Assembly: GCF_002277025.1 (NCBI RefSeq)
Contig: NZ_NIWD01000006.1
Coordinates: 62,001 to 126,000 of the forward strand
Length of the DNA stretch: 64,000 nucleotides
Source: Sphingopyxis sp. GW247-27LB
GTDB lineage: Bacteria > Pseudomonadota > Alphaproteobacteria > Sphingomonadales > Sphingomonadaceae
Direction of reading: 5' to 3'
The position numbers and the translations under genes were made by a program. Positions 1-64,000 of the stretch are shown here, piece by piece (the stretch's first letter is position 1; the number at the start of each line of letters is the position of its first letter). The notes below the pieces were generated by a model, which worked only from the letters and a program-made list of their open reading frames with translations, was not told where the DNA came from and searched no databases.

Positions 1-235
1 GACCTTGGCCGCGCGCGACGACGATCCGCTGGTAGTTGTCGGGACCGCTGCGGCGCAGGGTGAACGCCATGCAGCGATATCCCCTCCCCTCGCGTTCGAT
101 GTCGTCGAAGTAGAGGCCCTGCTGGCCGCAGCTGGCGTGGAAGTCCGACCATCCCTGCACCTTGCGCGCGGCCTCGATCTGTGGATCGGATTTCCACATA
201 GTGACGTTGCGGGATTTATGGATCTGGTCGGCCAT
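1..235 (-). CDS. Small element protein, 3' end outside window
   Basis: A minus-strand gene begins at 235 (MADQIHKSRN...) and stays open to the left edge, giving 78 visible residues. It lies six bases downstream of the 241-579 gene on the same strand, so it probably ends the same message. The sequence contains a CMAFTLRRSG stretch and several aromatic residues. I recognise no domain. Overlapping plus-strand frames look like shadows because every neighbour here is on the minus strand. Confidence 0.65.
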   Translation of the reverse strand, partial: MADQIHKSRNVTMWKSDPQIEAARKVQGWSDFHASCGQQGLYFDDIEREGRGYRCMAFTLRRSGPDNYQRIVVARGQG

Positions 236-240
236 TGTGG

Positions 241-579
241 TTACAGGGCGACGAAGCGCCGCGGTCCGGTGATCACGGTTTTGCGATATGCGGGATTGTC
301 CGACTTGGACGGACGCACCACTAGGGAGCGCGCCATGCGAGCCTTCGGCAGCATACGCCGAACATGATCGGTTGCCTCGATCTCGATTTCCGCGACGGTC
401 TTGCGCAGTGCGGGCAGCACGTTCGCCTGTGCAACGGCGATGAGGGCTTTTTGTCCCGAAATCGCTGCGCCGATGCGCCGATTGGCGATCGGCGTGAAGC
501 CCTCGACCCGATCAAGCTGCCGCTCGCGACGTTCCTTCATGCGACGGCGATGCGTGTCGCGACGTTCCGATTTTTCCAT
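241..579 (-). CDS. Small basic element protein
   Basis: The start at 579 (MEKSERRDTHRRR...) is chosen over a longer frame from 651 because a GAAGGGAC ribosome-binding stretch lies just upstream, and because the longer frame would read through two operator-like dyads at 608-662. The product is 112 aa. Its first 30 residues are rich in Arg, Lys and Glu, then comes an alpha-helical Ala/Val-rich middle. It could bind nucleic acid by charge, but no family is recognised. Confidence 0.6.
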   Translation of the reverse strand: MEKSERRDTHRRRMKERRERQLDRVEGFTPIANRRIGAAISGQKALIAVAQANVLPALRKTVAEIEIEATDHVRRMLPKARMARSLVVRPSKSDNPAYRKTVITGPRRFVAL

Positions 580-607
580 GTTCCGAGTCCCTTCGAAAAT
601 TGACAAC

Positions 608-662
608 TCACTTATGACGTGATTCTTGCAGGAGGCAAGACATTTTATCACGTTTGACGTGA
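608..662. promoter_or_regulatory. Two operator-like dyads upstream of the 241-579 gene
   Basis: TCACTTATGACGTGA lies at 608-622 and TCACGTTTGACGTGA at 648-662. Both match the 15-bp motif TCACNTNNNACGTGA found before most transcription units of this element. They lie 29-69 bases upstream of the start at 579 and are inferred to bind the repressor encoded at 23,813-24,511. Confidence 0.65.
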
Positions 663-678
663 TTAAGGGCGACGGTTG

Positions 679-969
679 CTATTGGCAGTTCATCCAGCGA
701 TCAGCGGTGGCCGCATCTCTGAACGGTAACCAAACCCCGGATCGGTTGTGGAGGAAGTAGTTCCACCCGGCGCATCCTGGCAACAACTTGCACCGGCAGC
801 GACGATTGTGGAGGCTGTAATCAGGACCGACCTTCGCGATCAGCATCTCGATATTCAGGATGCGTTCGCACTGGCAGCGGTTGCACTCCACCTTGGCGCC
901 GACTCCGTTACGGAGCATGTCGCCCAGGGTTGGTCGATAGAATCGGTTGAAGCCGCTGCGGTCTGCCAT
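679..969 (-). CDS. Cys-rich small protein, likely zinc-binding
   Basis: This is a 96-aa product starting at 969. Two Cys clusters are visible: VECNRCQCER around residues 28-37 and RRCRCKLLPGC around residues 56-66. They suggest a zinc ribbon or knuckle. The gene is last in the minus-strand block that starts at 5,945, 12 bases after the 982-1128 zinc-finger gene. Function is not recognised; many phage early proteins have this form. Confidence 0.6.
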   Translation of the reverse strand: MADRSGFNRFYRPTLGDMLRNGVGAKVECNRCQCERILNIEMLIAKVGPDYSLHNRRCRCKLLPGCAGWNYFLHNRSGVWLPFRDAATADRWMNCQ

Positions 970-981
970 GCGGCGGCGGTA

Positions 982-1128
982 TTATGTTCCGGTTATGTTC
1001 TCAACGGGTTTGGGTTTGCCTGTCCGCCGACGATTGCGCTCATCCTCACACCGAACGATGTGGCGCGCGACGCGATGGAGATCGTAACTCGAATAGCGGC
1101 AATATGGACAGCGATGGGCGGCGTGCAT
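982..1128 (-). CDS. 48-aa single zinc-finger peptide
   Basis: A short reading frame starts at 1128 and stops at 984-982. Its start codon shares one base with the stop codon of the upstream SLOG gene (TGATG), so translation is probably coupled. The N-terminal half has CPYC followed by two His and a Cys (spacing Cys-x2-Cys-x17-His-x3-Cys), as in a compact zinc finger. The tail is basic (RNRRRTGKPKP). The overlap and coherent motif argue that it is real. DNA or RNA binding is inference. Confidence 0.6.
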   Translation of the reverse strand: MHAAHRCPYCRYSSYDLHRVARHIVRCEDERNRRRTGKPKPVENITGT

Positions 1129-1550
1129 CAAGTTAACTCGATCTCATCGCCGCATGGCCCGTACAGCGTCCAAGCGCGCAGCCGCCATATCTGCAGGCCC
1201 GCGATGTAAGCCTTCTGCAGCATGTCGGCCGTTCCAGGTCCGCCGTCGGTCCCGAGAATTCTCGCGGCACCGCGCGTCAGCAACTGCGAGTTTCGCTTAA
1301 ACCCCGCGAGCGCGTTGTACTCGCGCCCCGAGCGATCATATTTCACGCGACATGGCGGACTCATATCGTTCCAGTCGGCGGGCAGTGGGTCACGCGCTAC
1401 ACCTTCCCGCTTTGCCCACTGGTCGGCGATGCGATCAGCGCCTGTCAGGCAATCGCCATGGATGATCAGCGTCGGACGCAGATAGTCCAGTGCTGCGTGC
1501 AGCTGCGCGACGCCGTTGAACGCGCGCCCTCCTGTGACGATCAGTTTCAT
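1128..1550 (-). CDS. DUF2493 / SLOG-family nucleotide-binding protein
   Basis: This 140-aa protein opens with MKLIVTGGRAF, the Rossmann-like first strand and glycine loop of the SLOG superfamily. It continues with LIIHGDCLTGADRIADQWA and ends with a GGPGTADMLQKA motif, both typical of the YspA/DUF2493 group. Members bind nucleotides or nucleotide derivatives and are common in phages, where their exact role is unknown. The start overlaps the stop of the DUF2786 gene by four bases (ATGA). Confidence 0.8.
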   Translation of the reverse strand: MKLIVTGGRAFNGVAQLHAALDYLRPTLIIHGDCLTGADRIADQWAKREGVARDPLPADWNDMSPPCRVKYDRSGREYNALAGFKRNSQLLTRGAARILGTDGGPGTADMLQKAYIAGLQIWRLRAWTLYGPCGDEIELT

Positions 1551-2245
1551 GTCAGGTATCCCGCAGCTGCACCGCCACCCCGTAACCCGCGATTCAACGA
1601 CACGCGGTCGCCGGCAGCAACACCGTCACGATATCCGCGATCCAGGTCGCGCGAGCCCCGCGCCCTCCCGTTCCGCAGCCGATGACCAGCGTCCTCCATG
1701 GCCTGCTTCACGAGCGCGTCGTGCAGCACGATCAATCCTTTCCCCGTCGGCGCCGTCGGTTTCATCGCGCGGATGCGTGACGCGAGACGGTCGGACATGC
1801 CGTCGAGGAACGGTCGCACGCGACGCCTGGCTTGCGGCGTCCAGATCCCGACGTAAGACGGCGACGGTGCCGCGCGTCGCATCGCTGCGGCGCATATCTC
1901 GAGCATGTATTTCGCGACTTCGACTTCATGGTCGAACCCGAAGAACGAAACGGACGGGATTTCTCCGGGACGATTCGCCCACGACTGCGCGCCGGTCAGC
2001 GTCGCCACCGCCTCGCCGATCTTCCATAGTTGCTCGCCGACCGGATCATCGTGACGCTCGCGGTGCTCCGTGAACGGCGAGGCGCGCATCTCGGCTTCGT
2101 CGAGCGTCATGTTATATTTGGCGAGCAGCCGGGCGAGTGCTTCGGCCGCTGCAAGTGCCTCTGCCTCGGTGCAGCCATTCTCGACGGTCTTTGCGGCCAG
2201 CGCGCGGATGCGACCGGATATGGTGGCGCGGTTAGCCTGCGACAT
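1547..2245 (-). CDS. DUF2786-domain phage protein
   Basis: This is a 232-aa protein. Residues 8-55 match the DUF2786 pattern: a helical segment with TEAEALAAAEALARLLAKYN followed by the acidic TLDEAEM. The central part (about 75-160) resembles the C-terminal module usual in this phage family. The C-terminus is Arg/Gly-rich (RGSRDLDRGYRDG). The gene overlaps both neighbours, so it is part of the long minus-strand operon. Family function is unknown; an association with DNA metabolism is only inferred from phage context. Confidence 0.75.
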   Translation of the reverse strand: MSQANRATISGRIRALAAKTVENGCTEAEALAAAEALARLLAKYNMTLDEAEMRASPFTEHRERHDDPVGEQLWKIGEAVATLTGAQSWANRPGEIPSVSFFGFDHEVEVAKYMLEICAAAMRRAAPSPSYVGIWTPQARRRVRPFLDGMSDRLASRIRAMKPTAPTGKGLIVLHDALVKQAMEDAGHRLRNGRARGSRDLDRGYRDGVAAGDRVSLNRGLRGGGAAAGYLT

Positions 2246-2579
2246 GCTGCACCTTGGCGATGGCGCTTTCGGCTATGGCCCTCACGGTCAGGCAAAGGTC
2301 CTGCGCCGTATGCGCGTTCGCCGAATTGGGCGTCAGCTTCGCGAGACGGTCAAGTGCCTCCCGCAGTTCGGCCGTGGCGGCTTCGCGGTGGGCTGAGATG
2401 GCTAGGGTGGCGGCGAGCATCGTAGGATTGGCGAGAATGGTCCGGGCGCACATTACGTCCGCCTCCGTCACGGTCGGCTGGTTAAGGTTGGTCATGGTCT
2501 CGTCCTTTCCACAAACAGAGCAGGGATTGTTCTCGCCCTCGGGCCGATCCTCGCAGGCTATGCAGGAAATGCTACGCAT
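2232..2579 (-). CDS. Unknown element protein with N-terminal Cys ribbon
   Basis: The start at 2579 follows a strong GGAAGGAGGGAG ribosome-binding site, giving 115 aa. Residues 6-25 include CIAC and CSVC, a short treble-clef or ribbon-like Cys quartet. The rest is helical and Ala-rich. An alternative start at 2495 (MTNLNQPTV) would drop the Cys part. It overlaps the genes on both sides by 8-14 bases. No family recognised. Confidence 0.6.
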   Translation of the reverse strand: MRSISCIACEDRPEGENNPCSVCGKDETMTNLNQPTVTEADVMCARTILANPTMLAATLAISAHREAATAELREALDRLAKLTPNSANAHTAQDLCLTVRAIAESAIAKVQHVAG

Positions 2580-2817
2580 TGCTCCCTCCTTCCGGTTCGG
2601 GGAGGTGGTCGAAGCTAGAGTCGGCATCGCACCATTCACCGACGTAATCCGCCGCAAGTCTCGTCGTCCGCTCTATCGCGGCGATGGCGGACTGAACACC
2701 GTACCAACCATCATGACCACCGTTTATGATGGCTCGACCAACTTCGTCTTTGCTGTGCGCTGGCAACACGCTGGCAGCGATCTCCCGCGCCATCGCGAGA
2801 ACCTTGGGATGGGTCAT
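2572..2817 (-). CDS. Small unknown element protein
   Basis: This is an 81-aa product (MTHPKVLAMAREIAASV...). It is helical with an acidic C-terminus (DADSSFDHLPEPEGGS). It overlaps the next upstream gene by four bases and the downstream gene by eight, as expected for a coupled early operon. I recognise no domain. Confidence 0.6.
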   Translation of the reverse strand: MTHPKVLAMAREIAASVLPAHSKDEVGRAIINGGHDGWYGVQSAIAAIERTTRLAADYVGEWCDADSSFDHLPEPEGGSNA

Positions 2818-3044
2818 TGCTGTTGCTCCTGTAGGTAGGCGCGGACGGCGAGGCCCCGCTTGAGCAGTGGATTACCGATCTTCTTTCCGCAAAGGCCCAT
2901 GTCAACGAGCCGACGGCGAACGTCATGGCGTGTTCCCCTGCGCATGAACCATTCGCCTAACACGCCGCTCTGCCATGCTCCCTCAATCGCTTTCCGCTGG
3001 GCTGGGCTAAGCCCCCGTGCGATCCTCTCCACCTCACCCGACAT
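2814..3044 (-). CDS. Small unknown element protein
   Basis: The start at 3044 is preceded by GGAGG and gives 76 aa, rather than the longer 135-aa frame that runs antisense through the upstream gene. The sequence has a basic centre (MRRGTRHDVRRRLVDMG) and reads like a small helical DNA-associated protein. No family can be assigned. It overlaps the winged-helix gene upstream by 11 bases. Confidence 0.6.
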   Translation of the reverse strand: MSGEVERIARGLSPAQRKAIEGAWQSGVLGEWFMRRGTRHDVRRRLVDMGLCGKKIGNPLLKRGLAVRAYLQEQQQ

Positions 3045-3402
3045 GCGCGCCTCCTGTCCACCGATACCCGCGACGCCAGACGGTCTCGAACGGCACGGCG
3101 ATCCCCTCGCCCGCCAATATTTCCCTGATCCGGTGGATCTGGATTCGCACCGCGGCAGAGACGTCTTCCGCATCAGAATGCCGCGCGCCCAACGTCTCCG
3201 ACGACACGATGCGTCCGACATCCTTCGCGAGCGAGTGCAGGATTCCGACCTGCGTTTCGGTCAGCCCTTCGATCAGTTTGCCTCGGCATGTGACGCCGTC
3301 GCGCGGGTCGATCACCCAATCGTCGACGACGAGCACTTCGTCTTTGCGTAGGTCATAGCCGCAGTTCGGGCAGAAGGGAGGGATGGTGTAGTGGGGTCGC
3401 AT
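3034..3402 (-). CDS. Zinc-ribbon plus winged-helix DNA-binding protein
   Basis: This is a 122-aa protein. Residues 11-17 carry CPNCGYD, one half of a zinc ribbon. From about residue 43 it follows the OmpR-type C-terminal winged-helix pattern: LTETQVGILHSLAKDVGRIV, a helix with RIQIHRIREIL, then the wing VWRRGYRW. There is no receiver domain. It is likely a phage transcription regulator. The binding site is unknown. Confidence 0.7.
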   Translation of the reverse strand: MRPHYTIPPFCPNCGYDLRKDEVLVVDDWVIDPRDGVTCRGKLIEGLTETQVGILHSLAKDVGRIVSSETLGARHSDAEDVSAAVRIQIHRIREILAGEGIAVPFETVWRRGYRWTGGAHVG

Positions 3403-3403
3403 G

Positions 3404-3508
3404 TCAGGCGTCCCGCGTCCAACGACCGGCGTCGTGCAGCGCGCAGTTCGGGTCTTCTCCGAAGACTTCGCCGCAAGTGCAGGTCGGCTTCACCTCACCC
3501 ACGATCAT
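3404..3508 (-). CDS. 34-aa Cys-rich peptide
   Basis: This short frame starts at 3508 (MIVGEVKPTCTCGEVF...), or possibly at an in-frame GTG at 3502, after GGGGAGA. It contains CTC and a third Cys plus His (PNCALHD), a plausible zinc site. Its initiation region is nearly identical to that of the 3495-3935 gene. It lies in the coupled operon, which is the main support for it being translated. Confidence 0.45.
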   Translation of the reverse strand: MIVGEVKPTCTCGEVFGEDPNCALHDAGRWTRDA

Positions 3509-3935
3509 TCTCCCCGGACAGCAGGGCATCGAGACCGGCGCGGATTTGCGCGATCGTTCCATTTGCTTGCTGCGTTGCGATGCCGAGCGCATCCTCGGGC
3601 GTGTCGGCGTTCACGATGAATTGCAGGACACTGCCCCGATCACCGATGCCCTCGAATTCAATCCATGCGGCGTAACGATCGCTGGTCATGGAGGGGTGGC
3701 AATAGATTTTCGCGGGGCCTTTCTCGACGCGATAATGCCAGCCGCTGTTTTCCCAAACGTGAGGTTTCCAGCCATCGCCCATTCGGGCGGCAAGCGCGGC
3801 GCAGTTACGGGTCGCGACGTCGAACGCCATCTTGCTGCATTTGTGTCCGCAGCGAGGCGAGCAATACACGGTTCCGTCATCGCTCAAGACCGGCGTCCAT
3901 CCGTCCGAGCGGACCTTTTCCATCGTGGTAGTCAC
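3495..3935 (-). CDS. Unknown element protein with Cys/His motifs
   Basis: This is a 146-aa product using a GTG start at 3935 (ATG at 3923 is the alternative). The GTG overlaps the upstream stop as GTGA and has GGGGAGA upstream. Residues 24-33 contain CSPRCGHKC, a possible zinc site, and the middle has KPHVWENSGWHYRVEKG. It ends in SGENDRG because the next ribosome-binding site is embedded in the coding end. No family recognised. Confidence 0.6.
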   Translation of the reverse strand: MTTTMEKVRSDGWTPVLSDDGTVYCSPRCGHKCSKMAFDVATRNCAALAARMGDGWKPHVWENSGWHYRVEKGPAKIYCHPSMTSDRYAAWIEFEGIGDRGSVLQFIVNADTPEDALGIATQQANGTIAQIRAGLDALLSGENDRG

Positions 3936-4702
3936 CGATCATTCTCCCCGGTTGATTGAGCGCGGAGGGCGGCGTCGATCGCATCGAGCGCGGATTGCGA
4001 CATGCCGATCCAGTCAGCGTCGCGGTGCTCCTTTGCGTCGTTCAGGTCGGCCTCAATGATGCCGCGCGCGATCGATAATCCGTCGACCGCCTCCCGCAGC
4101 CGCTCGGTCTGTGACTGGTCGGTGGTGAGGGCGGCGAGAGGCGTTGCGACATACCGATTGCGTCGAGGATCAGCGGTGATGTCGTAAACCGACGAACAGC
4201 GAGCAGTGCGGGTTTGAAACACGCCCTTGTCTCCCGGCGTCCACCCTTCCGCTTTGTAGATCGCTGCGATGAGGTCGTCGGCGACCGCTCGTTCAATGAC
4301 GCGGCGCTGCACCGCCCCGCCTTGCTCGATAGCTGCACCGGATGCAGAAGCGCGGTCGGCCGCGTAAAATGCAGGCATTAGAGCCGGGATTGCGTCGATG
4401 ATCTCGTCAACCTTGTTGGCGGCCGCTTCAATCGCGGAGATACCAGCACCCGTGCGCAATGCTTCATCGTGCTCGATGCGCAGCCGGGTCAGTTTGGAAA
4501 TTTCACCAAACAGAGCCGCCATTTCGACGGACATGTGCTTACCCGCCCCACTCTCCCGCTCGGCATTGCCTGATTGCGAGAGGCGGTGGCGGAACCGGTC
4601 GCACATTATATCGAACACTTCCTGCGCAGTGCGGCTTTCGATGCCGATGATCGGGCGCAAAATGTCAGCCTGCGTCGGCTTTAGCTGGCTATCGGGGGTC
4701 AT
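3932..4702 (-). CDS. Unknown helical element protein
   Basis: This is a 256-aa protein, mostly helical. The first 30 residues contain ADILRPIIGIESRTAQEVFD. An N-terminal helical region is followed by YKAEGWTPGDKGVFQTR and a C-terminal helix. The last codons (TGENDR) double as the ribosome-binding site of the next gene. Related proteins occur in alphaproteobacterial prophages as small early products, but no function is known to me. Confidence 0.6.
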   Translation of the reverse strand: MTPDSQLKPTQADILRPIIGIESRTAQEVFDIMCDRFRHRLSQSGNAERESGAGKHMSVEMAALFGEISKLTRLRIEHDEALRTGAGISAIEAAANKVDEIIDAIPALMPAFYAADRASASGAAIEQGGAVQRRVIERAVADDLIAAIYKAEGWTPGDKGVFQTRTARCSSVYDITADPRRNRYVATPLAALTTDQSQTERLREAVDGLSIARGIIEADLNDAKEHRDADWIGMSQSALDAIDAALRAQSTGENDR

Positions 4703-5520
4703 ATCCGTTCCCCATCGATATCAACTTCAACGAGCGGTACCGCGACTTCCTTGTGGCAAATTTTCTCGGGGTACTGCCCGCCGAAGTGGACGGCGAAATT
4801 CTCGTCGAGCCGCACGCGACATTCGAGATAATGTCGCGGATTGCTGACGAATTGATGCGTGTGACGTGGCGTCGGTGAGAAATTCAGCCCGCCGCCAACG
4901 CTGCATTCTTCCTTTCTGCCGTTCCACTGATGGTCGATCGGCGTCGAACCAGGCTCGTAGGTCGTGCCCCATTTGGAACGATACCCCTCGCCGACCGCCT
5001 TGTAGACGATCGCGCAGCCATCTTCGACGCGGACACCGTAGAAGTCGCACCAGTCTTGTGGCGTTTCGAGTTTGATCTGAAACTGCAGACCACCTTCGAT
5101 TTTCGCATTTCCCTGAACACGAATGATGACGTTCGCTGCGGCCTTGCCGGTGAGACGGTCGCCGCGGGTGAACACATAGGAGAACCCGTTAGCATCCAAG
5201 CACGGCGCGCTGGTCCCCCTCGTCACGATGCGGGGCGCGCTGGTCTCCCACGTCTCGATGCACGGCGCGCTGGTCTCCCACGTCTCGATGCACGGCGCGC
5301 TGGTCCCCCTCGTCACGATGCGGGGCGCGCTGGTCCCCCTCGTCACGATGCACCCTTGCACGTCGGTGGTCGAGATTTCGACGTCCGCCGCCACTTGGAT
5401 GTCCACACCCGTCAGGCTCACCAGAGCGAGAGCGAACGAACCGCCCACAATCCGAACCGGCTTACCAGCCTTGATCGCCTTTTCGGCAGCGGTTTTCGTT
5501 TTGACTTCAACGCGTTCCAT
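4699..5520 (-). CDS. Repeat-containing element protein (possible short beta-helix)
   Basis: The start at 5520 (MERVEVKTKTAAEKA) shares one base with the stop of the upstream gene (TAATG), giving 273 aa. After an N-terminal beta-rich stretch, residues about 56-105 form five consecutive 10-residue repeats of the form (I)(V/E)T(R/W)(G/E)TSAP(R/C). A 10-residue beta period suits a small right-handed helix, like pentapeptide proteins; that is inference. The C-terminal 150 residues are rich in aromatic, His and Cys residues and seem globular. The repeat tract could change length by slippage. Confidence 0.65.
   Translation of the reverse strand: MERVEVKTKTAAEKAIKAGKPVRIVGGSFALALVSLTGVDIQVAADVEISTTDVQGCIVTRGTSAPRIVTRGTSAPCIETWETSAPCIETWETSAPRIVTRGTSAPCLDANGFSYVFTRGDRLTGKAAANVIIRVQGNAKIEGGLQFQIKLETPQDWCDFYGVRVEDGCAIVYKAVGEGYRSKWGTTYEPGSTPIDHQWNGRKEECSVGGGLNFSPTPRHTHQFVSNPRHYLECRVRLDENFAVHFGGQYPEKICHKEVAVPLVEVDIDGERI
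5204..5353 (-). repeat. Five in-frame 30-bp tandem repeats, two variants (A-B-B-A-A)
   Basis: Units begin at 5204, 5234, 5264, 5294 and 5324 with GGCGCGCTGGTC. Variant A continues CCCCTCGTCACGATGC and variant B continues TCCCACGTCTCGATGC (plus-strand reading). Each unit codes 10 residues on the minus strand, so gain or loss of a unit keeps frame. The identity between copies is high, which suggests recent amplification or conversion. Confidence 0.9.
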
Positions 5521-5945
5521 TACACAAACTCCCACTCACAGGGCTCGCCAGGGCAAGCGCGAAAAAACGCCACGATCAGGTTCATCAGGGACGGCGCGCG
5601 CTGCGGCAGCTGCGACAATCCGGTGCCGAGCCCGTCGCGTGGCACGTAGACCGTCAGACCCCGCACCAGTGCGGCCGAGACCAGCGACAGGTCGAACGTC
5701 ACGCTCTGCAGCGCCGCAATCGAACCCTCATGGTAGAAGTCGCCATCACCCATGCCTGGCGCGAACTTCGTCGCGATACCGATTGCGTTCGGCTCGCCGC
5801 GCATCGCCGCGGCCTGCCCGCCCATACCGACGCGCTGGCAGTTGTCGCCGAACACGAACCGCGCACCGGGCTCCGCGCGCAGCATGTCGCGCGTCACCCA
5901 TTCCAAATATTTCACCTGGCCGACCATTTTCTCTGACGCCTCCAC
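5520..5945 (-). CDS. DUF7831-like unknown protein, first gene of the early operon
   Basis: This is a 141-aa product. The segment RFVFGDNCQRVGMGGQAAAM followed by RGEPNAIGIATK is a conserved signature I associate with a widespread phage/bacterial family of unknown role (DUF7831, assignment tentative). A nucleotide or ADP-ribose-like binding loop is conceivable from the glycine pattern. It starts directly behind operator dyads at 5952-6049, so it is probably the promoter-proximal gene of a block running down to 679. Confidence 0.65.
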   Translation of the reverse strand: MEASEKMVGQVKYLEWVTRDMLRAEPGARFVFGDNCQRVGMGGQAAAMRGEPNAIGIATKFAPGMGDGDFYHEGSIAALQSVTFDLSLVSAALVRGLTVYVPRDGLGTGLSQLPQRAPSLMNLIVAFFRACPGEPCEWEFV

Positions 5946-5951
5946 TACGAA

Positions 5952-6049
5952 TCACTTTTGACGTGATATTTCCCCGAGAAATATTTGTCAACTGAAACGT
6001 GTCATAACACGTTTCGCTTGCATCGTGCAAAGAATCACCTTATACGTGA
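5952..6049. promoter_or_regulatory. Operator cluster between divergent units
   Basis: TCACTTTTGACGTGA (5952-5966) and TCACCTTATACGTGA (6035-6049) are strong matches to the element-wide dyad. TCAACTGAAACGTGT (5988-6002) is a weaker one. The first lies seven bases before the minus-strand start at 5945. The third overlaps a possible plus-strand -10 (TATACG at 6041) with TTGCAT 17 bases upstream. This arrangement would let one repressor silence both directions. Confidence 0.65.
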
Positions 6050-6159
6050 TTCGTTCGCTGATCCCGAGTTGATTGCACCGCCCTGCGATCCTCCATCCAC
6101 GGTCGGCGAACAGCACCGAACCCCGCAGCGTTTTCCTCCCCTGGCGCTGCGGGGTTTTT
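6050..6159 (+). ncRNA. Candidate short terminated transcript
   Basis: A possible promoter (TTGCAT, 17 bases, TATACG) overlapping an operator dyad is followed about 75 bases later by a textbook terminator at 6121-6159. No reasonable reading frame lies between. A transcript of roughly 110 nt is therefore predicted. Its role is unknown; an antirepressor-type or antisense RNA is only speculation. Confidence 0.35.
6121..6159 (+). terminator. Rho-independent terminator
   Basis: A 10-bp perfect stem, CCCCGCAGCG (6121-6130) with CGCTGCGGGG (6145-6154), is followed by TTTTT. It isolates the downstream plus-strand cassette from upstream transcription. Confidence 0.85.
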
Positions 6160-6185
6160 GGTGTGCGAACGGTCGGGTTTTTTGC

Positions 6186-6269
6186 TATTTCTCCGAGAGG
6201 TGTGTATTTCTCTGGCTTGTTATTTCTCTGGGGCGAGGGAGACATGTATCATGCGTCGTTATTTCTCTG
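6186..6269 (+). repeat. Four copies of TATTTCTCYG around the lipoprotein start
   Basis: TATTTCTCCG at 6186 and TATTTCTCTG at 6205, 6221 and 6260 surround the translation start at 6251. They may be regulator sites or a remnant of short duplications. They occur only at this cassette. Confidence 0.5.
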
Positions 6270-6562
6270 CTGTCGGCATGGTGGCGCTGTTGCTGGTGGC
6301 GGGTTGCGCGTCGGTCGGGACGAACTACAGTGCCGCCGCGGTTGACCAGTTGCGAGCCGGCATGTCGCGCGCTGAAGTAATATCGATCATGGGTGAGCCC
6401 ACGTCCCGCGCCGTGCGACCCGATGGCCGATATGTTCTAGGCTGGTCCCATGCGCGCTCGAGCGCGTTCGGCGCCACGACTGCCAAGGCTATATTTTTGG
6501 GGTTTGACCCTGACGGGCGCTATACCGGCGCGCTGTCTGAATCGGAATCGGACTCAAAATGA
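6251..6562 (+). CDS. BamE/SmpA-OmlA-like outer-membrane lipoprotein
   Basis: The start at 6251 (MRRYFSAVGMVALLL...) gives 103 aa with a signal peptide ending in the lipobox VAGC at about residue 18. The mature part contains LRAGMSRAEVISIMGEPTSR, the core helix-turn of the SmpA/OmlA (BamE) fold, and GRYVLGW. In bacteria BamE belongs to the outer-membrane assembly complex. Here it is in a plus-strand pair inserted among minus-strand genes, so a host-envelope-modifying moron is likely. Confidence 0.7.
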   Translation: MRRYFSAVGMVALLLVAGCASVGTNYSAAAVDQLRAGMSRAEVISIMGEPTSRAVRPDGRYVLGWSHARSSAFGATTAKAIFLGFDPDGRYTGALSESESDSK

Positions 6563-6792
6563 AACCTATCATCGCTCTAGGCGCACTTGCCGTTCTATGC
6601 GTCGCGGCGTTCTTCGCGCTGCTAAATCATTCTCCCATGCCGCGTATCGCCCATGGTGCGAATGAGTGCCGCGACCTGGCATTAGGTGACTGCCTTGAAA
6701 AGAAACGCGTCGATCGGAATCGTGAGCGTTACGCTAAGGCGATGCGCGCTGAGCTCAGCGAGTCCGAACGCGAGCAATACGGTTTCGAGTAA
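6559..6792 (+). CDS. Small membrane-anchored protein
   Basis: This is a 77-aa product overlapping the lipoprotein gene by four bases (ATGA). Residues 4-22 form one transmembrane segment (ALGALAVLCVAAFFALL). The rest is a charged periplasmic or cytoplasmic tail with two Cys (ECRDLALGDC) and an acidic helix. It pairs with the lipoprotein in one operon. A spanin pair is unlikely because the lipoprotein has the BamE fold. Confidence 0.6.
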   Translation: MKPIIALGALAVLCVAAFFALLNHSPMPRIAHGANECRDLALGDCLEKKRVDRNRERYAKAMRAELSESEREQYGFE

Positions 6793-6842
6793 GGAACGCC
6801 CCGCCGCGACCATGTCGCCGACGCGTCGGCTTCGACTGACAC

Positions 6843-6866
6843 AAAAAACCCCGCACGATGGCGGGG
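6843..6866 (-). terminator. Terminator closing the 7,920-6,895 minus-strand block
   Basis: CCCCGC (6849-6854) pairs with GCGGGG (6861-6866). The A-run at 6843-6848 reads as TTTTTT after the stem on the minus strand. It may also stop plus-strand transcripts weakly. Confidence 0.75.
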
Positions 6867-6894
6867 CTTAGTGACTGTAGGCGGTGGCGCGGCT

Positions 6895-7089
6895 CTATCT
6901 CCCGCGTATCACCTCGAGCAATGCCAGCCATAGCGGCAAAGCGATTATCAGGCACGCAACCAGAAATATGCGACCCCACTGGTCGACGCGCGCCGCGGCT
7001 AGTGCTTTCTGTTCAGCTGTCGCGCCTTTCGACGCGATCCAGGCGAGACCGACAACTAGGGCGATCATCATTAGCATGGCCGGTTTCAT
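6895..7089 (-). CDS. 64-aa protein with two transmembrane helices
   Basis: MKPAMLMMIALVVGLAW forms the first membrane helix, and FLVACLIIALPLWLALLEV the second. A short charged loop (ATAEQKALAAARVDQWGR) lies between. It overlaps the upstream gene by four bases and precedes a minus-strand terminator. Function is unknown. Small membrane proteins of this type occur in lysis and superinfection modules. Confidence 0.65.
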   Translation of the reverse strand: MKPAMLMMIALVVGLAWIASKGATAEQKALAAARVDQWGRIFLVACLIIALPLWLALLEVIRGR

Positions 7090-7460
7090 ACCGCCTGAAG
7101 GACGTTGAAACCAGCATCACGCAAGCAGCGATCCCAAGTCCGACCATCGTCCTGAATCAGACTGAAACGAAACACGCTTATATGTGCTTGGTTCTGAGCT
7201 TTCGATTTTGTGCCTCTTCCTGGAATATCCGTATCAAGTTTCCGCGCTGCCGCTTCCACCGCGGCGCTCGCCTTGTCATAGCCACCGCCGTCGGCATGTC
7301 CGCGCACCATTTCAACGCCTATCCAGTGGAGATAAGCAGTAACGCGTCCCGATGCGCCGAATTTCATCGCCACGGTTGCGACGCACTCGCCATCCTTCAG
7401 GATGACATGTGCAGAAACTTGCGCGAAGGCAGCGTCATGCTGCTCGTAAATCCGAGTCAT
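7086..7460 (-). CDS. Unknown element protein
   Basis: The ATG at 7460 (MTRIYEQHDAAFAQ) is preferred to an upstream TTG because AAGGGGA lies nine bases ahead, giving 124 aa. It begins with a beta-strand-rich part (VSAHVILKDGECVATVAMKF) and ends with DDGRTWDRCLRDAGFNVLQ. No domain recognised. It is in the operon starting at 7,920. Confidence 0.6.
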   Translation of the reverse strand: MTRIYEQHDAAFAQVSAHVILKDGECVATVAMKFGASGRVTAYLHWIGVEMVRGHADGGGYDKASAAVEAAARKLDTDIPGRGTKSKAQNQAHISVFRFSLIQDDGRTWDRCLRDAGFNVLQAV

Positions 7461-7462
7461 AA

Positions 7463-7558
7463 TCAAATATCCCCTTGTAATTCAGCCGCGATCACGCGCG
7501 CCGCGATCGAAGCGACGGCGACGAATCCGGCCAGTGAAATCAGATGAATGCCGGTCAT
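7463..7558 (-). CDS. 31-aa hydrophobic peptide
   Basis: MTGIHLISLAGFVAVASIAA plus a short tail (RVIAAELQGDI) starts at 7558, sharing one base with the upstream stop (TGATG), and stops at 7465-7463. The whole peptide is one membrane helix. Gene-end coupling on both sides supports translation. It is similar in design to the 40-aa peptide at 12494-12616. Confidence 0.5.
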   Translation of the reverse strand: MTGIHLISLAGFVAVASIAARVIAAELQGDI

Positions 7559-7920
7559 CACGAGTGACCGACGATCGGGAAGATGACGCGTCCGCGGCGG
7601 CGCAATTCCGCCCATGGGTCGCGTATCTGGTAGTCAGGGAAGCCCCATATCGGGCACCCTTCCCCGTCCCATGCGCGATTTTCCTCAGCGTCCCATGTCA
7701 ATCCGCAGCTGAACGCCGGCATGTCGGTGAGTCCGAGCATTTCAGGCGGGACAGGCTCGAGTCCGTTGCCGCCAATGTTCTCGCAAACCTCGGACTCCGC
7801 GCGGTAATACCCGCCGTCTGCCGCCGCGCTTGCCAGATCCGCGCGCCCGGCATTCGAGGCGGTGAATAGCAACCCCGCATCGGTGATGCGGGCGGCGATA
7901 TAGTTGTTTCCCCATATCAT
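7558..7920 (-). CDS. Unknown element protein
   Basis: This is a 120-aa product (MIWGNNYIAARITDAG...). It contains paired Cys (CGLTWDAEENRAWDGEGC) and a Trp-rich centre. Its start is directly behind an operator-like dyad at 7933-7947. No family recognised. First gene of the block 7,920 to 6,895. Confidence 0.6.
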   Translation of the reverse strand: MIWGNNYIAARITDAGLLFTASNAGRADLASAAADGGYYRAESEVCENIGGNGLEPVPPEMLGLTDMPAFSCGLTWDAEENRAWDGEGCPIWGFPDYQIRDPWAELRRRGRVIFPIVGHS

Positions 7921-7932
7921 TGCGTGATTCCT

Positions 7933-7947
7933 ACTCGTTTCACGTGA
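7933..7947. promoter_or_regulatory. Imperfect operator dyad
   Basis: ACTCGTTTCACGTGA keeps the right half-site CACGTGA of the element-wide motif. It lies 13 bases upstream of the start at 7920, where it would cover the promoter or early transcribed region. Confidence 0.45.
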
Positions 7948-8136
7948 TTAACTGGCAGGCCGGACGCGCCGAACGGTAACGCCGCCCTCTTCGCCACAAT
8001 TGAAATGCCACCCGGCCCCGTTCTTGATCATCTCGCGGACTTCGCGCCGCGTTTCGGCGGCCGACATGTTGCGCGGTACGCTGACGGTAACATTCATGGT
8101 CACCTGCTTGCGCCGCTTGTCCCACTCTCTATACAT
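7948..8136 (-). CDS. Small unknown element protein
   Basis: This is a 62-aa product (MYREWDKRRKQVTMNV...), or 49 aa if the internal Met is used. It has a basic N-terminus, then VTVSVPRNMSAAETRREVRE, and ends in FNCGEEGGVTVRRVRPAS. It is bounded by operator dyads on both sides, so it appears to be its own unit. Confidence 0.55.
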   Translation of the reverse strand: MYREWDKRRKQVTMNVTVSVPRNMSAAETRREVREMIKNGAGWHFNCGEEGGVTVRRVRPAS

Positions 8137-8144
8137 TACAAATC

Positions 8145-8159
8145 TCCCGTTTCGCGTGA
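8145..8159. promoter_or_regulatory. Operator-like dyad
   Basis: TCCCGTTTCGCGTGA matches the right half of the common motif and part of the left. It lies nine bases before the start at 8136 and just after the stop of the 8161-8883 gene. Confidence 0.45.
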
Positions 8160-8160
8160 T

Positions 8161-8883
8161 TTATGCCGAAACCAGCGCGGCCAATCTCGTTCCCATGGCG
8201 ACCGCGGCGGCGCGCGCTGCAGCATCGCATTCATCAAGATAATCGTTGGCGGTTTCGGTCAGATAGTCGCCAGCGTCGGACTCGATACCCCATAGAGCAT
8301 GGTCGAATTCGCCGGTTAGCGGCAGATCCTCTACGAACGCTTGCACGGCGACACCGGCATATTGCCATTGATCATCGCACCATTTCCGCAAGCGGTCATA
8401 GTCTGCCATGGCAGCAGCTGCAGCGTATTGACGCGGTGTCATGGTCGCGCGGTGCGCGTCATGTAGAGCGGCGACCGCTTTGCTTTCGCTGTCGAAGCCG
8501 CCGACGTTGCAGCCGGGCGCATGCCCGTTGCCAAACCAAGCATACCACTTGCCGCCGCTATTCTGTAATGCTGTCATGGGATCGGGGATGTAACCCCACC
8601 CGTCGCGCCGCGCGATCTTGCACGCTTCAGCAAAGTCATAGAAGCGCGCCCGACCATGGTAGACGCTGCCGCCATCGTCGCACAATTTGAGATCGCCCGG
8701 CGCCTTATCGTATCGTCCCGCATAGTTGCGGGCCCGCCAATCCGACACCGGACCATGCCCGTCTTCGCGCTCCCATGGTGGCGTCATATCGTCATCGGCG
8801 TGCAACGTAGCAACGAAACGGATTCCGCCCCGCTCGCATTCGATCGTTTCGCCAGAATAGCCGCTGAATCTATCGGTAAACAT
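8161..8883 (-). CDS. Unknown phage protein
   Basis: This is a 240-aa protein. The N-terminal third is beta-rich and holds GGIRFVATLHADDDMTPPWE. A middle segment has ARFYDFAEACKIARRDGWGY, and the C-terminal half is helical and acidic (DAGDYLTETANDYLDECDA). I know similar proteins only as conserved hypotheticals of phages infecting alphaproteobacteria. Two operator dyads precede it. Confidence 0.65.
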   Translation of the reverse strand: MFTDRFSGYSGETIECERGGIRFVATLHADDDMTPPWEREDGHGPVSDWRARNYAGRYDKAPGDLKLCDDGGSVYHGRARFYDFAEACKIARRDGWGYIPDPMTALQNSGGKWYAWFGNGHAPGCNVGGFDSESKAVAALHDAHRATMTPRQYAAAAAMADYDRLRKWCDDQWQYAGVAVQAFVEDLPLTGEFDHALWGIESDAGDYLTETANDYLDECDAAARAAAVAMGTRLAALVSA

Positions 8884-8902
8884 CGTCCCTACCCTTTCCG
8901 AA

Positions 8903-8953
8903 TCACGTCTAACGTGAGTTTATCTTAAACCTAATAACTCACGTTTCAAGTGT
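8903..8953. promoter_or_regulatory. Two operator dyads upstream of the 8161-8883 gene
   Basis: TCACGTCTAACGTGA (8903-8917) is a strong match. TCACGTTTCAAGTGT (8939-8953) is weaker. They are spaced 36 bases start to start, and the intervening sequence is AT-rich, as a promoter would be. Confidence 0.6.
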
Positions 8954-8957
8954 TATT

Positions 8958-9161
8958 TCACCCTATCAGTGACTCTATCAGCCATGAATCCATCCCGATC
9001 GCCTCGCGCGGCAGCGATCCGCCATTGACGCAACGCGCGCACGCGCCTGTTGACACGTATCGGACGCCATCGGCATGACCATGGCGGCAACTGGCGCCGG
9101 TGTAATATTTCAGGCGGGCACGGCGTGCCTGGTCGCGTGCGGGGGATTTGGGGCGGGCCAT
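8958..9161 (-). CDS. Zinc-knuckle protein of the CRHGH type
   Basis: The start at 9161 (MARPKSPARDQARRARLKYY) shares one base with the upstream stop (TAATG), giving 67 aa. It holds TGASCRHGH and STGACARCV, the Cys-x-x-Gly-His ... Cys-x-x-Cys pattern often seen next to HNH nuclease or phage DNA-binding domains, here standing alone. The N-terminus is strongly basic. Nucleic-acid binding is likely; a nuclease centre is not visible. Confidence 0.65.
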   Translation of the reverse strand: MARPKSPARDQARRARLKYYTGASCRHGHADGVRYVSTGACARCVNGGSLPREAIGMDSWLIESLIG

Positions 9162-9370
9162 TATACCAGTCGTTCCCCGTCGCAGTACGCCTCGCCGGAC
9201 GCGACACAACTGGTCTCGAATTCATACGCGCTCCACCAATCATCGGCGAGGTGATATTGGCGAGCGTGACGTTTCAGCGCACGTCCCATTGCTTCATTCG
9301 CTTCGGACTCCGTGCTGCCGTAGGTGAGGAATTCGAAGTTTTCCGTTTCCAGACGAACAATCCAGATCAT
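9161..9370 (-). CDS. Small unknown element protein
   Basis: This is a 69-aa product (MIWIVRLETENFEFLTYGS). The beta-strand start followed by STESEANEAMGRALKRHA resembles small alpha/beta phage proteins. Coupled to both neighbours by ATGA/TAATG overlaps. No family recognised. Confidence 0.6.
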   Translation of the reverse strand: MIWIVRLETENFEFLTYGSTESEANEAMGRALKRHARQYHLADDWWSAYEFETSCVASGEAYCDGERLV

Positions 9371-9537
9371 GCTGCTGTCACCTTCGTTACCGTAGCGTGC
9401 CGCGGCAAATCGAATTCACCCCTATCGGTGACCAGTAACAGCATGTTGCCTGGCCGATTATGGACGTCGACAACGCGGCGCGGGCCATGGAATAAGATGC
9501 GATCGCCGACTCTCAGGTCGCGGACTAGAGTTTGCAT
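9367..9537 (-). CDS. 56-aa beta-barrel-like small protein
   Basis: This frame starts at 9537 and ends at 9367, overlapping the next gene's start by four bases (ATGA). The sequence MQTLVRDLRVGDRILFHGPR followed by RVVDV, then NMLLLVTDRGEFDLP reads as a compact five-strand barrel. DLRVGDRILF is typical of Hint/SH3-like openings. It was too short to stand out by length alone, but the overlap supports it. Confidence 0.55.
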   Translation of the reverse strand: MQTLVRDLRVGDRILFHGPRRVVDVHNRPGNMLLLVTDRGEFDLPRHATVTKVTAA

Positions 9538-9558
9538 ATCATGACCTCTCTCTCTATC

Positions 9559-9810
9559 TCAATGAACCGTCGCCGCGGTCATCTCGCGGCATATCAGCGC
9601 GTCAATAGCCCGAGCGCGCTCCGCGACGTTCGACGGGATGACGGGCGGCGCTTCGCCGGCCCCGAGCAACAATTCAGGCTCTTCCAACATCGTCATGATC
9701 CAGGCGACATCAAACCAATCGTCGAATTCGGAGTCCCTCATCCCGTCGATATTCATCGGGAACGTGAGGCGGGCGGCGAGCTCGCGCGTCATGGGGTCGG
9801 TGTAGGTCAT
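9559..9810 (-). CDS. Small acidic element protein
   Basis: This is an 83-aa product with an acidic middle (DSEFDDWFDVAWIMTMLEEP). The start overlaps the upstream gene's stop by four bases. It could be a DNA-mimic or an adaptor by charge alone, but nothing specific supports that. Function unknown. Confidence 0.6.
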   Translation of the reverse strand: MTYTDPMTRELAARLTFPMNIDGMRDSEFDDWFDVAWIMTMLEEPELLLGAGEAPPVIPSNVAERARAIDALICREMTAATVH

Positions 9811-10067
9811 CGGATGTTCTCCCTATTCATCTTGTCCGCGACGCGTTGCGCCGCTTCCCATGACCGGAACAAGCGCAACCGCCCGCCCTTCCCTTCGGAC
9901 TCCAAAAACGTCACTCCGGTTGCCGCGACGCGCTGATAATCAGGGTGGGGTGGGAAGAATTGACGCGTAACGCGCCACCCTTTCGGATGGCCGCTGCTCG
10001 CCTTCCATTGTCCATGGTAGAGCGCGTCGGCGAGAGTCATGGCGGGGCGGTTCAGAGCGGCGCTCAC
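9807..10067 (-). CDS. Small basic element protein
   Basis: This is an 86-aa product with a basic, aromatic-rich centre (HPKGWRVTRQFFPPHPDYQR) and a C-terminal basic helix (FRSWEAAQRVADKMNREN). It is coupled by four-base overlaps to both neighbours. No family recognised. Confidence 0.6.
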   Translation of the reverse strand: MSAALNRPAMTLADALYHGQWKASSGHPKGWRVTRQFFPPHPDYQRVAATGVTFLESEGKGGRLRLFRSWEAAQRVADKMNRENIR

Positions 10068-10555
10068 GTCGCCGACTCCTGCCCGACGATGTAAAGCGCG
10101 CCATCGTCGCCGACATATGTCTCAAGCGACGGGTGGCGCGCGACCAGGTCCGACAATGCTCGGCCGATGCGGCGATTCAGGTCGCGGTCATCACAAGCCC
10201 ATATGTCGCGGTCGCGAAACCCTGCACCATGGCCGGCGCGTTCGAGATACAGATCGCTGCCGATTTGCTTGCGAACATGATTCCATGCCTGATTGCAAAA
10301 CGTCGCCAGATTGACGTCATCGGTTACGTTCACCGCGCGCGCCGCAGTTATAAACTGGTCGCATTCCGCGATAACAGCGCGCAATGTCGCGTCGGGGCAA
10401 TCGTATATTGTGCCGGTGTCGCGCGCTTCGCGTTCCTCGCTGCACGCTTCGTCCGCTTCGCGGTATTGCGCGTCCTGCAGCATGGTGGAGAGGAATCCCT
10501 CGACCATGGGATTGGCGCTGAATATATCTTGCCTTTCGGCATCCGGACTTCGCAT
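10064..10555 (-). CDS. Unknown phage protein
   Basis: The ATG at 10555 (MRSPDAERQDIF) is chosen over an upstream TTG because AAAGGAA lies nine bases before it, giving 163 aa. The middle (LATFCNQAWNHVRKQIGSDL) and the following RAGHGAGFRDRD look conserved. Similar segments occur in phage proteins of unknown role. The C-terminus has SLETYVGDDGALYIVGQE. Confidence 0.6.
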   Translation of the reverse strand: MRSPDAERQDIFSANPMVEGFLSTMLQDAQYREADEACSEEREARDTGTIYDCPDATLRAVIAECDQFITAARAVNVTDDVNLATFCNQAWNHVRKQIGSDLYLERAGHGAGFRDRDIWACDDRDLNRRIGRALSDLVARHPSLETYVGDDGALYIVGQESAT

Positions 10556-10556
10556 C

Positions 10557-10745
10557 TCAACGATTCCTTTCAATCAGCCCGCAGCCCGCGGGAAAATCAG
10601 ACGAGTCCATCGCGAACAGGTCGCCGCCGGCGCCGTCGCATTCATGGGCGATGAATTTCGGGATTGGCGGCGTTGCGGCGATCGACACCGCTAAGAGGGT
10701 GACGGCGACGCCAGCGGCTAGGCCGGTGAGGTAGTAGCGGATCAT
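10557..10745 (-). CDS. 62-aa single-pass membrane protein
   Basis: Residues 4-24 (YYLTGLAAGVAVTLLAVSI) form a transmembrane or uncleaved signal segment. The rest is a short exported tail with two Cys (ECDGAGGDLF ... GCGLIERN) that could form a disulfide. It overlaps the upstream gene by four bases. Function unknown. Confidence 0.6.
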   Translation of the reverse strand: MIRYYLTGLAAGVAVTLLAVSIAATPPIPKFIAHECDGAGGDLFAMDSSDFPAGCGLIERNR

Positions 10746-10981
10746 TGATCCACCTCCCTCACGCCAACAGCGACAATCGTATTCCCGCTGCGAAACGTGC
10801 GACCAGTCGCCATATGCACGGCCATGATATCCAGCTGCTCGGCGACCATGCGGTCGCGGCTTGCTTCGCTGACACAGTGAGCGATTGACGCCGTGCCGTC
10901 GCTAAGTTCGGCGATGACGTGATACTTGACGCGCTCGAAAGTCCTCCGGAGTACGGCGGGCGTATTGTCGGGCAGATCCAT
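10742..10981 (-). CDS. Unknown element protein, first gene of a block
   Basis: This is a 79-aa product (MDLPDNTPAVLRRTFERVKY...). The pattern KYHVIAELSDGTASIAHC suggests a small alpha/beta fold. It is the first gene of a minus-strand series downstream of operator dyads at 11017-11073. No family recognised. Confidence 0.6.
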   Translation of the reverse strand: MDLPDNTPAVLRRTFERVKYHVIAELSDGTASIAHCVSEASRDRMVAEQLDIMAVHMATGRTFRSGNTIVAVGVREVDQ

Positions 10982-11016
10982 CGTTATTCCCCTTCATGGG
11001 TGACCCGCTGCGCGAA

Positions 11017-11073
11017 TCACTTTTGACGTGATTTACCTTAGGACCGCCGCGTGAATAGTCAACTCTCGCGTGA
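11017..11073. promoter_or_regulatory. Operator dyads before the 10,981 block
   Basis: TCACTTTTGACGTGA at 11017-11031 is identical to the copy at 5952. TCAACTCTCGCGTGA at 11059-11073 is a partial match. They lie 36-92 bases upstream of the start at 10981. Confidence 0.65.
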
Positions 11074-11228
11074 GTTTTTTTGGGAGTAAATCTTAGGACG
11101 CGTCGACCATGGTGCGGCGCCAGCTGGCGCCGCTGCAGGCGACGGCGCTTCATCCGTCATTCTAAGTTTTACATGGGCGGGAACGTGAGGGGCGGCGTGC
11201 CTGGCCGCTTCGGGTGACGTGTTGTGGT

Positions 11229-11283
11229 GATACAGTTTAGCTTAAATCAGGTGTATTAGTTGCACGATACAGTTTAGCTTAAA
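11229..11283 (+). repeat. Two exact 18-bp direct repeats
   Basis: GATACAGTTTAGCTTAAA occurs at 11229-11246 and 11266-11283, 37 bases apart. Related cores TTTAAGCTAAA (inverted) recur at 11447 and 11570, and a degenerate one near 11645. Confidence 0.8.
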
Positions 11284-11524
11284 ATAACGCAGTTGTATGA
11301 CAACTTTGTTTTAACTTAGACACGCGACTCGTGACATATCGGCTCTAAGGTTAACTCATTTGTCAAGTAAAATCAGCACCTTGGGTCCCTCTCAGCGAGT
11401 GCCGGCAGGGCGAGTGGCGCTGAGCCCCGGTTTCGGACAGTTTTCATTTAAGCTAAATAGGCTTAGAGTTTACCTTAGGAACGGACGACATGGCTCATAA
11501 GTCGTTGATATTGCATCGGAAAAA

Positions 11525-11875
11525 TCTTGTTCCAGATCTTGTTCCGTTATTTCCGTTTGATTTCAGTAATTTAAGCTAAACTGGAACAAGGGCCTAATTC
11601 TTGTTCCACGTTCTTGTTCCAAATTTTTTGCGGTTTTTCAGCCATTTGAGCTAGGTGGAACAAGAATCAGCCATTTTTCCCTAGAAACTATCCTTGGGGG
11701 TAAATGGAGCGATCAATGGTAGGTATCGACGAAGCACGAGACAGAAAAAACGTTCTGCGAGACGACAAGTCTTTAGGAAAAACGGCCTGTTCCAGTTCCA
11801 CTTGGCGCAACACGTTGAAACTACTTCGAAATTCTGGAACAAGAAGGTGGAACAAGAATTTTCGATCTTGTTCCA
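11525..11875. repeat. Iteron-like TGGAACAAGA / TCTTGTTCCA array
   Basis: About nine copies, in both orientations, begin near 11525, 11537, 11582, 11598, 11611, 11656, 11835, 11848 and 11866, plus a partial one (CTGTTCCA) near 11788. Several are paired head-to-head. The density, one copy per 40 bases, is typical of initiator or partition-protein binding arrays. Confidence 0.7.
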
Positions 11876-12082
11876 GTTCCACCCTGAATTTGCTACTAAG
11901 TTTTATTCGGAGCCCGAAATTAGCGCCGCGGCGTTCTAAGGTTTATTCGCCGATGATCGCGCACCTAGTTGAGCGTCATCTAAGATTTATCCACCGAGAC
12001 ACGTCGCGCCGTTTCTAAGTTTTATTCCGCGGTGCGGTCGATGGTCGCTCGGGATCACGATGCGCTTGAGTGCGTCGCGCTA

Positions 12083-12129
12083 TCACGCGAGACGTGTTGA
12101 CTCCAATTGCATACTCACGTATCAGGTGA
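12083..12129. promoter_or_regulatory. Operator dyads before the rightward block
   Basis: TCACGCGAGACGTGT (12083-12097) and TCACGTATCAGGTGA (12115-12129) are spaced 32 bases and end 28 bases before the start at 12157. They would control the plus-strand block 12157-13968. Confidence 0.55.
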
Positions 12130-12156
12130 TTCTATTTCCACGGGAGGATCGCCGAC

Positions 12157-12501
12157 ATGGAAGACGCCACTGCTCGCATCACCCGCATCCACGTCACGCG
12201 GATATACGAAAGCTGCGAGCGCATCACGTTCTTCGTCCAGGTGACGACCGACGAGGGTTTCGAGATGACGGTCGTCAGCCACGCGACTGGCTCGATCTAC
12301 ACCGACGGCAAAGGTCTCACCGTCGACGAGGCACGCGACCGCGCACTGACCGACGCGGCCGATTGGGGCGACTTCCTGCGGATCGCGCCAGACCCTTTCC
12401 TGGTCGACGGGTACATCGTCGATCCGAAGTTGCGGTTCGAGCGATTCACGACGCGGCGAGTACTGGCTGAGCGTCGCGCGCAGAAGCAGACCAATGTCTG
12501 A
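12157..12501 (+). CDS. Unknown element protein
   Basis: This is a 114-aa product (MEDATARITRIHVTRIYES...). It begins with a beta-rich part (RITFFVQVTTDEGFEMTVV) and a helix with ADWGDFLRIAPDPFL, ending basic (RRVLAERRAQKQ). CGGGAGGA upstream is a good ribosome-binding site. First gene of a coupled plus-strand block. No family recognised. Confidence 0.6.
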   Translation: MEDATARITRIHVTRIYESCERITFFVQVTTDEGFEMTVVSHATGSIYTDGKGLTVDEARDRALTDAADWGDFLRIAPDPFLVDGYIVDPKLRFERFTTRRVLAERRAQKQTNV

Positions 12502-12616
12502 CCTGATCACCCTATTCCGCGACATCTTCATGACCATAGGCACGATCGCCACCGGCCTCACGCTGCTGTGGCTCGCCGCATTGGTCGTGCAGGTCTGCCG
12601 GGCGATATTGCGATGA
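12494..12616 (+). CDS. 40-aa membrane peptide
   Basis: MSDLITLFRDIFMTIGTIAT, then GLTLLWLAALVVQVCRAILR, is one long membrane helix. It overlaps the upstream gene by eight bases and the next by four (ATGA). The overlaps and clean hydrophobic profile support it. It could be a holin-like or signalling micropeptide, but this is not shown by the sequence. Confidence 0.5.
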   Translation: MSDLITLFRDIFMTIGTIATGLTLLWLAALVVQVCRAILR

Positions 12617-12801
12617 ATCACCCTCATCACATCATCTGCCAGCGTGTCGGGATGAGCTATTGCCCAGACCGGGCAGGCAACGACACCGAAGTCGTGCGAC
12701 TGGCCGAATGCGTACGCATGGTCGACAAGATCAAGAGCAATCCGACAGCCGTCGCCGATGAGATCACGCGATATCTTAACGACCTAGAAGAGAACCCATG
12801 A
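12613..12801 (+). CDS. Small unknown element protein
   Basis: The start at 12613 (MNHPHHIICQRVGMSY) uses the ATGA overlap with the membrane peptide, giving 62 aa. It has a His/Cys-rich N-terminus and a helical C-terminus (AVADEITRYLNDLEENP). It overlaps the next gene by four bases. No family recognised. Confidence 0.55.
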   Translation: MNHPHHIICQRVGMSYCPDRAGNDTEVVRLAECVRMVDKIKSNPTAVADEITRYLNDLEENP

Positions 12802-13016
12802 CCGCCAGATGCGCGACATGCCGCTTTCGACACCCTGACCTACGGCCCGGCTACGAAGGCGCAGGCGAGTGCCGCCGCTTCCCTCCGACTCTGGCTGTGT
12901 GGACCATGACAGGCCACGAGCAACCATCACAACCCGGTTTCGAGCAACATTTTCCCTGGATGCAGGCCGACGCTTGGTGCGGCGAGCATCAACCCTCAGG
13001 AGACCCCGTGACATGA
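12798..13016 (+). CDS. Small zinc-binding phage protein
   Basis: This is a 72-aa product with CATCRF near the N-terminus, GECRRFPPT in the middle and WCGEH near the C-terminus. This Cys-x2-Cys ... Cys ... Cys pattern belongs to a common group of tiny phage zinc proteins of unknown role. Coupled by ATGA overlaps to both neighbours. Confidence 0.65.
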   Translation: MTARCATCRFRHPDLRPGYEGAGECRRFPPTLAVWTMTGHEQPSQPGFEQHFPWMQADAWCGEHQPSGDPVT

Positions 13017-13660
13017 CCGCCATAGCCGCCATCACCCACAACGGCGTCGTCACCATGGGAGGCGACAGCGCGAGCGTCGGGGATTCACACTATCTCAAGC
13101 ACAGCGCGACGCCCAAGGTGTTCGAGGTCGGCCCGTTGTTGATCGGCTACACGTCATCCTTCGCGATGGGACATGCGCTGCAGCATCGCCTGACGTTCAG
13201 CGTCGAAGAGATATCGGACATTCCCGCGGCGAACGACGCCGCCGCGCTCGACAAGTGGATGGCAACGATATTTGCCGACAAGGTCCGCGCGTTGATGCGT
13301 GAGGTCGGCTTCATGTCGAACGACAAAGGTGCAGAGCGCGGCGGAACGTTCCTGGTCGGCCTCAAAGGGCATATTTATTGCTTCGACTCCGACTATCACG
13401 CGCTTCGCTGTCTAGAAGGTTACGCCGCCTGCGGGTCGGGCGTGACAGCGTGCATGGCGGCGTTGTGCGTGCTCACGAAGATTAAGCCGGCGCCGAGCGT
13501 GACGATCATCCGCACGAGCAGTCGAAAGGCTCGGCCGTTCGAGCCCCTGCCGGAAGGTGACATGGCTGTGGAAATGATCGAACTAGCATTGGAGGCAGCG
13601 CATTCGTGCGTGACGACGGTGCGACCGCCGTTCCATATCATTCAGGGAGGACGGGCGTGA
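13013..13660 (+). CDS. HslV/proteasome-beta-like Ntn hydrolase
   Basis: The start at 13013 overlaps the upstream stop (ATGA) and gives 215 aa. After removal of Met the chain begins TAIAAITHNGVVTMGGDSAS. This aligns with HslV: a free N-terminal Thr1, Asp at position 17 and a Lys-Val at 34-35 where HslV has Lys33-Val34. A later CGSGVTACMA matches the GSG loop. All catalytic positions of a threonine peptidase thus seem present. No ATPase partner is nearby. A role in degrading host or phage proteins is inference. Confidence 0.75.
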   Translation: MTAIAAITHNGVVTMGGDSASVGDSHYLKHSATPKVFEVGPLLIGYTSSFAMGHALQHRLTFSVEEISDIPAANDAAALDKWMATIFADKVRALMREVGFMSNDKGAERGGTFLVGLKGHIYCFDSDYHALRCLEGYAACGSGVTACMAALCVLTKIKPAPSVTIIRTSSRKARPFEPLPEGDMAVEMIELALEAAHSCVTTVRPPFHIIQGGRA

Positions 13661-13968
13661 TTATCAATCCCAACATCATCTCCGAAGTCGCTGACACCCT
13701 GACGGACATCGAGACGCGTGCGATCGGCGAACTCGACACGTTCTACGGCCACGGCCCTGGACATCTCGCCTCCAACCTGCAGATTTCCATATCGGAAGCG
13801 CGCGACACTCTGCGCAGCCTCCGTGCTAAAGGGATCGTAGCCTTCGGTCACCTGATGGACGAAGACGAAGGCATGATGCGAGGCAAGGGTTACTGGCTCG
13901 ACAACTTCGGCAAGGCGGTGCGCAAGTTCATCGGGTTGGACCCTTGCGACATGGTTGAATCTCGCTGA
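13657..13968 (+). CDS. Winged-helix-like small protein
   Basis: A GTG start at 13657 behind GGGAGGA overlaps the upstream stop (GTGA), giving 103 aa. Residues about 15-60 (IETRAIGELDTFYGHGPGHL then SISEARDTLRSLRAKGIVAF) follow the helix-turn-helix plus wing of DNA-binding proteins such as MarR. The rest is short. It ends the plus block and converges with the primase gene. Probably a regulator. Confidence 0.6.
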   Translation: MIINPNIISEVADTLTDIETRAIGELDTFYGHGPGHLASNLQISISEARDTLRSLRAKGIVAFGHLMDEDEGMMRGKGYWLDNFGKAVRKFIGLDPCDMVESR

Positions 13969-14047
13969 TTTCCTAATCGCGCCCGGCCATCCCGAACCCC
14001 GCGCAGCTCCTAGAGATTTTACCGATTTCCTCCCGGCCCCGGCCACC

Positions 14048-16588
14048 CTACCCGATCAACATATCCGCCATCATTTGCACCGCGCCCATGCGTCGATAAG
14101 TGCGCTGCTTCCCGTGCAGTTTGAAGCGGAACTGCTCATCGGATTTCTCCCATCCGGGGATGCGATTCATGCAGCGCCCGACCATCGCAGCCTTGGCAGC
14201 ATCATACTGCTCCTGACGCCCGCCAAGACAGTCGATCCATATCTCCCGCAGACACGTCACGTCACGCGGCTGACCGTTCTCAGCGTCGAACACCCCTTCC
14301 GCAGGTATCGACTTGTCGAGCCAATCGGCAATGATGCCAATGGTCGCATCGTCACTCGTCTCGACGCGCCGGCTTTCCTGCAGGTGCGACGCGATCGTGC
14401 GGGACATGGGGTCGGTGAGATATAGCGGCAGGATGCCGCGCGGCTGCTTCTCGCGCATCTGCCGGTACAGCGTGACCGCTTCGGCCCATATCTGGTCAAG
14501 GTTCGCCTCGAGCGCGCTGATGTCGATCTCGGAGACCGCACACATGACAGGCCAGAAGCGGCGCCCACCCGTGTCGTCCTTGAGATATTCGCGGTCATTG
14601 GTCGAACCGATGAAGATACACTGGCGAGGGTATTCCCCTGCCCGCCTCGCGTAAGCCAGGCGCACGCGATCTTTCTGCCTGCTGATGAATGCCTTGATCG
14701 AGCGCACGTCGCCGCGGTTGAAGCCCGACAGTTCAGGGATCTCCATGATCCACGCGCCCTGCATCAGTTCGACCATCTGCTTCTGGTCGTGGAAATCACC
14801 GTCGAGTTCGGCGAACCAGCTGCGGCCGAGCGTCTGGATGAAGGTCGATTTGCGCTTCCCCTGAAGACCCTCAATGATCACAGCGAAGTCGAACTTGTGG
14901 CCGGGCTCATAAATCCGGGTGACCGCGGCGATCAACATGAGGCGCGCTATGTCTCGATTATAGGCGTTGTCGGTCGTACCCAGATAGTCGATGAACAGTC
15001 GCTCTGCGCGCGGTACACCGTCCCACTCGACCGATTCCAGATATTCCTTGATCGGATGGAACGGGTTGTTGTCCGCGGCGAGGACAATGGAGGATTTCAG
15101 GTCGCGATCAGTGACCTTGGTTGAATAGCCGCCTTGCGTCTTCGGCGCCTCGATCACGGAACGGATCGCGAAGTCGCGGTCATCGCTCCACAGGTCGCCG
15201 TTGATGCCGTCGCGGACGGTCCACATGCGACCTTGAAGCTGTTTCACCGGTTTTGCGGCGCGGGCGCGCTGGAACATCTTACCTGGTTCGCGGCGCTGCA
15301 CCGTCTCATGGGTGAAATCGTTGAGTTGCGGCACGCCTTCGAAGCGCGGATCGTTCTTCAGGATGAGTTCGACGTTGTGGAGCGTCGAGCGCAGTCCCCC
15401 TTCCTCGTTGAAGTCGAGCAGCGAGATCCAGTCGAGGTTGCGCGGCTCGTCGTCATCAGCGCCGCCGTCAAGCGCCGCCAACGTCTCCTTGATATCGTCC
15501 TCGGTGACCGCGTCGTCGTCGGATTTGGCTTCGGGATCGGTGTCACCCGAGGCAAGGAACTCGTCGAGATCGCCAGATTCGTCATCCGCATCGTCGAAAG
15601 CCGTCGAAGGCTCGAGATCGTCCAGATCGGAACCGGCGAGCAGCATGTCGGTGATTTCGGACTTGCGCTGGTCGATGATCCACGCGCGAACCGACGCCAT
15701 CGTGACCGGCGCGCGGCGGTTCCGCCCGAAGCTGCGCCACTTGCGCGGCATTTCGCGTGCATCGAATTTTTCGCTGCGCTGACTGTGCTTGAGCCAGAGG
15801 TCGTAACCTTCCTGCGCGCCTCCGAATTGGTGGTGAAGCGCCTGACCGAGCGTCACCCAGTCGTGATAATCGTCGATCCTGGCATCGGAGAGCGCGTCCA
15901 GTTCATCTTCCAACTGACCGGGTTTATAGGAAAGGGGTTCGCGGGTCTCGAAGCCATAGGTTTCCTCGTGCGCGACGGTCAGTTTCTCGAGTCGCTCGGT
16001 GCTGATCGCAGGAGACACGCCGAGTTCGAGCATGTCGAGATCGAATGGACGTTTCCAGGTGTAGCGTTCGCCCGAGTCGGGGTGAATCGAAGGGGGCATC
16101 GCGACCTGTTTGTCGGTGCCGAAAATCTCGATTTCCCAGTCATAGTGCCACTTGCCGTTGGCGCTGCGATGTTTCCCCTCAGAGACGGCGATTTTGCGGC
16201 TGCGATAGGAGCGGGAGCAGGTGAAATACAGGTGGCGCGATGCACCTCCACTGCCCGACTTGACGCATGGCAGCGTGTCGAGCGCGACATCGGGGAATAG
16301 TTCGCGCAGCTTGTTCCATGCCTCTGTGGCGAGCTGGGGCACGCGAATGTCGACGTCGATGACATGGAGATACGTGCCGTCGACCAGGCGAGACGGCTCA
16401 CCGAGACGCACACCGACGTTCAGGTCGGGATTGTAGGTTTCGCGTAACCTGTCGAATGTTGGGGGATCGATGCTCGTCCAGCGGTTCTCGACAGGCTTTT
16501 TTGTGCGCGGTCGCAGCCAGTGGATCGCGAAACCCGCGGCGCGAAACGGCGCAATAGTCGTCAGAATATCTTGGCCGTCGTCAGCCAT
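14048..16588 (-). CDS. Primase-polymerase fused to VapE/D5-like helicase
   Basis: This 846-aa protein probably primes and unwinds DNA for element replication. Residues 10-200 form a Prim-Pol domain with the metal motif HVIDVD (Asp78, Asp80), then SGSGGASRHLYF and VAMPPSIHPDSGERYTW. An acidic linker lies at about 330-380. The C-terminal half is a VapE-type superfamily 3 helicase with Walker A EGLQGKRKST (Lys about 580), Walker B WIMEIPEL, sensor GSTN and the arginine motif GGRRFWPV. It is on the minus strand between plus-strand blocks, behind a small HTH gene. Confidence 0.88.
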   Translation of the reverse strand: MADDGQDILTTIAPFRAAGFAIHWLRPRTKKPVENRWTSIDPPTFDRLRETYNPDLNVGVRLGEPSRLVDGTYLHVIDVDIRVPQLATEAWNKLRELFPDVALDTLPCVKSGSGGASRHLYFTCSRSYRSRKIAVSEGKHRSANGKWHYDWEIEIFGTDKQVAMPPSIHPDSGERYTWKRPFDLDMLELGVSPAISTERLEKLTVAHEETYGFETREPLSYKPGQLEDELDALSDARIDDYHDWVTLGQALHHQFGGAQEGYDLWLKHSQRSEKFDAREMPRKWRSFGRNRRAPVTMASVRAWIIDQRKSEITDMLLAGSDLDDLEPSTAFDDADDESGDLDEFLASGDTDPEAKSDDDAVTEDDIKETLAALDGGADDDEPRNLDWISLLDFNEEGGLRSTLHNVELILKNDPRFEGVPQLNDFTHETVQRREPGKMFQRARAAKPVKQLQGRMWTVRDGINGDLWSDDRDFAIRSVIEAPKTQGGYSTKVTDRDLKSSIVLAADNNPFHPIKEYLESVEWDGVPRAERLFIDYLGTTDNAYNRDIARLMLIAAVTRIYEPGHKFDFAVIIEGLQGKRKSTFIQTLGRSWFAELDGDFHDQKQMVELMQGAWIMEIPELSGFNRGDVRSIKAFISRQKDRVRLAYARRAGEYPRQCIFIGSTNDREYLKDDTGGRRFWPVMCAVSEIDISALEANLDQIWAEAVTLYRQMREKQPRGILPLYLTDPMSRTIASHLQESRRVETSDDATIGIIADWLDKSIPAEGVFDAENGQPRDVTCLREIWIDCLGGRQEQYDAAKAAMVGRCMNRIPGWEKSDEQFRFKLHGKQRTYRRMGAVQMMADMLIG

Positions 16589-16615
16589 CGGCCACCACCC
16601 TCAATCGAACGAGAA

Positions 16616-16915
16616 TTATTCGCAGAACTCGTAGAATCGTTCGAGCGCGGGAGGGGTGGCGGCGATTGCCTGAAGGGCCGCGATATTGGTCGGCGCGTTA
16701 CAGAGACGATGCAGCGTTCGCGCGTTCGTGGGCGTCACCACGCCTCGGCGCAGCCACTTGTAGATGCCTTCGGCGGTCAGGCCGACATCCTTGGCGATTC
16801 GAGGCACGTCCAGCAGGCCGCGTTTTGAGCGATATGTGGGGAAATTCTCGAAGAGAAAGCGATAAAAGGGCTGATCCCGCCATGGGTCGCGACCCTGTAT
16901 TTCGGTGCTGTGCAT
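16616..16915 (-). CDS. Small helix-turn-helix regulator
   Basis: This is a 99-aa product. Residues 33-60 (LDVPRIAKDVGLTAEGIYKW and LRRG) form a clear helix-turn-helix of the Cro/YdaS type. It is cotranscribed ahead of the primase-helicase, and its promoter shares an operator pair with the divergent plus-strand gene at 17074. A Cro-like switch or replication-control role is plausible but not shown. Confidence 0.7.
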   Translation of the reverse strand: MHSTEIQGRDPWRDQPFYRFLFENFPTYRSKRGLLDVPRIAKDVGLTAEGIYKWLRRGVVTPTNARTLHRLCNAPTNIAALQAIAATPPALERFYEFCE

Positions 16916-16966
16916 AGGCTGCTCCGGTGAAAGATGATGGCGTGGTAAACCTGATTGGAATAGAAA

Positions 16967-17000
16967 TCAACCGAGACGTGTTGTTTCACGTTTCAGTTGA
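16967..17000. promoter_or_regulatory. Operator pair in a divergent promoter region
   Basis: TCAACCGAGACGTGT (16967-16981) and TCACGTTTCAGTTGA (16986-17000) lie nearly adjacent between the HTH gene (start 16915) and the plus-strand gene (start 17074). One bound repressor pair could block both the primase unit and the recombination unit. Confidence 0.55.
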
Positions 17001-17073
17001 TTTTAGTCGCGCGATGTGGTGAAACGCGGCGACTCGCATGGTGCGAGCCGTTACCGCACAAAGGGACACGAAC

Positions 17074-17640
17074 ATGAGCATCGAAGCCTTGCTCAAGGCG
17101 CACACCGAGGCGCTGGAAGCCAACACCGAACAACTGAAAATTCTCAACGCCGGTCGCGCCGAAGCGATCGAAAAGCTGACCGCGAACGATGCGGGTGCGA
17201 CGGCGACGCGCAAGCCGCGCGCATCGAAGAAGGCCGAGGAAGCGACTGCAGCGGCCGAACCCGCGTCGGCTCCGAAGGACGACACTGCCCCGGCGTCGTC
17301 GAAGACTGGGAAATGGAACCCCGACATCAGCGACGACGGACTCCGCGCGCTCGCCGGTAAGCTCGTTGCCAAGGTCGCACCCGACCAGTCGAATAAGGCC
17401 GAGATCGCCGGCGCGCTCACGTCGATCAATCAGGAACTCGGCACGCCGAAGCTCGTCGGAGCCGACAGCACGCTCGACGACGATGGCAAGCGCAAGGCCG
17501 CGTTCTTCCTGACGCGGTTCGTCAACGACATGTCGGTCGATTTCAACGCCGACTATGACTTCGGCGAAGATCCGCTGCGCCAGGCGGTCGAGCCTGCCGC
17601 GGAAGAAGCCGCTGGCGACGACGGCTTCGACATCGGCTGA
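17074..17640 (+). CDS. Unknown replication-module protein with acidic SSB-like tail
   Basis: The start at 17074 gives 188 aa. Residues 1-30 form a coiled-coil-like helix (ALLKAHTEALEANTEQLKIL). An Ala/Lys/Pro linker follows (about 45-75), then a compact helical domain. The last residues GDDGFDIG are nearly the same as the end of the DUF2815 protein (GGDDFDIG). Such acidic tips on SSB proteins recruit partners, so this protein may dock the same factor. It heads the block 17074-19821. Confidence 0.65.
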   Translation: MSIEALLKAHTEALEANTEQLKILNAGRAEAIEKLTANDAGATATRKPRASKKAEEATAAAEPASAPKDDTAPASSKTGKWNPDISDDGLRALAGKLVAKVAPDQSNKAEIAGALTSINQELGTPKLVGADSTLDDDGKRKAAFFLTRFVNDMSVDFNADYDFGEDPLRQAVEPAAEEAAGDDGFDIG

Positions 17641-17657
17641 CGGACAGCCGATCACCA

Positions 17658-18857
17658 ATGCTAAGGGACTCCCTCCACGCCAAACTCGCGCCGTCCGCGG
17701 CAAACTTCTGGGCGAATTGTCCAGGGTGGGTTGAAGCGTGCGAGGGCATCCCGAACGACACCAATCGTTACGCCGCCGAGGGCACCGTCGCACACAAATA
17801 TCGCGACTTCTGCCTGAAAACCGGCACGTTTGCCGAGCAATTCATCGGCCAAACCGAGATTTACCAAGGGACGGAGTCGCGCTGGAACGGCGAATCGTTC
17901 GACGTCGCACCTGTCACCTACGAATTTACCTGGACCGAGGATGACGCGCGCTTGCTGCAATTCGGCATCGACGAGGTTCGCATCTTCGAGGGTGAATTCT
18001 TCGGGGAGTATCGCGTCGATATATCGAAGTGGCTTGGACCTGATCAGTTCGGCACGCTCGACGCGGCGATCGTCTCCGATGACCTGATCGTCATCAACGA
18101 CCACAAATGGGGTCGCTACATCCCGGTCTCGGCGGTGCAGAACAAGCAGATGATGCTGTATGCGCTCGGCTTCTGGTGGAACGTCGCGCGCAACGTGTCG
18201 TCCGCAAAGGATTTCCTGATCATCATTGATCAGCCGCGCTGCTACGGCGGTGGCGGTCGATGGCACGTCACCCTCGACGAGTTGCTGGCGTTCGGCGAGA
18301 CGATCGGCGCGCTTGCCGAAGCAGCCCTGACGCCGGGCGCTCCGCGTCGCGCCGGAACGCAATGCGGATATTGCCTGCGGCTTCAGCACTTCGGGTGCGA
18401 CGCGCACGACAATCTCATGAAGGATCTGACCATGGAAGCTGAACAGGTGCGCGAGATTGGTCGCGCCGTGACGCCCGAGCAGCGCAGCCGCCTGATCCTC
18501 CATAAAGGGATGATCGAAAAGTGGCTCGACGAACTCGCGAAGAATGCACTGGTCGATTATCTCGACGGGAAGCAGGTTCCGTTGCTGAAGGCCATCGAAG
18601 GTCGCGCGAACCCGCGAAAATATGTCGACGATGAGGCAGCGACAGTGCGTCTCACCGAAACGCTCGGCGACCGCGCCATGGCGCCGCCCAAAGTTCTCTC
18701 GCCGACGCAGCTGGAAAAGCTGATCGGCCCAACGCTCACGGACGCCGCATTCGGCGATCTGATCACCCGCAAACCTTCGACGCCGGTTCTCGTCCCGGTG
18801 GAGGATAGCCGCCCGGCAATACCCGTCGTGACGGCGATGTTCGACGATATCGAATAG
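17658..18857 (+). CDS. DUF2800 Cas4/RecB-like nuclease
   Basis: This 399-aa protein belongs to the phage DUF2800 family, part of the PD-(D/E)XK nucleases. Visible elements are GTVAHKYRDF (the His of motif I, about 43), GTLDAAIVSD with IVINDHKWG (Asp and Asp-x-Lys catalytic strands, about 135-152) and VQNKQMMLYALG (the Gln-x3-Tyr helix). CGYC plus later Cys may form an iron-sulfur or zinc site. It lies beside the ssDNA-binding gene, so a recombination exonuclease role in replication is likely. Confidence 0.8.
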   Translation: MLRDSLHAKLAPSAANFWANCPGWVEACEGIPNDTNRYAAEGTVAHKYRDFCLKTGTFAEQFIGQTEIYQGTESRWNGESFDVAPVTYEFTWTEDDARLLQFGIDEVRIFEGEFFGEYRVDISKWLGPDQFGTLDAAIVSDDLIVINDHKWGRYIPVSAVQNKQMMLYALGFWWNVARNVSSAKDFLIIIDQPRCYGGGGRWHVTLDELLAFGETIGALAEAALTPGAPRRAGTQCGYCLRLQHFGCDAHDNLMKDLTMEAEQVREIGRAVTPEQRSRLILHKGMIEKWLDELAKNALVDYLDGKQVPLLKAIEGRANPRKYVDDEAATVRLTETLGDRAMAPPKVLSPTQLEKLIGPTLTDAAFGDLITRKPSTPVLVPVEDSRPAIPVVTAMFDDIE

Positions 18858-18864
18858 GAGTACA

Positions 18865-19107
18865 ATGATGTCCGCTGACATTGATCCCGCGCCGACCGAA
18901 TTTTCGGAAGAACAGATCGAGTCCGACAAGATCCTGTATTATTTCCATTACAGCCATCTGCCCGACCACCTGCAACGCGCCTCGCGACCATTCTGCGATC
19001 TGGCGCGGCACATCGTCGAAACCATCCCGCGCAACGCCGAACGCACCGTTGCCCTCCGCAAACTGCTCGAAGCGAAGGACGCCGCCGTCAGGGCGAACGT
19101 CGGATAA
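18865..19107 (+). CDS. Acb2/Tad1 hairpin-domain protein, candidate anti-CBASS sponge
   Basis: This is an 80-aa, almost all-helical protein. After an acidic start it reads FHYSHLPDHLQRASRPFCDL, then ARHIVETIPRNAERTVALRK and LLEAKDAAVRANVG. The order F/Y-His, Gln, a long helix with Leu-Ala, Pro-x3-Glu-Arg, Ala-Leu-x-x-Leu-Glu and a final Ala-Asn resembles the Acb2/Tad1 hairpin family (DUF7681). Acb2 binds cyclic di- and trinucleotides and blocks CBASS immunity. It lies between nuclease and SSB genes, as many family members do. The assignment is from memory of the family pattern. Confidence 0.6.
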   Translation: MMSADIDPAPTEFSEEQIESDKILYYFHYSHLPDHLQRASRPFCDLARHIVETIPRNAERTVALRKLLEAKDAAVRANVG

Positions 19108-19131
19108 TCCACACGAATAGGAGAAATTATC

Positions 19132-19821
19132 ATGGCAGAACAATTGAACGTTCCCGACAAACGCGTTGTGAAAATGAATCGCGTCCGCCTGTCGTGGACC
19201 GACAGTCTCAAGACGAAGTCGCGACCGAAAGGCGTCGACGACGGCAAGGAAAAATATAACTGCAACATCATCATTCCGTCCGACCACCCCAAATTCAAAG
19301 AATATCTGCAGGCCTGCGTGGGCGCGATCGAGGAATCGGGCGCGCAGCAGTGGGGCAAGAAGGACGCATGGAAGACGATTCAGGAGGACAATCCCAAGCG
19401 CATCTGCCTGAAGAAGGGCGAGCGATTCAAGAACGAAGACGGTGAAATCTATGACGGCTACGAAGGCAATTACGCTTTCCCCGCCACAGGTCCGAAGGGT
19501 GGCGACGAACGTCCAAAACTGCTGGATCGCCACAAGCGCAACGTGGAAGAAGCCGATATTCTCGACGTGTTCTACAGCGGTAGTTACGCCGACGTGATCG
19601 TCTCGTTCTTCGGCACTGACAAGGGGGGTCGTGGCATCTTCTGTCAGGTCAACGGCATCCGCTCGCACCAGGAAGGCGACCGTCTCGCGGGCGGCGGTAT
19701 CACCGTCACCAACGACATGTTCGACGATCTCGAAGACGACAATGCGTTCGACGACGCGCCGGCCTCATGTGACGGTGAATCGTCATCGTCCAGCGGCGGC
19801 GACGATTTCGATATCGGCTGA
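19132..19821 (+). CDS. DUF2815 single-stranded DNA-binding protein
   Basis: This 229-aa protein (MAEQLNVPDKRVVKMNRVRL) follows the DUF2815 layout: an OB-like beta core with KYNCNIIIPSDHPKFKEYL, an insertion with RFKNEDGEIYDGYEG, and QVNGIRSHQEGDRLAGGG before an acidic, Ser-rich tail ending GGDDFDIG. Family members coat ssDNA in phage replication and recombination. A GGAG site lies upstream, and it follows the DUF2800 and Acb2-like genes. The acidic tip parallels bacterial SSB. Confidence 0.85.
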   Translation: MAEQLNVPDKRVVKMNRVRLSWTDSLKTKSRPKGVDDGKEKYNCNIIIPSDHPKFKEYLQACVGAIEESGAQQWGKKDAWKTIQEDNPKRICLKKGERFKNEDGEIYDGYEGNYAFPATGPKGGDERPKLLDRHKRNVEEADILDVFYSGSYADVIVSFFGTDKGGRGIFCQVNGIRSHQEGDRLAGGGITVTNDMFDDLEDDNAFDDAPASCDGESSSSSGGDDFDIG

Positions 19822-19829
19822 TCCGCGAA

Positions 19830-19844
19830 TCACGCGAAACGTGA
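19830..19844. promoter_or_regulatory. Operator dyad before the polymerase gene
   Basis: TCACGCGAAACGTGA is a good match to the element motif. It lies 56 bases upstream of the start at 19900 and nine bases after the DUF2815 stop. This suggests that the polymerase-helicase-nuclease block has its own repressible promoter. Confidence 0.55.
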
Positions 19845-19847
19845 CAA

Positions 19848-19876
19848 TGCCGCCCCACAGTGGTCGTGGGGCGGCA
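19848..19876 (+). terminator. Strong GC hairpin between ssb and polymerase
   Basis: TGCCGCCCCAC (19848-19858) pairs perfectly with GTGGGGCGGCA (19866-19876). There is no T-run, so it may be an inefficient terminator, an RNA-processing site or a translation-control structure for the polymerase. Confidence 0.45.
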
Positions 19877-19899
19877 TCCAACTGACCAGAGGAAGCAGG

Positions 19900-21822
19900 A
19901 TGATCCGCGAGCAAATCGCCGTCGATATCGAGATCATGGGAAAATCCGGCCTATCACCGGAATTCCAACTCGGCTTCAAGCGCCGTCACGACGGCAAGGT
20001 CATCCAGTACCGCACCCGCACCCGTCTTACCGACGCCGAGATTGCTCGCATCCGCGCGATAATGACCGGCTACGAGATCGTGTCGTTCAACGGCAACAAT
20101 TTCGACATTCCGCTGATATTCCTCGCGCTGCAGGGCGCAACGGTCGACGAGATCAAGGAAGCGTCGAGCCGCATCATCAACGGCAAGCTGAAATATTGGG
20201 AGACGCCGCGCATCCTCGGGATCGACATTCCGCGGCTTAACCACATCGACCTGATCGAACCGCAACCGAACGCATGGGCAAGCCTCAAGATGCTCAATGG
20301 TCGCCTGCACGGACAGAAGATGCAGGATCTCCCCTATCACCACGACGCGGAGATCACCGACGAGCAGTTCGACGAGATCGCCGCCTATAACGTCAACGAC
20401 CTGGACGCGACGCTGCTGCTGCTCGACGCGCTCGAAGAACCGCTCAAGATGCGCGAGGCGATCGGCGCCGAATATGGCATGGATTTCCGGTCGAAGTCCG
20501 ACGCGCAGATCGGCGAGGCCATCATTCGCAAGCGATCCGAGGAAGCGCTTGGTCGACGCATCGAAAAGGTTGATCTGAATAAGGTCGCCGGCACCAAGTT
20601 CCGATATCAGCCGCCCGATTATCTGCAATTTGAGACGGAGCAACTGCGCGCCATTCTTGAGCGCATCCGCGAGACGGATTTCTTCATCAACTATCAGGGC
20701 AAGGTCAGCTTGCCGGATTGGTTGGGTGATGCCGACGTCATCATCGGCGATACGCGCTACCAGATGGGCATCGGCGGGCTACATTCCACCGAAAAGAATC
20801 GCTCCGTCTACGCCGACGACTACGCGAAGTTGTTCGATTTCGACGTTGCGTCCTACTATCCGGCGATCATCCTCGGATCGGGCCTCTTCCCACAGGCCAT
20901 CGGCCCCGTGTTCCTCGATATCTATCGGAAGATCCGCGAAGAGCGCATCATTGCGAAGCGCGAGGGTAATAAGGTCACCGACCAGGGGCTCAAGATTGCC
21001 CTGAACGGCACCTTCGGCAAGATGGGATCAGTCTGGTCCATCCTATACGCCCCGCACCTGATGATCGCCGTCACGCTCACCGGGCAGCTTGCCCTGCTGA
21101 TGCTGATCGAGCGCGCCGAACAGGTCGGAATCCCCGTCGTCAGCGCCAACACCGACGGCGTCGTATTCCGCTGCCCGCGGCACCTCGAGCGCGAGTTGTT
21201 CGAGTTGACGCGCCAATGGGAGAGCGATACCGGCTTCGAACTCGAGTCCACAGAGTATCTGTCGCTACACAGCCAGTCGGTGAACACCTACATCGCGATC
21301 AAGCCCGACGGCAAAGCGAAGCGGAAAGGCGTTCTCGCGAACCCGCGCGCCGAGGGTGACCTTCGCACGCAGATGATGAATTCCCCGTCGATGAACGTCT
21401 GTGCCGACGCGGCAGTCGCTCACATCCTGCACGGAACGCCCGTCGATCAGTTCATTCGCGAGTGCCGCGACGTGCGCGACTTCGTAACGGTGGTTCAGGC
21501 GAAGGGTGGCGCCACCTGGCGCGACGAGTATCTCGGCAAGGTCGTCCGTTTCACCTGGTCGACCGACGGCGACGACATTCTCTATTCCGAACCGCACCCA
21601 GAGACGGGCAACTTCAAGAAGGTGTCCCGCAGCGACGGTTCGCGACCGCTCATGGAACTGCCCGACGAGTTTCCCGACGACATCGACTATTCGGCCTATG
21701 TCCGCACCGCAAACGAAATCCTGCTCGACGTCGGCTACCTGAAACGTCCACCTGTCGCGCCGAAGGCCAAGGTATATAGCTACAACCGCAGGGGCTGGCT
21801 GATCGCGTCGATCGCGGCGTGA
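19900..21822 (+). CDS. Compact family-B-like DNA polymerase with 3'-5' exonuclease
   Basis: This 640-aa protein probably replicates the element. The N-terminus has exonuclease motifs: Asp9-Ile-Glu11, SFNGNNFDIPL and YNVNDLDAT. Polymerase motif A is FDVASYYP (Asp315), motif B is KIALNGTFG (Lys365, Asn369) and motif C is ANTDGV (Asn417, Asp419). Motif C is normally Asp-Thr-Asp; here the first Asp is Asn, as in some phage enzymes, while the main metal ligand remains. No terminal-protein-priming insert is obvious. In comparable phage modules this place is often held by a PolA-type enzyme. Confidence 0.82.
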   Translation: MIREQIAVDIEIMGKSGLSPEFQLGFKRRHDGKVIQYRTRTRLTDAEIARIRAIMTGYEIVSFNGNNFDIPLIFLALQGATVDEIKEASSRIINGKLKYWETPRILGIDIPRLNHIDLIEPQPNAWASLKMLNGRLHGQKMQDLPYHHDAEITDEQFDEIAAYNVNDLDATLLLLDALEEPLKMREAIGAEYGMDFRSKSDAQIGEAIIRKRSEEALGRRIEKVDLNKVAGTKFRYQPPDYLQFETEQLRAILERIRETDFFINYQGKVSLPDWLGDADVIIGDTRYQMGIGGLHSTEKNRSVYADDYAKLFDFDVASYYPAIILGSGLFPQAIGPVFLDIYRKIREERIIAKREGNKVTDQGLKIALNGTFGKMGSVWSILYAPHLMIAVTLTGQLALLMLIERAEQVGIPVVSANTDGVVFRCPRHLERELFELTRQWESDTGFELESTEYLSLHSQSVNTYIAIKPDGKAKRKGVLANPRAEGDLRTQMMNSPSMNVCADAAVAHILHGTPVDQFIRECRDVRDFVTVVQAKGGATWRDEYLGKVVRFTWSTDGDDILYSEPHPETGNFKKVSRSDGSRPLMELPDEFPDDIDYSAYVRTANEILLDVGYLKRPPVAPKAKVYSYNRRGWLIASIAA

Positions 21823-21837
21823 TGCGGTGATGATGTG

Positions 21838-23334
21838 ATGCACGTCGTCGAAGCGCGTCAATGGCTTGCGCTAAGCGTGGCCGACTCCTTCCTCGACAGC
21901 CCACCTGTTCCATTTTCGTCGTTCGATGTGTCGCCCGGCGCGCGCTGGTTCCAGTTGCTCATTATCGAAAAGCTGGAAAAGCTGATCGCTCTCGGGTTTA
22001 GGCGAATTCTGGTGGTGCTTCCGACAGGTGGGGGGAAGACCCGCCTCGCGATCGAACTGTTCAAATCGGCGCTGAAGCACGGTCACACCGCGCAATTCGT
22101 CGTGCATCGCAAGGAACTGACAGATCAGACGTCCGAAGCGTTCGTCGAACAGGATCTTCCGCACAGCTTCATCACGTCGACCGACCCTTATGACCCGTCC
22201 TTCGCCGCGACGATCGCCGGCGTTCAGACTCTCGTGTCGCGTCTGGCGCGTCTCGCCGCGCCGGATCTGGTCATCATTGATGAAGCGCATCACGCCGCCG
22301 CGGGATCATGGTCGAAGGTGATGACGGCGTACCGCGGCGCGGTGCAGATCGGTCTGACCGCAACACCGCAGCGCCTCGACGGCAAGGGTCTCGACGGCCA
22401 ATTCGACGCGATGATCATCGGCCCGACGGTCCAGCAGTTGATCGATGAAAAATTCCTGTCCCCCTATAGTTATTATGCGCCTGACATTCCCGACGTCTCG
22501 AAGATCCCGTCACTAGCGGGCGATTACAAGCGCGACAGTCTGCGCGAGCTCATGGACCGTCCACATCTCATCGGTGACATGGTCGAGCACTATGATCGCC
22601 TCGCGCGCGGCAAGACCGGCATCCTGTTCGCGACATCGATCGAGCATAGTCGGAACCTCGCGGCGGCGTTCAGTGCCGAAGGCTTCAGGACCGCCCACAT
22701 CGACGGAACGACGATGGACCGTCACGAGCGGCGCCGCATCATGGAGGATTTCAAGGCCGGATATTATCCGTTGCTGTCGGCAGTCGATCTGATCGGCGAA
22801 GGGCTCGACGTGCCGGGTGTCGTCTATATCGGCGGCGGTCGCCCGTCCAAATCACTCGTCTTCCACAAACAAAGCATCGGTCGCGCGCTGCGCATGTTCC
22901 CAGGGAAAGATGAAGCTGTCATCTGCGACCATGCGGGCAATTTTATGCACCACGGCGGGCCGACGTCTGAATATGACTGGTCGTTGCAAGGACGCGCTAC
23001 CGCAGCCGGCGCGCGCGGCCCGTCAGACGCGATACCGGTACGCCGCTGCCTGCAATGCTTTCAGGTCAGCTTCAGCCCGGCGAAAGTCTGCCCGTGCGGC
23101 GCAGAGTTTCCGGTGCAGAGTCGCGAGATCGAGACGCGCGAGGGGAAACTGACGAAGGTCGACGCCGCCGCGGCGAAGGAAGCGAAACGCAAGGCGCAGA
23201 TCGCCCGCGTCCTCGAAGAGAAGGAATGCACCCGCTGGTCCGACTTCGAGGCGCTTGCACGGAGGCGCGGTTACAAGAACCCCGGAGGATGGGCGCGCCT
23301 CAAGATGAGTCTCAAATCAGGAGCCGGTAAATGA
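21838..23334 (+). CDS. SF2 DEAD/DEAH-box helicase
   Basis: This is a 498-aa ATP-dependent helicase of the SSL2/type III restriction-like group (GTG at 21835 is an alternative start). Motifs visible: Walker A LPTGGGKT (about residue 65), DEAH box IIDEAHH, motif III GLTATP, and motif VI KQSIGRALRM. A C-terminal zinc finger with CLQC and CPCG is followed by a basic helix. It overlaps the VRR-NUC gene by four bases. It probably unwinds DNA for replication or recombination. Confidence 0.85.
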   Translation: MHVVEARQWLALSVADSFLDSPPVPFSSFDVSPGARWFQLLIIEKLEKLIALGFRRILVVLPTGGGKTRLAIELFKSALKHGHTAQFVVHRKELTDQTSEAFVEQDLPHSFITSTDPYDPSFAATIAGVQTLVSRLARLAAPDLVIIDEAHHAAAGSWSKVMTAYRGAVQIGLTATPQRLDGKGLDGQFDAMIIGPTVQQLIDEKFLSPYSYYAPDIPDVSKIPSLAGDYKRDSLRELMDRPHLIGDMVEHYDRLARGKTGILFATSIEHSRNLAAAFSAEGFRTAHIDGTTMDRHERRRIMEDFKAGYYPLLSAVDLIGEGLDVPGVVYIGGGRPSKSLVFHKQSIGRALRMFPGKDEAVICDHAGNFMHHGGPTSEYDWSLQGRATAAGARGPSDAIPVRRCLQCFQVSFSPAKVCPCGAEFPVQSREIETREGKLTKVDAAAAKEAKRKAQIARVLEEKECTRWSDFEALARRRGYKNPGGWARLKMSLKSGAGK

Positions 23335-23759
23335 GCGAATTCGACGATCTGATCGGAGTCCCATCCCCGCTGCCGCGCCGCAAGCAGTCCGAAAAGGCGA
23401 TCCAGAACGAAATTCTGGTCGCCGTGTCGCAGCAGCCCGGCGCGCTCGTCTGGCGCAACAACACGGGCCAGGCGTGGCAGGGTCAGCGCCTGCGTCTCCC
23501 GGTCGGGCAGAAGTTCGAAATGCTGCCCGGCATGGTGGTGCTTGCAGAAGCGCGACCCGTTGATTTCGGCTGTCCGGGTTCACCTGACATCATCGGCTCC
23601 GTAAAAGGTCGAGCGGTAGGAATTGAGGTCAAGGCGGACGGTGGTTACCAATCTCGTTTACAAAAGAGATTTGAAGCGGCCTGGAGCGGGACAGGCGCAT
23701 TGTATGGATGCGCCAAATCGGTCGCCGAGGCGTTAGGAATCATTGACAGATCACGCTAA
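23331..23759 (+). CDS. VRR-NUC domain nuclease
   Basis: This is a 142-aa protein. The catalytic pattern GSPDIIGSVKGRAVGIEVKA supplies Asp and Glu-x-Lys of a PD-(D/E)XK fold, and an N-terminal helix with QNEILVAVSQQ supplies the usual Glu. The QSRLQKRFEAAW helix completes the VRR-NUC domain. Single-domain phage VRR-NUC enzymes cleave DNA junctions. It ends the polymerase-helicase block; its last bases overlap the operator region of the repressor gene. Confidence 0.88.
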   Translation: MSEFDDLIGVPSPLPRRKQSEKAIQNEILVAVSQQPGALVWRNNTGQAWQGQRLRLPVGQKFEMLPGMVVLAEARPVDFGCPGSPDIIGSVKGRAVGIEVKADGGYQSRLQKRFEAAWSGTGALYGCAKSVAEALGIIDRSR

Positions 23760-23806
23760 AAGCATACATGTCACCCCTAACGTGAATACTCACCAGTTAG
23801 GAGTGA
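23751..23806. promoter_or_regulatory. Three-site operator before the repressor gene
   Basis: TCACGCTAAAAGCAT (23751-23765, half match), TCACCCCTAACGTGA (23771-23785, strong) and TCACCAGTTAGGAGTGA (23790-23806, spacing variant) lie 7-62 bases before the start at 23813. A triple operator at the repressor's own gene is the classical autoregulation layout. Confidence 0.65.
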
Positions 23807-23812
23807 TACTTT

Positions 23813-24511
23813 ATGAGGGCCAGGAACGCAAAGCTGCCTCGCGGCAAAGCGAAAAAGACACCTGTCCATCAGGGCTTCGCTGAGCGGTTGACCGCGGCTG
23901 CAGACAACAACCCGAACTTCCCTCCAATGCACCAAGGACGCTACGTCTATCTTGTTGAACAAATGGAGAAGTATGATGTCTCCATCACGATGGAGACCGC
24001 TCGGAAATGGTTCAAGGGTGAAACGATCCCTACACAGGAGAAAATGGTCTATCTGACCCGGATTATGAATGTCGATTTGAACTGGCTTTCAATGGGTGAA
24101 GTGGCCGCGAGCGAGGCCGCTGCCCGACGTCATCTCAAGGACGAAGCAGACTCCACGGTGAATATCGTATACGACTTGCTACTCGCAGCTGGTGCGAGGG
24201 CTCGCTTCGCTGACGGCGATGATGCGAAGAAGCACGGTGTCGATCTCCATGTCGTGATCAAGGGGGCCAGTTATAAGTTCTGCGTCGTGACGGGTGAGTA
24301 TGTCGATAAATCGTCGGCACGCTTCATGCAGCGCGAGGCCGGCGAAGACGTGATCACCCTCGGCGTCATTTCCGAGGATGACGATTTCCGGTTCAATATT
24401 TTCGATCTGTCACAAGCAACGATCGCAGCGGGAAGCGACGGTTGGAGCGCACCGATGGCGGTGTCTGATTTGGAAGAACGTCGCATTCGGTCGTTCGCAC
24501 AGCGAATCTGA
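23813..24511 (+). CDS. CI-like repressor, likely master regulator of the element
   Basis: This is a 232-aa protein. Residues about 20-95 form a Xre/CI-type DNA-binding domain: FAERLTAAADNNP, then the helix-turn-helix SITMETARKWFKGETIPTQE, then MNVDLNWLSMGE. The C-terminal part (about 110-232) is not a LexA-type peptidase: no Ser-Lys dyad is visible, so induction may not be by self-cleavage. It lies at the right end next to attR and carries three operator-like sites upstream. It probably binds the TCACNTNNNACGTGA sites throughout the element. Confidence 0.8.
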   Translation: MRARNAKLPRGKAKKTPVHQGFAERLTAAADNNPNFPPMHQGRYVYLVEQMEKYDVSITMETARKWFKGETIPTQEKMVYLTRIMNVDLNWLSMGEVAASEAAARRHLKDEADSTVNIVYDLLLAAGARARFADGDDAKKHGVDLHVVIKGASYKFCVVTGEYVDKSSARFMQREAGEDVITLGVISEDDDFRFNIFDLSQATIAAGSDGWSAPMAVSDLEERRIRSFAQRI

Positions 24512-24512
24512 T

Positions 24513-24536
24513 TTACGGTATTTTTTACGGTATTTT
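24513..24536 (+). repeat. Two 12-bp direct repeats next to attR
   Basis: TTACGGTATTTT appears twice in tandem, followed by an inverted partial copy (GCCGTATATTTT) near 24542. Position between the last gene and the attachment core fits integrase arm-type sites; a weak terminator for the repressor gene is the alternative. Confidence 0.5.
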
Positions 24537-24584
24537 CTAGCTGCCGTATATTTTAAAGAGTTTTATGAAGCGATTACAGTGATT

Positions 24585-24608
24585 GTTCGAGTCCCGCCGT
24601 CCGCACCA
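24585..24608 (+). other. attR: 3' end of a tRNA gene (element right boundary)
   Basis: GTTCGAGTCCCGCC, then GTCCGCACCA, gives a complete T-loop (TTCGAGT, 24586-24592), 3' T-stem, 7-base acceptor strand, discriminator A and CCA. The bases before it (GATTG) cannot pair with the T-stem, so this is only a fragment. Such a fragment is left when an element integrates into a plus-strand tRNA 3' end. The acceptor strand implies a tRNA starting GCGGACG, as in many tRNA-Leu genes. Gene density, GC and strand pattern all change here. Confidence 0.8.
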
Positions 24609-24640
24609 GCGGCAGGAATGGGCGCAGGAGTGGCAGACGC

Positions 24641-26134
24641 ATGAAAGCCGGCAGCATCGGGACGCGGATCGCTGCGACCGCCCTGCTCGTGCTGAGCCTC
24701 GGCAGTTGCGGCCTGTTCGGCGAGCGCGGGCCGGTGCGGGTCGCCGCGATCGGATCGCTCGATCCCGCCGCGAACCCGGCGAACGGCGAATTGTCGGCGC
24801 CCAACGCCGCGCTGCTCGAGGCGACGTCGCAGGGGCTCGTCAGCTACGACGGCGAAGGCCAGATCGATGTCGGCCTCGCCGAACGCTGGACGGTCACCGC
24901 CGACGGGCGCAGCTATATCTTCCGCGTCCGCGAGGCCAAATGGTCGAACGGCGACAAGGTGACCGCCGAGAATGTCGCGGCGATCCTGCGCGGCTATCTC
25001 GGCTCGCGCAGCAAGCATGTGCTGCGCGACGATTTTCCGGAGATCGAGACGATCAAGGCGATGACCGACAGCGTGATCGAAATCCGCCTGTCGGTGCCGC
25101 AGCCCGACATCCTGGAGCTGCTCGCGCTGCCGTCGATGGCGATCGTCAACCGCGGCATGGGCGGGGGGCCGATGCGGCCGAAGAAACAGGGCCGCGCGAT
25201 GCTGCTGACCCCCGTGGCCGACCCGCTCGCCGAAGACCCCGAAGAGGCCGAGGCGGCGGCTGCCGATCCGGCGGCGTCGATCGAACTGGTGGGGGTTACC
25301 GCCCCGCGGGCGCTCGCGCGCTTCAAGAACGGCTATGCCGACGGGGTGCTCGGCGGCCGCTTTTCGTCGCTGCCCTATTTCGTCGCCTCGAACATCGGCC
25401 GCTCGCGCCTGATCGTCGATCCGGTGCCGGGGCTTTTCGGCCTCGCCTTCGTGCGCGCCGAGGGATTTCTCGCCACCGACGCCAATCGCGAGGCGCTGTC
25501 GCGCGCGATCCGGCGCGACCGACTGATCGACGCCTTCGGGCTCGCCGAATGGCAGCCGCAGGTGACGCTGCGTCCCGCGCTCTACTCGCGCGACGGCGGC
25601 CCGGCGCCGCTCATTCCCGCTTGGGCCGACTATGACGATGCGTCGCGCCTCGCGCAGGCGAAACGGGTGGTCGACGCCTGGAAGGCCGCGGGGCGCACGC
25701 TGGAGCCGCTGCGCATCGCGGTTCCCGATTCGCCCGGCGGCCGCATCCTCTATGCCTATGTCGCGGCCGATTTCGCGCGCATCGGGGTGCCGAGCCGGCG
25801 CGTCGGGATGGGACGCGAGGCCGACCTCAAGCTGATCGACGCGGTGATGCCCAACGACGACGCCGTCTGGGGGCTGCGCCGCCTGTCGTGCCAGCGCGAC
25901 ACGCTGTGCAACGCCGAGGCGCGGCGCAAGATCGACGAAGCGGTCGCGGCGACCGACCCCGCCGAGCGCGCGCGCCTGATCGGCGAGGCGGAGGCCGTGC
26001 TCGCGCGCTATGCGCCCTTCATCCCGCTCGCGACGCCGCTGCGCTGGTCGGTCGCCTCGCAGCGGCTGACCGGGCTGCGCGCGAACGGCCGCGCGCGCCA
26101 CCCATTGAATCACCTGATCGCCGCTCCCAACTAA
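24641..26134 (+). CDS. Oligopeptide-type ABC substrate-binding lipoprotein
   Basis: This 497-aa protein starts right after the element. A lipoprotein signal is seen (MKAGSIGTRIAATALLVLSL then GSCGLFG; lipidated Cys about 23). The mature part follows the SBP_bac_5 fold, with GLVSYDGEGQIDVGLAERWT and ITAD-like YIFRVREAKWSNGDKVTAEN near the start. It would bind peptides or similar ligands in the periplasm. No permease or ATPase gene is adjacent, so it may work with a distant transporter or be an orphan receptor. Confidence 0.82.
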   Translation: MKAGSIGTRIAATALLVLSLGSCGLFGERGPVRVAAIGSLDPAANPANGELSAPNAALLEATSQGLVSYDGEGQIDVGLAERWTVTADGRSYIFRVREAKWSNGDKVTAENVAAILRGYLGSRSKHVLRDDFPEIETIKAMTDSVIEIRLSVPQPDILELLALPSMAIVNRGMGGGPMRPKKQGRAMLLTPVADPLAEDPEEAEAAAADPAASIELVGVTAPRALARFKNGYADGVLGGRFSSLPYFVASNIGRSRLIVDPVPGLFGLAFVRAEGFLATDANREALSRAIRRDRLIDAFGLAEWQPQVTLRPALYSRDGGPAPLIPAWADYDDASRLAQAKRVVDAWKAAGRTLEPLRIAVPDSPGGRILYAYVAADFARIGVPSRRVGMGREADLKLIDAVMPNDDAVWGLRRLSCQRDTLCNAEARRKIDEAVAATDPAERARLIGEAEAVLARYAPFIPLATPLRWSVASQRLTGLRANGRARHPLNHLIAAPN

Positions 26135-26177
26135 GCTGTTGCGCGCCGCCCTGGCGCGCTTTTGGAAAAGGACGCCA

Positions 26178-26600
26178 ATGGCCCCCTCCACCCCCGACAC
26201 CGATGCGATCTTCGACGCGCTGATCCAGAATCGCCGCGACCCGGCCGCGCTGCGCAAGCGGGTCGAAACGCTCGAGATCCTGCTCGAACGCAGCTTCACC
26301 ATTCCCGGCATCAACCGTCCGGTCGGCCTCGATGCGATCGTCGGCCTCGTCCCCGTGGTCGGCGACGTGATCACCGCGGTCATGGGCGCCTATCTGATCT
26401 GGGAAGCGCGCAACCTCGGCATGCCCCAGTGGAAGATCTGGCGGATGATGGGGAATCTCGGCGTCGACACCGCGCTCGGCGCGATCCCGCTCGTCGGCGA
26501 CGCCTTCGACCTATTCTTCCGTTCGAACAGCCGGAATCTGAAGATCATCAAGCGCCACCTCGACAAGCATCATCCCGGCACGATGATCATCGACCAATAG
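26178..26600 (+). CDS. DUF4112 membrane-associated protein
   Basis: The start at 26178 follows AAAAGGA and gives 140 aa. The DUF4112 pattern is clear: FTIPGINRPVGLDAIVGLVP, VVGDVITAVMGAYL, then ALGAIPLVGDAFDLFFRSN. Two hydrophobic helical hairpins (about 40-75 and 95-115) suggest membrane association. Function is unknown. It follows the binding-protein gene closely and may be cotranscribed with it. Confidence 0.85.
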   Translation: MAPSTPDTDAIFDALIQNRRDPAALRKRVETLEILLERSFTIPGINRPVGLDAIVGLVPVVGDVITAVMGAYLIWEARNLGMPQWKIWRMMGNLGVDTALGAIPLVGDAFDLFFRSNSRNLKIIKRHLDKHHPGTMIIDQ

Positions 26601-26610
26601 GCCAGTCCCG

Positions 26611-27978
26611 CTAAAACGTCAGTGTCAGCGTCACCATCGCCCCCGGCCCGGCGTCGCCGATCTCCATCCGCCCCTTGTGGAGCGCAACGATCGCGCTGAC
26701 GAGCGCGAGGCCCAGCCCGGTGCCCGGCTCTCCCGCCGTAGCCGGAACGCGAAAGAAGCGTTCGGTCACGCGGTCGCGATATTCGGGGGCGATGCCCGGC
26801 CCCCGGTCGGCGATCGCGATCCGCACCCCCTCGCCCTCCCGCCGCGCCGCGACGCGCATCGCGCCGGCCTCGCCGCCATATTTGATCGCGTTGTCGAGCA
26901 GGTTCGACACCGCCTGGAAGATCAGGTTGCGGTCGCCCTCGATGACGAGCCCCGGCGCGATGTCGCTCTCGATCCGCTGCCCGCGCGCCTCGGCCTCGGG
27001 CATGTGGAACTCGATCGCGTCGGCGAGGAGCAGCGTCAGGTCGACGGGCTTCATCCCCGCGAGATGCCGGCCGCTTTCGATCCGGGCGATGCGTAGCAAC
27101 GCATCGAAGATCGACTGCAGCCGCTCGGCCTCGGCGAGCGCCTGTTCGGTCAGGCGCTCGCGTTCCGCCGCATGGTCCGCACCGCGAAGCTCGTCGAGGT
27201 CGGCGTGCAGCCGCGCCAGCGGCGTGCGCAATTCGTGCGCGACATTGTCCGAGACGCGCCGCACCGATTCGACCGATTCCTCGATCCGGCCGAGCATCAT
27301 GTTGAGCGTCGCCGCGAGCTCGTCGAAATCGTCGCCGGTGCCGCGCAGCGGGATGCGCTCGGTCAGGCTGCCCGCCATCACGCGCCGCGCGGTGCGCGTC
27401 ACCGCGTCGATCCGCTGCCCGACCGCCGAGCTCATCGCGATGCTGCCGCCGATCGCGAGGCAGGCCGCGACGACGATCAGCCACGCCGACCCGATGGTGA
27501 ACAGCTCGTCGCGGTCGTCGATGCTCTCGACGTCGCGCCCGACGATCAGCCGCGCGCCGTCGTCGAGCCGGTTCTCGACGACCAGCGCCTCGTAATCATG
27601 TTCCTGCCCCGCCTGATAGATATCGGCCTCGAGCAGCGTCCAGCCGGAGACCGGATCGTCGGGCCAGCTCGGCAGGTTGGCGATGACCGGCTCGCCGTCG
27701 GCCGCGATCAGCGCGTGAAACGGCTTTTTCGGCCCCGTCGTCTGCCGCGTCACCAGCGCGCGGATCAGCGCGTCGCGCCCGCCCGCGCGGTCGATCGCGG
27801 CGAGGTCGCCCATTTCGCTGCGCACTGCCGCCGCTTCCTGCTGCAACGGGCGATAGACCGCCATCCAGTATGCGGCGCCGAACATCAGCGCGGTCGAGGT
27901 CAGGAACAGCGCGACATAGATGACGCCGAGCCGCAGCGTCAGGCTGCGCCACAGCCGCCCCCGCGCGGGCGCGCTCAT
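26611..27978 (-). CDS. Sensor histidine kinase
   Basis: The start at 27978 overlaps the response-regulator stop (ATGA), giving 455 aa. A transmembrane segment near residues 13-37 and another near 150-170 flank a periplasmic sensor region. HAMP (RIDAVTRTARRVMAGSLTER) follows. The H-box is NVAHELRTPLARLH, the N-box NLLDNAIKYG, and G boxes DRGPGIAP and GTGLGLAL. It would phosphorylate the OmpR-type regulator encoded just upstream. The signal is unknown. Confidence 0.92.
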   Translation of the reverse strand: MSAPARGRLWRSLTLRLGVIYVALFLTSTALMFGAAYWMAVYRPLQQEAAAVRSEMGDLAAIDRAGGRDALIRALVTRQTTGPKKPFHALIAADGEPVIANLPSWPDDPVSGWTLLEADIYQAGQEHDYEALVVENRLDDGARLIVGRDVESIDDRDELFTIGSAWLIVVAACLAIGGSIAMSSAVGQRIDAVTRTARRVMAGSLTERIPLRGTGDDFDELAATLNMMLGRIEESVESVRRVSDNVAHELRTPLARLHADLDELRGADHAAERERLTEQALAEAERLQSIFDALLRIARIESGRHLAGMKPVDLTLLLADAIEFHMPEAEARGQRIESDIAPGLVIEGDRNLIFQAVSNLLDNAIKYGGEAGAMRVAARREGEGVRIAIADRGPGIAPEYRDRVTERFFRVPATAGEPGTGLGLALVSAIVALHKGRMEIGDAGPGAMVTLTLTF

Positions 27979-28652
27979 CCGCCCGCCCGCATCATATAGC
28001 CGGTCCCGCGCACCGTATGGATCAGCGGCGTCTCGAAGCCGCGGTCGACCTTTTGCCGCAAGCGGCTGACATGCTGGTCGATGATGTTGGTCTGGGGGTC
28101 GAAATGATAGTCCCACACATGTTCGAGCAGCATCGAGCGCGTCACCACCCGCCCCTCGTTCTGCGCCAGATAGGCGAGGATACGGAACTCGCGCGCGGTC
28201 AGGTCGACGGGCCGGCCGCCGCGGCGCACCGCCTGGCCGAGCAGGTCGATCTCGAGGTCACCGACGTTCAGCTTCGTCTCGGCGACGATCGCCGGCCCGC
28301 GGCGGCTCAGCACGTCGATGCGCGCGAGCAGTTCGGACATGGCGAAGGGCTTGGTCAGATAATCGTCGCCGCCCGCGCGCAGTCCGGCGACGCGCTCGTC
28401 GACCTCGGCGAGCGCGCTCAGGAACAGCACCGGCGTCGTGTCGCCGGTCGCGCGGATCGTCTGGACGATGGTCAGCCCATCGACATTGGGCAGCATCCGG
28501 TCGACGACGATCAGGTCGTAGGTCTCCGCCGCCGCGCGGAGCAGCCCGGCGCGCCCGTCGCCTTCCAGGTCGACCAGATGCCCGGCCGCCTTCAGCCCCT
28601 TGCCGATATGCTCCGCGACGCGCGCATCGTCCTCGATCACCAGGATGTGCAT
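27975..28652 (-). CDS. OmpR/PhoB-family response regulator
   Basis: This is a 225-aa regulator. The receiver domain (1-120) has the acidic pair IEDD, the phosphorylated Asp in LIVVDRMLPNVDG (about 51) and Lys in YLTKPF (about 101). The C-terminal winged helix has VDLTAREFRILAYLAQNEGR and HTVRGTGYMM. It forms an operon with the downstream histidine kinase. Target genes cannot be named from the sequence. Confidence 0.93.
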   Translation of the reverse strand: MHILVIEDDARVAEHIGKGLKAAGHLVDLEGDGRAGLLRAAAETYDLIVVDRMLPNVDGLTIVQTIRATGDTTPVLFLSALAEVDERVAGLRAGGDDYLTKPFAMSELLARIDVLSRRGPAIVAETKLNVGDLEIDLLGQAVRRGGRPVDLTAREFRILAYLAQNEGRVVTRSMLLEHVWDYHFDPQTNIIDQHVSRLRQKVDRGFETPLIHTVRGTGYMMRAGG

Positions 28653-28778
28653 GGTCCCCTCGATAATCGCAGATCGCGCGCGCGGCCATCCATTCGGCCA
28701 ACATGACGAAAAACAAATGAAGACGCCATCGCCGCGTCAGTTCGCCCTGTCATGGTCGCGGCCTGGAAGGAGCAGGCG

Positions 28779-29510
28779 ATGGCGCAGCCGCAACGAAAGG
28801 TCGAACCCGCCGCACGGGCGGTCCCACCCCCTGTCGCCCTGTCGGTCTTCGACCTCGACCGCACGCTGACGATCCTGCCGACCTACAGCCGGTTCTTGCT
28901 GTTCGCGGCGCGGCACCGCGCGCCATGGCGCCTGCTCCTCCTCCCGATCCTGCTGCCCATCGCGCTTCTCTATGCGCTGAAGCTCGTTCCGCGCCGGACG
29001 ATGAAGCAGGCGATGCACCGGCTGGCGCTCGGCCGCGCGCTGCCGCAGCGCGACGCGGCGCGCCTTGCCGACCGCTTCGCGCGCCATCTCGTCGCCCGGG
29101 GCCTCTATGCCGAGGGTATCGCGCTGATCGAGCGCGAGCGCGCCGCGGGGCGCCGCATCGTCATCGCCAGCGCCGCCCCGCATCTCTACACCGCCGCGCT
29201 CGCGCGCCGGCTCGGCATCGCCGACGTGATCGCCAGCGCCTCGACATGGCGCGACGGCTGCCTGACCCCCGCGATCGGCGGCGCGAACTGCTACGGCGCC
29301 GACAAGAGGGGGCGAATCGAGGCCTTCCTCGCCCAATCGGGCATCGCGCGCGACGCCGCGCATATCCGTTTCTATTCGGACCATGTCTCCGACCTTCCGG
29401 TCTTCGAGCTCGCCGACGAGGCGATCGCGGTGAACCCGTCGCGCGCGCTGCGCGCCGTCGCGGCCGAACGGCGCTGGCCGGTCCTCGACTGGAGCGCCGC
29501 CGCGCGCTGA
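28779..29510 (+). CDS. HAD-IB phosphatase, CicA-like
   Basis: The start at 28779 follows GGAAGGAG at six bases and gives 243 aa; a start at 28752 lacks a site. HAD motifs: VFDLDRTLT (I), IVIASAAPHLY (II), GADKRGR (III Lys) and FYSDHVSDLPVFE (IV). One or two hydrophobic helices follow motif I. The family includes phosphoserine phosphatase-like enzymes and Caulobacter CicA. Next to lipid and polymer transfer genes, a phospholipid or sugar-phosphate substrate is plausible. Confidence 0.82.
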   Translation: MAQPQRKVEPAARAVPPPVALSVFDLDRTLTILPTYSRFLLFAARHRAPWRLLLLPILLPIALLYALKLVPRRTMKQAMHRLALGRALPQRDAARLADRFARHLVARGLYAEGIALIERERAAGRRIVIASAAPHLYTAALARRLGIADVIASASTWRDGCLTPAIGGANCYGADKRGRIEAFLAQSGIARDAAHIRFYSDHVSDLPVFELADEAIAVNPSRALRAVAAERRWPVLDWSAAAR

Positions 29511-29515
29511 CGCCC

Positions 29516-30670
29516 ATGCACATCGGCTTCCTCTTCAACCACAGCGGCGGGCACCAGGTCGCGCATGCCCTTCCCGTCGCGCTCGCGCTGCTCCGCCGCG
29601 GCGCGGGCGCGCGCGTCAGCATCCTCGTCTCCGAAGGCAGCGAGGGCGAAGTGCGCCGCCTCGCTGCGGCGAGCGGCGGGCCGGTGCCCGAGATCGTCCG
29701 CCTCCGCCCGCCCTCGGCGCTGGCGCGCGCCGCGAACCGGGCGACCGGCCGCGCGATCCCGGCCGATATCGTCTCGACCCTCCACCGCAACCTCGATCGC
29801 TTCCGCGCGCTCGACGCGCTCGTCGTGCCCGAAAAAACCTCGCTGCTCCTGAAATCGCTGTTCGGACTGAAATCGCTCAAGCTCGTCCACACGCGTCACG
29901 GCGCGGGCGACCGCGCGATCGGCTTCGACAAGGCGAGCGGCCAATTCGACCTCGTCCTTCTGTCGGGCGAAAAGATCCGCGACCGGCTCGCGCAGGCCGA
30001 GCTGCTCAAGGAGGACGGCCACGCGATCGTCGGCTATCCGAAATTCGACCTGCCCCCACGCACCGGCGGCCCACGGCTCTTCCCCAAGGACCGGCCGACC
30101 GTCCTCTACAACCCGCACCCCTCGCCCGCCCTCTCCTCCTGGTATGCGATGGGGCCGCAGATCCTCGACTGGTTCGCGGCGCAGGACCGCTACAACCTCA
30201 TCTTCGCGCCGCATGTCATGCTGTTCAAAAAGCGCGTGACCGCCTCGCTCTCCCCCTTCGCGCTCGGCTGGAACTACGGCCCGCGTCCCGACCATTACGA
30301 GCACGACCATATGCTGATCGACACCGGCAGCGCCGCGAGCCTCGACATGAGCTATACCCACGCCGCCGACATCTATCTCGGCGACGCGAGCAGCCAGGTC
30401 TACGAGTTCATCCGGAGCCCGCGCCCCTGCCTCTTCCTCAACCCGCGCCGCCTGCGCTGGCAGGGCGACCCCGACTTCGCCCACTGGCGCGCCGGCACCG
30501 TCGTCGAGACGCTGGGCGAGTTGGACGCGGCGCTCGCCGAGGTCCCGCGCCTGACGCCCGCGATGCACGACCGGCAGGAGCAGATGTTCCGCTACAGCTT
30601 CGACCTCGCCGAGCGCCCCTCGTCCGAACGCGCGGCCGAGGCGATCCTGTCCTTCATGGCGAGAGCATGA
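29516..30670 (+). CDS. CDP-glycerol glycerophosphotransferase-like / GT-B protein
   Basis: The start at 29516 (MHIGFLFNHSGGHQVAHALP), five bases after the HAD stop, gives 384 aa. It has a two-domain GT-B layout. The C-terminal domain has VLYNPHPSPALSSWYAMG and ADIYLGDASSQVYEFI, which matches the Asp-x-Ser-Ser phosphate site of TagB/TagF-type glycerophosphotransferases. It probably transfers glycerol-phosphate or a sugar to a surface polymer. It is cotranscribed with the HAD and FkbM genes. Confidence 0.7.
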   Translation: MHIGFLFNHSGGHQVAHALPVALALLRRGAGARVSILVSEGSEGEVRRLAAASGGPVPEIVRLRPPSALARAANRATGRAIPADIVSTLHRNLDRFRALDALVVPEKTSLLLKSLFGLKSLKLVHTRHGAGDRAIGFDKASGQFDLVLLSGEKIRDRLAQAELLKEDGHAIVGYPKFDLPPRTGGPRLFPKDRPTVLYNPHPSPALSSWYAMGPQILDWFAAQDRYNLIFAPHVMLFKKRVTASLSPFALGWNYGPRPDHYEHDHMLIDTGSAASLDMSYTHAADIYLGDASSQVYEFIRSPRPCLFLNPRRLRWQGDPDFAHWRAGTVVETLGELDAALAEVPRLTPAMHDRQEQMFRYSFDLAERPSSERAAEAILSFMARA

Positions 30671-31467
30671 CCATGGCCCCGACCCTCCACCAACCCTCGC
30701 CGCTCGCCGCCTTCCTCGACTATGGAGTGCGCAAGACGCTGCACAAGGCGTGGGTCCGCACGCGCGCCGCACTGCCGCGATCGCACGCCGACGGCGTCGT
30801 GACGTCGCGCTATGGCGTCAAGATGCGCGCCAACTGGGGCGACCGCACCTTCCAATATTGCCAGGCCGCGACCTATGGCCGCGACCTCTCGGACTATCTC
30901 GCGGCGCAGGACCGGCGCTTCGCCTTCGTCGACATCGGCGCCAACCAGGGGCTCTACAGCCTGCTTGCGGCGCAGAACCCGCATTGCGCCGCCGCCTTCG
31001 CCTTCGAGCCCGTCGCCGCGACCTTCGCGCTGCTCGTCGACAATATCGCGCTCAACGGGCTGACCGGGCGGATCAAGCCCGTCCACGCCGCGGTCTCGCT
31101 CCACTCGGGCATGGCCTCGATCGCGACCGACAGCGCGCACAGCGGCACCGCGAGCCTGCGCGACGCGGCGCCGGAAAGCAGCGAAGCGGGCGAGGAGATC
31201 AGTATTCTCGGCATTGCGGGAGTCGACGCGCTGCTGGAGGGGGATGAACCGCTGATCGTCAAGATCGACGTCGAAGGCCATGAAGAGATCGTTGTCGAGG
31301 CGCTCGCCGCCTCGCGGCACCGGGGCCGCATCGCGGCGATCTTCTACGAGGTCGACACCCGCTGGACCGACGCCGCCGCGATCGAGGCACGCCTGCGCGC
31401 CGCTGGCTTCACCCGCTTCGACCGTTTCGGCTTCGGCCGCCACTATGACATGCTCGCGCGCCGCTGA
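30667..31467 (+). CDS. FkbM-family methyltransferase
   Basis: This is a 266-aa SAM-dependent methyltransferase. The glycine motif FVDIGANQGLYSLLAA (about 80) and AFAFEPVAATFALL mark the SAM site; IVKIDVEGHEEIVVEAL is the FkbM hallmark. The start overlaps the previous stop by four bases (ATGA). With its neighbours it suggests O-methylation of a surface glycan or phospho-polymer. Confidence 0.88.
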   Translation: MTMAPTLHQPSPLAAFLDYGVRKTLHKAWVRTRAALPRSHADGVVTSRYGVKMRANWGDRTFQYCQAATYGRDLSDYLAAQDRRFAFVDIGANQGLYSLLAAQNPHCAAAFAFEPVAATFALLVDNIALNGLTGRIKPVHAAVSLHSGMASIATDSAHSGTASLRDAAPESSEAGEEISILGIAGVDALLEGDEPLIVKIDVEGHEEIVVEALAASRHRGRIAAIFYEVDTRWTDAAAIEARLRAAGFTRFDRFGFGRHYDMLARR

Positions 31468-31500
31468 TAACGCCCGCCCGTCCGGATCGCGCCGCCGCCG

Positions 31501-32157
31501 TCATTCGCCGGTCTGGGCGTGGGGCGCCGCCACCGGCTTCGATTCGGGCGATTCGCGCTGGCGGAGGAAGATCGACAGCACGACGAGCACCGCGGTCGAG
31601 AGAAATTCGCTCTGCCAGTTCTGGAAGGATTCAAACCAGAACTGGGGGTCGCCGAGATAGGCGATCAGCGTCGGCGCCGCTTCGCCATGGTCGAGCGCCT
31701 CCTCGGCGGCCGCCCTGGCGCTCTGCGTCCAGTGCAGCACGAACGAAAGCAGGAACAGCAGCGCGAGGACGATCCCCAGCGACCGTGCATAAAGCGCGCG
31801 CGCCAGCCGGCCGGCGCGAAGGGCGGCGGGCGCCCCCGGCTTCTGCGCCTGCGCCGCGAGGTTCCGGTCGCGCGGCGGCGTGTCGGGGTCCTTCGATTCC
31901 GACGAACCGCGCTGGATGAGAATCGCGGTCAGCACGACATAGGCCGACATCTGGAGAAACTCGCTCTCCCAATTCTCGAACACGCTGGAAAGGAACCTCG
32001 GGCTGGCCGTATAGGCCGTAAGCGACAGCGCGGATCGGCCGTGCCGTGCCGCGTCTTCGATCGCGACGTGCCAGCCGGCGATCCACTGGCCGATGATGGT
32101 GCCCGCGAACAGCAGCATCAGGACGATCGTCAGGCTATTGTCGCGGATCAGGCGCAT
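31501..32157 (-). CDS. DUF6766 membrane protein with two duplicated halves
   Basis: The start at 32157 (MRLIRDNSLTIVLMLLF) follows GGAG and gives 218 aa. It has four predicted membrane helices. Each half repeats the same design: a Leu-rich helix, then (S)LTAYTASPRFLSSVFENWES in one and TLIAYLGDPQFWFESFQNWQ in the other, each followed by a second helix and SSESKDP or SPESKPV. The gene is therefore an internal duplication. Function unknown. Confidence 0.8.
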   Translation of the reverse strand: MRLIRDNSLTIVLMLLFAGTIIGQWIAGWHVAIEDAARHGRSALSLTAYTASPRFLSSVFENWESEFLQMSAYVVLTAILIQRGSSESKDPDTPPRDRNLAAQAQKPGAPAALRAGRLARALYARSLGIVLALLFLLSFVLHWTQSARAAAEEALDHGEAAPTLIAYLGDPQFWFESFQNWQSEFLSTAVLVVLSIFLRQRESPESKPVAAPHAQTGE

Positions 32158-32170
32158 GAATCGCTCCGTT

Positions 32171-32449
32171 TCAGTTTTCCGAAATGGTTTCATCCTCGAT
32201 CGCGGCGTGGATCATTCGGTCCCAGACATCGGCGTCGCCGACCGCGAGCATCCGCCCGCTCGGCTCGCGCAGCGTCTTGAGGATGGCGAGCGCGGCGTCG
32301 CTATACTCGGGCCACAGCGCATCGACGCTCGCGCCCGCGGACGCGAGATCGCCTTCGGCGTTGCGGCTGAGCGCGTGGCCCGCGAGCGTGCGCGCGATCC
32401 GCTCGACCGGCGCGGTTGCGGCGCGATCGAAATCACCGTCGTCGGTCAT
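32171..32449 (-). CDS. Small unknown protein
   Basis: The start at 32449 (MTDDGDFDRAATAPVER) follows GGAGG at five bases, giving 92 aa. The helical acidic product has DALWPEYSDAALAILKTLRE in the middle. It overlaps the KTSC gene by 17 bases and is followed by the DUF6766 gene, so the three form an operon. No family recognised. Confidence 0.65.
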   Translation of the reverse strand: MTDDGDFDRAATAPVERIARTLAGHALSRNAEGDLASAGASVDALWPEYSDAALAILKTLREPSGRMLAVGDADVWDRMIHAAIEDETISEN

Positions 32450-32768
32450 ATCGGCCTCCATCATCCCGCCCCGAACGGGAACTCGCCGAGCGCCCATCCG
32501 GTTGCACCCGGCGGATCGGGCGCCCTCGGCCCTTCGGACCGAAGCCCCGCCGCTCGGGGTCGCGCTCGCAGCGGAAGCGATTCTTGATATGCGCGTTGAA
32601 ATAGCGGCCGGCCGACGCCGCCGCGCACAGCCCGTCGAAGAGCGCGGTCGGCACGTCGAAATAATAATAACAGCCCGCCTCGCGGAACCGCAGGCACAGG
32701 ACGCGCGCAGCGTCATCATAGGCCGCGCCATCGATCAGCGCGGAATCGGCGAAATCGCATGTCCGCAT
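32433..32768 (-). CDS. KTSC-domain protein
   Basis: The ATG at 32768 (MRTCDFADSALIDGAAYDDA) gives 111 aa. Residues about 12-65 match the KTSC domain: RVLCLRFREAGCYYYFDVPT, then FDGLCAAASAGRYFNAHIKN. KTSC domains are about 60 residues and are thought to bind RNA or proteins. The basic tail (RCERDPERRGFGPKGRGR) beyond the domain is unusual and partly overlaps the next gene. Confidence 0.75.
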   Translation of the reverse strand: MRTCDFADSALIDGAAYDDAARVLCLRFREAGCYYYFDVPTALFDGLCAAASAGRYFNAHIKNRFRCERDPERRGFGPKGRGRPIRRVQPDGRSASSRSGRDDGGRYDRRR

Positions 32769-32835
32769 GCCCGACAAGCGCTCAAGCGAAGCTCAGGGTT
32801 CCCGGGACTTTTCCCGAAGGAAACCCGCATAGCAA

Positions 32836-32861
32836 AAGGGCCGCCCTCGAGGGCGGCCCTT
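32836..32861 (-). terminator. Terminator downstream of the 24-aa peptide gene
   Basis: AAGGGCCGCCC and GGGCGGCCCTT pair perfectly around TCGA. On the minus strand the stem runs into CCCTTTTGC. It stands between the short peptide gene and the KTSC gene. Confidence 0.8.
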
Positions 32862-32887
32862 CCATTGTCTTGGCCGATGCGGAAAAA

Positions 32888-32962
32888 TCAGGCGAACCGG
32901 ACCCCGCGGACGGAGGCCATGCTCATCTGATCGGCCGCACACGGCATTGGACAATGAGACAT
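32888..32962 (-). CDS. 24-aa peptide, possible leader peptide
   Basis: AAGGAGGTGGTCCAATG on the minus strand is a near-perfect ribosome-binding site and start. The peptide reads MSHCPMPCAADQMSMASVRG then VRFA before TGA at 32888. A strong terminator follows 27 bases later, ahead of KTSC. A leader peptide with attenuation, or an independent small protein, would fit. No run of one regulatory amino acid is obvious (there are three Met after the start). Confidence 0.5.
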   Translation of the reverse strand: MSHCPMPCAADQMSMASVRGVRFA

Positions 32963-33096
32963 TGGACCACCTCCTTTCGCTTGTTGACGATGACCATCAT
33001 ATGGGCGCTTTCGCCGCCGCGTTCAAGGGAGCGGGCGGCGGGTGCGATCGACCATGGCCTGCGCGGGTCGGCATCGTTGCGGTGATGGAAGGAAGA

Positions 33097-33122
33097 TGGC
33101 GGACAGGGCTGGATTCGAACCC
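33097..33122 (-). repeat. Duplicate of the tRNA-Tyr 3' end
   Basis: On the minus strand GGTTCGAATCCAGCCCTGTC with CGCCA repeats the T-loop, T-stem and acceptor of tRNA-Tyr, about 70 bases downstream of the intact gene. Its own upstream bases cannot form the T-stem, so it is not a tRNA. It looks like a scar of an old tRNA-targeted integration or a slipped duplication. Between the copies is a strong hairpin (CCCGCATCG with CGATGCGGG). Confidence 0.65.
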
Positions 33123-33188
33123 GCCCCGCATCGCTTGCCGATGCGGGCCAGCCAGGAAAAGCTGGTTCGGTTACGCCATGCTGGAAGG

Positions 33189-33274
33189 TGGTGGACAGGG
33201 CTGGATTCGAACCAGCGTACGGAAACCCGGGCAGATTTACAGTCTGCTGCCTTTAACCACTCGGCCACCTGTCC
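33189..33274 (-). tRNA. tRNA-Tyr(GTA)
   Basis: Reading the minus strand, acceptor GGACAGG pairs with CCTGTCC, the anticodon stem-loop CAGACTGTAAATCTG carries GTA, a long variable arm follows, and the T-arm has GGTTCGAATCC. CCA is encoded. All arms pair. Confidence 0.96.
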
Positions 33275-33353
33275 ATGGGGCCCCTGCGGGGAAGCGGTCC
33301 AATGGCGAAACGGCGCTTGCCTGTCAATGGCAGTCATGGGAAAGGCGCGCCAT

Positions 33354-34121
33354 ATGAGACAATTTTCCCGCCATCGCCGCCCCGGCGGCCAATCGCCCAA
33401 AGGGCAGGCCACCCGTTTCTGGGGCCGCCACGCCGTCCTCGCCGCGCTCGACAACCCCGAGCGGCGCGTCAAGCGCATCTGGGGCACGCGCGAGGCGATC
33501 GGCCAGCTCGAGCTGCCGTCCGCCCTCCCCGTCAGCTATGCCGATGTCGTCGACCTCGCGCGGCTCGTCGCGCGCGATGCTCCGCACCAGGGACTGGTGA
33601 TCGAGGTCGACCCGCTCGACAGCCCCTATCTGGGCGATATCCTGCAGGAGGAAGCCGACGCCGGGAGCCGGCGCCCGCTCGTCGTGCTCGATCAGGTCAC
33701 CGACCCGCACAATATCGGCGCGGTGCTGCGCTCGGCCGCGGCGTTCGACGCCGCCGCGATCGTCACGCAGGACCGGCACAGCCCGCCCGAAAGCGGCGTC
33801 ATCGCGCGTTCGGCATCGGGCGCGCTCGAAACCGTGCCGTGGGTGCGCGTCGTCAACCTGTCGCGCGCGCTGGAGGAAATCGCCGAGGCGCAATATTGGC
33901 GCATCGGCCTGACCGGCGATACCGAAACGACGCTGGGCGAGACGCTCGACGGCAGCAAGGTCGCGCTCGTCCTCGGCTCCGAAGGCGACGGGATGCGCCA
34001 CAATGTCATGGAGCATTGCGACGTCCTCGCGCGGCTGCCGATCTCGCCGCGGATGGAAAGCCTCAACATCTCGAACGCCGCGGCGATCGCGCTCTACGCG
34101 GTGGCGACGGCGGGCCGATAA
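33354..34121 (+). CDS. rlmB: 23S rRNA 2'-O-methyltransferase (RlmB/TrmH SPOUT family)
   Basis: The start at 33354 gives 255 aa; ATG at 33336 is possible. An N-terminal substrate-binding part has FWGRHAVLAALDNPERR. The SPOUT knot follows: motif 1 DPHNIGAVLRSA, motif 2 LVLGSEGDGMR and motif 3 RMESLNISNAAAIALY. The family methylates the ribose of G2251 in 23S rRNA or similar sites. The gene stands next to tRNA-Tyr. Confidence 0.9.
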   Translation: MRQFSRHRRPGGQSPKGQATRFWGRHAVLAALDNPERRVKRIWGTREAIGQLELPSALPVSYADVVDLARLVARDAPHQGLVIEVDPLDSPYLGDILQEEADAGSRRPLVVLDQVTDPHNIGAVLRSAAAFDAAAIVTQDRHSPPESGVIARSASGALETVPWVRVVNLSRALEEIAEAQYWRIGLTGDTETTLGETLDGSKVALVLGSEGDGMRHNVMEHCDVLARLPISPRMESLNISNAAAIALYAVATAGR

Positions 34122-34159
34122 CAATGAACGTCGCCCCTGCCTGCGCGGGGGCGGCGTGA

Positions 34160-34477
34160 TCAATCCTCCTCGGCGATCCGCACCTTCAGCCCGTCAAGCG
34201 CGTCGCTGAAGGGGATCTGGCACGACAGGCGCGAATTTTCGTCGCGGTCGCTGGTCGAATCGAGCAGATCGTTCTCGTCCTCGCTCATCGCGGGCATCGC
34301 ATCGGTGCTGCCCGCCTCGACATGGACGTGGCAGGTCGCGCACGAACAGCAGCCGCCGCACAGCGCGAGCAGCTCGTCGAAACCCGCATCGCGGATATTC
34401 TCCATCACGGTCAGGCTGGTGTCGCCTTCGATCTCATGCTCGGTCCCGTCGCGCGTCACCACAATCAGCTTGGCCAT
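34160..34477 (-). CDS. 2Fe-2S ferredoxin, adrenodoxin type
   Basis: The start at 34477 ([19 protein letters not shown]) gives 105 aa. The cluster ligands are in [15 protein letters not shown] plus a distal Cys in SRLSCQIPF. This matches FdVI/adrenodoxin-like ferredoxins that feed electrons to iron-sulfur assembly or oxygenases. An extra Cys lies inside the loop (CGGCC). The gene stands alone between rlmB and a divergent glycosylase gene. Confidence 0.9.
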
Positions 34478-34579
34478 GCTCGTCCTCATCTCGTTCGATT
34501 CGCTTGGCGCTATGTCCCGCGTTGCACGTCAAATCAAGCGTTGCTAAGAGAGACGAAGGGAACAAAAAGGGAATATCCG

Positions 34580-35197
34580 ATGGGTCTGAGCCAGGAACAG
34601 TTGAACGCCGGAATCGACGCGCTCGCCGGGGTCGAACCCCATTTCGCACGCGCGCTCGGCCACGCCGGTTATCCCGAACCGCGGATCCGCGAGCCGGGCT
34701 ATACGACGCTGCTCCGCACCATCGTCGGCCAGCAGGTCAGCGTCGCCGCCGCCAATTCGATCTGGAACAAGCTGGAGGCCGGCTTCGGCGCGGGATGCCC
34801 CGCCCAGGTGATGGCCGCGGCCGAGTTCGACACGCTGCGCGCCTGCGGCCTGTCGGCGCAGAAGCAGAGCTATGCGAAAAGCCTCGCGCAGCTCGTCCTC
34901 GACGGCGATCTCGACTTCGCGTCGCTCCCCGCCGACGACGAGGAGGCGATCGCGCTGCTCACCAAGGTCAAGGGCATCGGCCGCTGGTCGGCCGAAATCT
35001 ACCTGCTCTTCGCCGAAGGACGCCCCGACATCTGGCCCGCGGGCGACCTCGCGGTGCAGGAAGCGGTCGGCCGCATCCTGCAACTGGGCGAGCGCCCGAG
35101 CGAAAAGCGGGTCCGCGCCCTCGCCGAAGCCTGGCGCCCCCACCGCGGCGCCGCGGCGATCTTCAGCTGGCATTGCTATAATATGGACGTGATTTAG
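34580..35197 (+). CDS. DNA-3-methyladenine glycosylase (AlkA/HhH-GPD)
   Basis: The start at 34580 (MGLSQEQLNAGIDALAGVEP) gives 205 aa. It has the glycosylase helix IVGQQVSVAAANSIW, the helix-hairpin-helix KVKGIGRWSAEIYLLF and the catalytic Asp in WPAGDLAVQEAVGR. The enzyme removes alkylated bases in base-excision repair. It is short, without AlkA's N-terminal domain, as in many bacterial MAG-like enzymes. Confidence 0.9.
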   Translation: MGLSQEQLNAGIDALAGVEPHFARALGHAGYPEPRIREPGYTTLLRTIVGQQVSVAAANSIWNKLEAGFGAGCPAQVMAAAEFDTLRACGLSAQKQSYAKSLAQLVLDGDLDFASLPADDEEAIALLTKVKGIGRWSAEIYLLFAEGRPDIWPAGDLAVQEAVGRILQLGERPSEKRVRALAEAWRPHRGAAAIFSWHCYNMDVI

Positions 35198-35265
35198 GGA
35201 TGCGGCGCCGGCGCCCTCCCCTCGTCACTCCCGCGAAAGCGGGAACCCAGTAGCTACGGCAGATA

Positions 35266-35301
35266 CAAAAAGGCCGGGCGGAGCGTCCTCCACCCGGCCT
35301 T
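35266..35301 (-). terminator. Terminator of the trigger-factor gene
   Basis: AAGGCCGGGCGGAG pairs with CTCCACCCGGCCTT (one mismatch), and A-residues at 35266-35270 read as TTTTT on the minus strand. It lies 25 bases after the tig stop codon. Confidence 0.85.
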
Positions 35302-35325
35302 GGGTCTCTTGCGAAGCGAAGAGGC

Positions 35326-36918
35326 TTATTTCTTCGCCGCCGCCTTCTTGGCCGGAGCCTTCTTCGCGGCCGGCTTCTCGTCCGCAGCCTTCGCCGGAGC
35401 GGCCTTCTTCGCCGCGGGCTTGTCCTCGGCCTTCGCCGCGGCAGCCTTCTTCGCCGGGGCCTTCTTGGGCTCGGCCTTCTCTTCGGTCACCGCGTCCTTC
35501 TTGGCGGCGGGCTTCTTCGCCGCCGCCTTCTTGGCCGGCTTGTGGTCATGATCATGGTCGTGGCCGCAGCCCGGGCCGTGGACATGGTCGTCGTCGGCCT
35601 CGATCGCCGCCTCGATTTCCTCGCGGGTCACTTCGCGGTCGCTGATCTCGGCCTTCTCGAACAGGAAGTCGACGACCTTGTCCTCATAGAGCGGGGCGCG
35701 GAGCTGCGCCGCGGCGAGCGCGTCCTGCTGGACATATTCGACGAAGCGCTGGCGATCCTCGGGGCGATACTGCTGCGCCGCCTGCATGATCAGCCGCTGC
35801 ATTTCCTGGTTCGACACCTGCACGCCGTGCGCCTGGCCGATTTCCGAGAGGAGCAGGCCCAGGCGGACGCGGCGCACCGCGATCGAACGATATTCGTCAC
35901 GATCCTTTTCGAGCTCGGCCTTCGCCGCCTCGGGATCTTCCTCGTGGCTCGCTTCGTGCTCGAGCTGCTGCCAGATCTGGTTGAACTCGGCCTCGACCAT
36001 CGTCGGCGGCACGTCGAAGTCGTGGCTCGCGGCGAGCTGGTCGAGCAGCTTGCGCTTCATATAGGTGCGGGTCAGGCCATTGAGCTCCTGCTCGACCTGG
36101 TCCTTCATCAGCTCCTTGAGCTTGTCGAGGCTTTCGAGGCCGAGCGACTTCGCGAACTCGTCGTCGATCTTGGCGTCGGCGGGCACCTTGATCTGCTTCA
36201 CGGTGACCGCGAACTCGGCCTTGGCGCCCTTCAGCGTGTCGACCGGATATTCCTCGGGGAAGGTCACCTTCACGGTCTTCTCGTCGCCGGTCTTCACACC
36301 GACGAGCTGATCCTCGAAGCCGGGGATGAGCTGGCCCGAGCCGATCTCGACCGCCATGTCCTCGCCCGTGCCGCCGTCGAAGGCGACGCCATCGACGCTG
36401 CCGGCGAAGTCGATGATGACCTGGTCGCCGGCGGCCGCCTTCTTCGTCTTCGGCGCATCGTCGAAGCGCTTCATCTGCGCCGCGAATTCCTCGATCTTCG
36501 CCATCACCGCCTTGTCGTCGGCGGGAACGGTCAGCCGCTCGAGCTTCAGCCCGTCGATCGACGGCGCCTCGATTTCGGGCAGCACTTCCAATGCGACGGT
36601 CAGTTCGGCATCCTTGCCGCGTTCGTAGCCGTCGGCGAGGCTGACCGCGGGCTGCAGCGCCGGGCGGAGCTTTTCGTTCGCCATCAGGTCGCGCACGCCC
36701 TGGTCGATCGCCTTGTTGAGCGCATCGGCCGACAGCGCCTCGCCGTGCATCTTGCGGATCAGGTTCGGCGGCACCTTGCCGGGGCGGAAGCCGGGCATGC
36801 GCACCGTGGGGGCAATGCTCTTCACTTCGTCATCGACGCGCGCATCGATATCCTTCGCGGTGATGGTCAGGCGATATTCGCGCTTCAGGCCTTCGTTCAG
36901 CGTTTCGACGGTCTTCAT
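35326..36918 (-). CDS. tig: Trigger factor with His/Lys-rich C-terminal tail
   Basis: The start at 36918 (MKTVETLNEGLKREY) gives 530 aa. The ribosome-docking signature is RMPGFRPGKVPPNLI; the PPIase (FKBP) domain spans about 150-245 with GDQVIIDFAGSVDG; the C-terminal chaperone domain follows. The usual family length is about 430-450. Here about 80 residues are added: HVHGPGCGHDHDHDH, then many AKK/PAKK repeats. The His run could bind Ni or Zn, and the Lys tract could touch ribosomal RNA; both are inference. tRNA-Leu lies just upstream. Confidence 0.95.
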   Translation of the reverse strand: MKTVETLNEGLKREYRLTITAKDIDARVDDEVKSIAPTVRMPGFRPGKVPPNLIRKMHGEALSADALNKAIDQGVRDLMANEKLRPALQPAVSLADGYERGKDAELTVALEVLPEIEAPSIDGLKLERLTVPADDKAVMAKIEEFAAQMKRFDDAPKTKKAAAGDQVIIDFAGSVDGVAFDGGTGEDMAVEIGSGQLIPGFEDQLVGVKTGDEKTVKVTFPEEYPVDTLKGAKAEFAVTVKQIKVPADAKIDDEFAKSLGLESLDKLKELMKDQVEQELNGLTRTYMKRKLLDQLAASHDFDVPPTMVEAEFNQIWQQLEHEASHEEDPEAAKAELEKDRDEYRSIAVRRVRLGLLLSEIGQAHGVQVSNQEMQRLIMQAAQQYRPEDRQRFVEYVQQDALAAAQLRAPLYEDKVVDFLFEKAEISDREVTREEIEAAIEADDDHVHGPGCGHDHDHDHKPAKKAAAKKPAAKKDAVTEEKAEPKKAPAKKAAAAKAEDKPAAKKAAPAKAADEKPAAKKAPAKKAAAKK

Positions 36919-36978
36919 TGCCTTGGTCTTGTCCTTGCTCAAAAACTCGTATGTTTCCCGGCCTTGCGTCAGCGGAAC

Positions 36979-37063
36979 TGGTGCGGGCGAAGGGACTCGA
37001 ACCCCCACATCTTGCGATACTGGTACCTAAAACCAGCGCGTCTACCAATTCCGCCACGCCCGC
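36979..37063 (-). tRNA. tRNA-Leu(TAG)
   Basis: On the minus strand GCGGGCG pairs with CGCCCGC, D-arm GGCGGAATTGGTAGACGC is present, the anticodon stem-loop CTGGTTTTAGGTACCAG carries TAG, a long variable arm follows, and the T-arm is GGGGGTTCGAGTCCC. CCA is encoded. The whole resembles the tRNA implied by the attR fragment at 24,585, though they are not the same isoacceptor. Confidence 0.96.
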
Positions 37064-37233
37064 GTGAGAAGCTGTCAGCCGGGTGCACGAAGCCATGCGC
37101 TGTGCCGCGCACGCCCGTGCGGGCCGGGCGGCGCTATAGCAGACGGGCAGCCGAGGGCAAGGGCGAAGGCCCGATAATCCGGGGGCCGGAACGCGCGGCG
37201 CGCCCGTTCGTTGATCGGGCAAGGAGATTTGCC

Positions 37234-37431
37234 ATGTCCAGCGCCCCCGATCCGCTGCCCAAGCCGAAACCCGACACCATCGAACCGCAGTCGCCCCCCG
37301 AAAAGCCGGTGCAGCCGACCCCGCTCGAGGACCCGGCGGGCCAGCCGCCCGAAATCCCCGGCCATCCCGGCGGCGGCGACATCGACCAGCCCGGCCGCGG
37401 GCCTGACGAGCTGCCGCCCAGTCAACCGTAA
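37234..37431 (+). CDS. 65-aa proline-rich small protein
   Basis: AAGGAGA precedes ATG at 37234. The product MSSAPDPLPKPKPDTIEPQS continues with PPEKPVQPTPLEDPAGQ and ends PDELPPSQP. It is about one quarter Pro and lacks hydrophobic segments, so it is probably disordered. Similar tiny Pro-rich proteins occur in sphingomonads with no known role. Confidence 0.6.
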   Translation: MSSAPDPLPKPKPDTIEPQSPPEKPVQPTPLEDPAGQPPEIPGHPGGGDIDQPGRGPDELPPSQP

Positions 37432-37440
37432 AGCCCCCCA

Positions 37441-37473
37441 TTCGTCACCCCGGATCAAGTCCGGGGTGACGAA
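37441..37473. repeat. Short copy of the GTCACCCCGGA intergenic repeat
   Basis: GTCACCCCGGATCAAGTCCG then GGGTGAC folds back on itself. It is a half-length member of the family also at 48251-48326 and 61875-61949. Confidence 0.8.
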
Positions 37474-37573
37474 TGGGGATTACGGGGCAGTCGCCACCAG
37501 ACCAGATAGGTAGCAAAGAGAGACTTGACCTCCTCCCTCCTTCCCCGCCACGGCTTGGGCGAGGGAGAGACCT

Positions 37574-39256
37574 ATGAAATCCATCGCCACGCTCGCGGCG
37601 CTGCTGCTGCTTGCCGCCCCCGCCGCCGCGCAGGACACCATCCTCTACCGCGGCGGCCCGATCGTCACGATGGACGGCGATACGCCGCAGACGGTCGAGG
37701 CCGTGGTGACGAAGGGCGACCGCATCGCCTATGTCGGCGACGAGGCCGGCGCGCACGCCGCGGCCGGGGCGGACGCCGCGGTCCACGACCTCCACGGCGC
37801 GACCATGCTACCCGGCTTCGTCGACGCGCACTCGCATTTTTCGGCGATGATGCAGATGGCGGGCGGGCTCGACCTCGACGATCCGTCGCTGCCGCCGGTC
37901 ACCGACATCGCGTCGCTCCAGGCCGCGATCCGCAGCTTTATCGAGGCGCGCGCGATCCCCGCGGGCGGCTGGGTGGTCGTCTGGCAATATGACAATGAGG
38001 CGCTTCCCGAAAAGCGCCACATTACCCGCGCCGAGCTCGACGCGGTGGCGCAGGACCGCAAGATCGTCGTGCTCCACCGTTCGCTCCACGCGCTCGTCGC
38101 GAACAGCGCCGCGCTCGCCGCGGCAAAGCTCACCGACGCCAGCCAGCCGCCGCCCGGGGGCATGTTCCTGCGCGACGCCCAGGGTCGCCTCAACGGCGCG
38201 CTGCTCGAAAACGCCGCCTTCCTGATGGTCGCGGCGATGCCCAAACCCGACGAGGCGCACCGGCTCGCCGCGCTCGACGTCGCGCAGCAGCGCTATTTCG
38301 CGAAGGGCTATACCCATGCGCAGGACGGCGCGACGATGCCCGCCGATCTCGCGTTCATGACGGGCCCCGCGGTGCGCGAGCGGCTGAAGATCGACCTCGC
38401 CCTCCTCCCCTTCTTCACCGGCCTCGACGCTTTGCTCGCCGACCCCGACGTCCACTTCGGCGAATATCGCGGCCATGTGAAGCTGCAGGGCGTGAAGTTC
38501 GTCCTCGACGGGTCGGTGCAGGCACGCACCGGCTATTTCACCCGCGACTATGCGCGCGGCAGCCCCGACGGCGCGCACCCGTGGCACGGCAAGGCCAATC
38601 TGACCGACGAGGCGTTCCTCGCCGCGGCGCGCAAGGTGAACGACCGCGGCTGGCAGATCTTCGCCCACGCGAACGGCGACGCGGCGATCGACATGGCGAT
38701 CCGCGCTTTCGACGCGCTCGGCATCACCGCCGCCGACGACCGCCGCCCGATCGTCATCCACTCGCAGTTCCAGCGCCGCGACCAGCTCGCCGCCTATCAG
38801 CGGATCGGCGTCGGGCCCGCCTATTTCACCAACCACGCCTGGTACTGGGCCGACGTCCACCGCACCAATTTCCCGGCCGAGGTCGTCGACTTCATCAGCC
38901 CGATGAAGTCGGCGAAGGCCGCGGGGCTGGTCGTGTCCAACCACAGCGACTTCCCGGTGACGCCGATCGACCCGATGTTCATGCTGTGGACGTCGATGGC
39001 ACGCGTCTCCCCCACCGGGGTGGTCAGCGGCGCGGGCGAGCGCGTCGACGCCTACACCGGCCTCCAGGCGCTCACCACCGGCCCGGCATGGCAGGCGTTC
39101 GAGGAGGATCGCAAGGGCCGGATCAAGCCGGGCCTCCTCGCCGACTTCGTCATCCTCGACCGGAATCCGCTGACCACGCCGTTGGACGCGATCAGGGACA
39201 TCGAGGTGCTCGAGACGGTGAAGGAGGGCGCGAGCGTGTGGCGGAAGACTCCGTAG
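37574..39256 (+). CDS. Exported amidohydrolase (YtcJ/amidohydro_3 family)
   Basis: This is a 560-aa metal-dependent hydrolase with a signal peptide (MKSIATLAALLLLAAPAAAQ). Metal ligands: DAHSHFSAM (His-x-His), IFAHANGDAAID (His) and VVSNHSDFPVTP (Asp). The last domain is the usual beta sandwich with GRIKPGLLADFVILDRNP. The family includes N-substituted formamide deformylases and other exo-amidases. The substrate cannot be told. Confidence 0.88.
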   Translation: MKSIATLAALLLLAAPAAAQDTILYRGGPIVTMDGDTPQTVEAVVTKGDRIAYVGDEAGAHAAAGADAAVHDLHGATMLPGFVDAHSHFSAMMQMAGGLDLDDPSLPPVTDIASLQAAIRSFIEARAIPAGGWVVVWQYDNEALPEKRHITRAELDAVAQDRKIVVLHRSLHALVANSAALAAAKLTDASQPPPGGMFLRDAQGRLNGALLENAAFLMVAAMPKPDEAHRLAALDVAQQRYFAKGYTHAQDGATMPADLAFMTGPAVRERLKIDLALLPFFTGLDALLADPDVHFGEYRGHVKLQGVKFVLDGSVQARTGYFTRDYARGSPDGAHPWHGKANLTDEAFLAAARKVNDRGWQIFAHANGDAAIDMAIRAFDALGITAADDRRPIVIHSQFQRRDQLAAYQRIGVGPAYFTNHAWYWADVHRTNFPAEVVDFISPMKSAKAAGLVVSNHSDFPVTPIDPMFMLWTSMARVSPTGVVSGAGERVDAYTGLQALTTGPAWQAFEEDRKGRIKPGLLADFVILDRNPLTTPLDAIRDIEVLETVKEGASVWRKTP

Positions 39257-39277
39257 ACGGCCGCTCTCCTCCGCTTC

Positions 39278-40213
39278 CTATTCTCCGGCGGGAGTCGCCG
39301 ACGCGGCCGCGTCGTCGGGACCGGCCTCTCCCGCTGGCGTTTCGGCGGGCACCTCGCCCGGATCGGCGGAAGCAGCCACAGCCGCTGGCGGCGCGGAATC
39401 GTCGACCTGCTGCCCCCGCACGTACCGGAAAATGCCCGGCATCGGCATCACCCGGTCGACTTCGGCCCCGGCCCAGTTGGGCCGCGTTCCGGCCGGCTTG
39501 AACGCCGGGCTTACGATCGCGTCGGCGGGCAGACGCGGGTCGCCGACCTCCGCCGCGCGAAGCAGGAACTGACTGGTCCCGGCGGGCAGGTCGAGCGAGG
39601 TCTTCGGCCGGTTCTCCTTGGGCGCGTCCCGAATCGCGTCGACCAGCGACAGCCGCAATTCGACGGGAACGATCTTGCCGGCCGGCGCCTCGAAAGAAAC
39701 CGTCCCCAGGCAGGCGCAGACGTTCGCCTGACCATAGAAGAGATATTCGCCCGGCGGCACTTCCTGAAGATAGACCGAGCCCCCTTCCTTGCTGAACCGG
39801 TTCTGCGGCCCGAGCATCACCGAATGAACGCGCTCATATTCGGGAAATCCGAAATTGGCCTCGGTCGGTTCGACGGGTTCCTCGGGTTTCTTCATTCCCT
39901 TTGTCCAGCGCTTCATCTCGGCTTCCCAGCCGGCATGCCGCTTGACCCATTTGCCATGTTCCTTGGTCAGCGCCTCGGCGCGCCGCCGCGCGTGCGCCGC
40001 CGCCTGTTCCTCGCTGGGCAGCTGCATCAGCGTCGGCATGATCATGGAGTCGGCCTTGATCAGGATATAGGCCTTCGCCGGGTCGAGCGTCAGCGGCGCG
40101 GGCTTGTCGGCGACGGCCCGCGTCTGCCATTTTTCCTCGGGTTCGTCGGCCCAGACCGGCGTGACGGCGGCGAGGGCGACGGCGAGCATCGCCAGCGAAC
40201 GAAGCGCGCTCAC
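39278..40213 (-). CDS. Exported protein of unknown function
   Basis: A GTG start at 40213 behind AAGGAG overlaps the upstream stop (GTGA), giving 311 aa. A signal peptide (SALRSLAMLAVALAAVTPVWA) is clear. The mature part has DPAKAYILIKADSMIMPTLM and QEVPPGEYLFYGQANVCACL, then an Ala/Pro-rich disordered tail. The PGEY strand pattern suggests carboxypeptidase-regulatory or DUF2846-like beta folds. Function unknown; operon with the gene upstream. Confidence 0.72.
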   Translation of the reverse strand: MSALRSLAMLAVALAAVTPVWADEPEEKWQTRAVADKPAPLTLDPAKAYILIKADSMIMPTLMQLPSEEQAAAHARRRAEALTKEHGKWVKRHAGWEAEMKRWTKGMKKPEEPVEPTEANFGFPEYERVHSVMLGPQNRFSKEGGSVYLQEVPPGEYLFYGQANVCACLGTVSFEAPAGKIVPVELRLSLVDAIRDAPKENRPKTSLDLPAGTSQFLLRAAEVGDPRLPADAIVSPAFKPAGTRPNWAGAEVDRVMPMPGIFRYVRGQQVDDSAPPAAVAASADPGEVPAETPAGEAGPDDAAASATPAGE

Positions 40214-40788
40214 AGCCCAAGCTCCTTCGCCGCCGGGCGCGGGCCCGACGCGACCTTCGCCTGCTGCGCCAGCATCGCCTGGCGCTTGCCTTCCTCCTCG
40301 GCCGAAAAGCCCTCCTCGAAATTGAATTCCTGCCACAGATCCTTTTGCAGGCCGTAGCGGGCATAATCCTTGTAACCCATGCAGCGGCGCATATTGACGC
40401 GGCGCAGCCGCCGCTTTTCGGCCGAGCCGAAGATCGCGCTCATCATCGCGTTGGCGATCAGCCCGCCCGCCACGCCGGCGGCGGTATAGGTGTAGGGATA
40501 GGGCGCTTCCTGATAGCGATAGCCGCTCGACAGGCCGCGCGCGAAGCCGTCGCAATCGCGTAGGTCGGCGAGCGCCTCCTCGAAACTCGTTCCGTCGCGA
40601 TGAAAATAGAAATATTTATCGTAATCGGCCGCGTCCTCGGGCGTTTCCGCAAAGTCGAGTTTCGGCGTCGCCACCGTCGCGGGATCGGGAACGACCGTCA
40701 TAGGGTCGATCTTCGCTTCCTGCGCAGCCGCGGTTTCCGCCAGCATGGCGACCATCGCCACGCTCAGCACCATTTTCCTGATAGTCAT
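40210..40788 (-). CDS. Exported protein of unknown function
   Basis: The start at 40788 (MTIRKMVLSVAMVAMLAETA) shows a signal peptide and gives 192 aa. Motifs: YDKYFYFHRDGTSFEEALAD, then DLRDCDGFARGLSS, and a glycine-hydrophobic segment AAGVAGGLIANAMMSAIFGS that may insert in a membrane. The Cys in DCDGFA and MRRCMGYKDY may pair. Partner of the downstream exported protein. Confidence 0.7.
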   Translation of the reverse strand: MTIRKMVLSVAMVAMLAETAAAQEAKIDPMTVVPDPATVATPKLDFAETPEDAADYDKYFYFHRDGTSFEEALADLRDCDGFARGLSSGYRYQEAPYPYTYTAAGVAGGLIANAMMSAIFGSAEKRRLRRVNMRRCMGYKDYARYGLQKDLWQEFNFEEGFSAEEEGKRQAMLAQQAKVASGPRPAAKELGL

Positions 40789-40939
40789 CGTGCGCCCCCT
40801 TCGCGGGGGCACGGCCGAATACGAATCGGCGCCTCCCCAACCCCCGTCAGGAATCGGAGCTGCAACAAGGGCGACCGCGACGCAAGCGCGATCGCTGCCA
40901 TTTATTTCCTTTCACCCGCAGCGCCTTGACCCGCTATTC

Positions 40940-42406
40940 TCAGCCGAGCGCCTTCTTCAGCAGCTCGTTGACCACCTGCGGATTCGCCTTGCCCTGCATC
41001 GCCTTCATCGTCTGGCCGACGAAGAAACCGAACAAGCCTTCCTTGCCGCCCTTATACTGCTCGACCTTGTCGGCGTTGGCGGTCAGGATCTTCGCGATCT
41101 CGGCCTCGATCGCACCGGTGTCGCTCGTCTGCTTGAGGCCGTCGCGCTCGACGATCACGCCCGCGGCGTCGCCGCTTTCGAGCATCTTCTCGAACACCTG
41201 TTTCGCGATCGTGCCTGAAATCGTGCCGTCGGCGACCAGACCCAGCAGTTCGGCCGCCTGCGCCGGACTGACCGGCGATTCCGAAATATCCTTGCCCAGC
41301 CGGTTGAGCGCGCCGAACAATTCGCTCGTCACCCAGTTCGCCGCCGCGACGGGCTTCGCGCCCGCTTCGAGCAGCGCGTCGAACCAGCGCGCCGCCTCGA
41401 CCTCGGCGGTCAGCACGTCGGCGTTATACGCCGAAATGCCTTCGCTCAGATAGCGCGCGCGCTTGGCGTCGGGCAGTTCGGGCAGGCTTTCGCGGCATTC
41501 GGCGAGAAACGCATCGTCGAGCTCGAGCGGCAGCAGGTCGGGATCGGGGAAGTAGCGATAATCATGCGCATCTTCCTTCGAGCGCATCGACCGCGTCTCG
41601 CCCCGGTCGGGATCGTAGAGGCGCGTTTCCTGCACCACGGTGCCGCCGCTCTCGATCAGTTCGACCTGCCGCTTCGCCTCGCCCTCGATCACCGCCATCA
41701 CGAAACGCACCGAATTGACGTTTTTCGTCTCGGTGCGCGTCCCGAACTCGTCGCCGGGCTTGCGCACGCTGACATTGACGTCGGCGCGCATCGAGCCCTC
41801 TTCCATATTGCCGTCGCACGAGCCGACATAGCGCAGGATCGAGCGCAGCTTGCGGACATAGGCGCCGGCTTCGGCGGGCGAGCGCATGTCGGGGCGCGAG
41901 ACGATCTCCATCAGCGCGACGCCCGAGCGGTTGAGGTCAACGTACGACATCGTCGGATGCTGGTCGTGCATCAGCTTGCCGGCGTCCTGCTCGACATGGA
42001 TGCGTTCGATCCCGATGCGCTTCGCTTCGGGCAGGCCGGCCTTTTCGTCGGCTTCGATCGTCAGCGAACCTTCGCCGACAAGCGGATGATAAAGCTGAGA
42101 AATCTGATAACCCTGCGGCAGGTCGGCGTAGAAATAATTCTTGCGGTCGAACCGCGACCATTTGTTGATCTGCGCGTCGATCGCCATGCCCGTGCGCACC
42201 GCCTGGCGGATGCACTCGCGGTTCGGCACCGGCAGCATCCCCGGCATCGCGGCGTCAACCAGCGACACCTGCGTGTTCGGCTCGGCCCCGAACGCCGTCG
42301 CGGCGCCCGAGAACAGCTTGGCGTTGGAAGTGACCTGCGCATGGACCTCGAGGCCGATCACGACCTCCCACTCGCCGGTTTCGCCCTTGATGCGATAGTC
42401 AGACAT
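40940..42406 (-). CDS. gatB: Asp/Glu-tRNA amidotransferase subunit B
   Basis: The start at 42406 ([20 protein letters not shown]) gives 488 aa. Landmarks: [38 protein letters not shown] and [17 protein letters not shown] in the kinase-like cradle; the C-terminal YqeY-like domain ends [16 protein letters not shown]. GatB binds mischarged tRNA and phosphorylates it before amide transfer by GatA. Last gene of gatC-gatA-gatB on this strand, though a 100-base gap with a repeat separates it from gatA. Confidence 0.97.
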
Positions 42407-42424
42407 CTTCCGTTCCCTTTTTGT

Positions 42425-42496
42425 GTTCCCGCGAAGGCGGGAACCCAGAGCGGGGCAGCGCAAGGCCGCCCTAGGCTCCCGCTTTCGCGGGAGCAC
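42425..42496. repeat. Intergenic inverted repeat (GTTCCCGCGAAGGCGGGAAC type)
   Basis: GTTCCCGCGAAGGCGGGAAC and a near-complementary arm CCCGCTTTCGCGGGAGCAC lie between gatA and gatB. A related single arm is at 35227-35244. Confidence 0.75.
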
Positions 42497-42505
42497 ACCG
42501 CTGAA

Positions 42506-43987
42506 TTACCACCATTTCTCCGCCCGCGCCGTAAAGCCCGCGCGTTCCTCGATCGCCAGCCCGGCGTTGAGCACGCCCTGCTCGTCGAACGCCTTGCCGA
42601 TGATCTGCAGCCCCAGCGGCAGCCCTTCGCGGTTCAGCGCCGCGGGGACCGACATCGCGGGCAGCCCCGCGAGGCTCGCGGGCACCGCAAACACGTCGTT
42701 CAGATACATCGCCAGCGGATCGGCGGTCTTTTCGCCGAGCCCGAACGCCGCCGACGGCGCGGTCGGCGCGAGGATCACGTCGCACGACGCAAACGCGGCC
42801 TCGAAATCGCGCGCGATCAGCGTCCGCACCTTCTGCGCCTGCGTGTAATAGGCGTCGTAGAAGCCCGCCGACAGCACATAGGTGCCGATCATGATGCGGC
42901 GCTTGACCTCGGGCCCGAAGCCGTCGGCGCGTGTCGCGGCATACATGTCCTGCAGCCCCGCCCCTTGCGGCAGGTCGCGCAGGCCATAGCGCACGCCGTC
43001 ATAGCGCGCGAGGTTCGACGACGCCTCGGCGGGCGCGATGATATAATAGGCCGGCAGCGCATATTTGGTGTGCGGCAAGCTGATTTGGGCGACCTCGGCC
43101 CCGGCATCCTTCAGCATCGCAATGCCCGCATCCCACATCGCGTCGATGTCGGGATCGATGCCCTCCAGCCGATATTCCTTGGGAATACCGACCGTCTTGC
43201 CCTTGAGATCGCTCGACAAAGCCGCTTCCCAATCGGGCACCGGCAGATTCAGGCTCGTCGCATCCTTGGGATCGAAGCCCGCCATATTTTCGAGCATGAT
43301 CGCGCAGTCGCGAACGTCGCGCGCCATCGGCCCCGCCTGGTCGAGCGAGCTGGCGAACGCCACGATCCCCCAGCGCGAGCAGCGGCCATAGGTTGGCTTG
43401 ATCCCCGAAATGCCGGTGAACGCCGCGGGCTGGCGGATCGAGCCGCCGGTGTCGGTTCCGGTTGCCGCGGGGCAGAGCCGCGCCGCGATCGCCGACGACG
43501 ATCCGCCCGACGAGCCGCCCGGCGCGAGCGCCGCATTGCCGCCATCGTTGCGCTTCCACGGCGAGATGACGTTGCCGAAATAGCTCGTCTCGTTCGACGA
43601 TCCCATCGCGAACTGGTCGAGGTTGAGCTTCCCCAGCATCCCCGCGCCCGCGTCCCACAATTTCTGCGACACGGTGGACTCGTAGCGCGGGACGAAGCCT
43701 TCGAGCATATGGCTCGCGGCGGTGGTCTGGACGCCGTTGGTCGCGAACAGATCCTTCATCCCGATCGGCACGCCCGACAACGGCTTCAGCGTCCCAGCCG
43801 CGCGGTCAGCATCGGCCGCCTTCGCCGCCGCGAGCGCATGGTCGGGCGTCTCGACGATGAAGGCGTTGAGCGCCTTCGCGCCCGCGACATTGGCGTTGAA
43901 TGCCTCGGCGACCTCGACGGCGCTGAAATTGCCCGCGCGGTGCCCGTCGCGGATCTGCGCGACGGTGAGATTCGTAAGATCGGTCAT
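42506..43987 (-). CDS. gatA: Asp/Glu-tRNA amidotransferase subunit A
   Basis: This is a 493-aa amidase. The Ser-cisSer-Lys triad is visible: Lys in [10 protein letters not shown], cis-Ser in [15 protein letters not shown] and nucleophilic Ser in [14 protein letters not shown]. GatA frees ammonia from glutamine for transamidation of Glu-tRNA(Gln). The start overlaps the gatC stop by one base (TAATG). Confidence 0.97.
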
Positions 43988-44289
43988 TATTCGATCACCT
44001 TGGGAACGCCGAAAAAGCCGTGCTGCGGCGCAGGGGCGTTCGCGAGAACGTCGTCGCGGCGGTTGCCGCCGGTCAGCGGGTCGGCGTCGACGACATCGTC
44101 GCGCAGCCGCAGATTGTTCGGGATCACCGCCGTCATCGGCTCGACCCCGGTCACATCGACCTCGCCGAGTTGCTCGACCCAGCCCAATATGCCGTTCAAT
44201 TCACCTTCCATCGCGGCGGCCTCCGCATCGCTGATCGCGATGCGCGCCAGCGACGCGATTTTCCTTACCGTTGCCTGATCGATTGCCAT
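43987..44289 (-). CDS. gatC: Asp/Glu-tRNA amidotransferase subunit C
   Basis: The start at 44289 ([20 protein letters not shown]) gives 100 aa, the family's normal size. The helical N-terminus and the belt segment [20 protein letters not shown], then LRLRDD, are typical; GatC wraps GatA and stabilises GatAB. First gene of the gat cluster. Confidence 0.95.
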
Positions 44290-44363
44290 TGAGTCCTGCC
44301 TTTGCGGGAGAAACTGCGCCGCTAGCACCGCGCTTGCGGCGCTTCAAGGTGGGACCCGAAAAC

Positions 44364-46139
44364 CTATTCGAATGCGTCGCCCATCGGCTGGCCGTCGACG
44401 AAGACCTGTCGCCGCGTCACCGGCCGCACCTCGACCGTCGCGGTTTCGAGATCGGCGGAAGGCGCACGCCTTTCCTGAGCCACGCGCACCGCCCCATAAT
44501 CCTCCTCCCATTCGCCGCTCTTCGCGTTGCGGGCGAAGAAGCGGACGTCGGAGATGGAAGAAACCTGCGCGATGCGGCCATCGGCCAGCACATAGGCGAC
44601 GCACATCGACGCGCGGCACGACGCGCGCCGATCGAACAGCGCGTAGAGCTCGGCGGGAAGCGTCTGCCCCGCCGGCAGCACGCGCACCCGCTCCTCGATC
44701 CGCTTCGCGGCGAAGCGCGCCTCGTCGGGGGTCCGGATGCTGTCGGTCGACAGATCCCAGCGATTCTTCGCCGCCAGCGCCCATTTCGCCAGATTCGCCC
44801 GCTCGGCGCGCGGCGATCCGGCCAGTTCCTTCAGCGCCCGTCGCCCGCTCGGCCCGAAATCGAAGGCGAGCGCCGCCCAGTCGAACTTTTCCGCCTTCAC
44901 CGCCCCGCTTTCCAGCCGCGCGACCTGATCGCGGGTCGAGATCGCCCCGAAATCGAGGATCGGCAGCGCCAGGAACGCCGCGAGCAGCATCAGCCCGATC
45001 GCGAGCTTCTGTTGCAAGGGCCGCAGCGCGTCGTCGAAATCCCAGCGCCGCCGCGCGAGCGCGATCACGCCCGCGATTCCATAGGCCAGCGCGATCCCGA
45101 CCGCGATCACCCCCCAGATGCGCTCGGGCGTCCAGCCATATTGCCCGATCCGCACCTGCATCGACACCGCGGCGATGATCGCGAGCGGCAGCACCGCGAC
45201 CGCGAGCACCGCCGCCGCCGCGTGCAGCACGCGGTTCGCCGACCGGTCCTCGGCGCCGTTGCCGATCACCGCATTGGCGAGCAGCACCGCGAACGCCGAA
45301 ATGCCGAGCATCAGCGCGGCGGTCGAGAAACCCGCGTCCCACAATTTCTGCAGCCCCGTCCCGATCAGCGACAGCAGGAACAGGACCAGCGCCGCCGCCA
45401 GCACCGGGGCGAGCACCGCGAGCACGATCATCACCAGCCGCTGCAGCGTCGAAACCAGCTTGTCGCGCTCGCGCAGCAGGCCGACCGCGCCGCCGAACGC
45501 CGCCCCCGCGAGCATCCAGCCGAACCATTCGCCGCGCAGCAGGTCGCGGATCAGGTCGATGCCGATCAGGTGGAACATCTCGCCGATCAGCATGACGAGC
45601 AGGAAGGTCACCCCGACGAAGGCCAGGCTCGCGGCGCCGATCACCGCGTCGGTCCACGCATGGCTGTGCAGCCGCGCATAGGGCATCTGCCACAGCTTCC
45701 AGAACCGCGCGTCGGGCGCGACGTCGCGCCGCGTCTGAAACAGCGGCGTCGCGACGAGCACCGCGAGGATGCCCGACCAGAAGGGCCATTCGATCGGCGA
45801 CCCATTGAGGTTATAGCCCGCCGAATGCCAGGTGATCAGCCCCATCACCGCGCCCCATGCAACCGCGAAGCCCGCCGCCCAGTGCCAGCGGCGCAGTTCG
45901 ACCCCCAGCACGAACACCACCGCCGAAATCGCGACGAACGCCGCCAGCGCGTCGCGCCACGCCGCGGCGGGTGCGTCATAGGATCGGTCGATCAGCAGAT
46001 GAAATACCAGCCCCGCGACCGTGCAGATCGCCGCCATGATCCACGGCCGCAGCGGCCAGGGCGCGTCATTGTCGTCGAGGCGGGCCGAGACAGGCCGGGG
46101 CGACTCGGGGGCGGGCGGAGTTGCGGACGGTTCGGTCAT
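44364..46139 (-). CDS. DUF4153 multi-pass membrane protein
   Basis: The ATG at 46139 (MTEPSATPPAPESPRPV) gives 591 aa. About eleven hydrophobic segments span residues 30-360, including FWSGILAVLVATPLFQTR and GASLAFVGVTFLLVMLIGEM-like stretches. A soluble C-terminal domain follows with WALAAKNRWDLSTDSIRTPD. This matches DUF4153. Function is unknown in the family. Confidence 0.82.
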   Translation of the reverse strand: MTEPSATPPAPESPRPVSARLDDNDAPWPLRPWIMAAICTVAGLVFHLLIDRSYDAPAAAWRDALAAFVAISAVVFVLGVELRRWHWAAGFAVAWGAVMGLITWHSAGYNLNGSPIEWPFWSGILAVLVATPLFQTRRDVAPDARFWKLWQMPYARLHSHAWTDAVIGAASLAFVGVTFLLVMLIGEMFHLIGIDLIRDLLRGEWFGWMLAGAAFGGAVGLLRERDKLVSTLQRLVMIVLAVLAPVLAAALVLFLLSLIGTGLQKLWDAGFSTAALMLGISAFAVLLANAVIGNGAEDRSANRVLHAAAAVLAVAVLPLAIIAAVSMQVRIGQYGWTPERIWGVIAVGIALAYGIAGVIALARRRWDFDDALRPLQQKLAIGLMLLAAFLALPILDFGAISTRDQVARLESGAVKAEKFDWAALAFDFGPSGRRALKELAGSPRAERANLAKWALAAKNRWDLSTDSIRTPDEARFAAKRIEERVRVLPAGQTLPAELYALFDRRASCRASMCVAYVLADGRIAQVSSISDVRFFARNAKSGEWEEDYGAVRVAQERRAPSADLETATVEVRPVTRRQVFVDGQPMGDAFE

Positions 46140-46162
46140 GCCCCACATCTACCCTCTAAATT

Positions 46163-46265
46163 CGTCATGCTGAACTTGTTTCAGCATCCATGGCCTGCCC
46201 CCTCGGCCCGCGCTGCATCTCGTTCAAGAGTGGGCCATGGCCCCTGAAACAAGTTCAGGGTGACG
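46163..46265. repeat. Long imperfect inverted repeat
   Basis: CGTCATGCTGAACTTGTTTC is mirrored by GAAACAAGTTCAGGGTGACG, with inner arms CCATGGCC/GGCCATGG. It fills the gap between divergent genes. Confidence 0.8.
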
Positions 46266-46314
46266 CCGATTTGAACGGCGGCTAGAGACATGCCACACCC
46301 TCTCCCCGCCCCGC

Positions 46315-47610
46315 ATGGAGCCCCGCTTGGCCCGCAAATTCCTCTACCTCATTGCCGCGATCATCCTCCTCGTCCTCGGCGTCGGCATCGCCTATCAGCT
46401 CGCGCCCGGCTGGTTCGGCCGCGTCGCCTTCGTGCCGTCGACCGAGTTCGAGCCGCAGGCGGCGATCGCGCCCAACGCCTATAACGATCCGGCGATGTGG
46501 CTCGCGCGCCCGGGGCTGGATAGCGATCCAACGGCCTGGCGCCCCGAACTCGCCGGAACCCCAGCGGCGCCGCCCGACAGCGCCGCGGCGCAGTCGCGCG
46601 ATCAGCTGATCCCGCCCGCGAACGCCGCCCAGACGGCAGCGGCTCCCGCGGCCCAAAAGGGCGACGCCGCGGTCTTCTTCGTCCACCCGACCAGCTATTA
46701 CAGCAAGTCGAGCTGGAACGCCCCGCTCGACGACCGCGATGCCAATTACCGCGCCGACCTCTTCATGCGCGGCATGGCGAGCGCCTTCGCCGACGCGGGC
46801 GAGGTCTGGGCGCCGCGCTACCGCCAGGCGACGCTCGGCGCCTTCCTCGCCACCGACCGCGTCACCGCGGGCAAGGCGATCGACGCCGCCTATCGCGACG
46901 TCGAGCAGGCGTTCGACGCCTTCCTCGCCGCGCAGCCGAAGGACCGGCCGATCATCCTCGCCGGCCACAGCCAGGGCGCGCTGCATATCGAAACGCTGAT
47001 CAAGAACCGCATCGCCGGCACCCCGCTCGCGAAGCGCGTCGTCGCCGCCTATGTCGTCGGCTGGCCGATCAGCCGCGACACCGACCTCGCCGCGCTCGGC
47101 CTGCCGGCCTGCGAGACGCCCGAACAGGCGAACTGCATTCTCGGCTGGGCGAGCTTCGCCGAGCCCGCCGACACCTCTATGGTCACCGGCGCCTATGACG
47201 GCACGATCGGCTACGACGGCCGCCCGCGCCGCGAGACGCGGATGCTCTGCACCAACCCGATCACCGGCATCCCCGACACCGAAGCCCCCGCCGCCGCCAA
47301 TATCGGTACGCTGAAGCCCGAGGACGGCTTCAAGAAGGGCGAGCTCGTTCCAGGGGTGATCGGCGCCCGGTGCGACGACACGCGCGGTTTCCTGATGATC
47401 GGCGATGCCGAGGTCGCAAAGGATTATGCGCCGAGCTACGTCCTTCCCGGCAACAATTACCACGTCTTCGACATCACCCTCTTCTGGGCGAACGTCCGCG
47501 CCGACGTGCTGCGCCGGCTCGCGACTTTCGAAGGCAAGCCCTCGCCGGTCCCGCCGCCCGCGGCGCCGGTGGCGACGCCCGCACCGGACGCCGCGACGCC
47601 CAAATCCTGA
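46315..47610 (+). CDS. DUF3089 alpha/beta-hydrolase-like exported protein
   Basis: This is a 431-aa protein with an N-terminal membrane anchor (FLYLIAAIILLVLGVGIAYQ). The DUF3089 core has FFVHPTSYYSKSSWNAPLDD and the nucleophile elbow ILAGHSQGALHIETLI (Gly-His-Ser-Gln-Gly), as in lipases. A Pro/Ala tail closes it. Probable esterase acting outside the cytoplasm; substrate unknown. Confidence 0.85.
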   Translation: MEPRLARKFLYLIAAIILLVLGVGIAYQLAPGWFGRVAFVPSTEFEPQAAIAPNAYNDPAMWLARPGLDSDPTAWRPELAGTPAAPPDSAAAQSRDQLIPPANAAQTAAAPAAQKGDAAVFFVHPTSYYSKSSWNAPLDDRDANYRADLFMRGMASAFADAGEVWAPRYRQATLGAFLATDRVTAGKAIDAAYRDVEQAFDAFLAAQPKDRPIILAGHSQGALHIETLIKNRIAGTPLAKRVVAAYVVGWPISRDTDLAALGLPACETPEQANCILGWASFAEPADTSMVTGAYDGTIGYDGRPRRETRMLCTNPITGIPDTEAPAAANIGTLKPEDGFKKGELVPGVIGARCDDTRGFLMIGDAEVAKDYAPSYVLPGNNYHVFDITLFWANVRADVLRRLATFEGKPSPVPPPAAPVATPAPDAATPKS

Positions 47611-47614
47611 GATC

Positions 47615-47708
47615 GTCATTGCGAGGAGCGAAGCGACGCGGCAATCTCCAGCCCTCGACCTTGCGCGCCGTTGCCCGCTGGAGATTGCTTCGCTTCGCTC
47701 GCAATGAC
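47615..47708. repeat. Inverted repeat, CGTCATTGCGAGGAGCG family
   Basis: The left arm GTCATTGCGAGGAGCGAAGC and right arm GCTTCGCTCGCAATGAC, with inner arms GCAATCTCCAG/CTGGAGATTGC. A second member is at 63020-63115. Confidence 0.85.
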
Positions 47709-47723
47709 CGCTAAGGGGCGAGG

Positions 47724-48182
47724 ATGATCACCACCGCCGCCCCCGACTTCGCCGCCGCACTCCCCGATGGCGGCCGCCTCGCCGGGCTCGATGTCGGCAC
47801 CAAGACCATCGGCGTCGCGCTCTGCGACGCGGGGTGGAGCTTCGCGACGCCCGACAAGACGATCCTGCGCAGGAAATTCGCCGCCGACCTCGAGGCGCTG
47901 CGCGGGCTCGTCGCCGCGCAATCGATCGTCGGCCTCGTCGTCGGGCTGCCGCTCAACATGGACGGCAGCGACAGCCCGCGCACCCAGTCGGTGCGCGCCT
48001 TCGCCCGCAACCTCGCTCCCCTCGCCCTCCCCGTGCTGCTCTGGGACGAGCGCTGGTCGACCGCCGCGGTCGAGCGCGCGATGATCGCCGCCGACGTCAG
48101 CCGCGCCAAGCGCGCCGAGCGCGTCGACAGCGCGGCGGCCGCCTTCATCCTGCAAGGCGCGATCGACGCGCTGACGCGCTGA
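47724..48182 (+). CDS. ruvX: Holliday junction resolvase-like YqgF/RuvX
   Basis: This is a 152-aa RNase H-fold protein. Catalytic acids: Asp in [14 protein letters not shown], Glu in [13 protein letters not shown] and Asp in [36 protein letters not shown] is the family signature. The family works on Holliday junctions or in 16S rRNA end maturation. Confidence 0.93.
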
Positions 48183-48183
48183 T

Positions 48184-48230
48184 CCTCCCCGGAACGGGGA
48201 GGGGGACCACCCGCAGGGTGGTGGAGGGGC
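48184..48230. repeat. Short GC inverted repeat
   Basis: CCTCCCCGGAACGGGGAGG followed by CCACCCGCAGGGTGGTGG forms two tandem hairpins after ruvX. It may act as a weak terminator. Confidence 0.6.
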
Positions 48231-48250
48231 CGAGCATATTCTTTCTGCTT

Positions 48251-48326
48251 CGTCACCCCGGACTTGATCCGGGGTCCCGCTTCTCGACGTTGCTGAGCGG
48301 GACCCCGGATCAAGCCCGGGGTGACG
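48251..48326. repeat. Inverted repeat, CGTCACCCCGGACTTGATCC family
   Basis: CGTCACCCCGGACTTGATCC plus GGGGTCCCGC is mirrored by GCGGGACCCCGGATCAAGCC plus CGGGGTGACG. Near-identical to 61875-61949. Confidence 0.88.
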
Positions 48327-48422
48327 AGGAGAATAACCGAACCTTCCAAAGCCAGACGACGACATCGCCGGGAGGATCATCGCTTGCGATTTTCGCATCT
48401 CCCGCCTAGACGCTCGGCTTTA

Positions 48423-49418
48423 ATGACAAACGCAACCACCCGACCCGCCAGCGACTATCCGCCCGGCGGCGATGCCTTTCGCCATCGCCACCTGACCGGC
48501 ATCGCGCAGCTCACCCCGTGGGAAATTTCCTACATCCTCGACGCCGCCGAACAATGGGTCGATCTCAACCGCTCGGGCGCCGCCAAGCATGACGATGCGC
48601 TCGCGGGGCTCACCATCATCAACGCCTTTTTCGAAAACTCCACCCGCACGCTCCTGTCGTTCGAGATCGCGGGCAAGCGCCTCGGCGCCGACGTCGTCAA
48701 CATGCACGCCGCACAGTCGAGCGTGAAGAAGGGCGAAACGCTGATCGACACCGCAATGACGCTGAACGCGATGCGCGCCGACGCGATCGTCATCCGCCAT
48801 TCGGCCTCGGGCGCGGTGCAGCTCATCGCCGACAAGGTCGACTGCCCCGTGCTCAACGCGGGCGACGGCCGTCACGAGCATCCGACGCAGGCGCTGCTCG
48901 ACGCGCTGACCATCCGCCGCCGCCTCGGCAAGGTCGAAGGCCTCACCATCGCGATCTGCGGCGACGTGCTCCACAGCCGTGTCGCGCGCTCGAACATCCT
49001 CGCGCTGACCCTGCTCGGCAACGAGGTGCGTGTCGTCGCGCCGCCGACCCTGATCCCGCCCGCGATAGAACGGATGCACGTCGCGACCTTCACCGACATG
49101 GACGAGGGGGTCGCGGGCGCCGACGTCGTGATGATGCTCCGCCTCCAGAACGAACGGATGGACGGCGCCTATCTTCCCTCGGCGCGCGAATATCACGCGC
49201 TCTACGGCCTCACGCCGCAGCGGCTCGAAAAGGCCAAACCCGACGCCATCGTCATGCACCCCGGCCCGATGAACCGCGGGGTGGAGATCGACAGCAGCGT
49301 CGCCGACGACCCCGCGCGCTCGACGATCACCGAGCAGGTCGAAATGGGGGTCGCCGTCCGCATGGCGTGCCTCGACATATTGACGCGCCGCAAGCGGGGA
49401 GTGCCGGGATGGAACTGA
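48423..49418 (+). CDS. pyrB: Aspartate carbamoyltransferase catalytic chain
   Basis: The start at 48423 gives 331 aa. Carbamoyl-phosphate site [20 protein letters not shown], aspartate-side loop [23 protein letters not shown] and [13 protein letters not shown] are all present. It makes carbamoyl-aspartate in pyrimidine synthesis. It overlaps the degenerate dihydroorotase gene by 10 bases, implying a stable PyrB/pseudo-PyrC complex. Confidence 0.96.
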
Positions 49419-50623
49419 ACCCGCTCCTGATCCGAAACGCGCGCCTGCTCGGCGGCGAGAGCGCCAGCCTGCTCGTCGCCCACGGCCGCATCGCCGCGCT
49501 GAACCCCGCCGAAACGCCGGAGGGATGCGAGACCCTCGACGCGAAGGGCCAATGGCTCGCCCCCGGCATCATTGACCTCGGCGTGTTCGCGACCGACAAG
49601 CCCGCCTTCCACTTCGGTGGCATCACCTGCGCCGCGCTGATGCCCGACAGCGGGCCGCTCGACAATATGGGGCTCGTCGAGCGCGCCGCGAAGGGCGGCA
49701 AACCCGACCTCTGGGTCCACCCGCTCGCCGCCGCCACGAAAGGCCTCGAAGGCCGCGAACTCGCAGAGATCGGCCTGATGAAGCAGGCGGGCGCGCGCGC
49801 CGTCGCCACCGGCCGCGCCCGCATCGCCGATTCGGGGGTGATGCGCCGCGTTCTTTCTTACGCCGCGTCGCTCGGTCTCACCGTCATCGCGCACGCCGAG
49901 GACGAAGGGCTCACCCACGGCGCGGTCGCGACCGACGGCGAGATGGCGACGCGCCTCGGCCTCGCCTCGGCGCCGCCGATCGCCGAGGCGATGGCGATCG
50001 CGCGCGACCTCTGCCTTGTCGAGGAAACCGGCGCGCCGATCCATTTCCGCCAGGTCACCACCGCGCGTGCGCTCGATCTCGTCCGCGAGGCCAAGGCGAA
50101 GGGCCTGCCCGTCACCTGCGGCATCACCCCGGCGCATCTCTTCCTCTCCGACACCGCGATCGGCGATTTCCGCACCTTCGCGCGCCTGTCGCCGCCGCTC
50201 CGGTCGGAGGACGATCGCCACGCCTGTCTCTCGGGCGTAGCCGACGGCACGATCGACGTCCTCGCCTCGGGCCACGACCCGCGCGGGCCCGAGGACAAGC
50301 GCCTCCCCTTCGCCGAGGCGCAGCCCGGCATGGCGGGCGCCGAAACCCTGCTCGCGATGGGCCTCCAGCTCGTCCGCGACGGCCATGTGACCCCCGCGCG
50401 CCTCTTCGACCTTCTCGCCGCCAATCCGGCGAAGCTGCTCGGGCTCGAGGCCGGCCGCCTCGAAGCCGGGCTCGAAGCCGACCTGATCCTGGTCGACGAA
50501 GGCACCCCGTGGCAGGTCGATGCGAAGAAAATGGCGGCGTGGGCGGGCAATACCCCGTTCGACGGCATGCCCATGCAGGGCCGCGCCACCGCCATGTGGA
50601 AAGGCGGCCAGCGCATCCGCTGA
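49409..50623 (+). CDS. Degenerate (non-catalytic) dihydroorotase-like protein
   Basis: The start at 49409 gives 404 aa, type I dihydroorotase length. Active dihydroorotases have Asp-x-His-x-His after the first strand. Here the site is [20 protein letters not shown], with no His-x-His. The usual Asp-His-Ala-Pro near the end reads [12 protein letters not shown]. So metal ligands are missing while the fold is kept ([25 protein letters not shown]). In pseudomonads such pseudo-PyrC is a structural partner of PyrB. A true pyrC must lie elsewhere. Confidence 0.88.
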
Positions 50624-50664
50624 TTCCCTCGATGGGCGGATTGCGGCCGGTTGCGGCCATACCT

Positions 50665-50780
50665 TCTCCCCTCCCTTCTAGGGAGGGGCTGGGGGTGGGT
50701 AGCCGCACAAGGCGGCGTTCTTTTTCCGGGCTCGCTCCGCTCGCGCACCCACCCCTAACCCCTCCCTAAAAGGGAGGGGA
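50665..50780. repeat. Long imperfect inverted repeat
   Basis: CTCCCCTCCCTTCTAGGGAG then GGGCTGGGGGTGGGT is mirrored by ACCCACCCCTAACCCCTCCC then TAAAAGGGAGGGG. It fills much of the 445-base gap after the dihydroorotase-like gene. Confidence 0.75.
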
Positions 50781-50844
50781 ATGGCTCAAATCCACCCCAA
50801 AAGCCGACCTCCCGCCAGCCTTCGCAACCGATACGATCGCCCAT

Positions 50845-51000
50845 CGAAAAGGAAGCCCGCCGGACGAATCCGGCGGGCTTCAAGAAGCACGAATTGGCCT
50901 TGTGAGCCTCCCCGTACTTGGGTCGCGTTCAGGGGATGAACCTTCTCCCGCCGTCTTTCGCTACCCAACCGGGTAGGAGCGGCGAATTTTTCCGTCGTTT
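50845..51000 (-). ncRNA. Candidate structured small RNA
   Basis: On the minus strand this gap reads as a chain of hairpins: CTACCCGGTTGGGTAG, then GGTTCA/TGAAC around CCCC. It closes with a strong terminator. CCUCC-like anti-Shine-Dalgarno stretches are present (CGCTCCTACC), as in many alphaproteobacterial trans-acting sRNAs. No reading frame competes. I cannot assign it to 6S, SRP or another named family. Confidence 0.4.
50853..50880 (-). terminator. Terminator with TTCG loop, minus strand
   Basis: AAGCCCGCCGGA pairs with TCCGGCGGGCTT. On the minus strand the loop is TTCG and CCTTTTC follows. No minus-strand protein gene ends here, so it supports a small RNA gene. Confidence 0.7.
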
Positions 51001-51068
51001 TGCGGCTTGGCAGCACCGAAGCATCGTCTAAATCAGCAGATGGAAGAGTGCTCAGCCGGGGGACCTGC

Positions 51069-52226
51069 GTGCCGATCGATCCCGTTCCAAGCCCATCGCC
51101 CAGCCGCGCCGACGCGGCCGCCGAATGGGAAATTCTCGACACGCTGATCGGCCATATCTACGACTCGGTCCTCCACCCCGAACGCTGGAACGAAACGCTC
51201 GCCCGCATCACCGGCGCGCTCTGCCCGCTGCGCTGGGAATCGGCCTTCATCCTGTGGGAAAGCAACAGCCCGCCGCGCGCGCGCTTCGTCGCCGCCTCGG
51301 GGCTCGCGGCGGGCATCCAGGAAATCTACACCGCCGTCTATGCCGGCAGCCACCCCTGGTCGCGCAAGTTCACGCGCTACGCGAACGGCAGCGTCGTCGA
51401 CAGCTACGACATCATGACGCAGGAGGAATTCTGGGAATCCGAATTCTTCCGCAATTTCCTGCGCCCCTACGGGATCGACCGGCTCGTCGGGGTGCTGCTC
51501 GACCGGCGCGGCGGCGAGCGGCTGGGGCTGATGCTGCCGGGGCCGGGCGACCGCGACGTCGCGTCGCTCAAGCGCGGGCTGCGCATCCTCGCCCCGCATA
51601 TCCAGCGCGCGATGCGGATCAGCGACCGCATCGCCTCGCTCGAGCTCGCCGCGGGTGCCGCGCGCGCCGCCGCCGACGCCGCGCCCTTCGCGATCTTCAG
51701 CCTCGACGATCAGCTCAATATCCTCGCCGCGAACAGCCGCGCCGCGCGCTACGAGCGGGCGGGCTTCATCACCCTCGCGCAGGACCGCTTCGCCTTCACC
51801 CATCCCGCGAGCCACAAACGGCTTCTCGATCTCACCCGTGAGGATGCGCCGGCGGGGCTCGCCTTTCAGGCCGCGAACGAGGCGGGCGCCGAATGCCCGG
51901 TGCTCGCGGCGCGGATCGCGCGCCAGTCGGCGGCGCAGATCGGCGGCGTCGCGCTCGGCGCCTCGCTGATCGTCACCATGGGAAGCGCGCCGGGCGAGGC
52001 GCCGGTGGTCGAGATCGACCGCGTCGCGCAATGGTTCGCCCTCACCCCCGCCGAAGCGCGCCTCGCGGTCGCGCTCGCCGCGGGCCAAACGCTCCCCGCC
52101 TATGCCGCCGAGCGCGCCGTCAGCCTCAACGCCGCGCGTTTCCTGCTCAAGGGCATTTTCCGCAAGACGGGAGCGAGCAGCCAGGCGCAGCTCGTCGCCA
52201 CCCTCGCGCGCCTGCCGGCGGCGTGA
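51069..52226 (+). CDS. LuxR-type HTH regulator
   Basis: A GTG at 51069 behind GGGGGACC gives 385 aa; a TTG at 51000 is less likely. An N-terminal ligand or signal region (about 20-200) has DSVLHPERWNETLARITGAL. The C-terminal part has ALTPAEARLAVALAAGQTLP and LNAARFLLKGIFRKTGASSQ, a LuxR/GerE helix-turn-helix. No receiver domain is visible. Signal and targets unknown. Confidence 0.82.
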   Translation: MPIDPVPSPSPSRADAAAEWEILDTLIGHIYDSVLHPERWNETLARITGALCPLRWESAFILWESNSPPRARFVAASGLAAGIQEIYTAVYAGSHPWSRKFTRYANGSVVDSYDIMTQEEFWESEFFRNFLRPYGIDRLVGVLLDRRGGERLGLMLPGPGDRDVASLKRGLRILAPHIQRAMRISDRIASLELAAGAARAAADAAPFAIFSLDDQLNILAANSRAARYERAGFITLAQDRFAFTHPASHKRLLDLTREDAPAGLAFQAANEAGAECPVLAARIARQSAAQIGGVALGASLIVTMGSAPGEAPVVEIDRVAQWFALTPAEARLAVALAAGQTLPAYAAERAVSLNAARFLLKGIFRKTGASSQAQLVATLARLPAA

Positions 52227-52238
52227 ACGGATAGCAGC

Positions 52239-52277
52239 GAGGGGAGGAAGCCGGCCGGGACCGCGCTTCCTCCCCTC
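52239..52277. terminator. Bidirectional terminator between convergent genes
   Basis: GAGGGGAGGAAGC (52239-52251) pairs perfectly with GCTTCCTCCCCTC (52265-52277). It is followed by TTGCTGTTTTC on the plus strand. It separates the LuxR gene from the SPOR lipoprotein gene. Confidence 0.8.
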
Positions 52278-52301
52278 TTGCTGTTTTCGATGGAGCGGAA
52301 T

Positions 52302-53696
52302 TCAGCGCGAAGCCATCCGCACCGGGCTTGCCTTCGCCGCCCACTGGATGCTCTCGCCGCCCATCTGGCGGATGAAGCAACGCTGACCCTGCGCCTTGAG
52401 CTCGCCGCACAGCCTGCTGGCGTCGGCGCGGCTCTTCAGGCCGTTGACCGTCAGGCGGTAATAGGTGCGGCCCTTGACTGTCGCCGAATGGCTCGACGCC
52501 GGAAAGGCGGCGAGCTGGCCGTTGCGCTTCTTGAGCACGCCCCATTTTTCCTTGGCGATGCCCAGGCTGTCATAGGCGCCGAGCTGGACCGCCCAGCCCG
52601 AGGGATTCTTTGCATCGAACGCCTGCGGTGCCAGCCGGACCGCAGCCTCGGCGGCCGCGGCCTGCGAAACGGAGGCGCTGTCGCCCGCAACGCGCGGCGC
52701 GTGGCGATAGGGCGCGGCGTCCGCGACGATCACCGGTGCGGTGGCGCTCGGCGAGGGCAGCTCGGTCACCGGCACCGCGGCGCCCGCGACGCGCTGCGGC
52801 ATCGGCAGTTCGACGGTGCGGATCGGCGCGTCGGCACCGCCCGCATCGATCGCGACCGGCGGCGGCGGCGCATAGCTGTCGACCGACGCCGGATCGGCGC
52901 TGGCGAGCACCGTGCCGTCGGCCGGGGCCGCGGCCATCTGCGTGTCGGCGAAATTGGCGAGCGCGAGGCGCACCGGCATGCCGGCATCGGTCTGCGCCTT
53001 CGTGCCGATCAGGCTCGCGACGCGAAGCTGCTGGTCGCCCGCTTCGGCGAGCTTCGCCCATTCGGTCATGCGGGTTTCGACCTTGGCGGGCGACAGATCC
53101 TGCGACGCGAGGATGCGCGCCTGCGCCCAGCGGCCCGACAGCGCGAGCGCGAGCGCGAGATTCTGGCGGGTGCGCGCGCCGGCGTCGGGCGCCCGCGCCG
53201 CGGCGGTCAGCACATAGATCGCCGACTCGCTGTCGCCGGCGAGCGCGAGCGCGAGGCCCGCGTCGGAGGCGGGAACGACATCGCTGTTCGCCTTGAGCAG
53301 CGCGAGCGCGTCGGCGCTGTTGCCGCGCGCGATATGCGCGAGCGTCAGCGCGATGACGGTGTTGCCGTCCTTCGCGCCCAGCTCCATCGCCTCGCCCAGC
53401 GCCGCCTCGGCCGAGGCGAAGCGGCCGTCGTTCAGATAGGCCTGGCCGAGCAGCGCGCGATAGCCCGCGTCGCGCGGGCTTCCGGCGACGGCGGCTTCGG
53501 CGAGGCCGACCGCCTTGCCCGTCTTGCCCTTTTCGAGCGCGGCGCGCGCCTTGTCCGCGGCCTTGGCGGCGGCTTCGGCCTTGGCTCCGACGTTCGACGA
53601 AGCGGTCGCGAGCGGGCCCATGCCGCTGCACCCCGTCGCCGTGATCCCCAGAACGAAGCCCGACATGGCGAGTTTCATCAGCATTTTGCGGTTCAT
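52302..53696 (-). CDS. TPR lipoprotein with SPOR domain
   Basis: The start at 53696 (MNRKMLMKLAMSGFVLGITA then TGCSG) gives 464 aa with a lipobox Cys about residue 23. TPR-like helices run from about 45 to 240 (AALLGQAYLNDGRFASAEAA-like repeats). A disordered Ala/Pro linker leads to a C-terminal SPOR domain with AVQLGAYDSLGIAKEKWG, YYRLTVNGLKSRADASRLCG. SPOR domains bind glycan strands bared at division sites. It shares a strand with the ParA-like gene cluster. Confidence 0.82.
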   Translation of the reverse strand: MNRKMLMKLAMSGFVLGITATGCSGMGPLATASSNVGAKAEAAAKAADKARAALEKGKTGKAVGLAEAAVAGSPRDAGYRALLGQAYLNDGRFASAEAALGEAMELGAKDGNTVIALTLAHIARGNSADALALLKANSDVVPASDAGLALALAGDSESAIYVLTAAARAPDAGARTRQNLALALALSGRWAQARILASQDLSPAKVETRMTEWAKLAEAGDQQLRVASLIGTKAQTDAGMPVRLALANFADTQMAAAPADGTVLASADPASVDSYAPPPPVAIDAGGADAPIRTVELPMPQRVAGAAVPVTELPSPSATAPVIVADAAPYRHAPRVAGDSASVSQAAAAEAAVRLAPQAFDAKNPSGWAVQLGAYDSLGIAKEKWGVLKKRNGQLAAFPASSHSATVKGRTYYRLTVNGLKSRADASRLCGELKAQGQRCFIRQMGGESIQWAAKASPVRMASR

Positions 53697-53722
53697 GGAA
53701 GGTCCCCCCATTTCATCCGGTG

Positions 53723-54364
53723 CTAGGCCGTCCGGCGCGCCGGGCGCGCCGCCGGCAGGCGGCTCGCCATCGCGTCGATTTCGGGCAGCGACGACAGATA
53801 TTCATCGAGCAGGTCGGTCAGGATGACCTGCGCGGAGCGATTGGTGACCGCGCTCGCGAGCCGCAGCCGCAGATGGCGCTCGGCATCGAGGCGCAGCGTG
53901 AAGGCCGCCTTTTCGCGCGCCCGCAGCGCGCGCGGCGCCTTCGCCTTCGGCGCGGGGCGCTGCTCGACCTTGCGCGCGACCGCGGCGACGCGGTCGATCA
54001 GCGATTCCTGCTGGCGCACGATCTCGGGCACTTCGGGAACGAAGGATTCGTCGGGCTCGGCCGCGAACGCCGCTTCAGCGATCGCATGATCGGCGCTTTC
54101 GTCGACCGCATGTTCGGCCTCGGGGTTGTGCGCGAGCACCGATCCGGTCAGCAGCGGCTTCAGGTCGACCATGTGCGCCGGTTCGGACGTCTGATCGGGA
54201 TCGACGTCATAGCCCATGTCGTTCCAGCCGAGATCGTCGTAGCCGGTGCCGGCGAGCGGCCCGGGGCCGCTGCCGAGCGGCTGGCGGCGCATGGCGGGCC
54301 GCGCGCCGCCCTTGCGGGCGAGCAGGCCGGCGCTCAGCGATGCGAGGGGTTTGGGTTCGCCCAT
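53723..54364 (-). CDS. Unknown protein with C-terminal ribbon-helix-helix-like segment
   Basis: This is a 213-aa product. The N-terminal half is disordered and acidic. The C-terminal 60 residues (AFTLRLDAERHLRLRLASAV, then TNRSAQVILTDLLDEYLSSL) look like a ribbon-helix-helix: a beta strand, then two helices with TNRSAQ between. Placed directly after a ParA-type ATPase gene, it could be its DNA- or partner-binding factor (a ParB substitute). That is inference from context. Confidence 0.65.
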   Translation of the reverse strand: MGEPKPLASLSAGLLARKGGARPAMRRQPLGSGPGPLAGTGYDDLGWNDMGYDVDPDQTSEPAHMVDLKPLLTGSVLAHNPEAEHAVDESADHAIAEAAFAAEPDESFVPEVPEIVRQQESLIDRVAAVARKVEQRPAPKAKAPRALRAREKAAFTLRLDAERHLRLRLASAVTNRSAQVILTDLLDEYLSSLPEIDAMASRLPAARPARRTA

Positions 54365-54380
54365 CGTTCAAGCCCTCCCC

Positions 54381-55103
54381 TTACTGGCCGGCGATGCGGC
54401 GGCCGAAGCCCCCGCCCATCGGACGAACCGCGCCGTAATTGCCCTGGGTGGGCAGCGGCGATGCGAAGACGGTGCGGCGGAAATTCTTCTCCAGCCGGTC
54501 GTTCATATAGGTCCAGAGCTGGCGGATTTCGTCGGCCGAACGGCCGTTCGGATCGACCTCCATCACCGTGCGGCCGTCGATCATCGACGCGGCGTAATCG
54601 GTGCGGTGGTGCAGCGTCACCGGGGCGACGGTGCCGTGCTGCGACAGCGCGACCGCGGCCTCGCTGGTGATCTTCGCCTTGGGCGTCGCGGCGTTGACGA
54701 CGAACACCAGCGGCTTGCCCGCGCGCTCGCACAGGTCGACCGTGGCGCCGACGGCGCGCAGGTCGTGCGGGCTCGGGCGCGTCGGAACGACGATCAGTTC
54801 GGCGACCGAGATGACGCTCTGGATCGCCATGGTGATCGCCGGCGGCGTATCGATCACGGCGAGCTTGAAGCCCTGCTGGCGCAGGATTTCGAGGTCGGAG
54901 GCGAGCCGCGCGACGGTGGTCTGGGCGAACGCCGGCAGGTCGGTTTCGCGCTCGTTCCACCAGTCGGCGAGCGAGCCCTGCGGATCGATGTCGATCAGAA
55001 CGACGGGGCCCGCGCCCGCAAGCTGGGCCTGCACCGCGAGGTGCCCCGACAAGGTCGTCTTGCCCGACCCGCCCTTCTGTGAAGCCAATGCCAAAACGCG
55101 CAC
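54381..55103 (-). CDS. ParA/MinD-type ATPase
   Basis: This is a 240-aa ATPase. It has a deviant Walker A SQKGGSGKTTLSGHLA, switch I/II VLIDIDPQGSLADWW and LAVIDTPPA, and PTRPSPHDLRAVGATVD. The size suits small chromosomal ParA-like proteins that position cargo or division proteins. The usual parB and gidB neighbours are absent, so it is not the main chromosome-segregation ParA. Confidence 0.87.
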   Translation of the reverse strand: MRVLALASQKGGSGKTTLSGHLAVQAQLAGAGPVVLIDIDPQGSLADWWNERETDLPAFAQTTVARLASDLEILRQQGFKLAVIDTPPAITMAIQSVISVAELIVVPTRPSPHDLRAVGATVDLCERAGKPLVFVVNAATPKAKITSEAAVALSQHGTVAPVTLHHRTDYAASMIDGRTVMEVDPNGRSADEIRQLWTYMNDRLEKNFRRTVFASPLPTQGNYGAVRPMGGGFGRRIAGQ

Positions 55104-55360
55104 GACTGTCCCCCTGAATATCCAAAATCGGCCGGAGGAATGACATGCGGGGCGCTAAAATTGGGTTAACGATGATAAAAAGAGGGTGAACGGCCCGTTG
55201 GCATATGTGGTAAACAAACGGCTAAGAACGAACTGTGCCATCCCGGATCAAAAGCGGGATTGCCGCGCTCTTCGCTAACGGGGTGTTAGCCATTTGGGGT
55301 TAGGCGGCTTTTTCGGGGACTGGTCACTCGACGGGTGACAAAGGTCATTGGAGAATTTCG

Positions 55361-56629
55361 ATGCGCTCATTCCGCACCGCCGTTTCGCTCGCCCTGCCGC
55401 TGCTCGCGGCCGCAACGCTCGCGGTTCCGGCCTTCGCCGACGTCAAGGATGGCGTCGATGCCTGGCAAAAGGGCGATTACCAGGGCGCCGTCGCCCAGTG
55501 GCGCCCGCTCGCGGTCGCGGGGGATCCCGACGCGCAGTTCAACCTCGGCCAGGCCTACAAGCTCGGCCGCGGCGTCCCCTCCGATCTCGATCAGGCCGAG
55601 GCCTGGTATCGCCGCGCCGCGAAACAGGGGCATCTCCAGGCCGAGGATAATCTCGGCCTCGTCCTCTTCACCGCGGGGCGCCGCGACGAAGCGATGCCCT
55701 ACATCGTCCATTCGGCGGCGCGCGGCGAACCGCGCGCGCAATATGTCCTCGGCACCGCGCACTTCAACGGCGACCTCGCGTCGGAAGACTGGCCGCTCGC
55801 CTATGCGCTGACCAAGCGCGCGAGCGACGCCGGGCTCCAGATCGCCTCGGCGCGCCTCGCCCAGCTCGACCATCTGATCCCGCTCGAACAGCGGCAAAAG
55901 GGCCTCGCGATGCTGCCCGAGATGGAAAAGGCCGAAACGCGCGCGCGCCTCGCCGCGGTCAGCGCCGCCGCGCCGCCCGCGCCGAAGCCCGCCCCCTCGC
56001 CGGTCAAGACCGCGAGCCTCCCCGCCTCGATCCCCGGCGCCAGCTACACGCCGCCGCCGGTGATCGCACCGGCCCCGGCACCGGCCCCGCTGCCGCCGGC
56101 GCCGAAGCCCGCGCTCTCGCCCGCCGCCGAGAGGGCGGCCGCCGCGGCCGCCGACACCGCCGTCAGCATCGCCGCCGAGGAAGCCACGCCGCCGGCGTCG
56201 GTCCCGGTGAAAACCGCCGCCGCGCCGCCGCCGTCAGCGCCGGGCACGACCTATGCCGCGCCCCCGGAGAGCGGCCCGCTCCCGCCGGTCGCCCCGCCGC
56301 CTGCTCCTGTCCCCGCACCGGTCAAGGCGGCCGGCCCGGCCCCGAGCCCCGCGAAACCCGCCGCCGCCCCGGCACCGGTCCGCAGCAGCGCCGCCACCGG
56401 CGCCTGGCGCGCCCAGCTCGGCGCCTTCGGCGTCGAGGGCAACGCCCGCAAGCTGTGGACCAGCCTCGAAAAGAAATATCCCGCCTTCGCCGCGCGCCAG
56501 CCCTATCTCGTCAAGAACGGCAAACTCACCCGCCTCCAGGCCGGCGATTTCGCGAGCAAGACCGAGGCCGAAGGCTTCTGCGCGACGGTGAAGAAAGGCG
56601 GCCAGGCCTGCCTGGTGGTCGATCAATAG
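55361..56629 (+). CDS. Sel1-repeat protein with SPOR domain
   Basis: This is a 422-aa exported protein. Signal peptide: MRSFRTAVSLALPLLAAATL then AVPAFA. Three to four Sel1-like repeats follow (GDPDAQFNLGQAYKLGRGVP, LDQAEAWYRRAAKQGHLQAE). A 170-residue Pro/Ala linker holds two near-copies of a VKTA...PG-(A/T)-(S/T)-Y module. The C-terminal SPOR domain has GAWRAQLGAFGVEGNARKLW and RLQAGDFASKTEAEGFC. It probably acts at the septum or cell wall, like its divergent SPOR neighbour. Confidence 0.85.
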   Translation: MRSFRTAVSLALPLLAAATLAVPAFADVKDGVDAWQKGDYQGAVAQWRPLAVAGDPDAQFNLGQAYKLGRGVPSDLDQAEAWYRRAAKQGHLQAEDNLGLVLFTAGRRDEAMPYIVHSAARGEPRAQYVLGTAHFNGDLASEDWPLAYALTKRASDAGLQIASARLAQLDHLIPLEQRQKGLAMLPEMEKAETRARLAAVSAAAPPAPKPAPSPVKTASLPASIPGASYTPPPVIAPAPAPAPLPPAPKPALSPAAERAAAAAADTAVSIAAEEATPPASVPVKTAAAPPPSAPGTTYAAPPESGPLPPVAPPPAPVPAPVKAAGPAPSPAKPAAAPAPVRSSAATGAWRAQLGAFGVEGNARKLWTSLEKKYPAFAARQPYLVKNGKLTRLQAGDFASKTEAEGFCATVKKGGQACLVVDQ

Positions 56630-56674
56630 GCAACGACAGCTTTGGGGTGGGGAGCGGACGTTTCCATTCCATTG

Positions 56675-56761
56675 TGTACCCCGGCGAAAGCCGGGGTCCA
56701 GGGCGGTAGAAAACCAGTGCCGCGCGACGACGCCCTGGGCCCCGGCTTTCGCCGGGGTACA
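56675..56761. repeat. Inverted repeat, TGTACCCCGGCGAAAGCCGG family
   Basis: TGTACCCCGGCGAAAGCCGG plus GGTCCAGGGCG is mirrored by CGCCCTGGGCCCCGGCTTTC plus GCCGGGGTACA. One more family of long intergenic repeats. Confidence 0.85.
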
Positions 56762-56780
56762 TGTCGGATATGGCCGCTTC

Positions 56781-56845
56781 CGATCGAAACCCGTCTTCGC
56801 CCGCCCTATCCCAGCACCCACTGCCGCCGCGAATAGCCTTGCGCC
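56781..56845. repeat. Direct repeat copy A of the serB 3' end
   Basis: This 65-bp segment matches 57344-57408 at about 61 positions. It includes antisense codons for [11 protein letters not shown], the stop and about 25 bases beyond. It is detached from serB, so it is a duplication relic flanking the lipoprotein gene. Confidence 0.88.
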
Positions 56846-56891
56846 TGGGATCGCCCTGCCAGACCGAAAGGGACGAACGCGCGGCGTGGTT

Positions 56892-57308
56892 CTAAGGTTT
56901 GTGGCAATCCGATTGTCCAATGCAAATCATGCGGTCGCAAGCAAACTCCGCAAAATCGGCAAGCAGGCCCATTTCGTGTAACGCACGCCTCTTCACGTTG
57001 ACGTCGCACGACTGGCCCCAGCGTTCATCGGCCCCGCAAAATTTGGGGATATCATTCAACCGATCATATCTTGAGTACGCCCGAGGATCGAGCTTCTGAC
57101 CAAAATCGTCCAGAAGATCGGACTCGACGCCGGGAGCAAGCCAATCGAGTCTATGCCGCAAGCATCGACCCTTCCAAGCGTTGTCCCATTCCACACGCGC
57201 GAGCTTCACCGAGGCGATTTCGGCTTCGTTCGCAGTCGGTGCCGTTAATGCTGTCGGGCTACCGCACCCTCCAAGGATCGCTACCATGATACAGGCCGAT
57301 GATCTCAT
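56892..57308 (-). CDS. Putative lipoprotein of foreign base composition
   Basis: The start at 57308 (MRSSACIMVAILGGCGSPTA) gives a lipobox ILGGC and 138 aa. The mature part has WDNAWKGRCLRHRLDWLAPG and FGQKLDPRAYSRYDRLND, with six Cys that may form disulfides. Its base composition is less GC-rich than its neighbours. The gene sits exactly between two 65-bp copies of the serB end, a sign of insertion. No family recognised. Confidence 0.6.
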   Translation of the reverse strand: MRSSACIMVAILGGCGSPTALTAPTANEAEIASVKLARVEWDNAWKGRCLRHRLDWLAPGVESDLLDDFGQKLDPRAYSRYDRLNDIPKFCGADERWGQSCDVNVKRRALHEMGLLADFAEFACDRMICIGQSDCHKP

Positions 57309-57343
57309 GGCCGCAGCTTACCTCAACTGCGAACGACCGCAAC

Positions 57344-57408
57344 CGGTCGAAACCCGTCTTCGCCCGCCCTACCCCAGCACCCACTGACGCCGCGAATAGC
57401 CCTGCGCC
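57344..57408. repeat. Direct repeat copy B, the genuine serB 3' end
   Basis: Contains the last 11 serB codons, its TAG stop at 57369-57371 and downstream sequence. Pairs with copy A at 56781-56845. Confidence 0.88.
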
Positions 57409-58253
57409 CACAGCAGCGCGGTCAGGTCGTGGTGCCGGATCACCGCGTCGGCGGCGTCCGCCGCCGCCTGGTGGGGGTGATAGGCGATGCCGAGCCCCGC
57501 CGCGGTGATCATCGGAATATCGTTCGCACCGTCGCCGATCGCGAGCGTGTCGGCGAGCGGCAGGCCGTGCTTCGCGGCCTCGCCCTTCAGCGTCTCGAGC
57601 TTCGCGTCCTTGTCGACGATCGGTTCGGCGACCTTGCCGGTCAGCTTGCCGCCTTCGAGCAGCAGCTCGTTCGCCACCACCCGGTCGAAGCCGATCGCCT
57701 CGCCCACCGGGTGCGCGAAGGCGGTGAAGCCCCCGGTGACGAGCACGCTGTGCGCGCCATAGGCCTTCATCGTCTGCACCAGCGTGCGCGCGCCGCGGGT
57801 CAACCGCACGCGCTCCATCCGGCATTCGGCGAGCACCCCCTCGGCGAGCCCGCCGAGCAGCGCGACCCGCTCCATCAGCGCGCCGCGGAAATCGACCTCG
57901 CCGCGCATCGCCTTCTTGGTGATCGCCGCGACCTCGGCCTTGATCCCGGCATAGTCGGCGAGTTCGTCGATGCACTCGCAGCTGATCATCGTCGAATCCA
58001 TGTCGGCGATCAGCAGCTTCTTGGTCCGGTCGCCCAGCGGCTGGACGACGACGTCGAGCGCGCCATGGTCCATCTTGGCGAGTTCGCTGCGCGCGCTGAC
58101 CAGGCTGCCGTGAAAGACGATATCGGCGGCGTCGCCCTCGTCGAGCCAGTGCGGCGCGCCGACTTCGTGCCCCGTCGCGTCGAGACGGTCGATCGCCTCG
58201 CGCACCACCTCGCCCGTCAGCTTTCCGGCTGCTATCAGCGTCGCAACGAACAT
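57369..58253 (-). CDS. serB: Phosphoserine phosphatase
   Basis: The start at 58253 follows AAGGAG and gives 294 aa. HAD motifs: [13 protein letters not shown] (I), [11 protein letters not shown] (II), Lys in [13 protein letters not shown] (III) and [12 protein letters not shown] (IV). It makes serine from phosphoserine. The start codon overlaps the divergent miaA start codon (CATG), so both genes share their 5' ends. Confidence 0.94.
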
Positions 58254-59211
58254 GGCATCTCCTTCTTCCTCTTCGGGGCGCAGGCCTCCGCTCGCGCTTA
58301 TCGCCGGGCCCACCGCGAGCGGCAAGAGCGCGCTAGCCGTCGCTTTGGCGCAGGCGGTGGGGCGCGCGCAAGTGGTGAATGCCGACGCGAGCCAGGTTTA
58401 TCGCGATTTGGCGATTCTCTCCGCGCGCCCCTCCCCCGCCGAGATGGCCGGCGTCCCCCACCGCCTCTTCGGCCATGTCGACGGCGCCGAGGCCTATAAC
58501 GCCGCGCGCTGGGCCGCCGACGCGCGCCGCGCGCTCGCCCGCGCGTGGGAGGACGACGACGTGCCGATCCTCGTCGGCGGCACCGGCCTTTATCTGCGCA
58601 CCCTGCTCCACGGCATCGCCCCGGTGCCCGACATCGACCCCGTCATCCGCGCCGGGGTGCGCGCGATGCCGGTCGCCGAGGCGCACGCCGCGCTCGCCGC
58701 GCTCGACCCCGCCGCCGCCGCGCGCCTGTCCCCCGCCGACGCCGCTCGCGTCGCGCGCGCGCTCGAGGTCGTGCGCTCGACCGGCCGTCCGCTCGCCGAT
58801 TGGCAGCGGGCGCGCGAGGGTGGGATCGTGGACGAGGTCGCGCTCGTCCCGCTCGTCCTCCTGCCGCCGCGCGACTGGCTGCGCGCGCGCTGCGATGCGC
58901 GGCTCGGGGCGATGTTCGACGCGGGCGCGGCGGACGAAGTGGCGGCGCTCCTCGCGCGCGATCTCGACCCCGATCTCCCGGTGATGCGCGCGATCGGCGT
59001 GCCGCAGGTCGCGGGCTGGCTGCGCGGCGAAATCTCCCGCGAGGAGGCGCTCGACCGGGCGCGGGCGGCGACGCGGCAATATGCGAAGCGGCAATATACC
59101 TGGTTCCGCCACCAGCTCCCAGCCGATTGGCAGCGTCACGACGAGTCATTATCCGTCGATTCTATCAATAAAATAGCAATAAAATTACATGATAGACTGT
59201 TGACAGGATAG
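58252..59211 (+). CDS. miaA: tRNA dimethylallyltransferase
   Basis: This is a 319-aa enzyme that prenylates A37 of tRNAs reading U-starting codons. P-loop [18 protein letters not shown], then [25 protein letters not shown] and CTWFR-like [14 protein letters not shown] are present. No ribosome-binding site precedes the start because it lies in serB; a leaderless or alternative start is possible. The last 20 residues ([19 protein letters not shown]) are encoded by AT-rich DNA unlike the rest. Confidence 0.92.
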
Positions 59212-59232
59212 AATCATACACCTATTGCCCGC
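59204..59232 (+). promoter_or_regulatory. Putative ilv promoter
   Basis: TTGACA at 59204 is followed after 17 bases by TATTGC within a locally AT-rich stretch. It lies 65 bases before the ilvI start. No leader peptide or attenuator is seen between. Confidence 0.45.
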
Positions 59233-59296
59233 CGTCTGTTGCAGCGCACAAGCGCGCCCCGGCGTGCGGGCGAAAGAGGAAGGAAGGAGCAAGGTC

Positions 59297-61051
59297 GTGA
59301 CGGAAATGAGTGGTGCCGACATGGTGGTTCAGGCGCTGGTCGACCTCGGGGTCGACACGGTGTTCGGCTATCCGGGCGGCGCGGTCCTTCCCATCTACGA
59401 CGCGCTCTACAAGCATCCGACGATCAAGCATGTCCTCGTCCGCCACGAACAGGCGGCGACCCACGCGGCGGAGGGCTATGCCCGCGCGACGGGCAAGCCC
59501 GGCGTCGTGCTCGTCACTTCGGGCCCCGGCGCGACCAACGCGGTCACCGGCATCACCGACGCGCTGCTCGATTCGATCCCGATGGTCGTGCTCACCGGCC
59601 AGGTGTCGACCGCGCTGATCGGCACCGACGCCTTTCAGGAATGCGACACGGTCGGCATCACGCGCCACTGCACCAAGCATAATTATCTGGTCATGGACCC
59701 CGACCGGCTCGGCGCGGTCATCCACGAGGCGTTCCACATCGCGACCCACGGCCGCCCCGGCCCGGTGGTGATCGACATTCCGAAGAATGTGCAGGTCGCG
59801 ACCGGCGATTATGCCGTGCCCGAAAAGATCGCCCACAAAAGCTATCGCCCCCAGGTCGAGCCCGACGCCGACGCGATTGCGACGGCGATCGACCTGATCG
59901 CCGCGGCCGAGCGCCCGGTCTTCTACACCGGCGGCGGCGTGATCAACGCCGGCCCCGACGCCAGCGCCGCGCTGCGCCAGCTCGTGTCGCTGACCGGCGC
60001 GCCGATCACCTCGACCCTGATGGGGCTCGGCGCCTTCCCCTCGGACGATCCGAAGTGGCTCGGCATGCTCGGCATGCACGGCACCTATGAATCGAACATG
60101 GCGATGAACCGCGCCGACCTGATCATCGCGGTCGGCGCGCGCTTCGACGACCGCGTCACCGGCCGCCTCGACGCCTTCGCGCCGCACGCGAAGAAGATCC
60201 ACATCGACATCGACCGCAGCTCGATCAACAAGATCGTCCCCGTCGACGTCGCGGTGCTCGGCGACGCCGGGCGCGCGCTCGATGCGCTGATCGCGGCGTG
60301 GCAGGACAAGGGCCACAAGGCGCGCGACCTCGGCGAATGGTGGCGCCGCATCGATGGCTGGCGCGCGACGCGCTGCCTCGACTTTCCCGAGAAGAAGGAG
60401 CCCGGCGCCGACATCATGCCGCAGCGCGCGGTCAAGGCCTTGTTCGACGCGACGCGCGGCCGCGACCCGATCATCACGACCGAGGTCGGCCAGCACCAGA
60501 TGTGGGCGGCGCAGCATTTCGGCTTCTCCGCCCCCAACCGCTGGCTGACCAGCGGCGGGCTCGGCACGATGGGCTACGGCTTCCCCGCCGCGGTCGGCGC
60601 GCAGATCGCCAAGCCCGACCGCCTCGTCATCTGCATCGCGGGCGAAGCCAGCCTGCAGATGAACATCCAGGAAATGGGCACGGTCGCGCAGTACCGCCTG
60701 CCGGTGAAGATCTTCATCCTCAACAATGAATGGATGGGGATGGTCCGCCAGTGGCAGGAACTGACCTACGAAAGCCGCTATTCGAACAGCTATTCGGACA
60801 GCCTGCCCGATTTCGTGAAGCTCGCGGACGCCTACGGGTGGACCGGGCTGCGCATCGACACGCTCGGCGAACTCGAAGAGGGCATCCGCACCATGATCGA
60901 CACGCCGGGCCCGGTGATCGTCGACTGCCGCGTCGCCAAGCTCGCCAATTGCTTCCCGATGATCCCGTCGGGCGCGGCGCACACCGACATGATCCTCCAG
61001 CCGAACGACATCACCGGCACGATGGACGACGAAGCGAAAGCGCTGGTGTGA
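59297..61051 (+). CDS. ilvI: Acetolactate synthase large subunit
   Basis: A GTG at 59297 behind AAGGAG gives 584 aa; ATG at 59306 is the alternative. The catalytic Glu lies in VRHEQAATHAAEGYARATG, the FAD/central domain follows, and the C-terminal ThDP motif reads CIAGEASLQMN ... ILNNEWMG. In most relatives the motif has Gly-Asp; here it is Gly-Glu (Glu450). The enzyme starts valine, leucine and isoleucine synthesis. A small extra gene separates it from ilvH. Confidence 0.95.
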   Translation: MTEMSGADMVVQALVDLGVDTVFGYPGGAVLPIYDALYKHPTIKHVLVRHEQAATHAAEGYARATGKPGVVLVTSGPGATNAVTGITDALLDSIPMVVLTGQVSTALIGTDAFQECDTVGITRHCTKHNYLVMDPDRLGAVIHEAFHIATHGRPGPVVIDIPKNVQVATGDYAVPEKIAHKSYRPQVEPDADAIATAIDLIAAAERPVFYTGGGVINAGPDASAALRQLVSLTGAPITSTLMGLGAFPSDDPKWLGMLGMHGTYESNMAMNRADLIIAVGARFDDRVTGRLDAFAPHAKKIHIDIDRSSINKIVPVDVAVLGDAGRALDALIAAWQDKGHKARDLGEWWRRIDGWRATRCLDFPEKKEPGADIMPQRAVKALFDATRGRDPIITTEVGQHQMWAAQHFGFSAPNRWLTSGGLGTMGYGFPAAVGAQIAKPDRLVICIAGEASLQMNIQEMGTVAQYRLPVKIFILNNEWMGMVRQWQELTYESRYSNSYSDSLPDFVKLADAYGWTGLRIDTLGELEEGIRTMIDTPGPVIVDCRVAKLANCFPMIPSGAAHTDMILQPNDITGTMDDEAKALV

Positions 61052-61332
61052 TGAATGATTTTACGTTTCAAGCCGCGAGTATTTCGCGCGGGGCATTGAC
61101 TTTGTTTGAGCGCGACAATGCCGCCGCGGCTCTCTCGGAACTGAAGCAGGCGGGACTGCGAATCCTGGGTGCGGACAAGTTTATTTTATGGAACGATGGC
61201 GGGTTTCAGCCGATCGACCAAATAGACTTGTCAAACCAAACGGATTTCAGCTTGGCCTACGACGCCGTAGGCAGCTTCATCATGGCTCCGGATGAGCGCC
61301 CCGGAATCCTATTCGAGCTTGTCTGGAACTGA
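61051..61332 (+). CDS. 93-aa protein inserted between ilvI and ilvH
   Basis: The start at 61051 overlaps the ilvI stop by one base (TGATG). The protein MNDFTFQAASISRGALTLFE continues ...RILGADKFILWNDGGFQPID... and ends ILFELVWN. It is an alpha/beta type chain with no ACT motif. DNA here is clearly less GC-rich than ilvI and ilvH. The tidy coupling says it is translated; the composition says it was acquired. No family recognised. Confidence 0.65.
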   Translation: MNDFTFQAASISRGALTLFERDNAAAALSELKQAGLRILGADKFILWNDGGFQPIDQIDLSNQTDFSLAYDAVGSFIMAPDERPGILFELVWN

Positions 61333-61333
61333 C

Positions 61334-61849
61334 ATGAAAATCACCACAGAAACGGGCGAGCGCCATGTGCTCGCCGTCACCGTCGACAACGAGGCCGGGG
61401 TGCTCGCCAAGATCACCGGGCTGTTCACCGCGCGCGGCTATAATATCGAAAGCCTGACGGTGGCGGACATCACCGCCGACCATGCGCTGTCGCGCATCAC
61501 CATCGTCACCTCGGGCCCGCCGCCGGTCATCGACCAGATCATCGCGCAGCTCGACCGGCTCGTCCCCGTCCACAAGGTCACCGACCTCATCGACGCGGGC
61601 GCGCATGTCGAGCGCGAGATCGCGCTGGTCAAGGTCGCGGGCACCGGCGACAAGCGGATCGAGGCGCTCCGCCTCGCCGACGTCTTTCGCGCCAAGGTCG
61701 TCGACACGACGATCAACAGCTTCATCTTCGAGATCACCGGCAACAGCGAAAAGGTCGACCGCTTCGTCGCGCTGATGCGCGAATGCGGGCTGGTCGAGGT
61801 CGGCCGCACCGGCGTCGTCGCCATCGCCCGCGGCGCGGAGGCGGTTTAG
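61334..61849 (+). CDS. ilvH: Acetolactate synthase small (regulatory) subunit
   Basis: The start at 61334 (MKITTETGERHVLAVTVDNE) gives 171 aa. The N-terminal ACT domain has AGVLAKITGLFTARGYNIES; the C-terminal domain has RIEALRLADVFRAKVVDTTI. It binds valine for feedback control of IlvI. Confidence 0.95.
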   Translation: MKITTETGERHVLAVTVDNEAGVLAKITGLFTARGYNIESLTVADITADHALSRITIVTSGPPPVIDQIIAQLDRLVPVHKVTDLIDAGAHVEREIALVKVAGTGDKRIEALRLADVFRAKVVDTTINSFIFEITGNSEKVDRFVALMRECGLVEVGRTGVVAIARGAEAV

Positions 61850-61874
61850 GGTTTACGCATTGGGTTTCAATCGT

Positions 61875-62992
<1,118 letters not shown>

Positions 62993-63019
62993 CCGCCACC
63001 CACCAGCCTACACCTACCT

Positions 63020-63115
63020 CGTCATTGCGAGGAGCGTAGCGACGAAGCAATCTCCAGCCATCGACTTTGCACATGGTCGATAGCTGGAGATTGCTTCGCT
63101 CCGCTTGCAATGACG
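63020..63115. repeat. Inverted repeat, CGTCATTGCGAGGAGCG family
   Basis: Second member of the 47615-47708 family, with arms CGTCATTGCGAGGAGCGTAG and CGCTTGCAATGACG and inner arms GCAATCTCCAG/CTGGAGATTGC. The loop differs from the first copy. Confidence 0.85.
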
Positions 63116-63126
63116 AACGGAGGGAA

Positions 63127-64000
63127 ATGATGAGGCAGCCCTTCCACACCCACCGCGCCGACCTCGCCGCGCTCGCGGCCGACGATCGCCGCCGCGCCCT
63201 CGTCCCGCGCACCGGCATCGACTTCGCCTCGAACGACTATCTCGCGCTCGCCGGCTCCTATGCGCTGGGCGAAGCGCTCGCCGCCGGGCTCGAGCGCGGG
63301 CTTCCCGCGGGCTCGGGCGGCTCGCGCCTGCTGCGCGGCAATCATGCGGAGCATGAGGCGCTCGAAGCCCATGCCGCGCGCCATTACGGCAGCGAGGCCG
63401 CGCTTTTCTTCCCGACCGGCTTCGCCGCCAACGCCGCGCTCTTCGCGACGCTGCCGCAGCGCGGCGACCTCGTCGTCCACGACGAGCTGATCCACGCGAG
63501 CGCGCACGACGGCATGAAGCTCGGCCGCGCCGGTCATGTCGACGCGCGCCACAACGACGCGCAGGCGTTCGAGGACGTCATCCGGCGCTGGCGCGCGGGC
63601 GGCGGCACCGGCACGCCGTGGATCGCGGTCGAAAGCCTCTATTCGATGGACGGCGACAGGGCCCCGCTCGCCGATCTCGCCGCGGTCGCCGACCGCCACG
63701 ACGCGATCCTCGTCGTCGACGAGGCGCACGCCACCGGCGTCTACGGCCCCGCGGGGCAGGGCCTCGCGCACGGCCTCGCGGGCCGCGAGAATCTCGTCAC
63801 CCTCCACACCTGCGGCAAGGCGCTCGGCGCCGAGGGCGCGCTGCTCTGCGGCCCCGCGATCGTCCGCGACTTCATCGTCAACCGCGGCCGCCCCTTCATC
63901 TTCTCGACCGCGCCCTCGCCGCTGGTCGCCTGGCTCGTCCGCCACGCGCTCGAAATCGTCGCCAACGAGCCCGAGCGCGCGGCACGGCTCCACGCCCTCG
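63127..64000 (+). CDS. bioF: 8-amino-7-oxononanoate synthase-like enzyme, 3' end outside window
   Basis: GGAGGGAA precedes ATG at 63127 (ATGATG; 63130 also possible). The frame is open to the right edge, 291 residues. PLP fold type I, alpha-oxoamine synthase family: FASNDYLALAG, SGGSRLLRGNHAEHEALEAH, the PLP Asp in VVDEAHATGVYGPAGQG and the Schiff-base Lys in HTCGKALGAEGALLCG. BioF makes the biotin precursor KAPA. A serine palmitoyltransferase-type relative is possible, but bioF fits best. Confidence 0.85.
   Translation, partial: MMRQPFHTHRADLAALAADDRRRALVPRTGIDFASNDYLALAGSYALGEALAAGLERGLPAGSGGSRLLRGNHAEHEALEAHAARHYGSEAALFFPTGFAANAALFATLPQRGDLVVHDELIHASAHDGMKLGRAGHVDARHNDAQAFEDVIRRWRAGGGTGTPWIAVESLYSMDGDRAPLADLAAVADRHDAILVVDEAHATGVYGPAGQGLAHGLAGRENLVTLHTCGKALGAEGALLCGPAIVRDFIVNRGRPFIFSTAPSPLVAWLVRHALEIVANEPERAARLHAL

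Follow-up and report, generated by a model that had tools for sequence, protein, structure and literature searches.

A 65.1-kb prophage carries an array of 33 dispersed 15-bp dyads, and one repressor, encoded at 23813-24511, likely binds them and keeps the lytic and late structural blocks off in the lysogen; judged from sequence, this reading has a probability of about 0.8. The predicted operator has the consensus TCACGT-N3-ACGTGA in a 6-3-6 geometry, and the protein is most likely a master repressor that would work at least partly at promoters. The window denotes the whole 64,000-nt stretch analysed (C19:62001-126000); bare coordinates are positions in it, and those prefixed C19 refer to the contig.

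The prophage extends from C19:21478 to 86608 (65,131 bp), and its right portion occupies the first 24.6 kb of the window. Its right end is marked by attR (24585-24608), a 24-bp repeat of the 3′ end of tRNA-Leu(taa); the left att copy, outside the window at C19:21454-21477, is the 3′ end of the tRNA gene itself (C19:21391-21477). The first prophage gene encodes a phage integrase of the tyrosine type (Pfam). The transporter gene 3′ of attR sits ~1 kb from tRNA-Leu(taa) in both same-genus genomes searched, which fits insertion at that tRNA. In those two loci (L074 and L075) the tRNA-transporter gap is ~1 kb, compared with 33 bp from attR in the window, and the extra ~1 kb could be a further small insertion beside this tRNA. 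A 64,878-bp IMG/VR record encodes a repressor 100% identical to the one in the window.

Recognizable prophage genes include those for terminase, head-tail adaptor, capsid, major tail protein, holin, and endolysin. Within the window, the minus strand encodes a Prim-Pol/VapE primase-helicase (14048-16588) and a Cro-like protein (16616-16915), assigned by position and size with no PHROG match, which is a candidate for a second protein that binds the sites; in phage AH2, a gene annotated Cro occupies the same place. The plus strand encodes a DUF2800 protein classed as exonuclease by PHROG (17658-18857), an Enc34-type ssDNA-binding protein (19132-19821), a DNA polymerase of PHROG 1252 (19900-21822), and a helicase (21835-23334), after which come a resolvase-like gene (23331-23759) and the repressor gene. 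The records of phages with a repressor homologue assign them to Casjensviridae and share the order primase (minus), Cro-like (minus), nuclease/SSB/polymerase/helicase (plus), repressor, excisionase/integrase, and terminase; the prophage has this order permuted by integration. Between 17 and 30 reciprocal best hits connect it with each of six such phages. By gene content and order, the integrated phage is related to Casjensviridae. Gene starts throughout were called with a simple program, based on codon usage, that was written for the present analysis.

A first-pass annotation of the window had listed 16 dispersed dyads and three more before the repressor gene, had noticed none in the chromosome, and had proposed a matrix scan of both. 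That scan, which used a symmetric matrix of 21 columns trained on the prophage and a threshold of at least 12 bits, confirmed a dispersed array and enlarged it. It gave 33 sites in the prophage, 19 of them inside the window, against 0 in the 58.8 kb of chromosome that flank it; 60 shuffles of the prophage averaged 0.88 (maximum 3). An unsupervised dyad count puts the same dyad first in the element. The plain pattern TCACNTNNNACGTGA, with at most one mismatch, occurs at 20 distinct prophage sites and 22 times in the remaining 4.73 Mb of the assembly, a density ~66-fold higher in the prophage (hand count). At up to two mismatches the window contains 36 matches, compared with 11.7 expected, and 12 of the 36 lie on the chromosome side.

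Predicted operators in the window lie at 608-622 (24.7 bits), 648-662 (28.2), 5952-5966 (27.1), 5988-6002 (16.4), 6035-6049 (27.1), 8145-8159 (20.7), 8903-8917 (27.7), 8939-8953 (22.7), 11017-11031 (28.3), 11059-11073 (18.8), 12083-12097 (14.5), and 12115-12129 (24.1). A further pair lies where the Cro-like gene and the replication genes diverge (16967-16981, 16.3 bits; 16986-17000, 21.6 bits), and one dyad stands ahead of the DNA polymerase gene (19830-19844, 25.0 bits). Fifteen of the 16 dispersed sites noted previously thus pass 12 bits, and the sixteenth, at 7933-7947, falls below the threshold at 8.0. The scan added 6007-6021 (14.3 bits), 8958-8972 (12.7), and 11320-11334 (15.6) in the window, together with 14 sites to its left. 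The three dyads described before the repressor were reduced to one strong site, the predicted autoregulatory operator at 23771-23785 (20.0 bits), which lies close behind, on the 3′ side of, a promoter-like pair (TTGACA at 23743, TACATG at 23765); the dyad at 23792-23806 scores 6.5 bits, below threshold, and that at 23751 scores under 6.5.

To the left, outside the window, 14 sites (C19:22901 to 58643) precede the genes for excisionase, small terminase, head-tail adaptor, major tail protein, holin, and others, and also stand ahead of the gene after the major head protein and of a large late gene; nine of the 14 fall within structural and lysis genes or between them. The dyads at C19:35691 and C19:41516 are inside structural-run genes with no gene start nearby. 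As a side observation, a prophage gene matching PHROG 424 (phosphoadenosine phosphosulfate reductase; L002:15841-16569, C19:57841-58569) has a dyad 81 bp before its start. The whole array runs from C19:22901 to 85771 rather than in the two clusters of lambdoid operators, consistent with the single element-wide regulon first proposed. Twenty-eight of the 33 sites are intergenic, compared with 11.5% intergenic sequence in the prophage, and 30 lie 5-150 bp ahead of a called gene start. The suggestion that dyads precede nearly every transcription unit was too strong: among genes whose upstream gap is 25 bp or more, 17 of 47 have a site within 130 bp, and among those with a smaller gap 2 of 46 do.

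The putative master repressor (plus strand, 232 aa, PHROG 2967) combines an XRE/CI-type HTH (residues ~19-96) with a C-terminal domain (~103-232). HTH_3 was matched by 10 of 12 repressor homologues (Pfam, E up to 1), and no S24 peptidase family occurred among the 10 Pfam families listed for these 12 at the same cutoff. Two structure models predict a PD-(D/E)XK nuclease fold for the C-terminal domain, with I-Ssp6803I, Hjc, NhoI, and the SPARDA effector domain as fold neighbours. With no S24 family in the Pfam scans and another fold predicted, a LexA-type C-terminal domain was rejected, as the first-pass annotation had anticipated; its label CI-like holds for the N-terminal DNA-binding domain but not for the C-terminal one. 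In alignments of 34 and 12 sequences, D144 is the only invariant acidic or basic residue of the C-terminal domain, and the conserved lysine of a (D/E)xK motif, whose place was inferred from sequence rather than from a residue-level structure alignment, was not found. A single invariant acidic residue without a conserved lysine indicates that the domain is probably not a nuclease; its predicted nuclease fold has probably lost the ability to cut.

The paper on AH2 reports a 99.87% HHpred match to 186 CI (PMC3483164). In our comparisons, hhalign of the C-terminal domain against the single 186 CI sequence gave a probability of 0.1, and Foldseek with the L018 repressor model ranked a lambda-186 hybrid first (E 1.1e-4, rmsd 16.7). 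No tyrosine-recombinase fold appeared among the best 50 matches listed for either repressor model. A single-sequence search returned only the window's own protein, and a profile search returned 29 proteins including it. Among 149 genomes of the host's family, two match: the window's own and one weak match. Seventy-one phage records match at E up to 0.01, the weakest over the HTH only.

Related phages carry comparable arrays. In annotated relatives the repressor gene follows the helicase gene and mostly precedes excisionase, integrase, or terminase; the window differs by its resolvase-like gene between helicase and repressor. All seven elements of the training set, namely the prophage, RcCWillis, RHph_X2_30, AchV4, AH2, G150, and G149, contain 11-38 sites each: 28 6-3-6 sites in RcCWillis, 38 in RHph_X2_30, 30 in AchV4, 11 in AH2, 22 in G150, and 17 in the 33 of 66.5 kb scanned for G149, with shuffle means of 0.30-1.35 and an intergenic share from 8/11 up to 26/28 sites in these six relatives. 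Half-site spelling varies among them (TCACGT or TCACAT, TCAAC, ACAAC). Three class matrices (TCAC/TCAAC/ACAAC) were built from the training elements and applied to other phages, giving counts, in that order, of 22/0/0 in RcPescado, 7/0/0 in L036, 0/15/18 in SS2019XI, 2/14/10 in PS6, 2/8/3 in L069, 0/3/2 in L070, 0/1/8 in L018, 0/2/4 in L041, 6/11/2 in DSS3-P1, 2/5/2 in L013, 0/1/1 in L016, and 0/0/0 in L067. RcPescado, L036, SS2019XI, PS6, L018, and L069 are enriched over shuffle means of 0.8 or less; L016 and L067, both with a repressor, show no clear array; and the flanking chromosome gave 0/0/0. Seeded fits list 29 sites in RcPescado, 23 in SS2019XI, and 32 in PS6 without a shuffle control, and the class-matrix counts are preferred for this reason. 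In the unsupervised 6-3-6 count, the class dyad does not rank first in AH2, L041, or DSS3-P1, where other words do, nor in G149, where TCACGT is third; sites in these four were counted only via seeded or class matrices.

Sites are sparse where the repressor is missing. Phage Chi is virulent; in the 50 of its 59.4 kb scanned, the counts were 0/0/1 with none above chance, the repressor had no match, and the gene table of that stretch contains neither repressor nor integrase. Across 350 kb in 24 pieces from polymerase-bearing relatives, none with a match to the repressor, there are 2, 3, and 7 sites of the TCAC, TCAAC, and ACAAC classes. This corresponds to 0.06/0.09/0.20 per 10 kb versus 1.85-5.45 in 14 records with the repressor, which include the seven training elements, and the control pieces are fragments, so that a repressor may lie outside a piece. 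These 24 came from 34 loci, of which eight with a repressor (one being the prophage) and two with only a 39-residue polymerase match (L044 and L045) were left out.

The half-site class also follows the recognition helix. In most homologues this helix reads x-E-[T/S/A/G]-V-R-K-W, the variable residue being T62 in the window repressor. T or S pairs with C at half-site position 4 and A or G with A, as in all seven training elements. Among 12 non-training phages, nine agree, one is contrary (L013), and two lack a clear array (L016 and L067); among the nine, SS2019XI and PS6 agree for position 4 only, L070 has few sites, and DSS3-P1 has a diverged helix. L013 is the one clear exception, with T in its helix (ETV) and more TCAAC-class sites (2/5/2). 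For six phages the class was predicted beforehand, with four agreeing, one contrary, and one neither; their upstream sequences were already visible, so the prediction was not fully blind. Since residue class coincides with clade, the residue rule is a correlation. In 13 of 18 relatives, a class-matched dyad scoring 13 bits or more lies upstream of the repressor start or touches it; among them are AchV4, where the dyad touches the start codon and its score comes from the phage's own fit, and PS6, where it is 182 bp away; none of this strength lies upstream of the repressor start in AH2, L013, L016, L041, or L067.

Site placement is shared across relatives. For reciprocal best hits among the seven elements, restricted to genes whose gap is 25 bp or more in each of the two phages, 40 orthologue pairs have a site in both, 30 and 10 in one only, and 54 in neither (odds ratio 7.2, p 5e-7); the test pools all phage pairs except RcPescado/RcCWillis, and the pairs are dependent. 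A site precedes the orthologue of the head-tail adaptor in 5/5 cases, the excisionase in 3/3, the major tail protein in 4/6, and the repressor in 4/5, where AchV4 counts as missing because the gene caller picked a later start. Placement is not common to relatives at the polymerase (0/6) or the small terminase (1/5). Of 55 cases of neighbouring sites within 120 bp of each other (ten phages, hand count), 23 have a spacing of 18-20 bp and 10 a spacing of 36-42 bp, which suggests cooperative filling.

Some dyads coincide with promoter-like boxes. Two pairs in the window frame such boxes: TTGACA-N17-TATCAC on the minus strand, where the 5988 dyad overlaps the predicted -35 and the 5952 dyad the -10, and TTGACT-N17-TATCAG, where the -35 starts at the last base of the 12083 dyad and the 12115 dyad contains the -10 (12120-12125). 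Across phages, boxes overlapping the dyad run in gene direction at 34 of 146 sites versus 14 of 146 in reverse. At the same threshold, boxes wholly upstream (8 vs 7) or downstream (4 vs 6) show no bias; a looser threshold brings a bias upstream (41 vs 23). One promoter register common to all sites was looked for and not found, and the remaining sites may therefore act as roadblocks.

That most sites are true stoperators, obstructing elongating RNA polymerase at gene junctions instead of promoters, is a reading we take seriously but doubt. Several sites do sit at junctions of the structural run with no strong promoter in evidence, and the missing common register is in its favour; set against this, the sites are palindromic, with no orientation to transcription, and the dyad-overlapping boxes favour gene direction. 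The stoperator likeness drawn in the first-pass annotation stands functionally, and it does not extend to the palindromic form of the sites or to the subset on promoter-like boxes. Palindromes near start codons, with dyad centres a median of 42 bp away, could also be RNA or transcription-termination elements in leaders, with 6-bp stems and 3-base loops. This is very improbable. Arm pairing was observed 145 times against 148.6 expected from independent arms, paired positions equal or fall slightly under that expectation in each of the five phages examined, and pairs that deviate in one arm alone are frequent (49 of 198 in the prophage). Arms that vary independently point to protein half-sites rather than RNA stems; the primary sequence is moreover conserved and shifts with repressor class, and RNA hairpins are disfavoured by the lack of co-variation.

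A protein other than the repressor might be the chief binder. The Cro-like gene adjoins a dyad pair, a gene at its position is kept in the relatives examined, and late genes, which many phages activate, are preceded by sites, so the dyads could serve the Cro-like protein or another phage regulator, such as an early or late activator, with the repressor binding few of them. We consider this quite unlikely, because Chi keeps a small gene at the Cro position and lacks the sites, and because Cro-position proteins differ widely and their recognition helices, compared by eye, do not track half-site classes (EGI in the prophage and YTV in RcCWillis both fall in class TCAC), whereas the repressor helix tracks the class in 9 of 12 non-training phages. 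The Cro-like protein may still share the sites, and it, or both proteins, could bind the dyads.

Under repression by the 23813-24511 protein, a dimer would dock via the CI-type HTH on the predicted operator TCACGT-N3-ACGTGA. At a subset of sites, dyads overlapping -35 or -10 boxes would block RNA polymerase directly, and neighbouring dyads would be filled cooperatively. Dyads at late-gene junctions would silence local promoters or serve as roadblocks, so that leaky read-through would yield no virion or lysis proteins. The dyad ahead of the repressor's own gene would provide autoregulation, and the Cro-like protein may compete for the divergently placed sites 16967 and 16986. The C-terminal domain would more likely mediate dimerization or higher-order assembly than cutting, and since it is unlike the LexA type, release would not proceed by RecA-stimulated self-cleavage.

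Such control shares elements with several known systems. In the available account of B. subtilis SPbeta, MrpR is a master repressor acting on a 15-bp element, SPBRE, repeated at intergenic promoter regions, and it has an enzyme fold (tyrosine recombinase) that has lost activity (PMC10516654). The likeness extends, on that account, to one repressor (here predicted), a 15-bp element repeated across the prophage, and an inactivated enzyme fold; the differences lie in the HTH joined to a predicted PD-(D/E)XK domain, the host group, and the 33 predicted sites, which include late-gene junctions. Stoperators of cluster A mycobacteriophages (L5 and Bxb1) are described, in the text available, as asymmetric, mostly in one orientation, and mainly away from promoters (PMC6550527). 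They resemble the present array in being many and dispersed, in spelling that drifts with the repressor, and in a site before the repressor gene, whereas the prophage sites are palindromic and a subset lies over promoter-like boxes. With lambdoid CI the prophage shares an XRE/CI-type HTH, a Cro-like partner, and paired operators, and it differs in having 33 dispersed operators instead of two clusters, in the S24 domain, which was not found, and in the ~7 kb between its Cro-like and repressor genes. Unlike active PD-(D/E)XK nucleases, the domain lacks a conserved (D/E)xK catalytic motif.

Dispersed operators in temperate phages are also known for phage P1 C1 and the Streptomyces phiC31 repressor, the latter with inverted-repeat operators; these repressors and phages are not known to be related to those of the prophage. 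Dispersed-operator control is itself known, and the palindromic sites with a differently built repressor are most likely a new variant. A literature search joining Casjensviridae with repressor and operator found no paper, and the main texts searched on the RcD (PMC8601537), AH2 (PMC3483164), and AchV4 (PMC7996906) phages do not mention site arrays. According to the same sources, the RcD phages, which have a repressor homologue, gave apparent lysogens resistant to superinfection (PMC8601537), and no stable lysogens were obtained with AchV4, which carries repressor and sites (PMC7996906). Tentatively, and with more doubt than confidence, we propose that temperate Casjensviridae share an undescribed form of immunity, in which a CI-type HTH fused to an exapted, dead PD-(D/E)XK domain acts on up to ~38 palindromic operators per genome, late-gene junctions included, switches class mainly via one helix residue, and is perhaps released, instead of by RecA cleavage, by a DNA-structure or ligand signal that its nuclease-fold domain senses.

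Dispersed-operator silencing, documented in mycobacteriophages and SPbeta, would here operate in phages of Alpha-, Beta-, and Gammaproteobacteria. Because site arrays (some 20-40 sites) and repressors vary together in many phages, they form a natural series for specificity co-change, and the dyads could help predict which phages share immunity. Alongside SPbeta's inactivated recombinase, a nuclease-fold master repressor would be a second prophage switch built on a DNA-enzyme fold, and it prompts one to ask which signal releases it.

A second dyad, AGTCA-N5-TGACT, precedes early genes in RcD-type phages, at 57343, 58156, 60169, 63041, and 65813 in RcPescado (L005/L006); in RcCWillis (L008 and L046, 58137-64415 joined) five of its copies have a TCAC-class dyad 26-41 bp away. 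This second motif may belong to a different regulator, for example the small gene annotated immunity repressor. In the window, the mostly non-coding stretch 11160-12024 contains several repeat families (TTCTAAGTTTTA, CTTGTTCCA/TGGAACAAG, and GATACAGTTTAGCTTAAA) and is possibly an origin or a second regulatory array. A tandem array of 5.1 copies of a 30-bp unit, whose length keeps the reading frame, lies at 5200-5353 within a predicted minus-strand gene (4699-5520). On the chromosome side, inverted repeats of the form ACCCCG...CGGGGT occur in five copies within 39 kb, including those at 37455, 48253, 61877, and 61933.
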